The notes beneath the pieces were generated by a model. It was given only the letters and a program-made list of their open reading frames with translations, did no database searches and had not been told where the DNA came from. Below, piece after piece: positions 1-44,552 of a stretch of 44,552 nt of DNA. The stretch comes from a virus. The position numbers and the translations under genes were made by a program. Numbering within the stretch: position 1 is the stretch's first letter; every line of letters starts with the position of its first letter. The stretch lies in the IMG/VR virus record IMGVR_UViG_3300030419_004518, positions 14,084 through 58,635 of that record, one strand, 5' to 3'.

Positions 1-381
1 TTCAAGTTGAAGATCCGTAGAGTAGAAGGTTATCAGAACTATGATAAGTCAGAGTTCGATTCTCCAAGTGCTCTCTTCGATGATGATGAGAAACTAGAAA
101 AGATCTACAATAAGTTGTATGATCTGAATGAGTTTACTGCTCCAGAAAAGTTCAAATCTTATGAAGCACTTAAGACACGTCTTGAGAATGTTCTAGGTTT
201 GAATCAACCAGTCAAGAGACCTGTTCTTGATGAAGAGTTGGGTGATGAGGATAGTGATCGTGGATCATTTGAATCAGTAGCATCAACTCCTGTTCGTACT
301 CCTGAACCTGTGGCAGAAAGTCCATCAGATGAAGAAGAGGATGAATCTTTAAGTTACTTCTCTAAACTTGTTAACTCGTAG
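1..381 (+). CDS. 32: gp32-like single-stranded DNA-binding protein, C-terminal part
   Basis: The reading frame is open from the first base and ends with TAG at 379-381, so this is the 3' end of a gene that starts outside the window. The visible 127 residues have a charged helical part (EKLEKIYNKLYDLNEFTAPE) and then a long acidic, Ser/Pro-rich tail (DEELGDEDSD and SDEEEDES) ending in YFSKLVNS. An acidic disordered C-terminus is the hallmark of gp32-type ssDNA-binding proteins, where it recruits replication and recombination partners. The neighbouring T4-type genes support this. The DNA-binding OB-fold and zinc site lie outside the window, so the assignment rests on the tail, the helical segment and the context. 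The gene converges on gp53, with a shared terminator between them. An alternative is another acidic-tailed replication protein. Confidence 0.72.
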   Translation, partial: FKLKIRRVEGYQNYDKSEFDSPSALFDDDEKLEKIYNKLYDLNEFTAPEKFKSYEALKTRLENVLGLNQPVKRPVLDEELGDEDSDRGSFESVASTPVRTPEPVAESPSDEEEDESLSYFSKLVNS

Positions 382-383
382 TT

Positions 384-429
384 AGTATTCATATCATAAT
401 ACTTTTATCAGTATTCAGATTGTAATACT
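384..429. repeat. Two tandem 20-nt dyad-symmetric repeats
   Basis: Copy 1 (384-403) is AGTATTCATATCATAATACT and copy 2 (410-429) is AGTATTCAGATTGTAATACT. Each has perfect 6-nt inverted arms (AGTATT/AATACT) around an 8-nt centre, and the copies differ at only three central positions. The start-to-start spacing is 26 nt. They lie between the gp32 stop and the terminator, so they would be in the gp32 mRNA 3' end, and in run-through of gp53 transcripts. They could be two small RNA hairpins or twin binding sites for a dimeric protein. Confidence 0.7.
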
Positions 430-432
430 CAT

Positions 433-462
433 AAAAAAGACCCCTTAATGGGGTCTTTTTTT
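433..462. terminator. Bidirectional intrinsic terminator between gp32 and gp53
   Basis: AAAAAAGACCCC (433-444), loop TTAAT, then GGGGTCTTTTTTT (450-462). The GACCCC/GGGGTC core is flanked by A- and T-tracts, so the hairpin works on both strands. It ends gp32 (+) and gp53 (-), and its last two bases overlap the gp53 stop codon. Confidence 0.93.
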
Positions 463-1927
463 ATACTCCAGATATTCTTGGGTTATATGTTTCTTTAACT
501 TTTTTATTTACTGATTGTGTAGATTTATCATACCTCATCATTGCTTTCATTTCTGATATAAACATTGGTAAGAATGATACTTTTAGAATTTTAATTCTTC
601 TTTTACTTTCATTCTTATTTACTTCATATTTGTAATTTGTTATTCCTACTACTGGATTTATTGTTATTGGTGGACTTGTATTATTATAAACAGTTTCTAT
701 ACCATTAGGAATGGCATTTCCTACCGTATTCACATAAGGTATTACTCCAGCATCTGTAAACAGTTCCTTTGTAGTATTAAAAGTTCCTGTTATATTTGTA
801 ACTTTTATGTAATTTTTATTAAAGATTAATTGTGTTGCAACAGCTGTTGCATTTATATCCATACCTTCTTCAGTTCCAGTAAATTTTATTTCTGTTATAC
901 CATAATGATCATATTCATATCCACTATGTGAAAGTTGTCTTATTTGGAATAATGTTTGATCTTCTCTTGCATATTCTGGAATGTATATAGAGTAGTCAGT
1001 TAATGTACCTAAAGAATCGGTATTTACATTATCAATATTAATTATTTTATGTTCATAATCGAATAGGGTACCATCAGGATTTCTATTTAAATTTCTCCAT
1101 TCACCACCAGGAATTTTATATCTTATTATCAAATCTTCACCTGAATCTACTTCTTCTCCACCATTACTATCATTACCTACAATTGCTCTGATGGTTAGTT
1201 CTTCGAAATTTCTGGAATCTATTGGTTTTAGTGTAACTCTTCTTGTACCTGATGAATCTCTAAATGCCAAGTGGTTTCCTATAGCAAACCCTCCATGATC
1301 ACCTTCACCATTTCCATTTGGTTCTATGGATGTTCCAAGTAAACTTTGATATGCATTAGGATCACTTGCATCTATTGTTTGTACACGAGCACCAGTAGTT
1401 ACTTCACCTTGTTTTATTGTTACTCCATTATGAATAGTTACATTGGATGGAAGATTTATTTGGATATAATTAACTGTTGGTGTTTTTAGTGGTTCTGTAT
1501 ATGTAAATGTGAAATCACTATCTACTTTTAGTCCACCTTCTAAAAGAGTTCTACCAAACTCATCCACAACTTCAGTAGTTTCGTAGTGATGAATATCTTG
1601 AGCTTGTTCTACTGTATATTTTTCTGAAATGTAATTATCTAAATCATAGTTACTTAAAGGCCATTGATCTCTCACATTCGTAATGTTATTTGTTATTAGT
1701 ATTACCCAATCTAATCCTGAATCACCATATAAACTTTGTGCTAGACTATCTGGTCTAGTATTTTCTGTAATCTCATAATATTCAAAAGCAGTAACTGCTT
1801 GGTCAACATCTTCTCTTAACTTTGCTCGTTTGAAAAAGTTCTTTACGAGTATTCTTTCATCATTGTTACTTCTATCTGGTAATAATGAGATGTGTGATAA
1901 ATTTGGTAATTCTGTAAAGTATGCCAT
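461..1927 (-). CDS. 53: gp53-like baseplate wedge protein with an inserted jelly-roll-like domain
   Basis: Residues 1-110 carry the gp53 signature: FFKRAKLRED near 31-40, then ENTRPDSLAQSLYGDSGLDW at 55-74, then WPLSNYDLDNYISEKY at 89-104. The C-terminal part (about 433-460, YEVNKNESKRRIKILKV) resembles the usual gp53 end. In T4, gp53 is the wedge subunit that joins neighbouring wedges around the hub. At 488 residues this protein is much longer than T4 gp53 (196). The extra mass sits mainly between about 120 and 430. Within it, 205-350 contains GNHLAFRDSSG, NGGEEVDSGEDLIIRY and YDHYGITEIKF, a pattern I associate with Reelin/MAM-like jelly-roll adhesion domains (inference). The start overlaps the gp48 stop as TAATG, so translation is probably coupled. 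It is the last gene of the minus-strand operon, ending at the shared terminator. Confidence 0.88.
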   Translation of the reverse strand: MAYFTELPNLSHISLLPDRSNNDERILVKNFFKRAKLREDVDQAVTAFEYYEITENTRPDSLAQSLYGDSGLDWVILITNNITNVRDQWPLSNYDLDNYISEKYTVEQAQDIHHYETTEVVDEFGRTLLEGGLKVDSDFTFTYTEPLKTPTVNYIQINLPSNVTIHNGVTIKQGEVTTGARVQTIDASDPNAYQSLLGTSIEPNGNGEGDHGGFAIGNHLAFRDSSGTRRVTLKPIDSRNFEELTIRAIVGNDSNGGEEVDSGEDLIIRYKIPGGEWRNLNRNPDGTLFDYEHKIINIDNVNTDSLGTLTDYSIYIPEYAREDQTLFQIRQLSHSGYEYDHYGITEIKFTGTEEGMDINATAVATQLIFNKNYIKVTNITGTFNTTKELFTDAGVIPYVNTVGNAIPNGIETVYNNTSPPITINPVVGITNYKYEVNKNESKRRIKILKVSFLPMFISEMKAMMRYDKSTQSVNKKVKETYNPRISGV

Positions 1928-3501
1928 TAGTAACCAACCTCGTCTCTACCTATTGGATATAAGTCACCAAAAGATCCTTCTGTTCCTGATAAGTTTATTG
2001 AATCAGAATCAGAGATTTCTTTGAATTTTCTTCCTTCTGCAATAGATGTACTGTAATCTGTATCGTATACAGGTTCTAGTTCTTGGAATCTTAATGACAT
2101 AATTGTACTAACTGGTTGACCTTTCTCATATGCAGACCATACACCATCTGGAGTATAGTTAATAGAACAACCTGTACATGCGACAGTCTTAATTCTATTT
2201 ACACCTTCAATGTTCTCGTCATTATTTGTTTTGTACTGAACATGGAATACGTTTGGAGTACCTAAAAATAATGATGGACCTCCAGCACTAACACTACCAC
2301 CTTTTCCTGCTAATTTTCTAACAGCCATTCCTTGCTTAAAGAATCTAATAATATGTCTGATTTTCTTTGCTTCATTTGCATCTCTTGGGGTCATCTTCCA
2401 TGCAAAGGAAAACTCTCTGAGTGATGGTGCATTGAATAGTAATTCCATATTTGCATTTGGAATAACTCCAGCTCCTCTTGCTAATATTGATTCTGGAGAT
2501 ACTTCGATACCTCCAGCAGCTAGAACTCTGGATGCTAATGTTCCTTTAATTAGTGCTCCACTTGCTCCACCAGAAAGATTTTTTAATCCATCAGCACCTG
2601 TAACACCAAGACCAGCAAGCATTCCAGCAAAAGCACCACCTTGAGCATTACCAATTCCTAACCAATGATTTGCTGCACTACCCAAGGCAGCACCACCAGC
2701 AACTGTACCTGCCATTGTTATTGGATTATTTGTGACTGCAGAAGTAAATGCTGCAGATAGATTGTTTATGCTATCTTGACCCCAACTTACATTATTTGAA
2801 TCACTAATATCTGTAGGCATCGGTAATTTTACCATACCCAAGTATCTTTCCAATGGAGTAGTTCTTGTTACCCCACTTTGTAATACTCCAGCTCCAGTTG
2901 ATTTACTATCACCACCTTCATCTCCAAATAATTTCCCACCAAAAGTCGCTGCTCCTGGAGCTTGATATGTGTACTGTGTTATTTTAACGTGGTCTTGATT
3001 GTATCCTGTAGAAGTATTTTTATATAATGCATCAGTAGGATATTGTAGAGGACCATGTTGCATTAAAGATTTAATTAAATCTGATGTTATATCTGTTCTT
3101 TTGAATTCAATATTACTATTACTGTCACCACTAGTTGTATCTCCAACTTCAATATCGACTGCTGGAATTATCTGTGTATTAGTTGCTCCCTCTGGGAATT
3201 GTGTCCATTGTGGAAGTACATTTCCATTTGCATTACCACCAGCAGCAGTATATGCATTGTTTATTGTTTGTTGTATTGTTGGAAACCATGAAGATTTATC
3301 TTGGGTTGACATATTTTCTTCAGCCCAAGTAGTCCATTGACCATTAACCATTATATCACGAGTTCCGATAGTTGATCCAAATAATCCTCTTACTTTCACT
3401 TTTGAGTTTCCAGTTGTTGGAGAATATTCTACTACACCAGTAATGGTTGTACCATTTGGAAGTGTCGCTGTTAAATTTGTACTTCTTAATACATCTGTCA
3501 T
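1927..3501 (-). CDS. 48: gp48-like baseplate tail-tube cap
   Basis: The C-terminal half has typical gp48 features: LLFNAPSLREFSFAWKMTPR (354-373), a basic helical stretch with IRHIIRFFKQGMA, LFLGTPNVFHVQY, and TGCSINYTPDGVWSAYEKG. This is the tube-protein-like fold that caps the baseplate and precedes gp54 and gp19 polymerisation in T4. The N-terminus (1-65) looks like a small beta domain (LPNGTTITGVVEY). Residues 262-335 form a Gly/Ala-rich hydrophobic stretch (ITMAGTVAGGAALG, FAGMLAGLGVTG) that T4 gp48 lacks, as far as I recall. Length 524, against 364 in T4. Start and stop both overlap neighbours as TAATG, so it is coupled to the upstream 182-aa gene and to gp53. Confidence 0.87.
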   Translation of the reverse strand: MTDVLRSTNLTATLPNGTTITGVVEYSPTTGNSKVKVRGLFGSTIGTRDIMVNGQWTTWAEENMSTQDKSSWFPTIQQTINNAYTAAGGNANGNVLPQWTQFPEGATNTQIIPAVDIEVGDTTSGDSNSNIEFKRTDITSDLIKSLMQHGPLQYPTDALYKNTSTGYNQDHVKITQYTYQAPGAATFGGKLFGDEGGDSKSTGAGVLQSGVTRTTPLERYLGMVKLPMPTDISDSNNVSWGQDSINNLSAAFTSAVTNNPITMAGTVAGGAALGSAANHWLGIGNAQGGAFAGMLAGLGVTGADGLKNLSGGASGALIKGTLASRVLAAGGIEVSPESILARGAGVIPNANMELLFNAPSLREFSFAWKMTPRDANEAKKIRHIIRFFKQGMAVRKLAGKGGSVSAGGPSLFLGTPNVFHVQYKTNNDENIEGVNRIKTVACTGCSINYTPDGVWSAYEKGQPVSTIMSLRFQELEPVYDTDYSTSIAEGRKFKEISDSDSINLSGTEGSFGDLYPIGRDEVGY

Positions 3502-4049
3502 TAAGTGCTATCCCAAACTTGTTCTGGAGAAACTTGTCTACCATATTTATTAACAAAACTTTCAGTTACTAGCATTGCAATGTCAGACCACTCTTTTGAA
3601 TCTTCTGGAATTATGTATAAACCACTTATATTATTAATAAAATATCTATGTAAAGTTTTATTGGGTAATTGTGCTTCTCTTTTATTTATGAGGGAACCAG
3701 CAATTGCTGATCTTATATTTGGATTGTAGTAATGTAAGTTACCACCAAGAATAGAATCATTTCTGATATCTAATATGTATGCTAGTGGTCTACGATCCCA
3801 CCATTGATACTTATTTGCATATGCAGCAGAGTATGAGAAGTAACATAACTCTCCTATCTCTGGAAATCTTTCTTCTGCTACTTCTGATAGTTCATTGTAT
3901 AGTTCATTGGCATACCAGTCTGCATCTATACCACTTAATAAACGTTTGGGAGTATTGTTTGCTCTATCAAGAATTCTTTCACCAATAGACATGTCTGCTT
4001 CTTTTGCAGCATCTCTTGCTCTTCTTTCTGCTAAAGTTTTTCTTCCCAT
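3501..4049 (-). CDS. Conserved myoviral protein of unknown function (182 aa)
   Basis: I do not recognise a named function. The N-terminus is basic and helical (MGRKTLAERRARDAAKEADM). The middle has DADWYANELYNELSEVAEER and a compact motif, WWDRRPLAYILDI ... ILGGNLHYYNP (about 90-118). A (Y/W)DRxPL...GxNLHY pattern recurs in proteins near head/tail completion genes of T4-like marine phages, where it is normally left uncharacterised. The C-terminus is mixed alpha/beta and ends VSPEQVWDST. It sits between gp4 (head completion) and gp48 (tube cap) with TAATG overlaps on both sides, which implies late co-expression and a role in virion assembly (inference). It does not look like T4 gp3 or gp2. Confidence 0.8.
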   Translation of the reverse strand: MGRKTLAERRARDAAKEADMSIGERILDRANNTPKRLLSGIDADWYANELYNELSEVAEERFPEIGELCYFSYSAAYANKYQWWDRRPLAYILDIRNDSILGGNLHYYNPNIRSAIAGSLINKREAQLPNKTLHRYFINNISGLYIIPEDSKEWSDIAMLVTESFVNKYGRQVSPEQVWDST

Positions 4050-4489
4050 TACTTAATACCTAGATCGTATTCAGTCATAATTTTAAATTCGTAATTTCTA
4101 TCTCTACAAAATTCTCTTGCTGCTTTCCACTTTGCTTGGTTGACTGCCCATGTTCTTACAGAGTATGCCCATGATTTTGTTCTTTTCTTTGGGTTTTGTG
4201 GGGGCATTTTTGTTTCTTTCTTTGGTTTCACTTCAACAACAACATATCTATTTTTTCCCTTTGCATCTTTATATTTAAGAAAGAAATCTGGAAAGTATCT
4301 ACGTGTCCTATTATCTATAGGTGACTTGTATGGTATCCAAAATTCTTCTGACTGCCATTCATTAACACTTTCATTCAAGTCACAATAATTCATGAACTTT
4401 TTTTCCCAAAGTGATCTATAAACTATGTTAGTGGGATCGCCTTTGTACTTTTTAGGGTATCTTGGCCGAAACTTTCCATTATATGACAT
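4049..4489 (-). CDS. 4: gp4 (gp50/4)-like head completion protein
   Basis: The 146-aa product has the gp4 layout: MSYNGKFRPRYPKKYKGDPT, then NIVYRSLWEKKFMNYCD, then the EW.SEEFWIPYKSP segment, RRYFPDFFLKYKD and VVEVKPKKE. The E...PDF...EVK spacing is that of a restriction-endonuclease-like core, known for the gp4 family. In T4, gp4 completes the DNA-filled head before tail joining. T4 gp4 is about 150 aa, so the length fits. It is the first gene of the minus-strand operon. The start at 4489 is the first in-frame ATG after a late-promoter-like CTAAATAC about 30 nt upstream, and no clear Shine-Dalgarno is seen. The stop overlaps the next start (TAATG). Confidence 0.92.
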   Translation of the reverse strand: MSYNGKFRPRYPKKYKGDPTNIVYRSLWEKKFMNYCDLNESVNEWQSEEFWIPYKSPIDNRTRRYFPDFFLKYKDAKGKNRYVVVEVKPKKETKMPPQNPKKRTKSWAYSVRTWAVNQAKWKAAREFCRDRNYEFKIMTEYDLGIK

Positions 4490-4525
4490 ACATAGTATAG
4501 TATAAAGTAGTTAAAAAGTATTTAG
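4490..4525. promoter_or_regulatory. Divergent late-promoter region between gp4 and gp54
   Basis: This 36-nt gap has TATAAAGT at 4501-4508 on the plus strand (towards gp54) and CTAAATAC on the minus strand (complement of 4518-4525, towards gp4). Both resemble the T4 late -10 element TATAAATA with one or two changes. Spacing to the starts is 17-30 nt. I saw no sigma70 -35 box at the right distance from 4501. The call rests on motif likeness and position only. Confidence 0.5.
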
Positions 4526-5308
4526 ATGGCAACTTATAATAAAAACAGGGTTGAACCTTTATACTTGAGAATATCTCAACCAAGTACGGAAGAACCGTTA
4601 CCCACTGCTAAAAGTATTCTGAGTAAACCCTCGGTTACCAGTCAGTTTAAAGTTTCGTTATTTCTTCAAAGAGAAGTTTCTAGTCAAAGTCTTGATGGGT
4701 ATTTAACTAGGTGTGGTATATTTGATGTTAATAGATCTACTGGAGATAGTTATGATTTCTTGGCCTCTGAAGCAATACTTCCAGGAACAAACTTTGACAT
4801 GACAGAACAACCTGGTTCTTACCAAGGTATGCTAGAGTATAATGCAACAAGAAGAATATTTCCTGATTTTGAAGTAACCTTTTATGTTGACTCTGAATAT
4901 AATATTATTCGTTTATTCGAAGAGTGGATGAATTATGCTAATCCTTTGTATGGAAGTGATGGTCAGTATATTGGTTCTCGTGATGGACAGAAATCATTTT
5001 TAGATAATAATTCTTATTATAGAATTCGTTATCCAAATCAATATAAGAGAAGAGTTGCTGTAACAAAGTTCGAAAGAAACTTCCTAGAGAATCCTAACTA
5101 TGGTGACTTTGGTGAGTATAATCAGCAACCAATGCTAACCTATGAATTAATTGATGCGTTTCCTAAACAGTTAACATCTATTCCTGTTTCTTATGATGGA
5201 AGTTCTTTAACTCAAGTTACTGTTGTTTTTGGTTATACTAGGTACATAACTATTAAACATAATAATCAGGGTAATAATTATTCTGATAATGATGATACGT
5301 CAGGTTAA
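4526..5308 (+). CDS. 54: gp54-like baseplate tail-tube initiator
   Basis: The 260-aa protein has a tail-tube-like fold pattern. There is a short N-terminal segment, then SQFKVSLFLQ, FLASEAILPGTNFDMTEQPG (about 79-98), EYNATRRIFPDFEVTFYVDS, IIRLFEEWMNYANP, YRIRYPNQYKRRVAVTKFER, and YELIDAFPKQLTSIPVSYDG followed by a V.FGYTRY ending. This order is shared by T4 gp19 and gp54. The missing gp19 itself, the adjacent gp48 and gp26, and the marine myovirus context favour gp54. Its role would be to form the first tube ring on gp48. It is the first gene of the long plus-strand late unit and has no evident Shine-Dalgarno. A second tube protein is the main alternative. Confidence 0.75.
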   Translation: MATYNKNRVEPLYLRISQPSTEEPLPTAKSILSKPSVTSQFKVSLFLQREVSSQSLDGYLTRCGIFDVNRSTGDSYDFLASEAILPGTNFDMTEQPGSYQGMLEYNATRRIFPDFEVTFYVDSEYNIIRLFEEWMNYANPLYGSDGQYIGSRDGQKSFLDNNSYYRIRYPNQYKRRVAVTKFERNFLENPNYGDFGEYNQQPMLTYELIDAFPKQLTSIPVSYDGSSLTQVTVVFGYTRYITIKHNNQGNNYSDNDDTSG

Positions 5309-5336
5309 CCGATTAAAAATTTTTAAAAAACCTCCC

Positions 5337-5347
5337 TATATAAAATA
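5337..5347 (+). promoter_or_regulatory. Possible late promoter TATATAAAATA upstream of gp26
   Basis: In the 53-nt gap between gp54 and gp26, TATATAAAATA lies 15 nt before the gp26 ATG at 5362. It is one base longer than the T4-type TATAAATA, and AT-richness makes chance matches likely. Confidence 0.3.
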
Positions 5348-5361
5348 CTGAATAAAATATT

Positions 5362-6087
5362 ATGCCTTTACCAAAAATATCTACCCCCACTTATGAGTTG
5401 GTTTTACCATCAACAGGGAAGAAAATAAAATATAGACCATTCCTTGTGAAGGAAGAAAAACTTTTAATACTTGCATTAGAAAGTCAAAATTCAAAACAGA
5501 TAACTAATGCGGTTAAGAATGCATTGAAAGAATGTATTATTAGTCGAGGTGTTAAAGTTGAATTACTTCCTACATTTGATATTGAATATCTATTCCTCAA
5601 TATTCGTGCAAAATCTGTGGGAGAAGCATTAGAATTAGTTGTTACTTGTCCTGATGATGAAGAAACTACAGTACCAGTAACGGTTTATATTGATGAGATT
5701 GAAATTCAAAAATCTAAAGATCATAAACAAGAAATACCCATCGATGGTAAACTTACCTTAAAGATGAAGTATCCATCTATGAATGAATTCATCAATAATA
5801 ATTTTGATTTTAATGTTGATGAGGATTCTCCAGTTGAAAAGACATTTGAGATGGTAGCATCATGTATTGATGTGGTCTATGATGAAGAAGATGTGTGGTC
5901 AGCATCTGATTGTACTAAAAAAGAATTAAATGATTGGGTCGATTCTTTAAATTCACAACAGTTTAAAGAGATTGAAAAGTTTTTTGAAACAATGCCAAAG
6001 TTGGCTCATACTATAAAGGTTACTAATCCAAAGACGAATGTTGAAAGTGAAGTTGTATTGGAGGGACTGTCAAGTTTTTTCGAATAA
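5362..6087 (+). CDS. 26: gp26-like baseplate hub / tail assembly protein
   Basis: The 241-aa product matches the T4 gp26 (T4_baseplate) family. It opens MPLPKISTPTYELVLPSTGK, then KYRPFLVKEEKLLILALES (about 23-41), followed by AL..CI, LPTFDIEYLFLNIRAKSVGE, and a C-terminal helical part with W..SDCTKKELNDWVDSLNSQQF and the end SSFFE. In T4, gp26 is needed for hub assembly. The family resembles tail assembly chaperones in size and in its position before tape-measure-type genes (inference). The last codons are AGT TTT TTC GAA TAA. These contain a slippery heptamer followed by a stem-loop, so part of the product is probably extended into the next ORF. There is no strong Shine-Dalgarno. Confidence 0.85.
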   Translation: MPLPKISTPTYELVLPSTGKKIKYRPFLVKEEKLLILALESQNSKQITNAVKNALKECIISRGVKVELLPTFDIEYLFLNIRAKSVGEALELVVTCPDDEETTVPVTVYIDEIEIQKSKDHKQEIPIDGKLTLKMKYPSMNEFINNNFDFNVDEDSPVEKTFEMVASCIDVVYDEEDVWSASDCTKKELNDWVDSLNSQQFKEIEKFFETMPKLAHTIKVTNPKTNVESEVVLEGLSSFFE

Positions 6088-6117
6088 GTATGGCTCATAT
6101 AGATCTTGAGTCATACT
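6075..6117 (+). promoter_or_regulatory. Programmed -1 ribosomal frameshift signal at the gp26 end
   Basis: The slippery heptamer T TTT TTC (6075-6081) is in the gp26 zero frame as X XXY YYZ. After a 5-nt spacer (6082-6086) comes a stem: AGTATGGCTCA (6087-6097), loop TATAGATCT, TGAGTCATACT (6107-6117). That is 11 pairs with one G-U. A slip at the heptamer continues as CGA ATA AGT ATG in the frame of the 58-aa ORF, with no stop between. The stem also buries that ORF's ATG (6090-6092). Confidence 0.72.
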
Positions 6118-6266
6118 ATAAATTGAATTTTGCTTTGATGCAACACCATAAATATAGCTTAACTGAGATTGAAAACATGATGCCGTGGGAGAGAGAAATC
6201 TATCTTGCACTTTTGAATCAATATATTGAAGAGGAAAATTTAAAAGCAAAACAAGAAAATATTTAA
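6090..6266 (+). CDS. 58-aa tail-chaperone extension ORF, probably translated as a gp26 frameshift fusion
   Basis: The 58-codon frame lies -1 relative to gp26 and starts two bases after its stop. The product contains LESYYKLNFALMQHH, then LTEIENMMPWEREIYLALL (24-42), then an acidic/basic helical end. The pattern 'L.EIE.M.PWERE.Y..LL' is what I expect in the short C-terminal part of G/GT-type tail assembly chaperones. There is no Shine-Dalgarno, and the ATG is inside the stem-loop after the slippery site, so independent initiation is probably poor. A -1 slip on T TTT TTC would give a fusion of 240 gp26 residues, three junction residues (R-I-S) and these 58, about 301 aa. The stop TAA directly abuts the next ATG. 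The alternative is a separately started small protein comparable in position to T4 gp51. Confidence 0.75.
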   Translation: MAHIDLESYYKLNFALMQHHKYSLTEIENMMPWEREIYLALLNQYIEEENLKAKQENI

Positions 6267-7490
6267 ATGGCAATCTCTGCTTCTATTATTAGTTCATTTT
6301 CTTCTCCTAAACTTAAAGGGGGAATGGATGCTGCGAAAAAATCCATAAGAGCAAAGACTTCCAATATGAAGTCTTTAATTGGACAAATTTCTACAACGCC
6401 AGGAAAGGATACTGATAAAAAAATTAGTGGTCCTACTAAAGCCTTCTTGGAAACATTTGCTGATGATGATACAGAAAAGTTAATTAGAGTAGGTGTAACT
6501 AGATTAAAGGATACTATGATAGAGATCTATGATCTCTCGACTGTTTTAGTTTCTGCAATTAAAAATATTTCTAAAGGTCTTACTAGTGGTAAAGGTGGCG
6601 GTGGTGGAAAGAAGGGCAATCCATTAGCAAATATTGCTCAACTTCTTGGTGGTATTACAGCTGGTAGATGGGGATTGTCAAAATTATTTGGTAAGAAAGG
6701 AGATATTAAAGTACCTAAAAAACCAAAAATAACTGATGTTAAAAAACCAAAGAGTCCAAAAAAAATTATTAAAAAATTAAAAAAACCAACTGTTAAAAAA
6801 CCTAGTCGTGGTATGTTTGGTCAGTTTAAAGACAACCTACCTACAAAAAATGTGAAAAAAACTAAATTTACAATGCCAAAATTGAAGAATCTTAAAATCT
6901 CAAGGAAAGGTTTAATTAGGACTGGTGCTTTGATGCTTGGTAGCATAGGACTTGGTGCTGGTCTTGGTATGGCATCAGAAGATACAACAGTAGCAGAAGG
7001 TCTTGATGGAGTGGATGGAGTAAGTGGAGTGGATGGAGTGGATGGAGTGCAAGGTAAGGCAGGTGTTGATGGTTTGGATGGTAAGGATAAAGTTTCTATT
7101 AAAAGTGAAATTGTTAATATTGATGAATTAACTGATGAGAAACAATCAGTTATAGCAAAAACTGAAACATCTACTACGTCAGAACCAAAGAGATCTAATT
7201 TCCCAAAAGGAGAATCAGGTACTAGAAAATTTGTTCAGGCAAAGAAAGAATTTATAAAACTTAAGAATGAAGAGAGGGGTGTTAAATCTTTAGATTCTAA
7301 AGAAGATAAACCCAATATTGTAGTTCTTCCTTCTGGACAAAATGTAGCACCACAAGTGTCACAACCACAAAAAATAATGAATCTGAATGGTTCTGCACAA
7401 AATGGTCCAGATATTGCATTCTTACCATCTTCTAAATCTGATAGTTTTGGTGCTTTTGAAACAAGAATGATCTATAATATCGTAAATTAA
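6267..7490 (+). CDS. Putative tape-measure or hub-associated structural protein with a collagen-like segment
   Basis: I do not recognise a named family. The 407-aa product has a helical N-terminal region (about 1-110, with LRVGVTRLKDTMIEIYDL-like heptads), a Gly run, and a very Lys/Pro-rich linker (about 150-215). Next come one hydrophobic segment (GALMLGSIGLGAGLGMA, about 222-238) and ten Gly-X-Y triplets at 245-274. A C-terminal tail carries IVVLPSGQN and IAFLPSS and ends in FETRMIYNIVN. It starts immediately after the stop of the 58-aa chaperone-like ORF and precedes the hub genes, which is where tail genomes place the tape measure. T4 gp29 is longer (590 aa). The next gene shares the 'VVLPS' tail, so the two may divide the tape-measure or hub-core task. 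This function is inference. Confidence 0.7.
   Translation: MAISASIISSFSSPKLKGGMDAAKKSIRAKTSNMKSLIGQISTTPGKDTDKKISGPTKAFLETFADDDTEKLIRVGVTRLKDTMIEIYDLSTVLVSAIKNISKGLTSGKGGGGGKKGNPLANIAQLLGGITAGRWGLSKLFGKKGDIKVPKKPKITDVKKPKSPKKIIKKLKKPTVKKPSRGMFGQFKDNLPTKNVKKTKFTMPKLKNLKISRKGLIRTGALMLGSIGLGAGLGMASEDTTVAEGLDGVDGVSGVDGVDGVQGKAGVDGLDGKDKVSIKSEIVNIDELTDEKQSVIAKTETSTTSEPKRSNFPKGESGTRKFVQAKKEFIKLKNEERGVKSLDSKEDKPNIVVLPSGQNVAPQVSQPQKIMNLNGSAQNGPDIAFLPSSKSDSFGAFETRMIYNIVN
6999..7088 (+). repeat. Collagen-like Gly-X-Y triplet block
   Basis: Ten consecutive in-frame GGN-NNN-NNN triplets encode GLD, GVD, GVS, GVD, GVD, GVQ, GKA, GVD, GLD, GKD. The DNA repeat unit GGAGTGGAT recurs. The block follows a hydrophobic segment directly. 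Such triplets form trimeric helices in other phage fibre proteins. Confidence 0.85.
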
Positions 7491-7491
7491 T

Positions 7492-8841
7492 ATGGCAATA
7501 TCTTTAAGTATATCGAGAAGTAAGATCCTACGGGATGCTAGAAAGATTAGAACTAATCCTTCTATTAATACTATTCGACCATTAACATTTAAAAAAAAGA
7601 AAGATTATAAGAAATTTGTAAAATGGATTAGTAATTCAAATGATGCAATAGAGAAAGTAGATTTGCCTGATAGGAAAAGATTATTTAGATTAGGATCTGG
7701 TGCAGCACTTGGAGAACTGATAGCTCTTTCAGCATTACTTAAAAGAGATGAAATAGTTGAGAAAGGAAAAAATGTTCATGATTGGATAACGGATAACCTT
7801 GGTTTTGGTAATCCTTGGATTGGATATAGTTTAGCAGCAGGTGGTCTTCTTACTGGAGGAATGCTTATTAATAAAGGTGTTAAGTCTATATCAAATAAAA
7901 TATTTAATAGAACATCAAAAAAAGTTGGTAAAGAAGTAGCAGAGGAAGTAGCAGAAGGGGCAGCAAAGAAGACTCTTAAAGAAGCAGCAGAACAAACTAC
8001 TAAAAAGACTACTAAAGAAATTGGAGAGAAAGCATCAAAGGAAGTTGCTCAAAATATAGCAGAGAAAGGTGGTAAAGAACTTGTTGAAGGAGCAGTTAAG
8101 GAAGGTACTAAAGAAGTTGTTGAAAATGTAGCAGAGAAGGGTACGAAGAAAGTATTATCTGAAACTGCAGAAAAAGGTACAAAGAAAATAGTAGAACAGA
8201 CTGGTAAAAAAATAGCACAGAAAGGAGTTAAAGCAGGAATTGGAAAAGGTTTAGGTATTATACCAGTCATTGGAAATTTAGTTGACTTGGGAATGGCAGG
8301 ATACAGAGCATCTCAAGGTGACTTTACTGGTGCTGCACTTTCATTGGGTTCTGCTATTCCTGGTCCAGTTGGTTGGTCAATTGCTGCAGCAGATATAGCA
8401 AGAGATATAGCAAAACCTGATGAGGAAGAAGTAAAGGAAAATATACCCATTGAAGAGGAGAAAAAAGGACTTGAAAAATATGGATTTGATGATGAAAAGT
8501 TTGATTTAATAATGGGTGAAGATGGAAACTATAGAGTTGTTCCAAAAAATAATAATGAGACATTAAATATAAGAGAAATAAAAATAGATACTCCTAAAGT
8601 AGATAAAAAAGTTTCTCCTTCTATATCTGATTCTAATAAATCTATCGGTATGAAGGGTGGATTTGTTGTCCTTCCATCTGAAATGCAATCTGCTACTCCA
8701 TCTGCTGGAGGTGGTGGAGGTGTTTCTCCAATACCAATTCCTGGAAAGAATGGAGAAGTTCGGGTCATTGTTCCCCCCGAAAATGAAGTCTTAAATAGTT
8801 TATGGAACAATATACTTTTAGTTAAACTTTCTGGATCATGA
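7492..8841 (+). CDS. Putative tape-measure or hub-associated protein with a K/E-rich repeat helix and hydrophobic hairpin
   Basis: The 449-aa product opens with a basic helical region, then has a hydrophobic stretch (about 115-130, GYSLAAGGLLTGGMLI). From about 137 to 245 there is a long alternating Lys/Glu/Ala region of imperfect 8-12-residue units (VAEKGTKKV, TAEKGTKKI), predicted as long amphipathic helix or coiled coil. Then comes a Gly/Ala-rich hydrophobic hairpin (GIIPVIGNLVDLGMAGY ... ALSLGSAIPGPVGWSIAAA, about 254-302). The C-terminus has FVVLPSEMQ, a Gly run, IVPPENEVLNSLW and ILLVKLSGS. The hairpin resembles hydrophobic segments seen in secreted toxins and tape measures that insert into membranes (inference). 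The stop overlaps the gp27-like start as ATGA. Function is not proven by sequence. Confidence 0.7.
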   Translation: MAISLSISRSKILRDARKIRTNPSINTIRPLTFKKKKDYKKFVKWISNSNDAIEKVDLPDRKRLFRLGSGAALGELIALSALLKRDEIVEKGKNVHDWITDNLGFGNPWIGYSLAAGGLLTGGMLINKGVKSISNKIFNRTSKKVGKEVAEEVAEGAAKKTLKEAAEQTTKKTTKEIGEKASKEVAQNIAEKGGKELVEGAVKEGTKEVVENVAEKGTKKVLSETAEKGTKKIVEQTGKKIAQKGVKAGIGKGLGIIPVIGNLVDLGMAGYRASQGDFTGAALSLGSAIPGPVGWSIAAADIARDIAKPDEEEVKENIPIEEEKKGLEKYGFDDEKFDLIMGEDGNYRVVPKNNNETLNIREIKIDTPKVDKKVSPSISDSNKSIGMKGGFVVLPSEMQSATPSAGGGGGVSPIPIPGKNGEVRVIVPPENEVLNSLWNNILLVKLSGS

Positions 8842-10136
8842 GTGCAGATATTACAACACTTTCCATAAAGAGTTTATCAGTTTACCCATTAGGTGGTGGT
8901 AAACCAACGGATTTATATAATTCTATACTAGCAATAGATTATTTTGAAAATATTTTAGAACCAACAATATCGATGGAGATAATGATATTCTCTAGTTATA
9001 GTGTTTTTAATACTATACCTATTCGTGGTGGTGAAAGAGTCACTATGGAAATTGATACGGCAAGGGGTACTTTTTTATATGATCTTGATAATCCTTTATA
9101 TGTTTATAAAGTAAGTGATCTTGAATCATCTAAACAAAGAGAAACATTTGTATTACATTTAACTTCAAGAGAATATTTTAGTAATGAAACAAGTAGATGT
9201 CTAAAAAAATATAAGGACTCACCAATCCACGTTCATGTTAAAGATATATTAGATAATACATTAGGTACTCAAAATTATTTACCAGAAAATATTGAACCAA
9301 CTATTACAAATTATACTTTTATTGGTAATATGAAAAAACCATTTCATATTTTACAATGGTTAGGACCAAAATCAATATCATCTGTTAGTGGTGCCAAAGG
9401 TAAGAGTGGAGTAGGACCAAATGCAAAAGGAAAAGGAACTGCTGGATTTTTCTTCTATGAAAATAAAGAAGGATTTAATTTTAGAAGTATTGACAATTTG
9501 GTAGCAGGTACTAAAATGGGATCATCTGATTCTAAAGGTATTCCTGTATATTCTTATGGTGGTGTGATACAATCAACTGAAAACAAACCAATTAATGCTG
9601 GTGAGATAATAGAATATTATCTAGATAAAAATATTGATTTGAAAAAATCATTGAGAGTTGGTATGTATTCTAACTACACATATTTTTATGATATGAATAC
9701 AAATGTTCTTTCTGGATACTCTTACAGGTTGAAGGATGAAGTGACAACAAAGTTAGGAAGAGATGATGTTGCTGACACTTGGGGTGATAGAAGTTCTAGA
9801 GTTATGTTCAGAATATCTGATCACGGAGTCATGGATTCTAGTGCAGGTACTGAAGAATCTGGAAGAGACATTGTTGATGTGGCAAAATCATATGCTAGAT
9901 TCAACTTATTGTTTACACAGTCACTAAATATTTTAGTCCCTTGTAACATATCTTTAAAGGTAGGAGACATTATTAGATGTGAATTACCTAAAAAAGATGG
10001 TGGTAAGACAACTGAATATGATGATGAAATTAGTGGCAATTATTTAATTAGAGAAATGAGACATCATTTTTCTGCAAATCAAAATACCACTTCTCTCAAA
10101 CTAATGAGAGATTCTTATGGAGACAACCTTAATTAA
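8838..10136 (+). CDS. 27: gp27-like baseplate central hub protein
   Basis: The 432-aa product begins with LSIKSLSVYPL, then NSILAIDYFENILEPTISMEIMIF and IRGGERVTMEID, a beta pattern common to gp27/gpD-type hub tube domains. Later come VYKVSDLESSKQRETFVLHL, a helical segment around YKDSPIHVHVKDILDNTL, FHILQWLGPKSI, and GFFFYENKEGFNFRSID. It ends with NYLIREMRHHFSANQ.TTSLKLMRDSYG, the usual last strand of these hubs. T4 gp27 (391 aa) forms the trimeric ring under the tube and holds gp5. The following gp5-like gene supports the call. The start overlaps the previous stop (ATGA), so translation is coupled. Confidence 0.78.
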   Translation: MSADITTLSIKSLSVYPLGGGKPTDLYNSILAIDYFENILEPTISMEIMIFSSYSVFNTIPIRGGERVTMEIDTARGTFLYDLDNPLYVYKVSDLESSKQRETFVLHLTSREYFSNETSRCLKKYKDSPIHVHVKDILDNTLGTQNYLPENIEPTITNYTFIGNMKKPFHILQWLGPKSISSVSGAKGKSGVGPNAKGKGTAGFFFYENKEGFNFRSIDNLVAGTKMGSSDSKGIPVYSYGGVIQSTENKPINAGEIIEYYLDKNIDLKKSLRVGMYSNYTYFYDMNTNVLSGYSYRLKDEVTTKLGRDDVADTWGDRSSRVMFRISDHGVMDSSAGTEESGRDIVDVAKSYARFNLLFTQSLNILVPCNISLKVGDIIRCELPKKDGGKTTEYDDEISGNYLIREMRHHFSANQNTTSLKLMRDSYGDNLN

Positions 10137-10149
10137 GGAGACTTTACTT

Positions 10150-10416
10150 ATGACTACTATTAAACACGACCTAGAACATGAAGTGTATCTTGATCCAAAG
10201 GATCATAAAGAGCACATCAATCATGGTATGTTGGAGTACACTGAAGAAGATCTAAAAACTTCTCATGCCTATTACGATGAGTATCATAAAGGTGAAGAAG
10301 TAGATAAGAATGATGCTTCTATTAATGATTATCATACAAGGCATGAAGATCAACATCTTGAAGTCTATTGTGAGAATCATCCAGATGCTTTCGAATGTAG
10401 GGTATATGACGAATGA
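10150..10416 (+). CDS. Small acidic, His-rich conserved phage protein (88 aa)
   Basis: The start at 10150 was chosen because AAGGAG (10135-10140) sits 9 nt upstream. An in-frame ATG at 10117 would lie inside the gp27-like gene without a ribosome site. The product is rich in Asp, Glu and His (HDLEHEVYLDPKDHKEHINH) and ends with YCENHPDAFECRVYDE, with two cysteines eight residues apart. I know similar small proteins with a C-terminal ECxVY motif from marine T4-like phages, always without assigned function. It lies between the two hub genes and its stop overlaps the gp5-like start (ATGA). A hub assembly factor or minor structural protein is possible (inference). Confidence 0.82.
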   Translation: MTTIKHDLEHEVYLDPKDHKEHINHGMLEYTEEDLKTSHAYYDEYHKGEEVDKNDASINDYHTRHEDQHLEVYCENHPDAFECRVYDE

Positions 10417-12995
10417 TTGAAGACTCTTTATTAAAATCTGCTGTTGCTGGAAGGGATGGTTTTATCTGGTGGATGGGTCGTGTTGCCCATAAAAAATACT
10501 GGAAGGATCAAAACAATGCTCTTGCACTAAGCGGTAAGTTAGCACAAAGAGTAAAGGTAAGAATTGTTGGGTACCATCCTTGGGATGATAGTCTACCTGA
10601 AGCTGAATTACCTTGGGCTCATGTGATGATGGATCCAATAGCAGGTAGTGGTCAAGGTATGATGGGAGATACTTTATCTCTTGTTGGTGGAGAAACTTGT
10701 ATTGGATTCTTCATGGATGGTGAAGAAGCACAGCAACCTGTAGTCATGGGGTTACTCCATAGACATGCAGAGGTAGAGAATGCTGCAGAAGAATCTACTT
10801 CTGCAGATGGTGGTTTGCAAGGTGATGGTAATAAATTTAAACCATTTACTGGACATGCTGATGGTAAATTTAATGCCACTAAAGTTCCTTTTAAAAAGAC
10901 AAAACCAGTATCAAAAAATTCTCCAGCAGTTCAAGGACAACTTGAAGATAGTAAATCTACTATAGAAACTAATAAAGGTAGAAGTACACATTGGGCAAAC
11001 ATATCTGATACAAATTTTTCAGTCTTTGGTAGTCTTACTGATGGACAGAGGAGTAGGATATTGAGTGCTCCTATTGGGAGTAATACTGAAGGAGTTAATG
11101 TAACTGAATCATTGAAGAGTGATTTAAAGAATTTTGAATTGGGTTTTGCAGAAGCAAGTTCCAATAATAATTTACCAGAAGGTATGTTTATGCCTAATGG
11201 TGAAGTATCAGCATCACAGGGTATGGTTGAAAAAATGGCAACCAAAGTCCATACTCCACCAAGTATTTGTGGTGATAGTTCTATAGGACAAATAAATCAA
11301 ACTCTTCAAGACTTTATTACATTTACAAATGGTCTTGAGTCTTCACTTGATAGTTTTATTGATCCTGTATTGAATAAAGTAGTTGATATACAGTATCAGA
11401 TTCAGAAAGTTGGTGATAAAATTAAAGGGATAGTTAAGAATGTTATTAATAATATTAGAGATGCACTTCTTTCTAAAACTGTTATATCATTTAAATTATT
11501 TTCTGCCCTACAAAAGAAAATAAATGTAGCTGAGTTTTTTACTGGTCCTGCAGCAAAGAAAGCAGCAACTATGATTATGAAGATACTCTTCTGTGTATTT
11601 GAAAAAGATATTATGCCTAAGATTGGAGATTTTGTTATAGATCTTCTCAAAAATCTTGTTGGTAAAGTTGTAAATGGTCCAATCTGTGCAATAGAGCAAT
11701 TTACTGCTGGAATATTAAATAAAGTTATGAATCTTATTGATGGTATTGTTGGTCCAATTTTAAAGGGAGTTCAATGGTTGACTGGTGGATTAGGAAAGAT
11801 TAAGGATGTTCTTGGTAAGGTTAGTAGTTTAGCAAGAAAGATTTTTGCTTTTCTTGAATGTGCTGGTTTAAAATGCGACGAACCTAGTGAGTGGGTATCG
11901 AGTACAAATGCAGCACTGAAAAAGAAAGCAGATAATTGGAAGAAGACTCTAGATAATATGGATTTATTTGATGGAGTTAGCAAAGAAATTGATAAAGTTG
12001 CAGAAGATGTTGGGAAGAGTAAGATAGCTAAATGGATTCAATCTGGTGATACTGAAAAACTTAAAGAAGTTAAAGTATTTGGAACTAATTTTAATGAGAT
12101 ATTATTATCTGCCAATAAACTTAGTGGTGGTTTATTAGGTAAGAATGTTGATGATACCTTTGGATCTATTGAGGCTTCTCTTTCTATTATGTCTTTATAT
12201 GGAGTCAGGGGAGGATTATTTGATGAATGTAATAGTAAAATTGATAATCCAACGAGTCAAGATGATGTAGTTTACATGCCTCCAGGATTTAAGTATGGTA
12301 CTTGTATACCACCGAAAGCTGAGGTTGTTGGTGAAGGTGAAGGTGCGAAATTATTACCAATAGTTGGATCAAATACTCATATATTCTCTGTAGAAATTAT
12401 AGATGGTGGTTCTGGTTATGATTCTAGCACAACTGTTGCTATTGTAGATAAAACAAATCATGGATCAGGTGCAAATGCAAAAGCATTAGTTAATAGTGTT
12501 GGTGTTATTACTAGTGTTGTTGTTACTTCTGCTGGAAGAGGATATTGTGGTGGTAGTACATCTGGTGGACGTGGAGGAGTTGGAATACTTACTTCAATCT
12601 ATATCGACAGACCAGGATATGGGTATACTGCTGGTGATTATATAGTAATAACAGATCCAATTAATCCTGGTATTGGATATACTACTGCATTCCCAGTAGT
12701 TACTCCTGGTAATGGTTCTATTGTTGAAGTTATAATACCACCTAAGTTTAAAAAGTATGAGTTTACTCAATGGCCAGACTTGAAAATAGTTTCTGGTGGT
12801 GCTGGTGGCGATGGTGGCGATGGTATAAATGGAAGAGGAAATGGCAGAGGAGCAAGTTTGATACCAGTCATGCAGGATATACAGCAGTCATACACTGATG
12901 ATACAGTCAAACCATTGATTGGAATGGATGATGATACTGGTACAGGTGAAGTTATAAGTGTAGTTGATTGTCCCACAGAAGATCATAGGAGTTAA
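10413..12995 (+). CDS. 5: gp5-like baseplate hub protein without a visible lysozyme domain
   Basis: Residues 20-118 form the gp5/VgrG OB-fold pattern: MGRVAHKKYW, RVKVRIVGYHPWDD, ELPWAHVMMDP, TLSLVGGETCIGFFMDGEE, QQPVVMGLLHRH. The middle (about 275-520) is a series of long hydrophobic or amphipathic helices with several cysteines (ILFCVFEKDIMPKIGDF, ICAIEQFTAGILNKVMNLID, FAFLECAGLKCDEP). From about 645 to 800 come beta repeats of the type VEIIDGGSGYDSSTTV and VVTSAGRGYCGG. I see no T4-lysozyme catalytic pattern and no long beta-helix; the latter appears to be encoded by the next gene. Length 860, against 575 in T4. The ATGA overlap couples it to the small gene before it. Confidence 0.82.
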   Translation: MIEDSLLKSAVAGRDGFIWWMGRVAHKKYWKDQNNALALSGKLAQRVKVRIVGYHPWDDSLPEAELPWAHVMMDPIAGSGQGMMGDTLSLVGGETCIGFFMDGEEAQQPVVMGLLHRHAEVENAAEESTSADGGLQGDGNKFKPFTGHADGKFNATKVPFKKTKPVSKNSPAVQGQLEDSKSTIETNKGRSTHWANISDTNFSVFGSLTDGQRSRILSAPIGSNTEGVNVTESLKSDLKNFELGFAEASSNNNLPEGMFMPNGEVSASQGMVEKMATKVHTPPSICGDSSIGQINQTLQDFITFTNGLESSLDSFIDPVLNKVVDIQYQIQKVGDKIKGIVKNVINNIRDALLSKTVISFKLFSALQKKINVAEFFTGPAAKKAATMIMKILFCVFEKDIMPKIGDFVIDLLKNLVGKVVNGPICAIEQFTAGILNKVMNLIDGIVGPILKGVQWLTGGLGKIKDVLGKVSSLARKIFAFLECAGLKCDEPSEWVSSTNAALKKKADNWKKTLDNMDLFDGVSKEIDKVAEDVGKSKIAKWIQSGDTEKLKEVKVFGTNFNEILLSANKLSGGLLGKNVDDTFGSIEASLSIMSLYGVRGGLFDECNSKIDNPTSQDDVVYMPPGFKYGTCIPPKAEVVGEGEGAKLLPIVGSNTHIFSVEIIDGGSGYDSSTTVAIVDKTNHGSGANAKALVNSVGVITSVVVTSAGRGYCGGSTSGGRGGVGILTSIYIDRPGYGYTAGDYIVITDPINPGIGYTTAFPVVTPGNGSIVEVIIPPKFKKYEFTQWPDLKIVSGGAGGDGGDGINGRGNGRGASLIPVMQDIQQSYTDDTVKPLIGMDDDTGTGEVISVVDCPTEDHRS

Positions 12996-12997
12996 AT

Positions 12998-13600
12998 ATG
13001 TCTGGATTTACCGAAGATCAAATTAAAGGAATGGTGAGAGAAGAAGTACGAGATTATTTTCGTATGAGTAGACCAGGATTTGAGATAACATCCAATTCAT
13101 ATACTTTGGGGCATGGACAATCTGAATTTTGTTTATCTACAGATAGTGGTCAGGGAATGCATTTTTATAAACAAGGTAATTGTAAAATGTTATCTAGTAA
13201 ATCTTTTGAAATATATTCTGGAGCAGAAACTGGTAAAAAAACTACTTCTATCGTTATTGATGCAGATAATGGAGACATCTATATCAAGGCAGAGAATGGT
13301 GATTTGATTTTAGAAGGAAAAAATGTTAAAATACAAGCAACTGATGCATCAGGAACTATTAGTTTAAACTCCCCTGATAAAATTTATAATAATGCTCCAA
13401 ATTTAAAATTCAATGGTACTAATGTGGAAATAATTGCGAAGTTTGACATGTCATTTTTGGGTGGAAATACATCTATTCATTCTGAAATGTCTTCTTTAGA
13501 AATGTCAAATGGAGATGATGCTATATTGAATGGTGACATCATGGATAAACTTCTTAACGTTAGTGACATAATTAAACGAGCAAAAATTTGGGCAGGATAA
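12998..13600 (+). CDS. Beta-helical spike protein (gp5 C-terminal-like)
   Basis: After a helical N-terminus (MSGFTEDQIKGMVREEVRDYF, 1-21), the 200-aa product is almost all short beta repeats: TTSIVIDADNGDIYIKAENG and DLILEGKNVKIQATDASG, then FNGTNVEIIAKFDMSFLGG. These 8-10-residue strand units with D/G turns match the triple-stranded beta-helix of gp5 and VgrG needles (DUF2345-like pattern). The gene follows the gp5-like hub by 2 nt, and that hub lacks its own helix. The likely role is a separate trimeric membrane-piercing spike. It ends with a helical segment (MDKLLNVSDIIKRAKIWAG). Confidence 0.72.
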   Translation: MSGFTEDQIKGMVREEVRDYFRMSRPGFEITSNSYTLGHGQSEFCLSTDSGQGMHFYKQGNCKMLSSKSFEIYSGAETGKKTTSIVIDADNGDIYIKAENGDLILEGKNVKIQATDASGTISLNSPDKIYNNAPNLKFNGTNVEIIAKFDMSFLGGNTSIHSEMSSLEMSNGDDAILNGDIMDKLLNVSDIIKRAKIWAG

Positions 13601-13601
13601 T

Positions 13602-14390
13602 ATGAGAAACGGAACTGGTATATTCACTAAAGTTAAACTAGGAATGATAGATACATCCCTTGGAACTTTTGGTAACTTGGGATTGAGTCCAGGAACTCTT
13701 GTCAATTCAGGAGTATCTTTTTTTGGTGGTACTTTACAGTTAGGTGCAGCAAGAGCAGCAGTTAATATTGGTCCACCTGTTGCTATACCTGGAGTTGCAT
13801 TACCCTTTTCTCTTGAGGTAATGGGTGTATCTAATTTTATTGGTAATACTAATCAACTCGGAATCTATACTTGTACAGGAATATCCATATTTAATGGTGC
13901 TTCTACTACTAATGCTGTTCATACTGTGAATGGAATATCTATTTTTAATGGTAATGTTACTATTAATGGTGTATTGAGAATTAATGCATTTACTTCTTGG
14001 TTGGGATCTATTGTTGGTAATAGTAAGTTATTTGATATTAAACACCCAACAAAAGGAGAAGGACATAGACTTGCTCATGGTTGTTTAGAAGGACCAGAAC
14101 TTGCAGTTTATTATAGGGGAAGACTTAAAGATTCTAATACAATTACATTACCAGATTATTGGAAAGGTTTGGTACATGAGGATAGTATTACAATACAGTT
14201 ACAACCTATTGGTGATAGACATTTCCATCTCAATGTGGTAGAATGTAGTAGTGATAAGATAGTTATTAAAGAAGCAGATGATAAACCTATTGATTGTTTC
14301 TATATTGTTTTTGCAGAAAGAAAAGACACAGATAAATTAATAGTAGAGTATGAAGGAGATGAACCAATGGAACAAGGAGGTCCAAAATAA
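13602..14390 (+). CDS. Spike- or fibre-associated protein with an 'F-I-x-HP' C-terminal domain
   Basis: The first 140 residues are Gly/Ile/Asn-rich beta repeats (VMGVSNFIGNTN, CTGISIFNGAST, VNGISIFNGNVT), like miniature fibre shaft units. From about 146 comes the pattern KLFDIKHPTKGEGHRLAHGC, LEGPELAVYYRGR, ITLPDYWKGLV, ITIQLQPIGDRHFHLNVVE and IDCFYIVFAERKD. The same KxFxIxHP ... H...EGP...VY.G ... LP.yw order is found in C-terminal domains of phage fibre and bacterial surface proteins. Here it sits in the hub cluster, right after the spike gene, and not with the fibres. It could be a spike tip, a spike cover or a short fibre. The stop shares a base with the next start (TAATG). Confidence 0.7.
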   Translation: MRNGTGIFTKVKLGMIDTSLGTFGNLGLSPGTLVNSGVSFFGGTLQLGAARAAVNIGPPVAIPGVALPFSLEVMGVSNFIGNTNQLGIYTCTGISIFNGASTTNAVHTVNGISIFNGNVTINGVLRINAFTSWLGSIVGNSKLFDIKHPTKGEGHRLAHGCLEGPELAVYYRGRLKDSNTITLPDYWKGLVHEDSITIQLQPIGDRHFHLNVVECSSDKIVIKEADDKPIDCFYIVFAERKDTDKLIVEYEGDEPMEQGGPK

Positions 14391-15211
14391 TGGGATACAG
14401 AGAAGATATAATTGATCATGCTAGTGAGGAATTAGTACATGCTGAACGAACAGTTGAGCAAGTTCCTGGTATTATCAAACCAATACAAGATAATATTGAT
14501 GATTTAATAATACCACTTGTAAGATTGGATAGGAGGACTTGTGAATTAACTTTACCTGTAAATGAAAAAGTGAGAGAATTAGAAGTTCTTACTAGTTTGA
14601 TTACTGCTGGTGGAGTGGATGCCTGTGGAACTACTGATGGTAACGGTGACCCTGTAGGAGTAACAGTTCAATTTGATGCTGTTCAAGCTTGGAGAAATGA
14701 TTCAGAAGACAAAACATTTGTTGGTATGAATCCATTTGATACTACTGTATTTGGACAAACAACAAATATGATGAGTGGAACAAATTTTGATACTATAGAA
14801 GATTCTAGACTGGGAGTTGGTGTTACAACAATAATTGGTGTTGGAAGAACTTTTCTTGCTCAAGAAAGTGATGCTATAGATGGTAATGAAGATGAATGCA
14901 AAATTTCTAATGGTGATGCATATGATACTGCATATCCTGATGATGGAGATGGAGGAGATTATGTTAATGTTACCTATTCTGCAAGAAGAACTGCATTACT
15001 TGCAGAAATTGCAGCACTTCGAGCAATACGAAATAACTTTATGAATAATGTAACTAATGATTTGAAAGAAGAAATAAAATTTAAGTATGTTCAAAGACAT
15101 AGTTATATTTTTGGAAGGCATAAAACAATTGAAAGGGCCGATAAATTGAAAAATATAATTGCAATAGCAGAGGATGATAGAAATGATCCATACTTCAACC
15201 AAAATCCTTGA
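14390..15211 (+). CDS. Structural protein of unknown function with helical ends
   Basis: Not recognised. The N-terminus (about 1-70) is a long helix-rich region (DHASEELVHAERTVEQVPGI ... NEKVRELEVLTSLI). The middle (about 78-195) is acidic and Gly/Asp-rich with beta character (VGVGVTTIIGVGRTFLAQES, a DGDGGDYVNVTY segment). The C-terminus returns to long helix (LLAEIAALRAIRNNFMNNVT ... HKTIERADKLKNII). A 'helix - small beta body - helix' plan suits an oligomeric connector or fibre-like part. It is the last gene of the hub unit, coupled to the previous gene by TAATG. A sigma70-like promoter overlaps its stop codon. Confidence 0.75.
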   Translation: MGYREDIIDHASEELVHAERTVEQVPGIIKPIQDNIDDLIIPLVRLDRRTCELTLPVNEKVRELEVLTSLITAGGVDACGTTDGNGDPVGVTVQFDAVQAWRNDSEDKTFVGMNPFDTTVFGQTTNMMSGTNFDTIEDSRLGVGVTTIIGVGRTFLAQESDAIDGNEDECKISNGDAYDTAYPDDGDGGDYVNVTYSARRTALLAEIAALRAIRNNFMNNVTNDLKEEIKFKYVQRHSYIFGRHKTIERADKLKNIIAIAEDDRNDPYFNQNP

Positions 15212-15236
15212 CATGATGAGATATTTCATGTATACT
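15208..15236 (+). promoter_or_regulatory. Near-consensus sigma70-type promoter before the two small genes
   Basis: TTGACA (15208-15213), exactly 17 nt, then TATACT (15231-15236). This is 6/6 and 5/6 of consensus at the ideal spacing. Transcription would begin near 15243 and leave a leader of about 18 nt before ATG 15261. It is not of the late TATAAATA type seen elsewhere in the window. Confidence 0.72.
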
Positions 15237-15260
15237 AACTCTATAGGTGTCATAACGTAA

Positions 15261-15473
15261 ATGGAAATTCAGAGGACAGCTTTAAGAGACCTTCAAGATT
15301 TACAGGAGGATATGGCACAGTATTTCTGTGATCATTTTGGTGTCAGTGGTGAAACCTATTGGACATGTGTTGAGTCAGTAGCACAAGTTAAACTGATGGA
15401 AGTAACTGGTGAGGTTAAGTTTGACTACGATGACCTCCAGAAATTTAAAGAGGAATATACTGAGGAAAATTGA
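15261..15473 (+). CDS. Small acidic protein of unknown function (70 aa)
   Basis: Not recognised. The product is helical and acidic: LRDLQDLQEDMAQYFCDHFG, then SGETYWTCVESVAQVKLMEV, then DYDDLQKFKEEYTEEN. There is no signal peptide and no fibre-like repeat, so it does not look like a virion structural part. It is the first gene behind the sigma70-like promoter at 15208-15236. AGGTG at 15245-15249 could serve as a weak ribosome site. Its own promoter suggests a different timing from the surrounding late genes, perhaps early expression (inference). Confidence 0.72.
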   Translation: MEIQRTALRDLQDLQEDMAQYFCDHFGVSGETYWTCVESVAQVKLMEVTGEVKFDYDDLQKFKEEYTEEN

Positions 15474-15521
15474 CTTTTTGTTTCAAAAAAGTCGCAAAAA
15501 AAAGTCGGGCAATTTTTTGAC
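15472..15521. repeat. Inverted-repeat cluster between two small genes
   Basis: GACTTTTT (15472-15479) pairs with AAAAAGTC (15486-15493). A second block, CAAAAAA (15495-15501), can pair with TTTTTTG (15513-15519). The AAAAAGTC unit recurs at 15499-15506, so GACTTTTT has two partners and alternative hairpins are possible. No U-run follows, so a simple terminator is not supported. Confidence 0.5.
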
Positions 15522-15541
15522 AAAATACCCTTTTCAAAAAT

Positions 15542-15832
15542 ATGGCATATCATATAGATACAACTTACTGTTGGTATTCTGATTGGCAGAATAATGATAA
15601 GCGAATTGTTTTTATGTATTATATAAATGGTATTCCATTTACTTACGATGAATTGGAAGATGTTATAGAGAATGAAGAGTGGATACCAGCAATTAAAATC
15701 ATAGCAGATAATGAGACTAAATATAACACAGAGGACTTATACAATTTTCACGCTTATTTAATGCAAGAGGAGTGTCATCCACTTATTTTCGAATTGGAAT
15801 TGGAAAATCCAGACATGTTACCAGTTGATTAA
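15542..15832 (+). CDS. Small acidic protein of unknown function (96 aa)
   Basis: Not recognised. The product is soluble, aromatic-rich and acidic: DTTYCWYSDWQNNDKRIVFM, YYINGIPFTYDELEDVIENE, EDLYNFHAYLMQEECHPLIF. It shows mixed alpha/beta character and no fibre repeats. It follows the 70-aa gene by 68 nt and probably shares its transcript from the sigma70-like promoter. No Shine-Dalgarno is visible. A late-type motif follows directly, separating this pair from the giant structural genes. Confidence 0.75.
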   Translation: MAYHIDTTYCWYSDWQNNDKRIVFMYYINGIPFTYDELEDVIENEEWIPAIKIIADNETKYNTEDLYNFHAYLMQEECHPLIFELELENPDMLPVD

Positions 15833-15834
15833 CG

Positions 15835-15845
15835 TGATAAATAAG
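15835..15845 (+). promoter_or_regulatory. T4-type late promoter motif upstream of the giant baseplate gene
   Basis: TGATAAATAAG, with ATAAATA at 15837-15843, lies 30 nt before ATG 15874. It matches T4 TATAAATA at seven of eight positions. The same 'TGATAAATAA' core occurs at 37263 and 37522. Confidence 0.6.
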
Positions 15846-15873
15846 TCAGAAGAAAAATTAGTGTGCTAATACA

Positions 15874-18800
15874 ATGCCCCTTTCTAGGTTAGAAAATTTT
15901 TTAGTCAACACTGATGGTAATATTCTATATGTAAATCCATCAGATTTGGACGCAACTGATAGTTTCGATAATAAAGGTAATTCTTTAACGAGACCTTTTG
16001 TTAGTATTCAGAGAGCATTGCTGGAAGCAGCAAGATTTTCCTATCAAACTGGTTCGAATAACGATAGATACGATAAAACAACTATTTTGTTATATCCTGG
16101 AACTCATTATATTGATAATAGACCTGGTTATTATATTAAAGATGATTCTGGAGTAGCAAAATATTATGATGTAAATGAAAATTTAGTAGCATCTCCGAAT
16201 GTAGAATTAACAAATCAGTCTGATTTTGACCTGAATAGTCTTGGAAATGTTCTTTATAAGTTTAATTCAGTTGATGGTGGTGTAGTTATACCAAAAGGTA
16301 CTTCAATAGTTGGTTTAGATTTAAGAAAAACAAAGGTTAAACCACTTTATGTTCCTGATCCAGAAGATACTACAATTGGTAGATCAGCAATATTCCGTGT
16401 AACTGGTGGTTGTTACTTCTGGCAATTTAGTATTTTTGATGCAGATAAGTCAGTTTATTATAATAAAGATTTTACAGTAAAAGCATCTCCAAATAGATCT
16501 CACCACAAATTAACAGTATTTGAATATGCTGATGGTTTAAACACTAAAGATTTCAGTAGTTTAACAGACCTTGCAATGTATTATTACAAGGTGATGAATG
16601 CTTATGGTGATGATACTGGAAATAGAGAAATTGTAGATTATCCAACTGCCACTGATTTTGAACCAAATAGTCCAGAATATAAGATTGTTGGTGATCTTGC
16701 TGAAAGTGATCTTGGTATCATTAAAGTTGAAGCAGCAGGTACAATAGCAACTGTTGAGACTAATTCAGCACATGGATTGACTGTAGATGATGCAGTACGA
16801 GTTACTGGTATTGGAGCATCTGATTTATATAATAGAAGTACAGTTGTAACTGGAATTAGTAGTGCAACTAAATTTACTTACCTATTACCATCTACTCCAT
16901 CAGATACTAGTGTTACTCCTAGTGCAGGTAAAGTAATTATTGAAGCAGATAATGTAACAGGTGCTTCTCCATATGTCTTTAACTGTTCTATGAGATCTAT
17001 CTACGGTATGTGTGGTTTACATGCTGATGGTAGTAAAGCAACTGGATTTAAATCTATGGTTGTTGCCCAGTTTACTGGTATTGGTCTCCAGAAGGATGAT
17101 AATGCTTTTGTAATTTACAATAGTAGTAATAGTTCATATAATGATGCTAATAGTGCAAGTTCGGATAGTGTTCCACTTTATACGAACCAAGAAGCAGTAT
17201 ATAATCCAACATATAATAACTATCATATCAAATCATCAAATTCTGCTTTTATTCAAGCAGTTTCTGTTTTTGCAATTGGATTCTCTGATCATTTCCTAGC
17301 AGAAAGTGGTGCTGATCAGTCAATAACAAACTCTAACTCAAACTTTGGTTCTAAATCATTAGTTTCGAAAGGATTTAGAAAAGCAGCATTCCCTCGTGAT
17401 GATACTGGATATGTTACTCATATTGTTCCACCAAAGGATTTACAACAAAAAGTTCAAAATATTCTTTGGAAACCTTTAGATGTTAATATTACAGTTGATG
17501 CAACAGTAGGTGTTGGTACAACTGCTAAACTTTACTTGCTCGATGAAACTGATGAAGATAACCCACCAACAAGTATTGTAAATGGATACAGAATTGGTGC
17601 AAAGGAAAATGAAACAATGTATCTTGATGTCATTTTGAATGGTGTCAATTATACTTATAGTTCACCAATTTTAATGCAAACTACTGAAGATAGTGTTAAT
17701 GGTGATAATGGTCCTGCTTCTAAAAAGAATTTTGTAGTTGATAGTATTAATACTACTAGTAATGTATTGACATTGACACAGAACAATAACTTTATGAATG
17801 GTGAATCTGTAAGAGTTTACAGTGATAATGGTATTGTTCCAGATGGATTAGAAAATGAGCAACTTTACTACGTAAGTGGTGTAAGCACATCAAGTCCTTC
17901 TACAATTAAATTAGCAAAAACATTTAATGACGCTGTTTCAGCATCACCTTCTGTAATTAATATTGAAAATAGTAATGGTGGTACACTTAATATTATTAGT
18001 AGAGTAACTGATAAGTTACCAGGAGAACCAGGACATCCTATTCAGTGGGATGCTAATGCAAATACTGCAGGTAACTGGTATATCATTGGATCAGCAACTA
18101 CTGCTACAAATACAATATATGATGCATTTACACAAAACCAAGCAGAGATTAGAGATAATAATGCATCTCTTTACATTCAAAGAACAGCAGAGAGTCGTGA
18201 TTTGAATGATAGAATTTATAGACTTCGTTATGTTATACCTAAAGAATATAGTAATCCTGTTGCAAAAGCACCAGCAAAGAATTATGTTCTACAGGAATCA
18301 TCAACTGTAAAATTAGACGCTGGTACTGAAATTACAGTCAGTGATATCAAACAAAATAGAAATACAAAAATTATTGCAGGAATATCAACTGCTAATCTTG
18401 TTGCAACTCTTACTTCAGAGGTACCACACAAATTGAGTGTTGGTGATAGAGTTCTTATTAAGAATGTTAAGAGTACATCAAATCCCACTGGATCTGATAA
18501 TTTAGGATATAATGGATATTTTTATGTTAAATCTTTACCATCAACTAAATCATTTACTTATGATATTCCTAAACTTTCTGGTACATTTAGCAATGACTTA
18601 ACAGTTAGAGATAATACTTTACCAGTTTTCTCTAGAAATGAGTATGATACTTCTTATACCATTCAAGATGTGGAAACTATTCAAGAATTTGTTTCTGGTC
18701 AAAAGGATGGAGTTTATTATCTTACTTGCTTAATTGGTAATATTAGTCCTACAGTAAGTCAATTTGCAAGTAATAAATTTAAACAAAATATTCTTAATCT

Positions 18801-21800
18801 ATATCCAACTGTAGATGTTGATAATCAGAATAATGATCCAGAACCAGCGATTTCTGTTGCATCCAATAAGACAATTGGTAAAGTTTCACCAAATGATTCA
18901 TTGAATAGTATTACTAAAGAAGGTGTTATTGAATATCTTAAAGATAATAGAGTAGGATTTGGTGTTACTGGAGCATTTGGAAATGTGTCTGGTATTTCCA
19001 CACTTCATACTGCTATTCCTCACGATTTAAATTCAATTACTGGATTAACTTTATCTAATGCTGGTGCAGGATATGGTTCTGCTGGTATACGTTATAATGC
19101 TACTTTAGTTGGAACAGGACTTACTGGTGAAGGAGCAACTGTAAATGCATATATTAATGGTAGTAACCAAGTTGCTAGTGTACAAATTGTAGATGGTGGT
19201 GCTGCATATGGTATTGGACAAACAATGCGTGTTGTTGTTTCTGGTACTAGTCCAACAACTAATGCTATTGTTCAAATATCAAGCATTAATGATGCTGTTG
19301 GTAAGGTTGTGCAGGTTATCGGTGTTGGAACTGATAAAGATAGGACTAATAGTGGATATAATGGACTACACAAGATTACTAGTATACCAAGTTCCAAATC
19401 TGTAGCATATGATCTTGGTTCTAATGCTGGAATTTATACTGGAAGTCCACAAAGAGGTATATTTTATGTTGTAGATGATGCAATTGGAATTGGAACAATT
19501 ACTGGAGTAGCAAACACAACTACTGCTGGAAGTGTAACCATTCACGTTGATGGTTCTCATGGACTAGCAGTTGGTAATAGAATTAAGATTAGTGGTGTAA
19601 CTGGAACTGCAGCAAGTAACTATAATTCAGATTTTGTTGTTAAGACTGTAATTAATAGATCAAAATTCACTATCAAACCTCCAATAGGAATAACAACTAC
19701 TGGTGTTGCATCTGCTGAACTTTATAAGTATGGTATTGGTGCATTGGGTGAAGATTCTTCATTAGAAAATGAAAAAATTGCAGGAAGTCTATTACCTATG
19801 GAAGGTAATGTTAGAACAAAATTGGCAGGTGGTCTTAACTCTACTAAATCAAATGATCTTAGTGTCGTAAGTACAGTTGGTATAAAAACTGGTGACTGGA
19901 TACAGGTAGATAGTGAAATTATGAGAGTTAAGAAAATTGAAAATGCAACAACAATTGATGTATTCCGTGGAACATTAGGAACTAAATCTGTTAGTCATAA
20001 AAATAATTCAGTTTTCAAAACTATCAATGTAATTCCATCAGAGACACGTAGATTCTCAAGTGTTCGTGCTTCTGGACATACGTTTGAGTATGTTGGATAT
20101 GGTCCAGGTAACTACTCTACTGCTTTACCACAAAGACAGAATAGAAGTATTACAGAGGAAGAAGAACTTCTTGCACTTTCTAGAGAAGAGAAAGGTGGAA
20201 TTGTATTCTATTCTGGTATGAATGATCGTGGTGAATTCTTTAGTGGAGAAAGAGTACAAGCAAGAGAAAACTTCCTTGGTAAAGATCTTTCAGATTTAAC
20301 TGCTGTATTTGATGATGTTTATATTAGAAATACATTAGTAGTTGGTGGTGGTCCAAATCGTAATTTACCTTCAGAATTTAGAGGCCCAGTTAATTTCCTT
20401 AATAAGATTACTTCTACTTCTGGTGAAAGTGGAGAACCTGATTCTGGTATTGAAGCAATTAAATTACTTCTTAAGGGCAACCCAACAGTTAGTCCATCTT
20501 TACAAGTTGGAAATGATAATGACCCATCATTTATTGTTAAGGAAAATACTAAAGTTGGTATCAGAACTGCAACTCCTGCACATGAGTTAGATGTTAGTGG
20601 TACAATTCGTGCTGATGCATACGAGAATTTCCGATTAAAGGATTTACCAGATGCAACTGAAGAAGTAACTTTCAAGAGAAATAGAGTTCTAAAAGTTAAA
20701 GATGATTCAAGTGGATATGAATTAGTTGACGCACATGAATTAGATGCATATAAATTAAGAGGTTTGAGTATTAGTAATGATGGTACAGTGTATATTGGTA
20801 TTGGTACTACTGTAAGTAATAAATTACAAATTAGTGGAATATCAACTGCTAGATTCTATGAAGGTGAATATGTAAAAGTATTTGGTATTTCAACATCTGG
20901 TGCTTCTACAATTAGTGCTCCTACAAGTGGTCAAGCAATAACAAAAGTTGGAACTGCAGCAGAACCAAGACTTTATAATTATTGGGTTGCAGAATTTGAT
21001 AAGAATCATGGGCATATGAGTCCAGCAACAATTATTAATCCTTCAGGAATAGCACATACATCAGTTGACAATTTTAATGATGTTAGTCATTTTAGTTTAT
21101 CATTAACTAGAGCATCTGCTAATCATGGATTATTAATTTACCGTCAAGATCAAGTACATACTGGAACTTCTACTGCTCTTACTAGTTCACAACTTGTAGG
21201 TATATTGGGAGATGAGGTATTTGGAAATGGTACTTCTGCTACTTGGAAAGATTATGGAACATATGATCAGACTGAATGGAGTGTTAGGGGTACTAAAAAT
21301 GAATATGATGATGACCAAATACACTTCCCTGTTATTGGTACTGTATCCTCTAGAAGAGGATGGGCAATTGATAGTGTAGTTGAAGTTGGAGTAGGATATA
21401 TTACACTTGCAAATCAATATGGATTAAATGATAATGTTGGATTTGGTACTACAAATGCTGTTAAAGTTGTTCATGATAATACATATGCATTAAAAGCAGC
21501 AATTGATAAGAGTATTGCTGATGGTGGTAATTATCTTGATTTCCCAAGTGGAACATATCTAGCAGAGCAAATCATTATTCCAAATTCATTTACCCTGAAA
21601 GGTAATGGAAAGAATAGTATCATTAAACAGCAGTATTTTGCAAGTAGTCTGTATAATGGAAAGGATTATACACCAGAAAATGAAATAAATACTGATGGTA
21701 TTTTTGTTGGAATTGGAACTACTTTAGGTGCAAATGCTCCAGAAGCAGGTACTCCTTGTAGTGATATAACATTACAAGATATTACTATTGATGGAAATGT

Positions 21801-22932
21801 TTCTAATAATATTAATTATAACAACCCAAGTGCATTAGAACAAGATAGAACAAATTATCTTGTTGATTTAGAAAATATTAAAGGTGGTTTAGTTAAAGGA
21901 GTTGAAATTAGAAATTCGCCAGGTGGTGGATTATATGCAAGAAATACTAACAGACTTTCAGTAGAAAACTCAACATTTGTTGATGGTTGTGATTCTGATA
22001 GAACTGCATATCAACCATTAGATGCATCTGAATCTACAAGTTTAAGAGTTAATGATTGCTTATTTGAAAACTATCCAGGACCATTAGATGTTTCCTCAAC
22101 ATCTGTAGTTTCTACTGGTGGTAATATTATTCGTGCTTGTGGTACTGGTCTTCGATACTACTCTACTGGTAAGATCACTACTAGCAATAACATTATTCTT
22201 GGACCTGCTGATGAGTGGATTCCTTCACCAGATATCTATGATAGTGATTGGAATTCTGTTAATGTTACTATTGATAATGATTTTAGATTTGAGAGTCCAA
22301 CATACTTATATGTTGAAGATGGTGATGCAAAAGACTTAAGTGGTGTTACTATTAGTGGTGGTATTGGTACTATGCTAAATGTTGGTGGAGGTACTACTGA
22401 AACTCTTGGACCTCTGATGACGGAGATTACTATGAATTTCCCTGATCCAGGTGGAACATTCTCACAAGCAAATGGATATATTAAATTTGAAATTGAATCA
22501 GTAGATACTGCTGTTCTTGGATTAACAAGTGCTTATGGTTATAAGATTCAAGGTGAGGAATATAGAGAAAAACCAGTAGGATTTACAACTTATGTTGGTA
22601 TTGGTACTGGTGATTGGGTAGATGTTGGTACTGGAGTTACTTCATACTATGTCCATCTTGATGACTCTACACAATTCAGTGGAATTTCTACTGGTGCATT
22701 TGTCAAACTCGTAGCACATAACGTTTCTCCTAACTTGGCATCACAAGTCTTCGTAGTTGATGGTAAGACTGTTACTGCTGGTATACATAGTCTTAGATTG
22801 AAACCAGCTGATAATACATGGAATCAAACTGGTAGTGGAACCATTACTGGTACATCTGATGGAACACGAACTGGATATATATCTATAAGGAATCAATTCA
22901 TTATCGCAAAAGGAAGAGTCGGAGTCATTTAA
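15874..22932 (+). CDS. Giant baseplate/tail structural protein (2352 aa), VrlC-like type
   Basis: The N-terminus (MPLSRLENFLVNTDGNILYV ... TRPFVSIQRALLEAARFS, LLYPGTHYIDNRPGY) is the right-handed beta-helix start seen in large cyanophage wedge-associated proteins, some annotated VrlC. Several 'AHGL..GD.V.I.G ... YN' modules follow, at roughly 290, 850 and 1215. GAGY/GAAY beta units lie near 1065-1110. A fibre-like VGIRTATPAHELDVSGTIRA lies around 1560, and a second pectate-lyase-like beta-helix lies at about 1870-2110 (FPSGTYLAEQIIIPNSFTLK, LQDITIDGN). The role is a peripheral baseplate or fibre-anchor protein (inference). No enzyme active site is evident. It starts 30 nt after a late promoter and ends directly on the next ATG. 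Confidence 0.82.
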   Translation: MPLSRLENFLVNTDGNILYVNPSDLDATDSFDNKGNSLTRPFVSIQRALLEAARFSYQTGSNNDRYDKTTILLYPGTHYIDNRPGYYIKDDSGVAKYYDVNENLVASPNVELTNQSDFDLNSLGNVLYKFNSVDGGVVIPKGTSIVGLDLRKTKVKPLYVPDPEDTTIGRSAIFRVTGGCYFWQFSIFDADKSVYYNKDFTVKASPNRSHHKLTVFEYADGLNTKDFSSLTDLAMYYYKVMNAYGDDTGNREIVDYPTATDFEPNSPEYKIVGDLAESDLGIIKVEAAGTIATVETNSAHGLTVDDAVRVTGIGASDLYNRSTVVTGISSATKFTYLLPSTPSDTSVTPSAGKVIIEADNVTGASPYVFNCSMRSIYGMCGLHADGSKATGFKSMVVAQFTGIGLQKDDNAFVIYNSSNSSYNDANSASSDSVPLYTNQEAVYNPTYNNYHIKSSNSAFIQAVSVFAIGFSDHFLAESGADQSITNSNSNFGSKSLVSKGFRKAAFPRDDTGYVTHIVPPKDLQQKVQNILWKPLDVNITVDATVGVGTTAKLYLLDETDEDNPPTSIVNGYRIGAKENETMYLDVILNGVNYTYSSPILMQTTEDSVNGDNGPASKKNFVVDSINTTSNVLTLTQNNNFMNGESVRVYSDNGIVPDGLENEQLYYVSGVSTSSPSTIKLAKTFNDAVSASPSVINIENSNGGTLNIISRVTDKLPGEPGHPIQWDANANTAGNWYIIGSATTATNTIYDAFTQNQAEIRDNNASLYIQRTAESRDLNDRIYRLRYVIPKEYSNPVAKAPAKNYVLQESSTVKLDAGTEITVSDIKQNRNTKIIAGISTANLVATLTSEVPHKLSVGDRVLIKNVKSTSNPTGSDNLGYNGYFYVKSLPSTKSFTYDIPKLSGTFSNDLTVRDNTLPVFSRNEYDTSYTIQDVETIQEFVSGQKDGVYYLTCLIGNISPTVSQFASNKFKQNILNLYPTVDVDNQNNDPEPAISVASNKTIGKVSPNDSLNSITKEGVIEYLKDNRVGFGVTGAFGNVSGISTLHTAIPHDLNSITGLTLSNAGAGYGSAGIRYNATLVGTGLTGEGATVNAYINGSNQVASVQIVDGGAAYGIGQTMRVVVSGTSPTTNAIVQISSINDAVGKVVQVIGVGTDKDRTNSGYNGLHKITSIPSSKSVAYDLGSNAGIYTGSPQRGIFYVVDDAIGIGTITGVANTTTAGSVTIHVDGSHGLAVGNRIKISGVTGTAASNYNSDFVVKTVINRSKFTIKPPIGITTTGVASAELYKYGIGALGEDSSLENEKIAGSLLPMEGNVRTKLAGGLNSTKSNDLSVVSTVGIKTGDWIQVDSEIMRVKKIENATTIDVFRGTLGTKSVSHKNNSVFKTINVIPSETRRFSSVRASGHTFEYVGYGPGNYSTALPQRQNRSITEEEELLALSREEKGGIVFYSGMNDRGEFFSGERVQARENFLGKDLSDLTAVFDDVYIRNTLVVGGGPNRNLPSEFRGPVNFLNKITSTSGESGEPDSGIEAIKLLLKGNPTVSPSLQVGNDNDPSFIVKENTKVGIRTATPAHELDVSGTIRADAYENFRLKDLPDATEEVTFKRNRVLKVKDDSSGYELVDAHELDAYKLRGLSISNDGTVYIGIGTTVSNKLQISGISTARFYEGEYVKVFGISTSGASTISAPTSGQAITKVGTAAEPRLYNYWVAEFDKNHGHMSPATIINPSGIAHTSVDNFNDVSHFSLSLTRASANHGLLIYRQDQVHTGTSTALTSSQLVGILGDEVFGNGTSATWKDYGTYDQTEWSVRGTKNEYDDDQIHFPVIGTVSSRRGWAIDSVVEVGVGYITLANQYGLNDNVGFGTTNAVKVVHDNTYALKAAIDKSIADGGNYLDFPSGTYLAEQIIIPNSFTLKGNGKNSIIKQQYFASSLYNGKDYTPENEINTDGIFVGIGTTLGANAPEAGTPCSDITLQDITIDGNVSNNINYNNPSALEQDRTNYLVDLENIKGGLVKGVEIRNSPGGGLYARNTNRLSVENSTFVDGCDSDRTAYQPLDASESTSLRVNDCLFENYPGPLDVSSTSVVSTGGNIIRACGTGLRYYSTGKITTSNNIILGPADEWIPSPDIYDSDWNSVNVTIDNDFRFESPTYLYVEDGDAKDLSGVTISGGIGTMLNVGGGTTETLGPLMTEITMNFPDPGGTFSQANGYIKFEIESVDTAVLGLTSAYGYKIQGEEYREKPVGFTTYVGIGTGDWVDVGTGVTSYYVHLDDSTQFSGISTGAFVKLVAHNVSPNLASQVFVVDGKTVTAGIHSLRLKPADNTWNQTGSGTITGTSDGTRTGYISIRNQFIIAKGRVGVI

Positions 22933-25900
22933 ATGCCTGATAACACTAATGTAAATAATAGTTCGGCGGTTGTCGTCGTCGGTAGGACTGCTCCAGTCCC
23001 TCCTGGTCAACAGAAATCGGATAAATCCATTCCTGTTGTAATTGCAAATGATCAGGCAACAATACCTGTTGCCGAGCAGAATAAGGTTCAATCTGAAGTT
23101 GCCTTGTCACTTTTAGGTATACCTAGAGCAGAAGTTGCTCTTGGTATATTTGCAGACGTTAATACTTATGATGTCAATCCAACGGAATGGACTTCAGAAC
23201 CAGAGCAATTTGCATCATTTGAAGCAACTGAACCTGGATATACAAGTCCTACTTCTGGTAATGGTGCTGTTCCTGGAATTCAAGATCAAGGATTATCTCA
23301 TGTTCCTGCAGAATCTGGTGCTTTAATTGAGGCACCTGCTGATAAGACTTCTGTACTAACATCAAAAAGATTCTTTAGATATCAGCCTGGTCGTGTTTCT
23401 GCTGCTACATTTGGTGTAAAAACTAGTATTATAAATGATGCTGGTGGTGGTGCTACCAGTGGATCTGTTCATCAACCAGATCCAGTAGCTGGTAGTCCTG
23501 TAGCGAATCAAGGTGTAAAGAATCCATGCATTCGTAAGTATGGTATATTTGATAAGTACGATGGATATTATTGGGAAACAAGAAATAATGGAGAAGGAGA
23601 TAATTTTTGTGTAGTTAGAAGAACACAATCTATTGCATATAAAAATGCATTAGATTTTGGATCTGGAACAGGAGATCAAACTGAAGATTATGGTTCAACA
23701 AATCCACCAGATCCTGCTGGTAAAAGAGGTTCTGAATCTTTGGGATATGCTAATTATGGGGAAGGAGGATTAAATGAAATACCTGTTAGTGAGTTAACTC
23801 CTCCAGCATATCCACAAAGTACTCCTTTTGGACAAACAGTTATCGTTAGAGATAACTTATTAATGACTCATGCTGGTGTATATGATCCTTCACTATTACA
23901 ACCAGAACATAAAGCTGAAATAAGTAAAGTTAGTGCAGGTTCTACTAATCCAACATTTGAGTTTGATGTAAACTCTGGTATTGCTGTAAGTATTAGTAAT
24001 GCTGTTTATAATGAATTGGATGGTTTGATGACAATTACCACTAATGGTCCTCATGGATTTGCGGATGGTAAGTATATTACACTTGCTGGTATTGCTATGA
24101 CTTGTCGTTTTAGTTATAGTAATAGAGATGGTACTGGAACTTTAGATAATTCAAGAGTTAAAATTTATCCAAATAATAGAAGAGAATATAATATTATTGA
24201 AGTTCCATCTGCAACCACATTTAGAATAAATGTTGGTGTTTCTACGGTTCCAACATTTTACCATACACCTGCAGCTGGAAAACCAAATGGTTGGGTAGTT
24301 GGTCTTTCAACAAATCAACATGTTTCATACTCTAAAGGTCCAAATGTTGGAATTATTACTGGTCTTACAGATACACAGATTTATAAAGTAAGAGCAATTG
24401 GTATTAATACTGCAACAGGTATTACTACAGCAACATTTAATACTTTTGATAGAGGTGCATCTTCTAGTACTTACAATGGTATTACTATTCCTGCTGGAGA
24501 AAAACAATTATTAAGAGTTGGAAGTGGTAGTAATGGAGTAAATGCAATAACTGGAATCAGTTCTCATTATATGGTTACTCCTGTTCCATTTATTCAACCA
24601 ATAACTGGAGATAGTGTTGCCAGTGGTAAAGCAGCTTATTTAAATATAAAAACAAATGAACAAAAAGCAACTAGTCAAGGAACTGGAATGTTTCCTTATT
24701 TGTACAAAGCTGCAGATAACACGGAAGAAGGATATATTGATACTAAATTAGATACTACTAATTCAACTGAATTACCTACATTTAAAGGTCAAATTGATGC
24801 TGTTAATAACTACTATCCTAAATGGGTAAACCAAAACGTTGCTAAGGATTATTGGAATGTATATGAATATCGTATTCCACGTTCAAGATTTAGTGGAGAT
24901 AGATTAGATAATGTTACTGATAATTTACTTTATAGTGATTCTGTAGCAACAAATCCACCAGGAACTAATGTTTTAAATCCAGATACTGGTGAACTAGTAA
25001 CAGATACGAGTATTTGGGATCTTGCCTTTGACAAGGTTACCATGTACAAGATTGAGTTCTCATGGTATGGTGCTGTTGGTGCTCTATTCCTTGCATACGT
25101 CCCTGTAAGCAGTGGAGAAGCACGTTGGGTACGTGTACACCATTTAAGAGCATCCAACCAACTTAAAATTGCTTCTTTGGGTAACGCAACATTACCTATT
25201 ACATACATGGTTTATGGTGGAGGTAGTGCAGATCGTTTTGGATATAAAAATACTGCTAGAATTGCAGGTGATTTCTCTAATTCGGAACATATTGTTAAGT
25301 ATGGTGCTTCATACTACATTGATGGTGGAGACAGAGGTACTGTTAAACTATACAGTCATGCTACTCCAGGAGATGTAGAGGTTTATGGATCTAAGAGAAC
25401 TCTTGAAGTTGGTGCTACTAGTACATCTACTAGGATTAATGTAACTAATGCTACTAATAATGATACAACTGGACCTTTTATTGATCTTGGAACTACCTGT
25501 GGTATAAACACCACATATTATATTGGTTCGAGAGTTGAAACTGGAAATATATTAGACCAGAATGTTAGAATTACATATATTCATGACAATAAAGCATATT
25601 TGAATACTCCACTCAATTCAACAACTATTCCTGGTAATACAATTGATATTACTCCAAACCGTCCTACACCATTACTTGGATTAAAATGTAGAGACTTTAT
25701 TCAGAGTAGTTTAGGTATTAATGTTAGAAATAGAACTCAAGTTTATCCTACAAGGATGTCAACTGGTTCTACTGGTCTTCTTAAAGTTGACTTTAGAAAA
25801 TCTCCTGTTTTCCAGACAACTTCATTAATATCTGGAACTGCAGGTGGACCAACAATAGGTGCAGAAGTTGATATCGGTAAGAGAGGAAAACCAACAAAAG

Positions 25901-26949
25901 TTGATGTTCCTATAAACTCTTATGGTGGAACACATACATGGAATGCTGCTGGAGCAACTTTAACAAATGCAGTTGAGAGAGAATCTGGATCTGGTTTTAC
26001 TAATGGAACTACAATTAATATTAGTAGTGCATCATTTGATTCAAGTACAGGTAAGTTGACAATAACTACTGCTTCTGCTCATAGTATAGTTGGTGGTGAT
26101 ACAATTAGACTTCTTAAAGGTGCCTTTGCCTTTACATGTAGTCTTGATGGCAATGCTACTGTACACACATATCCTCGTGAAATAGATCCAATTTTTGATG
26201 GAGATGCTTGCAATGGTAGTACTTTTGGTGGAACTACAGATGGTAATTATAGTAGACCAATAACATGTCTTCAAGGAACAACTGGTTCTACTATTATAGT
26301 CAGTGTCACTAATGCTACTACATCTGGTACTGCTCCTAATGTTACTGCTTCTAACGTTGCTTCTGCTGCTGAATACATTAGAGATTCTATTGGACCTAAT
26401 AATGGAACATGGGGATGGTTTAGAGGATACTTTGCACCAGATACTACCAAGAAACCAATTTCAGTTTTTGGATATCTTGAAAATAGAGGAATGGATAGGA
26501 CTAAAAATATAGCAGAAGATGGTTATTATTTCTCTGCTTATGATTCTACAGTGGATTCTATTAAATTGAGTGCAGATCTTCCTTTTGTAAGAGAAGAGAA
26601 TTCTATTGCAAAAGATGGTGAAGGTACTACATCTGCAGTAACTGAATTTACTAAAGAAGGATTATCATCAGTTAAAATAAGTCCTCAAGTTAGAGCACCT
26701 ATTCCTGATACTGGAACTATAGTTGCGAGTGTATATGCACCTGCTTCTGGGCAAGAGTTTGACTTATCTCCATACTTTGATTATAATAAAGATTATCTAT
26801 CATTCCCATTGACAGATAAAATTGAAAGTTTATATGTATGTGCATCTAGTCAAAGTTTATATCATGATGCTGGTTCAAACTTTAGCAATAGTGCAGTTGG
26901 GATTAATACGGTTTCAATATCAGCAAGTCTAACTTGGGAGGAGCAGTGA
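22933..26949 (+). CDS. Large baseplate-associated protein with an RYQPG domain, paralogue of the next gene
   Basis: The 1338-aa product shares a conserved order with the next gene. Near 55-73 it has EVALSLLGIPRAEVALGIF. Near 143-155 it has KRFFRYQPGRVSAATFGV, followed by a GIFDKYDGYYWE segment. Near 695-735 it has VTMYKIEFSWYGAVGALFLA and YVPVSSGEARWVRVHHL. Near 785-800 it has HIVKYGASYYIDGGDRGTV. Between these lie beta modules such as TTNGPHGFADGKYITLAGI and ASAHSIVGGDTIRLLKG. I know the RYQPG domain from large virion proteins of marine T4-like phages; its function is not settled. It starts on the base after the previous stop. The role is baseplate or fibre-network scaffold (inference). Confidence 0.8.
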   Translation: MPDNTNVNNSSAVVVVGRTAPVPPGQQKSDKSIPVVIANDQATIPVAEQNKVQSEVALSLLGIPRAEVALGIFADVNTYDVNPTEWTSEPEQFASFEATEPGYTSPTSGNGAVPGIQDQGLSHVPAESGALIEAPADKTSVLTSKRFFRYQPGRVSAATFGVKTSIINDAGGGATSGSVHQPDPVAGSPVANQGVKNPCIRKYGIFDKYDGYYWETRNNGEGDNFCVVRRTQSIAYKNALDFGSGTGDQTEDYGSTNPPDPAGKRGSESLGYANYGEGGLNEIPVSELTPPAYPQSTPFGQTVIVRDNLLMTHAGVYDPSLLQPEHKAEISKVSAGSTNPTFEFDVNSGIAVSISNAVYNELDGLMTITTNGPHGFADGKYITLAGIAMTCRFSYSNRDGTGTLDNSRVKIYPNNRREYNIIEVPSATTFRINVGVSTVPTFYHTPAAGKPNGWVVGLSTNQHVSYSKGPNVGIITGLTDTQIYKVRAIGINTATGITTATFNTFDRGASSSTYNGITIPAGEKQLLRVGSGSNGVNAITGISSHYMVTPVPFIQPITGDSVASGKAAYLNIKTNEQKATSQGTGMFPYLYKAADNTEEGYIDTKLDTTNSTELPTFKGQIDAVNNYYPKWVNQNVAKDYWNVYEYRIPRSRFSGDRLDNVTDNLLYSDSVATNPPGTNVLNPDTGELVTDTSIWDLAFDKVTMYKIEFSWYGAVGALFLAYVPVSSGEARWVRVHHLRASNQLKIASLGNATLPITYMVYGGGSADRFGYKNTARIAGDFSNSEHIVKYGASYYIDGGDRGTVKLYSHATPGDVEVYGSKRTLEVGATSTSTRINVTNATNNDTTGPFIDLGTTCGINTTYYIGSRVETGNILDQNVRITYIHDNKAYLNTPLNSTTIPGNTIDITPNRPTPLLGLKCRDFIQSSLGINVRNRTQVYPTRMSTGSTGLLKVDFRKSPVFQTTSLISGTAGGPTIGAEVDIGKRGKPTKVDVPINSYGGTHTWNAAGATLTNAVERESGSGFTNGTTINISSASFDSSTGKLTITTASAHSIVGGDTIRLLKGAFAFTCSLDGNATVHTYPREIDPIFDGDACNGSTFGGTTDGNYSRPITCLQGTTGSTIIVSVTNATTSGTAPNVTASNVASAAEYIRDSIGPNNGTWGWFRGYFAPDTTKKPISVFGYLENRGMDRTKNIAEDGYYFSAYDSTVDSIKLSADLPFVREENSIAKDGEGTTSAVTEFTKEGLSSVKISPQVRAPIPDTGTIVASVYAPASGQEFDLSPYFDYNKDYLSFPLTDKIESLYVCASSQSLYHDAGSNFSNSAVGINTVSISASLTWEEQ
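25289..25331 (+). repeat. 43-nt identical block shared with the paralogous gene (copy 1)
   Basis: Identical base for base to 29033-29075, within the codons for IVKYGASYYIDGGD. Flanking bases differ at both ends. Confidence 0.9.
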
Positions 26950-26952
26950 TTT

Positions 26953-29900
26953 ATGGCCAATGGAGGTAAGGATGTAAGACTGGGTGATGATAAACGTCCA
27001 GTATCCTTAATACCAGGGGATACAGAGGTTCTTTATAATATAGCAAATGGTGCAGTATTAACTGATGCATTTGGAAATCCGTTAGTTACAGAAGTTGATA
27101 ATTATAATATTGCTGATGTCACAATGGCAAAGGCAACTTCTGTTAATTTTACTTCTAAAGATAATCCATATTTTAGAATTGTTGATTCTGTTGTTGCAAC
27201 TGGATTGACTGCAATATGTGCTAATCTTGATGTTGAAGTTGGTGGTAATAATAATCCCCCATTAGTTTTACGAGCTCATGGAGCAGGTACTGTAGGTGTT
27301 GGAACAATATTACCACAAGCAGACGGTAATAATGTTACTTGGTATGATTATAGTTTGTATGGTGGTCCTGGAAATACTGGTGCAGGTGTCACTAATGGTA
27401 CTTTGGGTGTTGCAACAGATAAAGCTGGATATAGATCAATTTATAATCCTGTTGCAGGAGATTTGGCAGAGTGGCCTATAGTTAGAGTTAACTCTGATTT
27501 GGGATCTAGAAGAAATGTAATTTATATTGATAATGTTGGAATATTTACTGCATTTGGAGCAACTGTTGGTGATAGGATAGAATCTGATATTACTCCTGAT
27601 GGAACAATTATTTCAGATATATCTCATAATAGTAGAGTAGTTTTATCTAATGATTATACTGGAATTACTACAAATTTAAATGTAAGAATAACAAGATCAA
27701 AACCAACTATTTTAAAATCTAGTGCTACTTGGAAAATTGCAGAACAATTTAAAGAAAGTAGTGAAGTAAGTAGTACTTTATTGGGAGTTAATCGTGCAGA
27801 AACTCAACTTAGTTTATTTTCTAATGTATCATCTTATGGAATAGACACTGATGAATTTGAAGTTTTTTCTTTTAATGGTGGACGTAGTATTGGTAGTTGG
27901 GAAAGAAGAGCAAACTTAATTTATGGATCTAGGTATAGGGGAAGATCACAAGAAGAAACAAGAGAATCTGGAATTAAGTTAGAAGCATTTCCTACTCCAT
28001 ATACTTATCCTTTTGGACCAAAATACGATAGAATTGGATTATACAATGCAACTCTATTTACGCAATATAGAGATTTCATTGAAATGGGTAATGACTTACA
28101 TGCAATTTATAATAGTGCAAATTATTCAAGTTATCCTCAAACATGGAAAGATAGATTTTTACCAGATACAGTTGCAAAAGTAGTTGTTGGTACAGGAGAA
28201 CTTGATAATGATGTACAGTATACTGCAGGAATTGCAACTTCTTTTGCTAGAATTGATACATGGACAGATACTTGGCGAGATCTTGGCAATAATGAGTTAA
28301 AGGATCCTGTAACGGAAGAAACTCTTACTTTTGCTTCTATTAATCAAATATTGAAAGATAATGGCAAAACTTCAGACAGAACTGGTGATAATACTAGACC
28401 AGGATATTCTGTTGCTCCTAAAAGATATGCTTTGATGCAATCTAGAAGAGTGTTCAGATATCAACCAGGTAGAATTTCTGGATTTACTTTTGGTGTAAGA
28501 ACATCAGAAGAATCTAGGGATGGATCTTACATTGAATGGGGTATAACTAACCCAACTGATCAATATGTCTTTAGAATTGATAAAGGTAATATATCTATTA
28601 TTCGTAGAAGTACAATTCCTTTAAGTAGTGATGCTTTAAAACTTTCTGGAATGACACAAGCAGATCAAGTAAATATAACAACTGGTAATGTATTTGATGC
28701 TGATTCTGAAACTGGAGATCCTACATCATATTGGACTACAGAAATACCAAGAGAAAAGTGGAGTGGAGATAGATTAAATGGTAATGGTCCTTCTAAACAT
28801 ACATTAAGACCAACTAATGTTAGTATGTATAAAATTGAATTTGGTTGGTATGGTGCTATTGGTGCAAGATTCTATGCATATGTTCCTGTAGGTAATGGTG
28901 AAGCAAGGTGGGTCGTTTTACATACAATCGTAATTGAGAACCAAATGGGAGAACCTTGTTTGCAAGATTCTTATTTTAGGTTAACTTATACTGTAGATGT
29001 TTATAATCAAGCTAAACTTAAAACACCGCAGTATATTGTTAAGTATGGTGCTTCATACTACATTGATGGTGGAGATGAAGGAACAGTTCAAATTTATTCT
29101 ACTTCTAGTGGATTAAAAACTATAAGTGGAATTAGTTCAGAGACTACTCTTGCTGTTAAACCAAAGGATGTTATATACAATAATCAAGGTGTTGGTATTC
29201 CAAATAAAAAGATAATTATGCCAACAAAGATGAATGTATCTTCAGATTCTTTGGCAGAAGTTAAAACTGTTGTTTGTAAAGCATGTCCTGGATTCGGACA
29301 TGTTCATACACCTAGTATTAATACTGGAGTAAATGGTAGAACATATGCTGCAGGTGAGATTACTTTTAGTGATACTGATGAGATTACAATTACAGATAAC
29401 GATGATAGTTTGTTTACTGAAGAAGATATTGGAGCAAAAATTATTGCACCATCAATTTATAATTGTTATATTGGAGACCTCGAAGGTAGAAACGTTGATC
29501 CAAATACAGGAATAGTATCATACACTACAGCAAAATTAGTTGGTTGGAAGTATATTGGTTATGGAACTAGTGAAAGAAATATTGCATCTAACGGTGTTGA
29601 TGAAATTCCAGTTTTGAATAGAGCTACAACACCTGATAGTATAGATTATATACCTTTAGCTGAATATAATCATGGAACTATTAGATTAAGTAATTTTACT
29701 GGAGAAGTATCATCTCCATACAAACTTACTGGATCTAAAATAGAAATTCAATTTGCTAATCCTGATAGACAAGATGATTTTGGTCATTTTGCAGATTTTG
29801 CAATTGGTGTAACAGATTTAGAACCAACAAATAGAGATGATGTAGAGAAAACATTTGAGCACTGGAAGACTCCTGGAGAAACTGGATTTGGTACACACAA

Positions 29901-31182
29901 AAATATAAGCATGAGTGATCATATGATATTTGGTAGGCACAATCACCAATGGGCTCAAATGAATGAAGAAGGAGTAGAATTAAGGGAATCTTGGCATTCA
30001 ACAAATCCACGAAGAATGATGAATATAGATTATAGAATTCCTCAATTGAGAAATCCTGGTGGTGGATATTGTTCTAAAGTTAATATAGATGTTGAAGACC
30101 CAATATTTACAACTGATGTTGAATTAATTGAAATAAAAAATGGATTACCAGATGATACTGGAATTGGTCGTTTTTATCCAATCCCTACGGCAACTGGTAC
30201 TTCAAATTATTTTCTTAGATTGAAAGGATCTTTACCTACAGTTAATTATGGTGGTGGACAAATAAGTTTCCAATTGGATTCTGATCCACCTGAAATTGAT
30301 CCAGATACTGGATTAACATTAAAAGTGATTGAAGGTCCATCACGAAATACTAATACTTATGTATCAGTAACTCCACTTACTGAAGGATTTACTGGTTATG
30401 TTGATAATCAAGATGATATTATTATTGATGATGGTGGATCAGTAAAATATAATACAATTGATGATCTTGGACTTAATGTTACTTTCAGTTATATAATGAT
30501 TGAACAAAATTTTGGTTCTGAATTATGGGGTGGAACTAGTGATAATACTAATCTAGGACCAACTGGTAATGAAGATAAAGCAGTTAGAAGAATTACGAAT
30601 CTTACATTAGCAATGCGTCCAGTTGCTTGTAGTTATAGAGCACCAAGTGGTTCATTAAACAGAATATTTGGAACTATAAGAAATAGAAAACTTTATAATT
30701 ATAATCCATTTCCATTATATTTTGTTGCAAAAACTATGGATAATGCAGATATTAATAATATAACCATAAAGGAAACGATAGGTGATTATAGTAAAACAGT
30801 GGCATTACCATTATATGTTAATACTGGAAATAATACTGGATCAGGAGATGATAAGTATAATACATCTATTGTGCTTGATGGTGCTGATGCGGAAAGTGCT
30901 CCTACTCATTTTGATCCATTAACTAGATTATCTTCTTCTGAAGTGGATATTCAAAATGAACAACCATTAAGAGAAGGATTTAAAGTTATAGATACTTTTT
31001 ATGTTGGTGCTAATGAAACCAAAGAAGTTGATATGACTAAGATTTTTGGTGCAGATAGAAATGTCATTACTCCAGACAATATGAATCTTGAGGCAACATT
31101 TGTAACTGCAAAAAAACTAGATGGTGCTCAAGCATCCGATACTGGACTTATTGAGACTACTCTAAGTTTAAAGGAACAATAA
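26953..31182 (+). CDS. Large baseplate-associated protein with an RYQPG domain, second paralogue
   Basis: The 1409-aa product repeats the landmarks of the gene before it: EVSSTLLGVNRAETQLSLF (about 270), SRRVFRYQPGRISGFTFGV (about 496), VSMYKIEFGWYGAIGARFYA and YVPVGNGEARWVVLH (about 624-660), and IVKYGASYYIDGGDEGTV (about 694). The C-terminal half is unique. It includes a Cys/His-rich stretch (CKACPGFGHVH, then FGTHKNISMSDHMIFGRHNH around 980-1000) and a final DTFYVGANETKEVDMTKIFG segment. The start is well placed, with GGGAGGAG at 26936-26943, 9 nt upstream and inside the previous gene. It probably forms a peripheral baseplate complex with its paralogue. Metal binding by the Cys/His part is possible but unproven. 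Confidence 0.8.
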   Translation: MANGGKDVRLGDDKRPVSLIPGDTEVLYNIANGAVLTDAFGNPLVTEVDNYNIADVTMAKATSVNFTSKDNPYFRIVDSVVATGLTAICANLDVEVGGNNNPPLVLRAHGAGTVGVGTILPQADGNNVTWYDYSLYGGPGNTGAGVTNGTLGVATDKAGYRSIYNPVAGDLAEWPIVRVNSDLGSRRNVIYIDNVGIFTAFGATVGDRIESDITPDGTIISDISHNSRVVLSNDYTGITTNLNVRITRSKPTILKSSATWKIAEQFKESSEVSSTLLGVNRAETQLSLFSNVSSYGIDTDEFEVFSFNGGRSIGSWERRANLIYGSRYRGRSQEETRESGIKLEAFPTPYTYPFGPKYDRIGLYNATLFTQYRDFIEMGNDLHAIYNSANYSSYPQTWKDRFLPDTVAKVVVGTGELDNDVQYTAGIATSFARIDTWTDTWRDLGNNELKDPVTEETLTFASINQILKDNGKTSDRTGDNTRPGYSVAPKRYALMQSRRVFRYQPGRISGFTFGVRTSEESRDGSYIEWGITNPTDQYVFRIDKGNISIIRRSTIPLSSDALKLSGMTQADQVNITTGNVFDADSETGDPTSYWTTEIPREKWSGDRLNGNGPSKHTLRPTNVSMYKIEFGWYGAIGARFYAYVPVGNGEARWVVLHTIVIENQMGEPCLQDSYFRLTYTVDVYNQAKLKTPQYIVKYGASYYIDGGDEGTVQIYSTSSGLKTISGISSETTLAVKPKDVIYNNQGVGIPNKKIIMPTKMNVSSDSLAEVKTVVCKACPGFGHVHTPSINTGVNGRTYAAGEITFSDTDEITITDNDDSLFTEEDIGAKIIAPSIYNCYIGDLEGRNVDPNTGIVSYTTAKLVGWKYIGYGTSERNIASNGVDEIPVLNRATTPDSIDYIPLAEYNHGTIRLSNFTGEVSSPYKLTGSKIEIQFANPDRQDDFGHFADFAIGVTDLEPTNRDDVEKTFEHWKTPGETGFGTHKNISMSDHMIFGRHNHQWAQMNEEGVELRESWHSTNPRRMMNIDYRIPQLRNPGGGYCSKVNIDVEDPIFTTDVELIEIKNGLPDDTGIGRFYPIPTATGTSNYFLRLKGSLPTVNYGGGQISFQLDSDPPEIDPDTGLTLKVIEGPSRNTNTYVSVTPLTEGFTGYVDNQDDIIIDDGGSVKYNTIDDLGLNVTFSYIMIEQNFGSELWGGTSDNTNLGPTGNEDKAVRRITNLTLAMRPVACSYRAPSGSLNRIFGTIRNRKLYNYNPFPLYFVAKTMDNADINNITIKETIGDYSKTVALPLYVNTGNNTGSGDDKYNTSIVLDGADAESAPTHFDPLTRLSSSEVDIQNEQPLREGFKVIDTFYVGANETKEVDMTKIFGADRNVITPDNMNLEATFVTAKKLDGAQASDTGLIETTLSLKEQ
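29033..29075 (+). repeat. 43-nt identical block shared with the paralogous gene (copy 2)
   Basis: Second copy of the block at 25289-25331. It encodes IVKYGASYYIDGGD in the paralogue. Third codon positions are also identical, unlike most of the two genes. Confidence 0.9.
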
Positions 31183-31188
31183 TAAATA
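31182..31188 (+). promoter_or_regulatory. T4-type late promoter motif upstream of the LRR gene
   Basis: ATAAATA (31182-31188) in the context AATAATAAATAAAAGGAAAGACTT lies 16 nt before ATG 31205. The AAGGA that follows can serve as ribosome site. The motif overlaps the stop of the previous gene. The context resembles 37522-37541 (GATAAATAAAAGGAGACTT). Confidence 0.5.
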
Positions 31189-31204
31189 AAAGGAAAGACT
31201 TCAA

Positions 31205-33793
31205 ATGGTAATTAAGAATCCTAAAAAGTTTGGATTAGATGCTAATAGAGCTTTGGCAGATGTTAAGGATAAACGTACTGCTTTAAAGAATTTAAATATC
31301 AATGTTAATGATTTAGATGTAATATATGACTCTACTAATGCTAGTCCACCAGTAACTTTTGATGATTTTCGTAGTTTTTCTAGATTAGTAAATCCAATTT
31401 ATAAAACTGCTGATCGTTTTGATCATGAGAATGATAGGTATACTTCAATATTAGAAGAAAGAGCAGGAGTGGATGCTCAATTATTTGGAAATTTGAATGT
31501 TAATGGAAAAATAAGTGGTAGTGCAATTAGATATCGTTATATTTTAGGGAGTGGTGGATCTGCACAGACAAAAATAGCAGATATATCAACATCAAGAGTT
31601 AGTGCATGGAGTTCTTCTGCAAGTCCAGTACTTGATACATCTCCAATTTCTTATGGATCTGAAATTAGTATTCGGCAACCTAATACTAATAAAGGTGCAT
31701 TAAAATTTGGAACACAAGCAGGTGGAGTTTCTGGACCAAGATTGCAAACAACCTTACAACCTACACCTAAAATATTTGATTCTGAAATCCCCACATCTTT
31801 AATTGAATGTACTATAAATGGTCAAACTGTAAAACTTTTTGCCATGAAAGGTATACCAGTTATCTTTAAGGGATTCTTTAGACGAATGAGTGGGGAAATT
31901 AGTAGAAATCCAATAACTGTTAATGGTAATGCAATTGAACCCAGTTGGCAAATAATAGAAACTAATAATAGTTCAAATTATACCAGATATTCAAATAAAA
32001 ATAAAATATCGTATAGAACAGTTCGGGCAAGAGAGAGAAATATTGAAATATACTATCCTCCAAGTGAACTTAAAAGTATAAAAATTAGAAGTGTAAACAT
32101 TGAAGAAATTCCTCCAGTTAAATTTGATGCAATGGTTAATTTTGATTTGGCTTTCAATCAGTTAAAGAATTTTCCAGATTTTGCTAATATGTTTTCTTCT
32201 CCATTTAGAAAATTAGATGTTCAAAGAAATCCATTTAGTTTAAGTGAAACGGCAACTGAAAGAAAATTTAATCAAGCTGTTATTGCTAAATTGCCTGAAA
32301 CTACGGAAACTTTAACCATAGGTGGATGTTTTTATGGTAGTATTGGTGCAAATAGTACTGAAACCGATATGGATCAGGATGCTCTTACTAGAAGACTTGG
32401 ATCAAATCTTAAAACTTTGAGTTTATATCGTAGGGGTGGAGCATATCACCATGCAGATAATGCAGATACACTTGATGATGGTAGTATTACATGTACTTGT
32501 CCAAATGTTGGAGAAGAAGTTATTACTTATGATATTCGATATAATGATTTTAGGGGATTTAAAGATCCTGCATCTGGAGATATGGGACCATCTGGAGCAC
32601 AATGTGAGTCGAAAAGTGTAAAAACTCTTCGAAAACTTGAAACTGCATATTTAGATCATAATTATTCTCTTATTGACTCAACTTTTAGTATTGCTTCGAC
32701 TGAAATTGTAACTCTAACTATCTCTTCCACTGGTTTACCTATGCCAGATTTGAGTGGAAAAGAAAAGTTAAAATCATATAGTGCTTCTCACACTAGAAAT
32801 CATGGAACTTTCTTTACTACTTTCAGTGGAGGTGTTTATAGTGGTTATAAATTAGCAAATTGTCTTGCATTAGAATATATAAACATCAGTCATAGTGGAA
32901 CTAATGGTTTGCGTGGAGCTTTACCAGTATTTGCTAATCCTGCTTTAAAAACTCTATATACAAGATATAGTTGGTTGCAAGGTGGATCACCAACTGCAAC
33001 TGATGGTTCTGGAAACTGGACAGGTGGTGATTATGTCATACCTCAAAATTGTGTTGCTCAATGTCCAGAGTTAGTAAATTTTAGAATATTGAGTAGTAAA
33101 CTTATACAAAAACCAATACATCCTCAAGCATTTTCAAATAACACTAAACTAAAATGGCTTGAAATATATTCTTACAATAGAGTTACAGGAAATATGCCAT
33201 CATTGTCTAATAATCCTCAATTGACTCATCTTAGATTAATGAATAATAATATGGATGGTACAATTAATACTAATTTCAGTACAAATCCAAATATATATTA
33301 TATTCAACTGAGTAATAATAATCTTACTGGAACTATACCTGGATTTAAAAATCTATCCAAGTTGCGGTTTATTTACCTGTCTGGAAATAACTTAACTGGA
33401 TTAACACAATTTGAAAATTTACAGCAATTGAGAAGATTCCAGGTTCAAAATAATGAACTACGTGGATTGATTCCAACTTATAATGAATGTCCTAGATTGC
33501 AGTATTTGATACTCTTTAATAATGATCTTGATGATTATACAGTTGGTGCTATTGCAACAAATTATTGGTTGAGAGTATTTGATGTTTCATTTAATAAACT
33601 TTCATCAACTAATCTTGATGATATTGCAAATGATTTATATTTGAATTATACTAATTCTCCTCGTGGTAAAGTTAGAATTAACATTAGAGGTAATAGAGTT
33701 GAAGGAAGTGGTGTAAATAGTACTCTTAGTGATGAAGCATTAGAGAAGATTCAAATCCTTCAGACGAAGGGTTGGAACATAACTTATCAGTAA
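31205..33793 (+). CDS. Leucine-rich-repeat tail adhesin (862 aa)
   Basis: The N-terminal part (about 1-110, KKFGLDANRALADVKDKRTA, LKNLNINVNDLDVIYDS, NLNVNGKISGSAIRYRY) looks like a virion attachment region. Residues 110-285 form a beta domain. From about 287 to 830 the protein is leucine-rich repeats. At least seven clear 22-24-residue units run from about 648: LKWLEIYSYNRVTGNMP, LTHLRLMNNNMDGTI, IYYIQLSNNNLTGTIP, LRFIYLSGNNLTGLT, LRRFQVQNNELRGLIP, LQYLILFNNDLDD, LRVFDVSFNKLSS. The LxGxIP variant resembles the plant-specific LRR type, also known in some bacteria. LRR solenoids bind proteins or glycans, so receptor recognition is likely (inference). It opens the adhesin cassette under a late promoter and is followed after 5 nt by the next gene. 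Confidence 0.85.
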   Translation: MVIKNPKKFGLDANRALADVKDKRTALKNLNINVNDLDVIYDSTNASPPVTFDDFRSFSRLVNPIYKTADRFDHENDRYTSILEERAGVDAQLFGNLNVNGKISGSAIRYRYILGSGGSAQTKIADISTSRVSAWSSSASPVLDTSPISYGSEISIRQPNTNKGALKFGTQAGGVSGPRLQTTLQPTPKIFDSEIPTSLIECTINGQTVKLFAMKGIPVIFKGFFRRMSGEISRNPITVNGNAIEPSWQIIETNNSSNYTRYSNKNKISYRTVRARERNIEIYYPPSELKSIKIRSVNIEEIPPVKFDAMVNFDLAFNQLKNFPDFANMFSSPFRKLDVQRNPFSLSETATERKFNQAVIAKLPETTETLTIGGCFYGSIGANSTETDMDQDALTRRLGSNLKTLSLYRRGGAYHHADNADTLDDGSITCTCPNVGEEVITYDIRYNDFRGFKDPASGDMGPSGAQCESKSVKTLRKLETAYLDHNYSLIDSTFSIASTEIVTLTISSTGLPMPDLSGKEKLKSYSASHTRNHGTFFTTFSGGVYSGYKLANCLALEYINISHSGTNGLRGALPVFANPALKTLYTRYSWLQGGSPTATDGSGNWTGGDYVIPQNCVAQCPELVNFRILSSKLIQKPIHPQAFSNNTKLKWLEIYSYNRVTGNMPSLSNNPQLTHLRLMNNNMDGTINTNFSTNPNIYYIQLSNNNLTGTIPGFKNLSKLRFIYLSGNNLTGLTQFENLQQLRRFQVQNNELRGLIPTYNECPRLQYLILFNNDLDDYTVGAIATNYWLRVFDVSFNKLSSTNLDDIANDLYLNYTNSPRGKVRINIRGNRVEGSGVNSTLSDEALEKIQILQTKGWNITYQ

Positions 33794-33798
33794 AGAAA

Positions 33799-34881
33799 AT
33801 GTCAGATTTACGTCTCCAAAACCAAGGTTATAGGAGAGATCAAAATTTAAAAGAAAATCCTGCAGATGGTGATGTTTGGTCTAACCTCTATAATGCTGGT
33901 GTTGATAGAGATATTTCTGTTATTAGGAATAATCTTAGAAACATTTCTACAATTGGATTTAGTAGTATAAATGAAGGATTTTTTGAATATGGAAATGATA
34001 GTGAATTTGTTTATACTAATGATGATATAGTTTCATTTAGTGGAACTGTCAGTTTTGGATCAACTACAGGTATTGCTGCTACTGTTGCACCAGCTTTTGT
34101 AGAACAACCACCTGGTAGTGGTATATTTAATGCAAATTATTATTATGTTTGTAATTCTGATGCTAGATCCAAATTCAAACTTTCTATAAGACCATCTGGC
34201 GATCCTTTAGGAGTTAGTACATTAAATATTGGTTCTAATCCAACTGCTGTAGATACCCCTAGTGGACCTGCTGGTACTGCAACTACATTTACTATTAATC
34301 GTACTGATCCAGTATCATTTGGTAATATTGTTAATTATATTAAACCAGAAATACAAGACGAAGAGTTTAATTTTTTTGTTGGAGATGATAATAATATTGA
34401 TAATGCATTTGATAATATATCTTCAAATGCAGAAACTGCTGAATATTATGTGGAAACAAAATACAAATCTAATGATAGCACTGAAACAACCAAACAATTG
34501 AAAGTTGAAGGATCGATGGTTGTTAATGATCCTACTGGTTATAATAATAATCAAAGTAGTGTTGATAATAATGTATCTGGAATTTTTATTGGTGATACTC
34601 GTGCATTTTCTACCGATAATAATCCTTGGACAGAAACAGGAACTGCGGGAGATGCAGATGCAGAATTAAAAACAGAAAGTCATCAAGTTAGTATGGGAAG
34701 TTTGGATTTTGGTGGACAAGCAGCAAATCAAGGAGAAGTAATTATATCAGGAATTGGTACAGTAACTTTAGGAACAGCATCTCCTATTACTGATCCTACA
34801 GATTCAACTATAGGATGGACACATAAAGTTCCAGTAGTTATAAATGATGAAACGTATTTTCTACTATTAAAGGATAGTTAA
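33799..34881 (+). CDS. Small tail adhesin / fibre protein (360 aa)
   Basis: The start at 33799 was chosen because it follows the LRR gene stop. An in-frame ATG at 33772 would overlap the LRR gene and remove the conserved beginning. The N-terminus (LRLQNQGYRRDQNLKENPAD, VDRDISVIRNNLRNIS) parallels those of the LRR and PA14 neighbours. The rest is beta-rich and Asn/Gly/Thr-rich, with possible Ig-like pieces (FKLSIRPSGDPLGVSTLNIG, TFTINRTDPVSFGNIVNYIK). It ends GWTHKVPVVINDETYFLLLK, a C-terminal form I know from marine phage structural proteins. It is probably a minor virion surface protein. Its stop shares the TTAA at 34878-34881 with the opposing gene, and no terminator lies between. Confidence 0.75.
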   Translation: MSDLRLQNQGYRRDQNLKENPADGDVWSNLYNAGVDRDISVIRNNLRNISTIGFSSINEGFFEYGNDSEFVYTNDDIVSFSGTVSFGSTTGIAATVAPAFVEQPPGSGIFNANYYYVCNSDARSKFKLSIRPSGDPLGVSTLNIGSNPTAVDTPSGPAGTATTFTINRTDPVSFGNIVNYIKPEIQDEEFNFFVGDDNNIDNAFDNISSNAETAEYYVETKYKSNDSTETTKQLKVEGSMVVNDPTGYNNNQSSVDNNVSGIFIGDTRAFSTDNNPWTETGTAGDADAELKTESHQVSMGSLDFGGQAANQGEVIISGIGTVTLGTASPITDPTDSTIGWTHKVPVVINDETYFLLLKDS

Positions 34882-37235
34882 GCGTGATATTCTAGTAAAT
34901 TATAGGTATTTCCATCACCACATTCGATTGGAATCTTACCTTTATATTCATAAGTTGCTGTGTTTGTATTATCATCTACAATTTTCGTTGTATTGAAATT
35001 TGTACATGTTAAATTATCAAACACTATATTTCCACCATCAATAGTTAAATTTCGATAATTGTCAGGGGTTTTCATTCCAGTATCTGTAGCTTCAAATGGT
35101 GGAGAAGTATCTTTAGGTGGACAACATAACTGTCTATTATCACTCGCTGATGTTATAGTAAAGTTGTTTCCTGCCTTTATATTTTTATTCAATCCTTTGT
35201 CTATTACAATAGTATGACTACTTCCTGATCCAGGAGCACCAGAAGAAGTTTTACTTAAAATCTCAGTATCATCTTCAAAATAATATCCTTGAACTTTATC
35301 TCCAACATTTGCATTAGTTGCATCATAAACATTAATTGTAGTATCTCCATTACCATCACCAGGATCACCATTATGATCACTTCTTGCCATTAAACAATGA
35401 GTTTCATTTCCTCCTGTTGTTGGGCAGAAAGTTCTTAAAGTATCATTAACAAGTCCTTCTGAATGGTATAAGTAAACTATTTGATCAGCAGCAATTGCAC
35501 CAGTTAAGTTTTCACTTAATGTAAATGTCTGAACTCCACCACCACTTACTTCTGTTATTTTAGTATTAGTTGGTATATTTGCATGTACTGCCAACATACC
35601 TACTCTAATTTCTGTAGTACCAGCACCTACAGTATATCCACTTACCATAGATATTTCATTGGATCCACTCGCTGCTGTTCCAGTAGTTACAATTCTTTTT
35701 ACGTGACCTCTATGTTGTACTGGTTGAATTTCTATATTAGATGCAGTACTATTAGCAGGATTACTTAATACTATTGAATTATTAATTGCATAATCAACTA
35801 CTCTAGTACCTTCATTAAAAACTCTTGCAGCTGTTTTGTTTGTATTATCATAAACATAAGTTCCAATTGGAAAATCAGAAGTGTTACTTACATTAACTAC
35901 AGGTGAATTTAGAATACTATTCACTGTAACTGTACTTCCTAAAATATCATTAGCAGATGTACCAAGAGCTTGGTATTTTATGTCAATTTTTTTGCTTGTT
36001 TTTAATGTTATGTAATCGTCGGAGTTTGATAAACTACCAAGACCTTGTTGATTAGTACCACCAGCAAGAACGGAATTATCATTATATAAGTTAAAGAATC
36101 CTTTTGCTGCTTCAGTAAAATTATATTCTAATCCATAAAAAGAATAGTAATGAACTTCAGATAAATTTTGATCTCTTGGAGTTCTTTTGCGGAAGAAGAA
36201 ATATCTTTCAGTACCTCTGGTATCCCAACTTTGTGGAACATAATAAGATATTTTTATTCTATATCTATTACCTTTAACTAAAACATACGGAGTCCAAATT
36301 TCATTATTTCTAGGACTATTTTGTGTAGATGTAAAGGTTATATTACCACTATTAATAGTACCTGTAACTGCATTTCCACTTTCGGTAGCTAGAGTTACTT
36401 TTCCATAATTGGCAGTATCATACCAATTTACATTCAAATTTGCAACTGTAGTATTAGCAGCAATACCAGTACCACTAACATTCATTCCTTCTGCAATATA
36501 TTTTATTTCACTATTAGTATCTAATCTAATTTCATTAGTACCACTAGTTCCAGTTGCAGCCATAGTAGATGCTATACCAACTCTGGTTATATTTGTATAT
36601 GTTGCACCAGTACCAACTTGCTGGTTGTCATCATTTTCTACATAAGTAGCTTCTTGAAACTCAACTGACCATAATGCTTGAGTATTAATAACAAATTTAT
36701 GAAGTCCAGTTTCTGTTGGTATAAAATAACCTTCCCACTTTATACCACCATTTGTATCATTTGCTTCTGCAGTAATTTTTCTATCCCATTGAAATTCACC
36801 TTCTTCCCAAAATTGATCTCTTGCTACAGGAGATCCAGCAAAAATATCTTCAGTATTTTCGAAAATTTGATCATTATTATAATATGCTGCATCAAGACCA
36901 TCGCCACCATATATTCTAGGGGTTCCAGATATAACTTGTGCCCTATCTAAACGATTTTGATATGTAATTCTTGGTTTAAATATTACTGGATCTCCATTTT
37001 CATCAGTAATTGTTGCTGCACTTCCTCCTACTTCTTGATAATCTTCTACTGTTAGTCCCGCAGATGCTATATTTCGAATGCAATCTAAATCTTCAGATAT
37101 AAAAGTTGCATCAACTTCAGCACCAGTTGCTGCTAAACCATCTAAAATATTATTTAATGCCTGTTTTGAGTTATCAACATCCCCAAGATCTTGATCTCTT
37201 CTTAATCCAAGTCTTTTGTATATTTTATTAGCCAT
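34878..37235 (-). CDS. PA14-like tail adhesin on the opposite strand (785 aa)
   Basis: The N-terminus (KRLGLRRDQDLGDVDNSKQA, then LDCIRNIASAG) is a short attachment segment like those of the two genes before it. From about 112 a PA14-like pattern appears: GGDGLDAAYYNNDQIFE, then KWEGYFIPTETGLHKFVINT with LWSVEF, and YVLVKGNRYRIKISYYVPQS (about 318). The PA14 body is interrupted by a 'GTSGTNEIRLDTNSEI ... GMNVSGTGI' beta module. A related module (TAASGSNEISMVSGYTV) recurs near 515-600. The C-terminus has a CCPP motif (about 712). PA14 domains bind glycans in many adhesins, so host attachment is likely (inference). It is the only minus-strand gene after 4.5 kb. Its promoter motif is on the minus strand at 37252-37258. 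It has no Shine-Dalgarno. Confidence 0.8.
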   Translation of the reverse strand: MANKIYKRLGLRRDQDLGDVDNSKQALNNILDGLAATGAEVDATFISEDLDCIRNIASAGLTVEDYQEVGGSAATITDENGDPVIFKPRITYQNRLDRAQVISGTPRIYGGDGLDAAYYNNDQIFENTEDIFAGSPVARDQFWEEGEFQWDRKITAEANDTNGGIKWEGYFIPTETGLHKFVINTQALWSVEFQEATYVENDDNQQVGTGATYTNITRVGIASTMAATGTSGTNEIRLDTNSEIKYIAEGMNVSGTGIAANTTVANLNVNWYDTANYGKVTLATESGNAVTGTINSGNITFTSTQNSPRNNEIWTPYVLVKGNRYRIKISYYVPQSWDTRGTERYFFFRKRTPRDQNLSEVHYYSFYGLEYNFTEAAKGFFNLYNDNSVLAGGTNQQGLGSLSNSDDYITLKTSKKIDIKYQALGTSANDILGSTVTVNSILNSPVVNVSNTSDFPIGTYVYDNTNKTAARVFNEGTRVVDYAINNSIVLSNPANSTASNIEIQPVQHRGHVKRIVTTGTAASGSNEISMVSGYTVGAGTTEIRVGMLAVHANIPTNTKITEVSGGGVQTFTLSENLTGAIAADQIVYLYHSEGLVNDTLRTFCPTTGGNETHCLMARSDHNGDPGDGNGDTTINVYDATNANVGDKVQGYYFEDDTEILSKTSSGAPGSGSSHTIVIDKGLNKNIKAGNNFTITSASDNRQLCCPPKDTSPPFEATDTGMKTPDNYRNLTIDGGNIVFDNLTCTNFNTTKIVDDNTNTATYEYKGKIPIECGDGNTYNLLEYHA

Positions 37236-37297
37236 TTTTGACTTTTTTTACTATTTAGTGTATGATAAATAAGAAAGTTATCATTTACAATAAAATT
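37236..37297. promoter_or_regulatory. Divergent late promoters between the PA14 adhesin and the coiled-coil gene
   Basis: The minus strand carries CTAAATAG (complement of 37251-37258), 16 nt before the PA14 gene start. The plus strand carries TGATAAATAAG (37263-37273), 25 nt before ATG 37298. Both resemble the T4 late element, arranged back to back as at 4490-4525. Confidence 0.5.
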
Positions 37298-37504
37298 ATG
37301 GATAAGAAGGAAATGCTTGATGATTTGAATAAGCAAGCAGAAGATTTGAAAAATAAATTACTTTCTATGGAACAAGAATTCAATCAAAAGAAAGAACAAT
37401 TTATTCGTATACAAGGAGCAATAGAAGCATTGACAATGTTGGATAGTTCAACTAATCCAGAACCTCCAGATCATACAGAAGCTGCTAAAGCCCTTGGAAT
37501 TTAA
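37298..37504 (+). CDS. Small coiled-coil protein (68 aa), possible fibre assembly helper
   Basis: The start at 37298 gives MDKKEMLDDLNKQAEDLKNK, with the conserved beginning I know for this small family in marine T4-like phages. An in-frame ATG at 37262 would lie within the promoter motif. Residues 1-48 form a continuous amphipathic helix (LLSMEQEFNQKKEQFIRIQG) followed by AIEALTMLD and a short polar tail ending in EAAKALGI. It lies between an adhesin and the fibre genes, has its own late promoter motif, and is followed by a second one. A chaperone or linker for fibres is plausible but unproven. Confidence 0.82.
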   Translation: MDKKEMLDDLNKQAEDLKNKLLSMEQEFNQKKEQFIRIQGAIEALTMLDSSTNPEPPDHTEAAKALGI

Positions 37505-37521
37505 GATACTAGATTGAAGTG

Positions 37522-37556
37522 TGATAAATAAAAGGAGACTTATATAAGTCTTTTTT
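37522..37556 (+). promoter_or_regulatory. Late promoter motif followed by a palindromic hairpin with T-run
   Basis: TGATAAATA (37522-37530) is followed by AAAGGAG and then AGACTT-ATAT-AAGTCT (37536-37551) with further T residues to 37556. The hairpin would lie at the very 5' end of a transcript from this promoter, or act as a weak terminator for the coiled-coil gene. The next ATG is at 37579. Confidence 0.5.
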
Positions 37557-37578
37557 GGGTACATACCGCATATAATAA

Positions 37579-39477
37579 ATGGCCACTCCTTTTAGGTTAA
37601 AACGATCTGCTGTAACTGGGAAAAGACCAGGACTAGCAGATTTAGAAAAAGGTGAATTAGCACTTAATTTTTATGATGGTAATTTATTTGCAGAAAGAGA
37701 TACTGGTGGTGCTGGAATAGGCACGACTATAGCAAATCTTACTCCTTGGAAAGAGCAATTCTCTCGTAACGAAATCCAATATACTGGTGTTGTTAGTGCA
37801 ACAACTTATTATGGCGATCAAATTATAGGAACACCTACAGGTGGATCGTTTAGGGGAGGAGCATATACACCTACAATTCTTGATAAAACAAAAGATTCGA
37901 TAGACGAGTTAAATTATATTTTAGGAAAATTAGTACCAACTCAACCAGATAATATTGGTGGAGTTTCTCTTACTTTAACTGGAACAGCTGGAAATGCTAG
38001 ACTTTGTTCTGGTTTTACACCAGTCAATAATACAAATGATGCTGCACCAGTAGCAGGAACACAATATACAAGAAATACTGATAGCACAATAAGTACAATT
38101 CCTATTACAGATTATGGACCTGGAGATTCTGGAACTCTTACTGGTAAAGTTAATGCTGTTGGTGTAGGAACTACAACTTTTGGTATATCTTTTGGTCTAT
38201 ATGCTGCAGGACTTAATTCAGACGTAACATCTGGGGCAATTCGTATTACAAATAATACTGATGCTGCAGATTCTGCTAGAAATGTAGGTATTACATCATT
38301 ATTTTATGAAGTTTATGATGTTAATTTCATCAATGCAGCATGTCCTGATGGATATAATGAAGCATATATTACTCATGGAAGCAATACAACTAATTCTGTA
38401 TATTGGTACGAAGATCCAAGCACAGTGGGTGCTCCTTCATTAACAGTTAGTACTACTCCTGTAACTCCATCCTCATCATCTCATGTAGTAGCATATTCTT
38501 CTGGTATTCCACATTATACACAATCATCCAATAATACATTTAATTATGTAATCACATGTACTAATGCAACAGGTGATATGTATAATAGCAATACATTTGT
38601 AACTACAGGTGGACAAACTTCTGGGTTTACAAGTCCTGGTAATAAAAATTATACAAATTTTGCTGGAGGAGCAAATCCACCAGTAAGAAATTATGGTGTT
38701 GGTTCTGGTGTTACTTGTGCTGTATCACAAGTTCCAAGAAATGTTCATTATATTGCACAGACAACTAATACAAAATTCTCTAATATGACTGCAAGCACTC
38801 CATATGGATCTAATAGTGCTAGAGCAACAATAAGTGAAAAGGTTCTTATTATGGGTACATCTGCAACTACAAGTAAAATGGATGAAGATAATATATTAAT
38901 TTCTTCTTTGGGAACAGGTTCTGGTAATGCAACAAGAGTTAAGGCAGGTGCAACTGGAGACAATCCAACTCCTGCATATACTGCTTGGACTGGTGGTAGT
39001 GAAGGAACTATTGATACTTATGAAGCAGCAGTTGTTGGTGGAATATTAACACATGATGTTAATAACTATTCTTCTGGTTATTTACCTGCAGGTGGTCCTG
39101 ATTTTTCTTCTGGAAGAAGTGGAGATCAATATTTCCAAATTCAATTGATACGATCTAATGTATCTACTTTTAATATTTCTTATACTGGATCTGTAGCAGG
39201 ATGTTGGGTATGTATGCCTGATAACTCAACTTGGACTACATCATTGTCCAATACTAATGGTTGGGCAGACATGTTTAATGAGTATATTGGTTCTGGTGTA
39301 CCTAGAAATGTTGATCCAGGATGTGCATATGGTGGTGTAATGGATAATAATGGTGGAACCTTTACTTGTACATTTGGTACAGAATCATCTTCTAATGATA
39401 CTAATAATAGAATTTTGATTAGATGGAAATTGACTTCTGGACAGTCAATTACTGCTATGTCATTTACATCTACATAA
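37579..39477 (+). CDS. Tail fibre / receptor-binding-type protein (632 aa)
   Basis: The N-terminus has the common phage fibre opening: FRLKRSAVTGKRPGLADLEK, then GELALNFYDGNLFAERDT. Residues 100-500 are Thr/Ser/Asn/Gly-rich beta sequence with no clear enzyme motif. The C-terminus (about 515-632) has QYFQIQLIRSNVSTFNISYT, VAGCWVCMPDNST, NGWADMFNEYIGSGVPRN, CAYGGVM and RWKLTSGQSITAM. I know this GCWV ... NGWADM ... GSGVP order as a terminal domain in marine myovirus fibres. The paired cysteines may stabilise it. It is probably a host-contact protein. A late motif lies upstream and no ribosome site is close to ATG 37579. The next gene follows after 19 nt. Confidence 0.8.
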   Translation: MATPFRLKRSAVTGKRPGLADLEKGELALNFYDGNLFAERDTGGAGIGTTIANLTPWKEQFSRNEIQYTGVVSATTYYGDQIIGTPTGGSFRGGAYTPTILDKTKDSIDELNYILGKLVPTQPDNIGGVSLTLTGTAGNARLCSGFTPVNNTNDAAPVAGTQYTRNTDSTISTIPITDYGPGDSGTLTGKVNAVGVGTTTFGISFGLYAAGLNSDVTSGAIRITNNTDAADSARNVGITSLFYEVYDVNFINAACPDGYNEAYITHGSNTTNSVYWYEDPSTVGAPSLTVSTTPVTPSSSSHVVAYSSGIPHYTQSSNNTFNYVITCTNATGDMYNSNTFVTTGGQTSGFTSPGNKNYTNFAGGANPPVRNYGVGSGVTCAVSQVPRNVHYIAQTTNTKFSNMTASTPYGSNSARATISEKVLIMGTSATTSKMDEDNILISSLGTGSGNATRVKAGATGDNPTPAYTAWTGGSEGTIDTYEAAVVGGILTHDVNNYSSGYLPAGGPDFSSGRSGDQYFQIQLIRSNVSTFNISYTGSVAGCWVCMPDNSTWTTSLSNTNGWADMFNEYIGSGVPRNVDPGCAYGGVMDNNGGTFTCTFGTESSSNDTNNRILIRWKLTSGQSITAMSFTST

Positions 39478-39496
39478 GAGAGGAGAGGAATTTTAA

Positions 39497-42400
39497 GTGG
39501 GATACCCAACTCAACAACAAAAGGTAGATTATCTGTTTAAGAAACTTGGTTTTACCAAGGCAAAAACAGGTGTTGCAGAAGATCAAACTAGTGGATTTAG
39601 TGGAGATACTAAAAAGGCTCCACCGAATGAAGCGATTTCATCTCCACTAATTGTTCCTGCTACTAGTGTTTGGGCAGATACTTCATATATACCAGCAACT
39701 CCACCTAATTCTAGTGATGGATATGTAGGAGTATATAAAACAACAAGTGCTTTCCAAATGACTGTAGATACTACAGTCTCAAATAATAGATCTTTTATTG
39801 CAAGAGATACATGGGGTAATCCTGCGTCAGCAATTAAGGGAGATTGGATAGATACTCAATTTGGTGCAGATTATTTAATTAAAGTTTATAAAGGTGATCC
39901 TTCAACTGGTGCTGCAACTAAAATTTTATCTGCAGCAGGTACTAGTGGTAAGGATGATGTATGGTTCTTTGATTATTCTTCAGGTATTCTTAACTTTAAT
40001 GGTGAAGATATTGACGGACAACTATCAGGAATAACAACAAGTAACATTTATATTGTAGGTTATCGTTATCTTGGTACTAAAGGTATTCAACCACCTGCTG
40101 GTATTGGTACATTTAATAATCTTTATGTTTCTGGTGTATCTACATTTGTTGGTAATGCATATGCAAATAGTGATGTACAAGTCGGAGGAACTTTATCAGT
40201 AACTGGTATTTCTACATTCTCTTCTAACATAGATGCTAATGGTGATTTAGATGTAGATGGTAGAGCAGAATTAGATAATGTAAACATAGCAGAAACATTA
40301 AATGTTGTAGGTGTATCGACATTTGCTGCTGACATTGATGCTAACGCTGATGTTGATATTGCAGCTAACTTAGCAGTAGCTGGTGTTTCCACATTCACTG
40401 GTAATATAGATGCTAATGGGGATCTAGATGTAGATGGACGTTCTGAGTTAGACAATGTTAATATTGCTGAGACATTAAATGTTGTTGGTATTTCTACATT
40501 TAATGATGATGTAAATCTACAGGGTGCAAATGCTGGTGTTACATCTGCTTATTGGGATAAATCTGCCAATGAATTTAAATTTATTGATAATGCTAAATTA
40601 AGTTTCGGTACTGACCAGGATTTAGAACTATATCATTCAAGTGGAAATAGTTATGTAAAAAATACCACAGCTGGTTCTTTATTAATTCAGGGAGATACCA
40701 TTGATTTAAGACCTGGTTCTGGTGATACTGGTGAGGTAATGTTACGTGCAGTAAGAAATGCACAGGTTGAACTTAGACATGATAATTCTGCTCGATTTAC
40801 TACTACTGGATACGGAGTTTCGGTTTACGGTGGACAAGCAGGTATAGGAACTCTTGGTGCTCCTGCTATATTCCATATAGATCCAGGAACTGTAGGAGAT
40901 GATACAGGAACAGTTATTATTAAAGGTAATCTTCAAGTAGATGGAACCCAAACTACTGTAAATTCGTCCACAATGGATGTGGCCGATAAAAATGTAGGAA
41001 TAGCAAGTGGAGCAGCAAATGATGCTGCAGCAGACGGTGCAGGTATTACCGTTTATTCAGGTGAAGGCAATAAAACTTGGAATTGGGTAGATGCAACAGA
41101 TGCATGGACATCATCTGAACATATTCAGGTTGCTTCTGGTAAGCAATTAGGTTTTGCGGATGATACGAATACTTATATTGATAGACCTGCTGTTGATAGA
41201 ATAAGATTTACTACAGGTGGTTCAGAAAGATTAATAGTAACCAATGATGGTATAAATGTAACTGGTATTTCTACATTCTCTTCTAACATAGATGCTAATG
41301 GTGACTTAGATGTAGATGGTCGGGCAGAGTTAGACAATGTTAATATTGCTGAGACATTAAATGTTGTAGGTGTTTCTACATTTAATGGTAATGTTGGTTT
41401 TGCCACAGATATTACTTGGGGTAGTTCTACTTATACATCAAATACCCCATTAACTTTCGAGCAAAAGAATCAAGTTGGAGTATCAACTTTCCTATTCAAA
41501 AGTGGAGGTAGTAATCAACCAGAAATTACATTTCAGAATATTCATAATGGTAACTGGGGTACTACATTTAATACTGGAACTCAACATCTTAAGTTTATAT
41601 GGGAAGCTCCAAATGAAGCAGGAATATCTACGGTTGATAATGGATATCTAGCCAATAGAAAGATTGCAGCACTGCAAGAAATTGCAACTGATACTAGTGG
41701 AGGAAATCCAAAATTTCAATTCAGGGTGAATGATGGTACTAGTACATTAGTTAGAGTTTGGACTGCAGAACATGATACACAGATTTGGAGAGTTGATGAT
41801 ACTAACAAACTTAAATTAACATCTGATGAATTAAAGGTAAGTACTGGTTTAATTGTTACTGGAATCTCTACATTTAATGATACTTTAGAAATTAGTTCTA
41901 ATTATCCTACAATTAAGTTAAATGATACAAATAGTGAAAATGATTATCAGATAAGAAATGCTAATGGAACATTTTCTATCTATGATGAAGATGCTAGTGC
42001 TAACAGATTTAGAGTATTTTCTGATGGAAGAGTTTTGGTTGCCAATCAATTAGAAGTTGGTGCAGGTCTTACAGTTACAGGCATTTCTACCTTTAGTTCT
42101 ACTGTTGTATCACAAAAAAGTGTACAAATAGAAGAAAATCTTAATGTTACTGGTATTACTACATTCAATGGTGCGATAACATTACCTCCAGGAACTGGTG
42201 GTAATTTTGGTAATATTAATATTGCTGTTACTGGTAATAATGAAATTGATACTGATTCTGGTACTGGAAATCTAATTCTTGATTCTGCTGGTGGTACGAT
42301 TAATGTTGATGATGGACTAACTGTTGCTGGTGTCTCTACCTTTACTGGTGCTTCTTTATTCAGTAATGGTGCAACTTTCCAAGGAGCTATAATTGGTAGT

Positions 42401-43531
42401 CCTGGTATAGATCTTCGATTGGGTGGTAATATTAACTCCAATTCTGGAATTACCACTCTTGGTGTTACAACAGCAACTAATTTAACATTACAACAATTAA
42501 ATGTATCTGGTGTATCTACATTTTCTGGTAATGTACTAGTTGATGCTGATATTACTACTAATAATTTAAATGTTAGGGATAATGGAACTGGTAATCCAAC
42601 AGTACTCATCGCAACAGATGATCAAAATCCTTCTGCCTTACGTATTAAAAATGATACCTATCATTCTAATACTTCAACTGGACTTAGTATTAAACAAGAC
42701 AATAGTGGAACATTTAATATTACTGGTAAAGGAAATAGTGAATTTGTTCCTCTTAGAATAAGAAGTCAAGATGGTAGTTCAACTAAAGAATTATTGCAAT
42801 GGGATGCTGCTGGTAATGCAACATTTGGTTATGACTTAAGTGTTGCAGGTGTCTCAACATTCACTGGAGCAATTGATGCTAATGGTGATTTAGATGTTGA
42901 TGGTCGCTCAGAATTAGATAATGTCAATATTGCTGAGACATTAAATGTTGCTGGTATTACCACATTCAATGTTGATACTGGTTTCATTGGTGGTGGTGCT
43001 GGTATTACTTCTGCTTATTGGGATCAGTCTGCTGCTTCATTTAAATTCCTTGATAATGTAAAAGCACAATTTGGAGATTCGCAAGATCTTTCCATATGGC
43101 ATAATGGGGTTAATTCATTTATAGAAGATTCTGGAACAGGTGCGTTATATATTGACACCAATCACTTGTATTTTAGAAAATATAATACAGGTGATGTTCT
43201 GGCTATGTTCCAGTCAGATGCTTCAGTTCAATTATTTCATTCTGGAACAAAACGTCTTGAAACCACTGGAACTGGTGTTGAAATAAGTGATGATCTTAAT
43301 GTTGCTGGTGTATCAACATTCGTTGGTGAAACAAACATTGGTACTGGTGGAACAGTCTTTACTGCACTGGTTGGTGCTGCTGCATCTGTTGGTATTGGAT
43401 CCGCAACTCCTGACTATATGTTGGATGTTGCTGGTGCAATAAATAGTGAAACAGACGTTAAAGTACAAGGTGTCAGTATTTCAGATACAGCTCTCAATGA
43501 TGCCGTCGCAATGGCAATCGCTCTAGGTTAA
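39497..43531 (+). CDS. Long repetitive tail fibre (1344 aa)
   Basis: It starts with GTG at 39497, supported by GAGGAGAGGAA at 39480-39490, about 8 nt upstream. The N-terminus (YPTQQQKVDYLFKKLGFTKA, GDWIDTQFGADYLIKVYKG, WFFDYSSGILNFNGEDIDG, IYIVGYRYLGTKGI) is the standard cyanophage fibre attachment domain. From about 208 the shaft is built of 'GVSTF/GISTF' units of 10-20 residues. A larger module (IDANGDLDVDGR, AELDNVNIAETLNVVGVSTF) occurs four times, at about 234, 297, 588 and 1118. Two SAYWD...FKFLDN...FG..QDL..(Y/W)H segments (about 352 and 1172) resemble fibre knob or carbohydrate-binding units. It ends VKVQGVSISDTALNDAVAMA-type, as is usual for this fibre class. It probably forms a trimeric long fibre. 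Confidence 0.9.
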   Translation: MGYPTQQQKVDYLFKKLGFTKAKTGVAEDQTSGFSGDTKKAPPNEAISSPLIVPATSVWADTSYIPATPPNSSDGYVGVYKTTSAFQMTVDTTVSNNRSFIARDTWGNPASAIKGDWIDTQFGADYLIKVYKGDPSTGAATKILSAAGTSGKDDVWFFDYSSGILNFNGEDIDGQLSGITTSNIYIVGYRYLGTKGIQPPAGIGTFNNLYVSGVSTFVGNAYANSDVQVGGTLSVTGISTFSSNIDANGDLDVDGRAELDNVNIAETLNVVGVSTFAADIDANADVDIAANLAVAGVSTFTGNIDANGDLDVDGRSELDNVNIAETLNVVGISTFNDDVNLQGANAGVTSAYWDKSANEFKFIDNAKLSFGTDQDLELYHSSGNSYVKNTTAGSLLIQGDTIDLRPGSGDTGEVMLRAVRNAQVELRHDNSARFTTTGYGVSVYGGQAGIGTLGAPAIFHIDPGTVGDDTGTVIIKGNLQVDGTQTTVNSSTMDVADKNVGIASGAANDAAADGAGITVYSGEGNKTWNWVDATDAWTSSEHIQVASGKQLGFADDTNTYIDRPAVDRIRFTTGGSERLIVTNDGINVTGISTFSSNIDANGDLDVDGRAELDNVNIAETLNVVGVSTFNGNVGFATDITWGSSTYTSNTPLTFEQKNQVGVSTFLFKSGGSNQPEITFQNIHNGNWGTTFNTGTQHLKFIWEAPNEAGISTVDNGYLANRKIAALQEIATDTSGGNPKFQFRVNDGTSTLVRVWTAEHDTQIWRVDDTNKLKLTSDELKVSTGLIVTGISTFNDTLEISSNYPTIKLNDTNSENDYQIRNANGTFSIYDEDASANRFRVFSDGRVLVANQLEVGAGLTVTGISTFSSTVVSQKSVQIEENLNVTGITTFNGAITLPPGTGGNFGNINIAVTGNNEIDTDSGTGNLILDSAGGTINVDDGLTVAGVSTFTGASLFSNGATFQGAIIGSPGIDLRLGGNINSNSGITTLGVTTATNLTLQQLNVSGVSTFSGNVLVDADITTNNLNVRDNGTGNPTVLIATDDQNPSALRIKNDTYHSNTSTGLSIKQDNSGTFNITGKGNSEFVPLRIRSQDGSSTKELLQWDAAGNATFGYDLSVAGVSTFTGAIDANGDLDVDGRSELDNVNIAETLNVAGITTFNVDTGFIGGGAGITSAYWDQSAASFKFLDNVKAQFGDSQDLSIWHNGVNSFIEDSGTGALYIDTNHLYFRKYNTGDVLAMFQSDASVQLFHSGTKRLETTGTGVEISDDLNVAGVSTFVGETNIGTGGTVFTALVGAAASVGIGSATPDYMLDVAGAINSETDVKVQGVSISDTALNDAVAMAIALG
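40199..41304 (+). repeat. Near-identical shaft modules in the long fibre
   Basis: 47 nt at 40199-40245 are identical to 41258-41304 (encoding TGISTFSSNIDANGD). Another 41 nt at 40445-40485 are identical to 41327-41367. A fourth, more diverged module lies at 42848-42965. Such direct repeats allow recombination that shortens or lengthens the shaft. Confidence 0.9.
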
Positions 43532-43537
43532 TTACAA

Positions 43538-43864
43538 ATGGCAAATACTTTTAAATTAAAAACTAAAGCGAACGTAGGTACTGCTACATCAGATGTATAT
43601 GCTGTACCTACTTCGACAACAACAGTAGTTATCGGTATTACTGTTGCGAATACTACTGGAAGTGGTGTTAATGTTGGGTTAGGTATAACCAGAGCATCAA
43701 CAGATGATATTAATTTGATGAAAAATGTTCCGATACCTCAAGGATCATCATTAGAATTCATGCAAGGAAATAAAGTAGTATTAGAAGCAACAGATACTAT
43801 TACTGCGGTTAGTGATGTAAACAACAGTGTTGATGTAGCGTTAACTATAATGGAAATTACCTAA
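43538..43864 (+). CDS. Small beta-rich fibre-associated protein (108 aa)
   Basis: The product is Thr/Val/Gly-rich beta sequence: ANTFKLKTKANVGTATSDVY, TVVIGITVANTTGSGVNVGL, VPIPQGSSLEFMQGNKVVLE, VDVALTIMEIT. This pattern fits a single beta-sandwich. I know similar small proteins placed between fibre genes of marine T4-like phages, without assigned function. It starts 6 nt after the long fibre gene and ends 1 nt before the next fibre gene, so it is clearly in the fibre operon. A connector or cap between fibre parts is plausible (inference). Confidence 0.8.
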   Translation: MANTFKLKTKANVGTATSDVYAVPTSTTTVVIGITVANTTGSGVNVGLGITRASTDDINLMKNVPIPQGSSLEFMQGNKVVLEATDTITAVSDVNNSVDVALTIMEIT

Positions 43865-43865
43865 T

Positions 43866-44552
43866 ATGGCACTCACAAAAGTTACTGGACCATTAGTTAG
43901 TGGAAGCACTAACAATTTAGGAGATTATACTATTAATAATATTACTGGTGTTGCTGCAACATTTAGTGGCAATTTATCAGTTGGTGGTACGATAACTTAT
44001 CAAGATGTTACAAGTATAGATTCAGTTGGTATAATTACAGCACAAGCAGGTATTCATTTAGGTATTGGGGCAACAACAGGAAAAATAGATGTTGCAACAG
44101 GTATATCTACATTTACTAAGGTTGGTATAGGAACTGATAATCCAAATGTTATTGTAGAAGTTCTTAATGATTCTCCTGGATTAAGATTATCGGATAATGA
44201 TAGTTCAGCTGGTGCAAACTCATATACTCAATTAACAAATATAAACGGAAATACTTATGTTTATACTAGAGCAAATAGTAGTAATGGTAGTTACTTAATA
44301 GGTGGTCAAGGTGGAGGAACATTCGATGAATTTGCTCGCATCACATCAACAGGTAAGGTAGGTATCGGAACTGGTAATCCAGATCACAATCTACACGTTT
44401 ATCAAAATGCTGGTGATGCTGTAGTTACAATAGAATCCCAAGGTAATAATAATCATTCCGCACTTGAATTTTTCCGCACATCATCTGCTGGAGATAGTAA
44501 GGGTGCAGGATCAATTTATGTAACTGGTGATACGAGCAGCTCTGTAGCAAAA
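43866..44552 (+). CDS. Tail fibre, N-terminal part (runs off the window)
   Basis: The ATG at 43866 lies 1 nt after the previous stop, and the frame stays open for 229 codons to the window end. The N-terminus MALTKVTGPLVSGSTNNLGD is followed by the shaft pattern VGGTITYQDVTSIDSVGIIT, AQAGIHLGIG, ATGISTFTKVGIGTDNP and GKVGIGTGNPDHNLHVYQNA. The YxDVTxIDSVGIITA block is very frequent in marine cyanophage fibres. The GIGT.NP...L.V units are typical of trimeric fibre shafts ending in a chaperone domain, which would lie outside this window. Cell-surface binding is the likely role. Confidence 0.87.
   Translation, partial: MALTKVTGPLVSGSTNNLGDYTINNITGVAATFSGNLSVGGTITYQDVTSIDSVGIITAQAGIHLGIGATTGKIDVATGISTFTKVGIGTDNPNVIVEVLNDSPGLRLSDNDSSAGANSYTQLTNINGNTYVYTRANSSNGSYLIGGQGGGTFDEFARITSTGKVGIGTGNPDHNLHVYQNAGDAVVTIESQGNNNHSALEFFRTSSAGDSKGAGSIYVTGDTSSSVAK

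Follow-up and report, generated by a model that had tools for sequence, protein, structure and literature searches.

How might a marine T4-like phage obtain both a short and a long tail chaperone when gene 26 is followed, in another frame, by nothing more than the small domain known as gp51? The question is raised by a 44,552-nucleotide stretch of viral DNA (analysed whole, and called the window below), which comes from a 92-kb virus record. There the gp26 open reading frame (ORF) starts with the ATG at 5362, ends with the TAA at 6085-6087, and has a 3′ end that reads AGT TTT TTC GAA TAA. The features on which the answer depends are these, in window coordinates:

4526 to 5308, plus strand: tail-tube-like gene directly upstream of gp26 (PF23849 Phage_TTP_2, E 4.4e-17; phrog_45 tail tube, E 6.9e-28)

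5362 to 6087, plus strand: gp26, predicted short tail assembly chaperone and non-shifted product, 241 aa (PF12322 T4_baseplate, E 4.6e-76; phrog_150 baseplate hub, E 1.5e-81)

6060 to 6065, plus strand: internal Shine-Dalgarno-like GGAGG(G), putative upstream stimulator (GGAGG at 6060-6064, with 10 nt from its end to the heptamer)

6075 to 6081, plus strand: slippery heptamer T TTT TTC in X XXY YYZ phase, recognized by its sequence (TTTTTTN in frame in 330/335 related loci)

6078 to 6266, plus strand: -1 extension, made of F-R-I-S and the 58-aa gp51 domain, C-terminal part of the predicted long form (phrog_634, E 1.3e-27)

6085 to 6087, plus strand: 0-frame gp26 stop codon TAA, 10 nt past the heptamer start

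6087 to 6117, plus strand: hairpin, putative downstream stimulator (5′ arm 6087-6097, loop 6098-6106, 3′ arm 6107-6117; 11 bp, one G-U pair)

The original prediction placed a T TTT TTC heptamer in frame at the end of gp26 and held that the -1 frame is open from there into a 58-codon ORF, for a fusion of about 301 aa. Both statements proved correct. The heptamer is found at 6075-6081, and a ribosome that had slipped on it would read TTT TTT CGA ATA AGT ATG GCT..., in other words FF-RIS-MAHIDLE, in a frame that stays open until 6266, the predicted fusion thus counting 240 + 61 = 301 aa. The 58-aa domain encoded in -1 matches phrog_634, labelled “baseplate hub assembly catalyst” (gp51). It also matches positions 241-278 of phrog_150, the last 40 or so of this gp26-family profile (E 1.1e-6), which implies that some members of the gp26 family carry the domain in fused form. 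Among the window ORFs of at least 100 aa, gp26 is the sole case with TTTTTTN in frame within the last five codons. Four codons short of its end, a 1409-aa ORF has an in-frame TTTAAAG (window position 31167), which was dismissed as chance, since the -1 frame soon closes and the following gene starts at an ATG of its own, in a different frame. After gp51, positions 6267-7490 are occupied by a 407-aa lysine-rich ORF with collagen-like Gly-X-Y repeats and weak PF01391 and phage collagen-like tail matches.

The junction was then compared among relatives at two depths. A near set is made of the 80 closest loci, from viral contigs, plus the window's own record, and a wide set adds five further queries and named phages to reach 335 usable loci. 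The queries used for this collection were single proteins, an alignment of 14 gp26 proteins being too divergent to scan with. Complete junctions (n=326) were grouped into 157 clusters at 85% identity. Every locus of the near set has an in-frame TTTTTTC placed exactly 10 nt ahead of the gp26 stop, with a gp51 homologue in -1. In the wide set, whose loci have common ancestry, 330 of the 335 carry an in-frame TTTTTTN (C in 227, T in 68, A in 29 and G in 6), and all 332 gp51 domains that could be assigned lie in -1 with respect to gp26. Domain homology starts exactly at the slip codons of the heptamer in 329/329 measurable loci; the profile behind this count was built from junctions having the heptamer in the two commonest places and read from the heptamer, and is therefore biased to start there, but the match begins at the heptamer also where it sits in other places. 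From the heptamer start to the gp26 stop, the distance varies from 7 to 34 nt across loci without the heptamer ever leaving the start of the domain, as in RHph_I1_18, where TTTTTTA lies 34 nt upstream of the stop and at the start of the domain. Four loci (L242, L243, L245 and L092) have a gp26 that runs 31-34 nt beyond the heptamer start, so that their short form has an extra tail, the gp51 domain still running from the heptamer. All 326 junctions are free of -1 stops over the first 20 codons, and the stretch from the heptamer to the usual ATG, read in -1, gives FFR-I/L/V-x in most marine loci and is conserved in character. A conserved heptamer in an alignment of these junctions had been named in advance as something that would support the frameshift, and it is indeed present wherever the gp51 domain was found beside gp26, bar one lineage.

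Upstream of the heptamer, the window carries a GGAGG that the original prediction overlooked. Over 80 junctions, pairing with the anti-Shine-Dalgarno sequence of the ribosome forms a sharp peak at this very position, with z about -17 against a synonymous-codon null (like all those used here, drawn from pooled codon usage). Junctions that encode the Glu as GAA and not as GAG usually have GGG for the Gly that comes next, so that GAGGG is replaced by GAAGGG; the pair reads as two ways of keeping the same pairing. The peak is common to the TTTTTTC, TTTTTTT and TTTTTTA classes, is weaker in several phages of other families, and is slight in Marzo and RHph_I34. Lying 25 nt upstream of the ATG at 6090, the GGAGG is too distant to be the ribosome-binding site of that codon, and its spacing would fit a frameshift stimulator, not a start site. 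The earlier statement that there is no Shine-Dalgarno sequence is hence true of ATG 6090 and misses the element 10 nt before the heptamer. A literature search returned no paper linking an internal Shine-Dalgarno sequence with phage-tail frameshifting, a result that says little, as subscription papers were mostly outside its coverage.

On the other side of the heptamer, the predicted stem of 11 bp, with one G-U pair and a 9-nt loop, was recovered just as described: it pairs 6087-6097 with 6107-6117 and begins 5 nt past the heptamer, and the segment 6082-6125 has a minimum free energy of -14.7 kcal/mol (z = -5.4 against dinucleotide shuffles). This exact stem had to be rejected as a universal conserved element, at least 9 of its 11 pairs being present in just 39 of 82 junctions, or roughly one in two close relatives. 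Different hairpins form just downstream of the slip site in other lineages. For the 36 nt beginning 12-15 nt past the heptamer start, folding energies reach a mean z of -2.8 to -3.2 versus the synonymous-codon null; 72-73% of junctions have z < -2, and 92% have z < -1 at +15. The same null reveals no folding excess 45-75 nt further downstream. Judged by these sequence comparisons, the formation of a hairpin just past the slip site is under selection in TTTTTTC loci; the small TTTTTTT and TTTTTTA classes gave no sign of hairpin selection close to the site and a weaker effect further downstream. Within a clade of 34 sequences, chosen for having the stem, there are two compensatory pairs and a covariation score above all 500 shuffles, with pairs changed on both sides not more numerous than in shuffles, which amounts to modest covariation support for the stem in its own clade. 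Of the conserved, compensating stem that was originally anticipated, what stands is a selected ability to form a hairpin, together with the two compensatory pairs of this clade, and what falls is the generality of the precise stem, which is lineage-specific.

Could such a site have arisen by chance, or be used by something other than a slipping ribosome? The gene is AT-rich and its C-terminal Phe is invariant in the protein, so that a run of T might be thought to come for free. Yet, of the 49 Phe-Phe pairs located elsewhere in gp26, 40 are encoded by TTC TTT and none by TTT TTC, in-frame TTTTTT is met at 16 of 66,287 codon positions elsewhere in gp26 homologues as against 330 of 335 loci at the site, and the synonymous positions of the site are fixed, including the T that precedes the Phe codons. 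A chance origin of the heptamer is refuted by these conservation data, and the probability that heptamer and stem together are accidental appears negligible. Transcriptional slippage, in which RNA polymerase would slip on the T run and change the frame in the mRNA itself, could take advantage of homopolymeric runs that attain 8 T in some relatives. We hold it to be highly improbable: the window and its nearest relatives have only T6 then C, T6 is short for polymerase slippage, and a slipping polymerase needs neither a Shine-Dalgarno-like element nor a hairpin, both of which are found here at ribosome-compatible spacing.

There is also the possibility that gp51 is a separate small protein, translated by ribosomes that terminate at the TAA at 6085-6087 and restart at ATG 6090 through translational coupling. 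Here the window offers a TAA-GT-ATG geometry, with the ATG placed 2 nt past the gp26 stop, near enough for some free gp51 to be made; moreover, gp51 has its own CDS in GenBank annotation, and an overlapping TAATG is present in three phages that lack the heptamer. As an account of the locus this is nonetheless very unlikely. Over the 14 codons that follow the heptamer, an ATG is missing from 55 of the 157 clusters, and 29 lack every one of ATG, GTG and TTG; the homology extends through the slip codons; the heptamer is fixed and it is the stop that varies in position; the gp51 of T4 is a genuine fusion (see below); and ATG 6090 has no Shine-Dalgarno sequence at the right distance. The stem does cover this ATG, as had been noticed, and it is the sole ATG only upstream of the conserved domain, not in the whole ORF as had been claimed. 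In general, gp51 cannot come from a separate start, even if such a start may add some free gp51 where an ATG exists. The three phages without the heptamer, Cygsa01 (L088), K476 (L094) and SD25 (L095), have a shorter T run together with the overlapping TAATG; in Cygsa01 and SD25, gp51 is encoded in -1, and a coupled start or some other way of slipping may operate in these phages. In the tree they form one supported clade (99/99), so that loss or replacement of the canonical site is probable there, and they establish that the gp51 domain can persist without the heptamer. Conservation of the heptamer and of the -1 frame, along with the lack of that ATG in many relatives, supports the -1 frameshift that was initially proposed.

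We are therefore left with a predicted -1 frameshift that is about as certain as comparative genomics allows. That a single gene 26 yields the short and the long tail chaperone by a -1 slip is very probable, and the Shine-Dalgarno-like element and the hairpin are its probable stimulators. Most ribosomes would stop at 6085-6087 and produce the 241-aa short form. A presumed minority would move back by a single base at T TTT TTC, with the two Phe codons re-pairing in -1, and these ribosomes would read on through the gp51 domain to yield the 301-aa long form. By pairing with the anti-Shine-Dalgarno sequence, the GGAGG, along with the hairpin 5 nt downstream, would most likely stall and strain the ribosome on the slip site in a dnaX-like manner. 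The products would be a TAC-N (short, like lambda G) and a TAC-NC (long, like lambda GT), and by analogy both forms of the presumed chaperone would hold the tape measure and recruit tube subunits.

What indicates that these are tail chaperones? An AlphaFold2 model of gp26 (44 sequences) has a pLDDT of 87.6 and a pTM of 0.81. For residues 1-92, the best VIA-align matches are 3fgx (Z 8.1), the HK97 tail assembly chaperone 2ob9 (Z 7.7) and YqbN 3klu (Z 7.2), at a level where a Z of about 8 can be chance. We take YqbN to be a prophage chaperone of the same kind. Since the second-ranked match is a named tail chaperone that scores well above unrelated entries, the modelled comparison is supportive of a TAC-like fold for the N-terminal part. 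Foldseek alone gave no significant PDB match for the model, its E-values being weak, and a sequence-profile search of solved structures found no relative of gp26. As for the gene context, relatives name the tail-tube-like upstream gene tail tube or gp54; a profile search of the two genes downstream detected no tape-measure match, and in RHph_I1_18 a gene annotated as tape measure comes after one small ORF. PMC3004832 lists T4 gp26 and gp51 among the hub assembly chaperones, and gp51 as required yet absent from the particle. A tail-chaperone role is thus likely for the gp26 and gp51 products, and the comparison with lambda G/GT drawn at the outset has held up, the modelled N-terminal domain of gp26 folding most like known tail assembly chaperones.

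T4 itself suggests where the system may have gone. Its gp51 (249 aa) matches the full length of the gp26 profile, C-terminal domain included, and is a natural fusion in one ORF, whereas its gp26 (208 aa) matches without the C-terminal domain. The two proteins share detectable similarity (E 2e-6), and by sequence they are paralogues, gp26 corresponding to the short form and gp51 to the long one. In a rough tree with long branches, gp26 and gp51 of T4, Aeromonas phage 31, FL15 and RB43 lie apart from all single-gene sequences (98/97). T4 gene 26 (L098:7803-8429) ends in RGLKEFFELL, thereby keeping the GLKEFF C-terminal motif of the frameshift genes, and its FF is encoded by the non-slippery TTC TTT, which looks like a defused former slip site. 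The simplest reading of these sequences is that duplication replaced frameshifting in the T-even lineage. We lean, with some reserve, toward a broader scenario in which marine T4-like phages have a full dnaX-like signal, the Shine-Dalgarno-like element being held and the hairpin rebuilt in each lineage, and in which the two-gene system of T4 arose by duplication from an ancestral frameshift, with TTC TTT as its fossil.

Frameshifting of this gene family is not new to the literature, although the original prediction was aware of no description for gp26 of marine T4-like phages. T4-like tail chaperones and poly-T slip sites are already cited to Vladimirov, Gautam and Davidson (Virology 2022): as reported in PMC10885494, some T4-like phages have a short gene and a long fused gene in place of frameshifting, and as reported in PMC12846349, poly-T slip sites occur in T4-like TAC-N genes. 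The three-part signal of Shine-Dalgarno-like element, heptamer and hairpin is, as such, possibly undescribed. Many records of cyanophages and other T4-like phages have gp51 as a separate gene or miss it, and reading it as a frameshift extension would correct these annotations. A 2010 survey gave cyanophage gp51 about 20% of the normal length and found it absent in Aeh1 (PMC3037559). In Aeromonas phage Aeh1 (NC_005260), the gp51 domain is in fact present at 118834-119013 on the minus strand, beside gp26 on the same strand and 78% identical to that of phiAS5. Both the short cyanophage gp51 and the “absent” Aeh1 one would be explained if gp51 is the frameshift extension of gp26, the Aeh1 domain adjoining gp26.

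How does this locus compare with known systems? Conserved tail-gene frameshifts of the lambda G/GT kind were reportedly described by Xu, Hendrix and Duda in 2004. As in lambda G/GT, a -1 frameshift close to where the gene for the short chaperone ends would add a C-terminal domain, and just as G follows V, gp26 comes after a tail-tube-type gene. Unlike lambda, the heptamer is T TTT TTC instead of G GGA AAG, and the Shine-Dalgarno-like and hairpin elements are clear. In E. coli, the dnaX signal is tripartite, with an upstream Shine-Dalgarno-like element, a slippery heptamer and a downstream hairpin. The window has the same arrangement, with the Shine-Dalgarno-like element about 10 nt before the heptamer; by dnaX-type standards, both an element some 10-14 nt upstream and a hairpin a few nt downstream are present. 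The differences are in the heptamer (T TTT TTC versus A AAA AAG), in the product, lengthened here and shortened in dnaX, and in the hairpin, whose sequence here turns over between lineages. For the tail chaperone of the Vandenendeviridae and Andersonviridae (phage Adele; PMC12846349), a slip motif rich in T has been reported close to the 3′ end of TAC-N, the -1 frame being uninterrupted across many genomes, although that motif is GTTTTT and the virus families are different. Finally, T4 gp26 (TAC-N) and gp51 (TAC-NC) belong to the same families as the proteins discussed here (PF12322; phrog_150 and phrog_634) and come as short and long forms, but T4 uses two genes for the two forms where the window phage has one gene and a predicted frameshift, a natural comparison between making a short and a long chaperone by frameshifting and making them by gene duplication.
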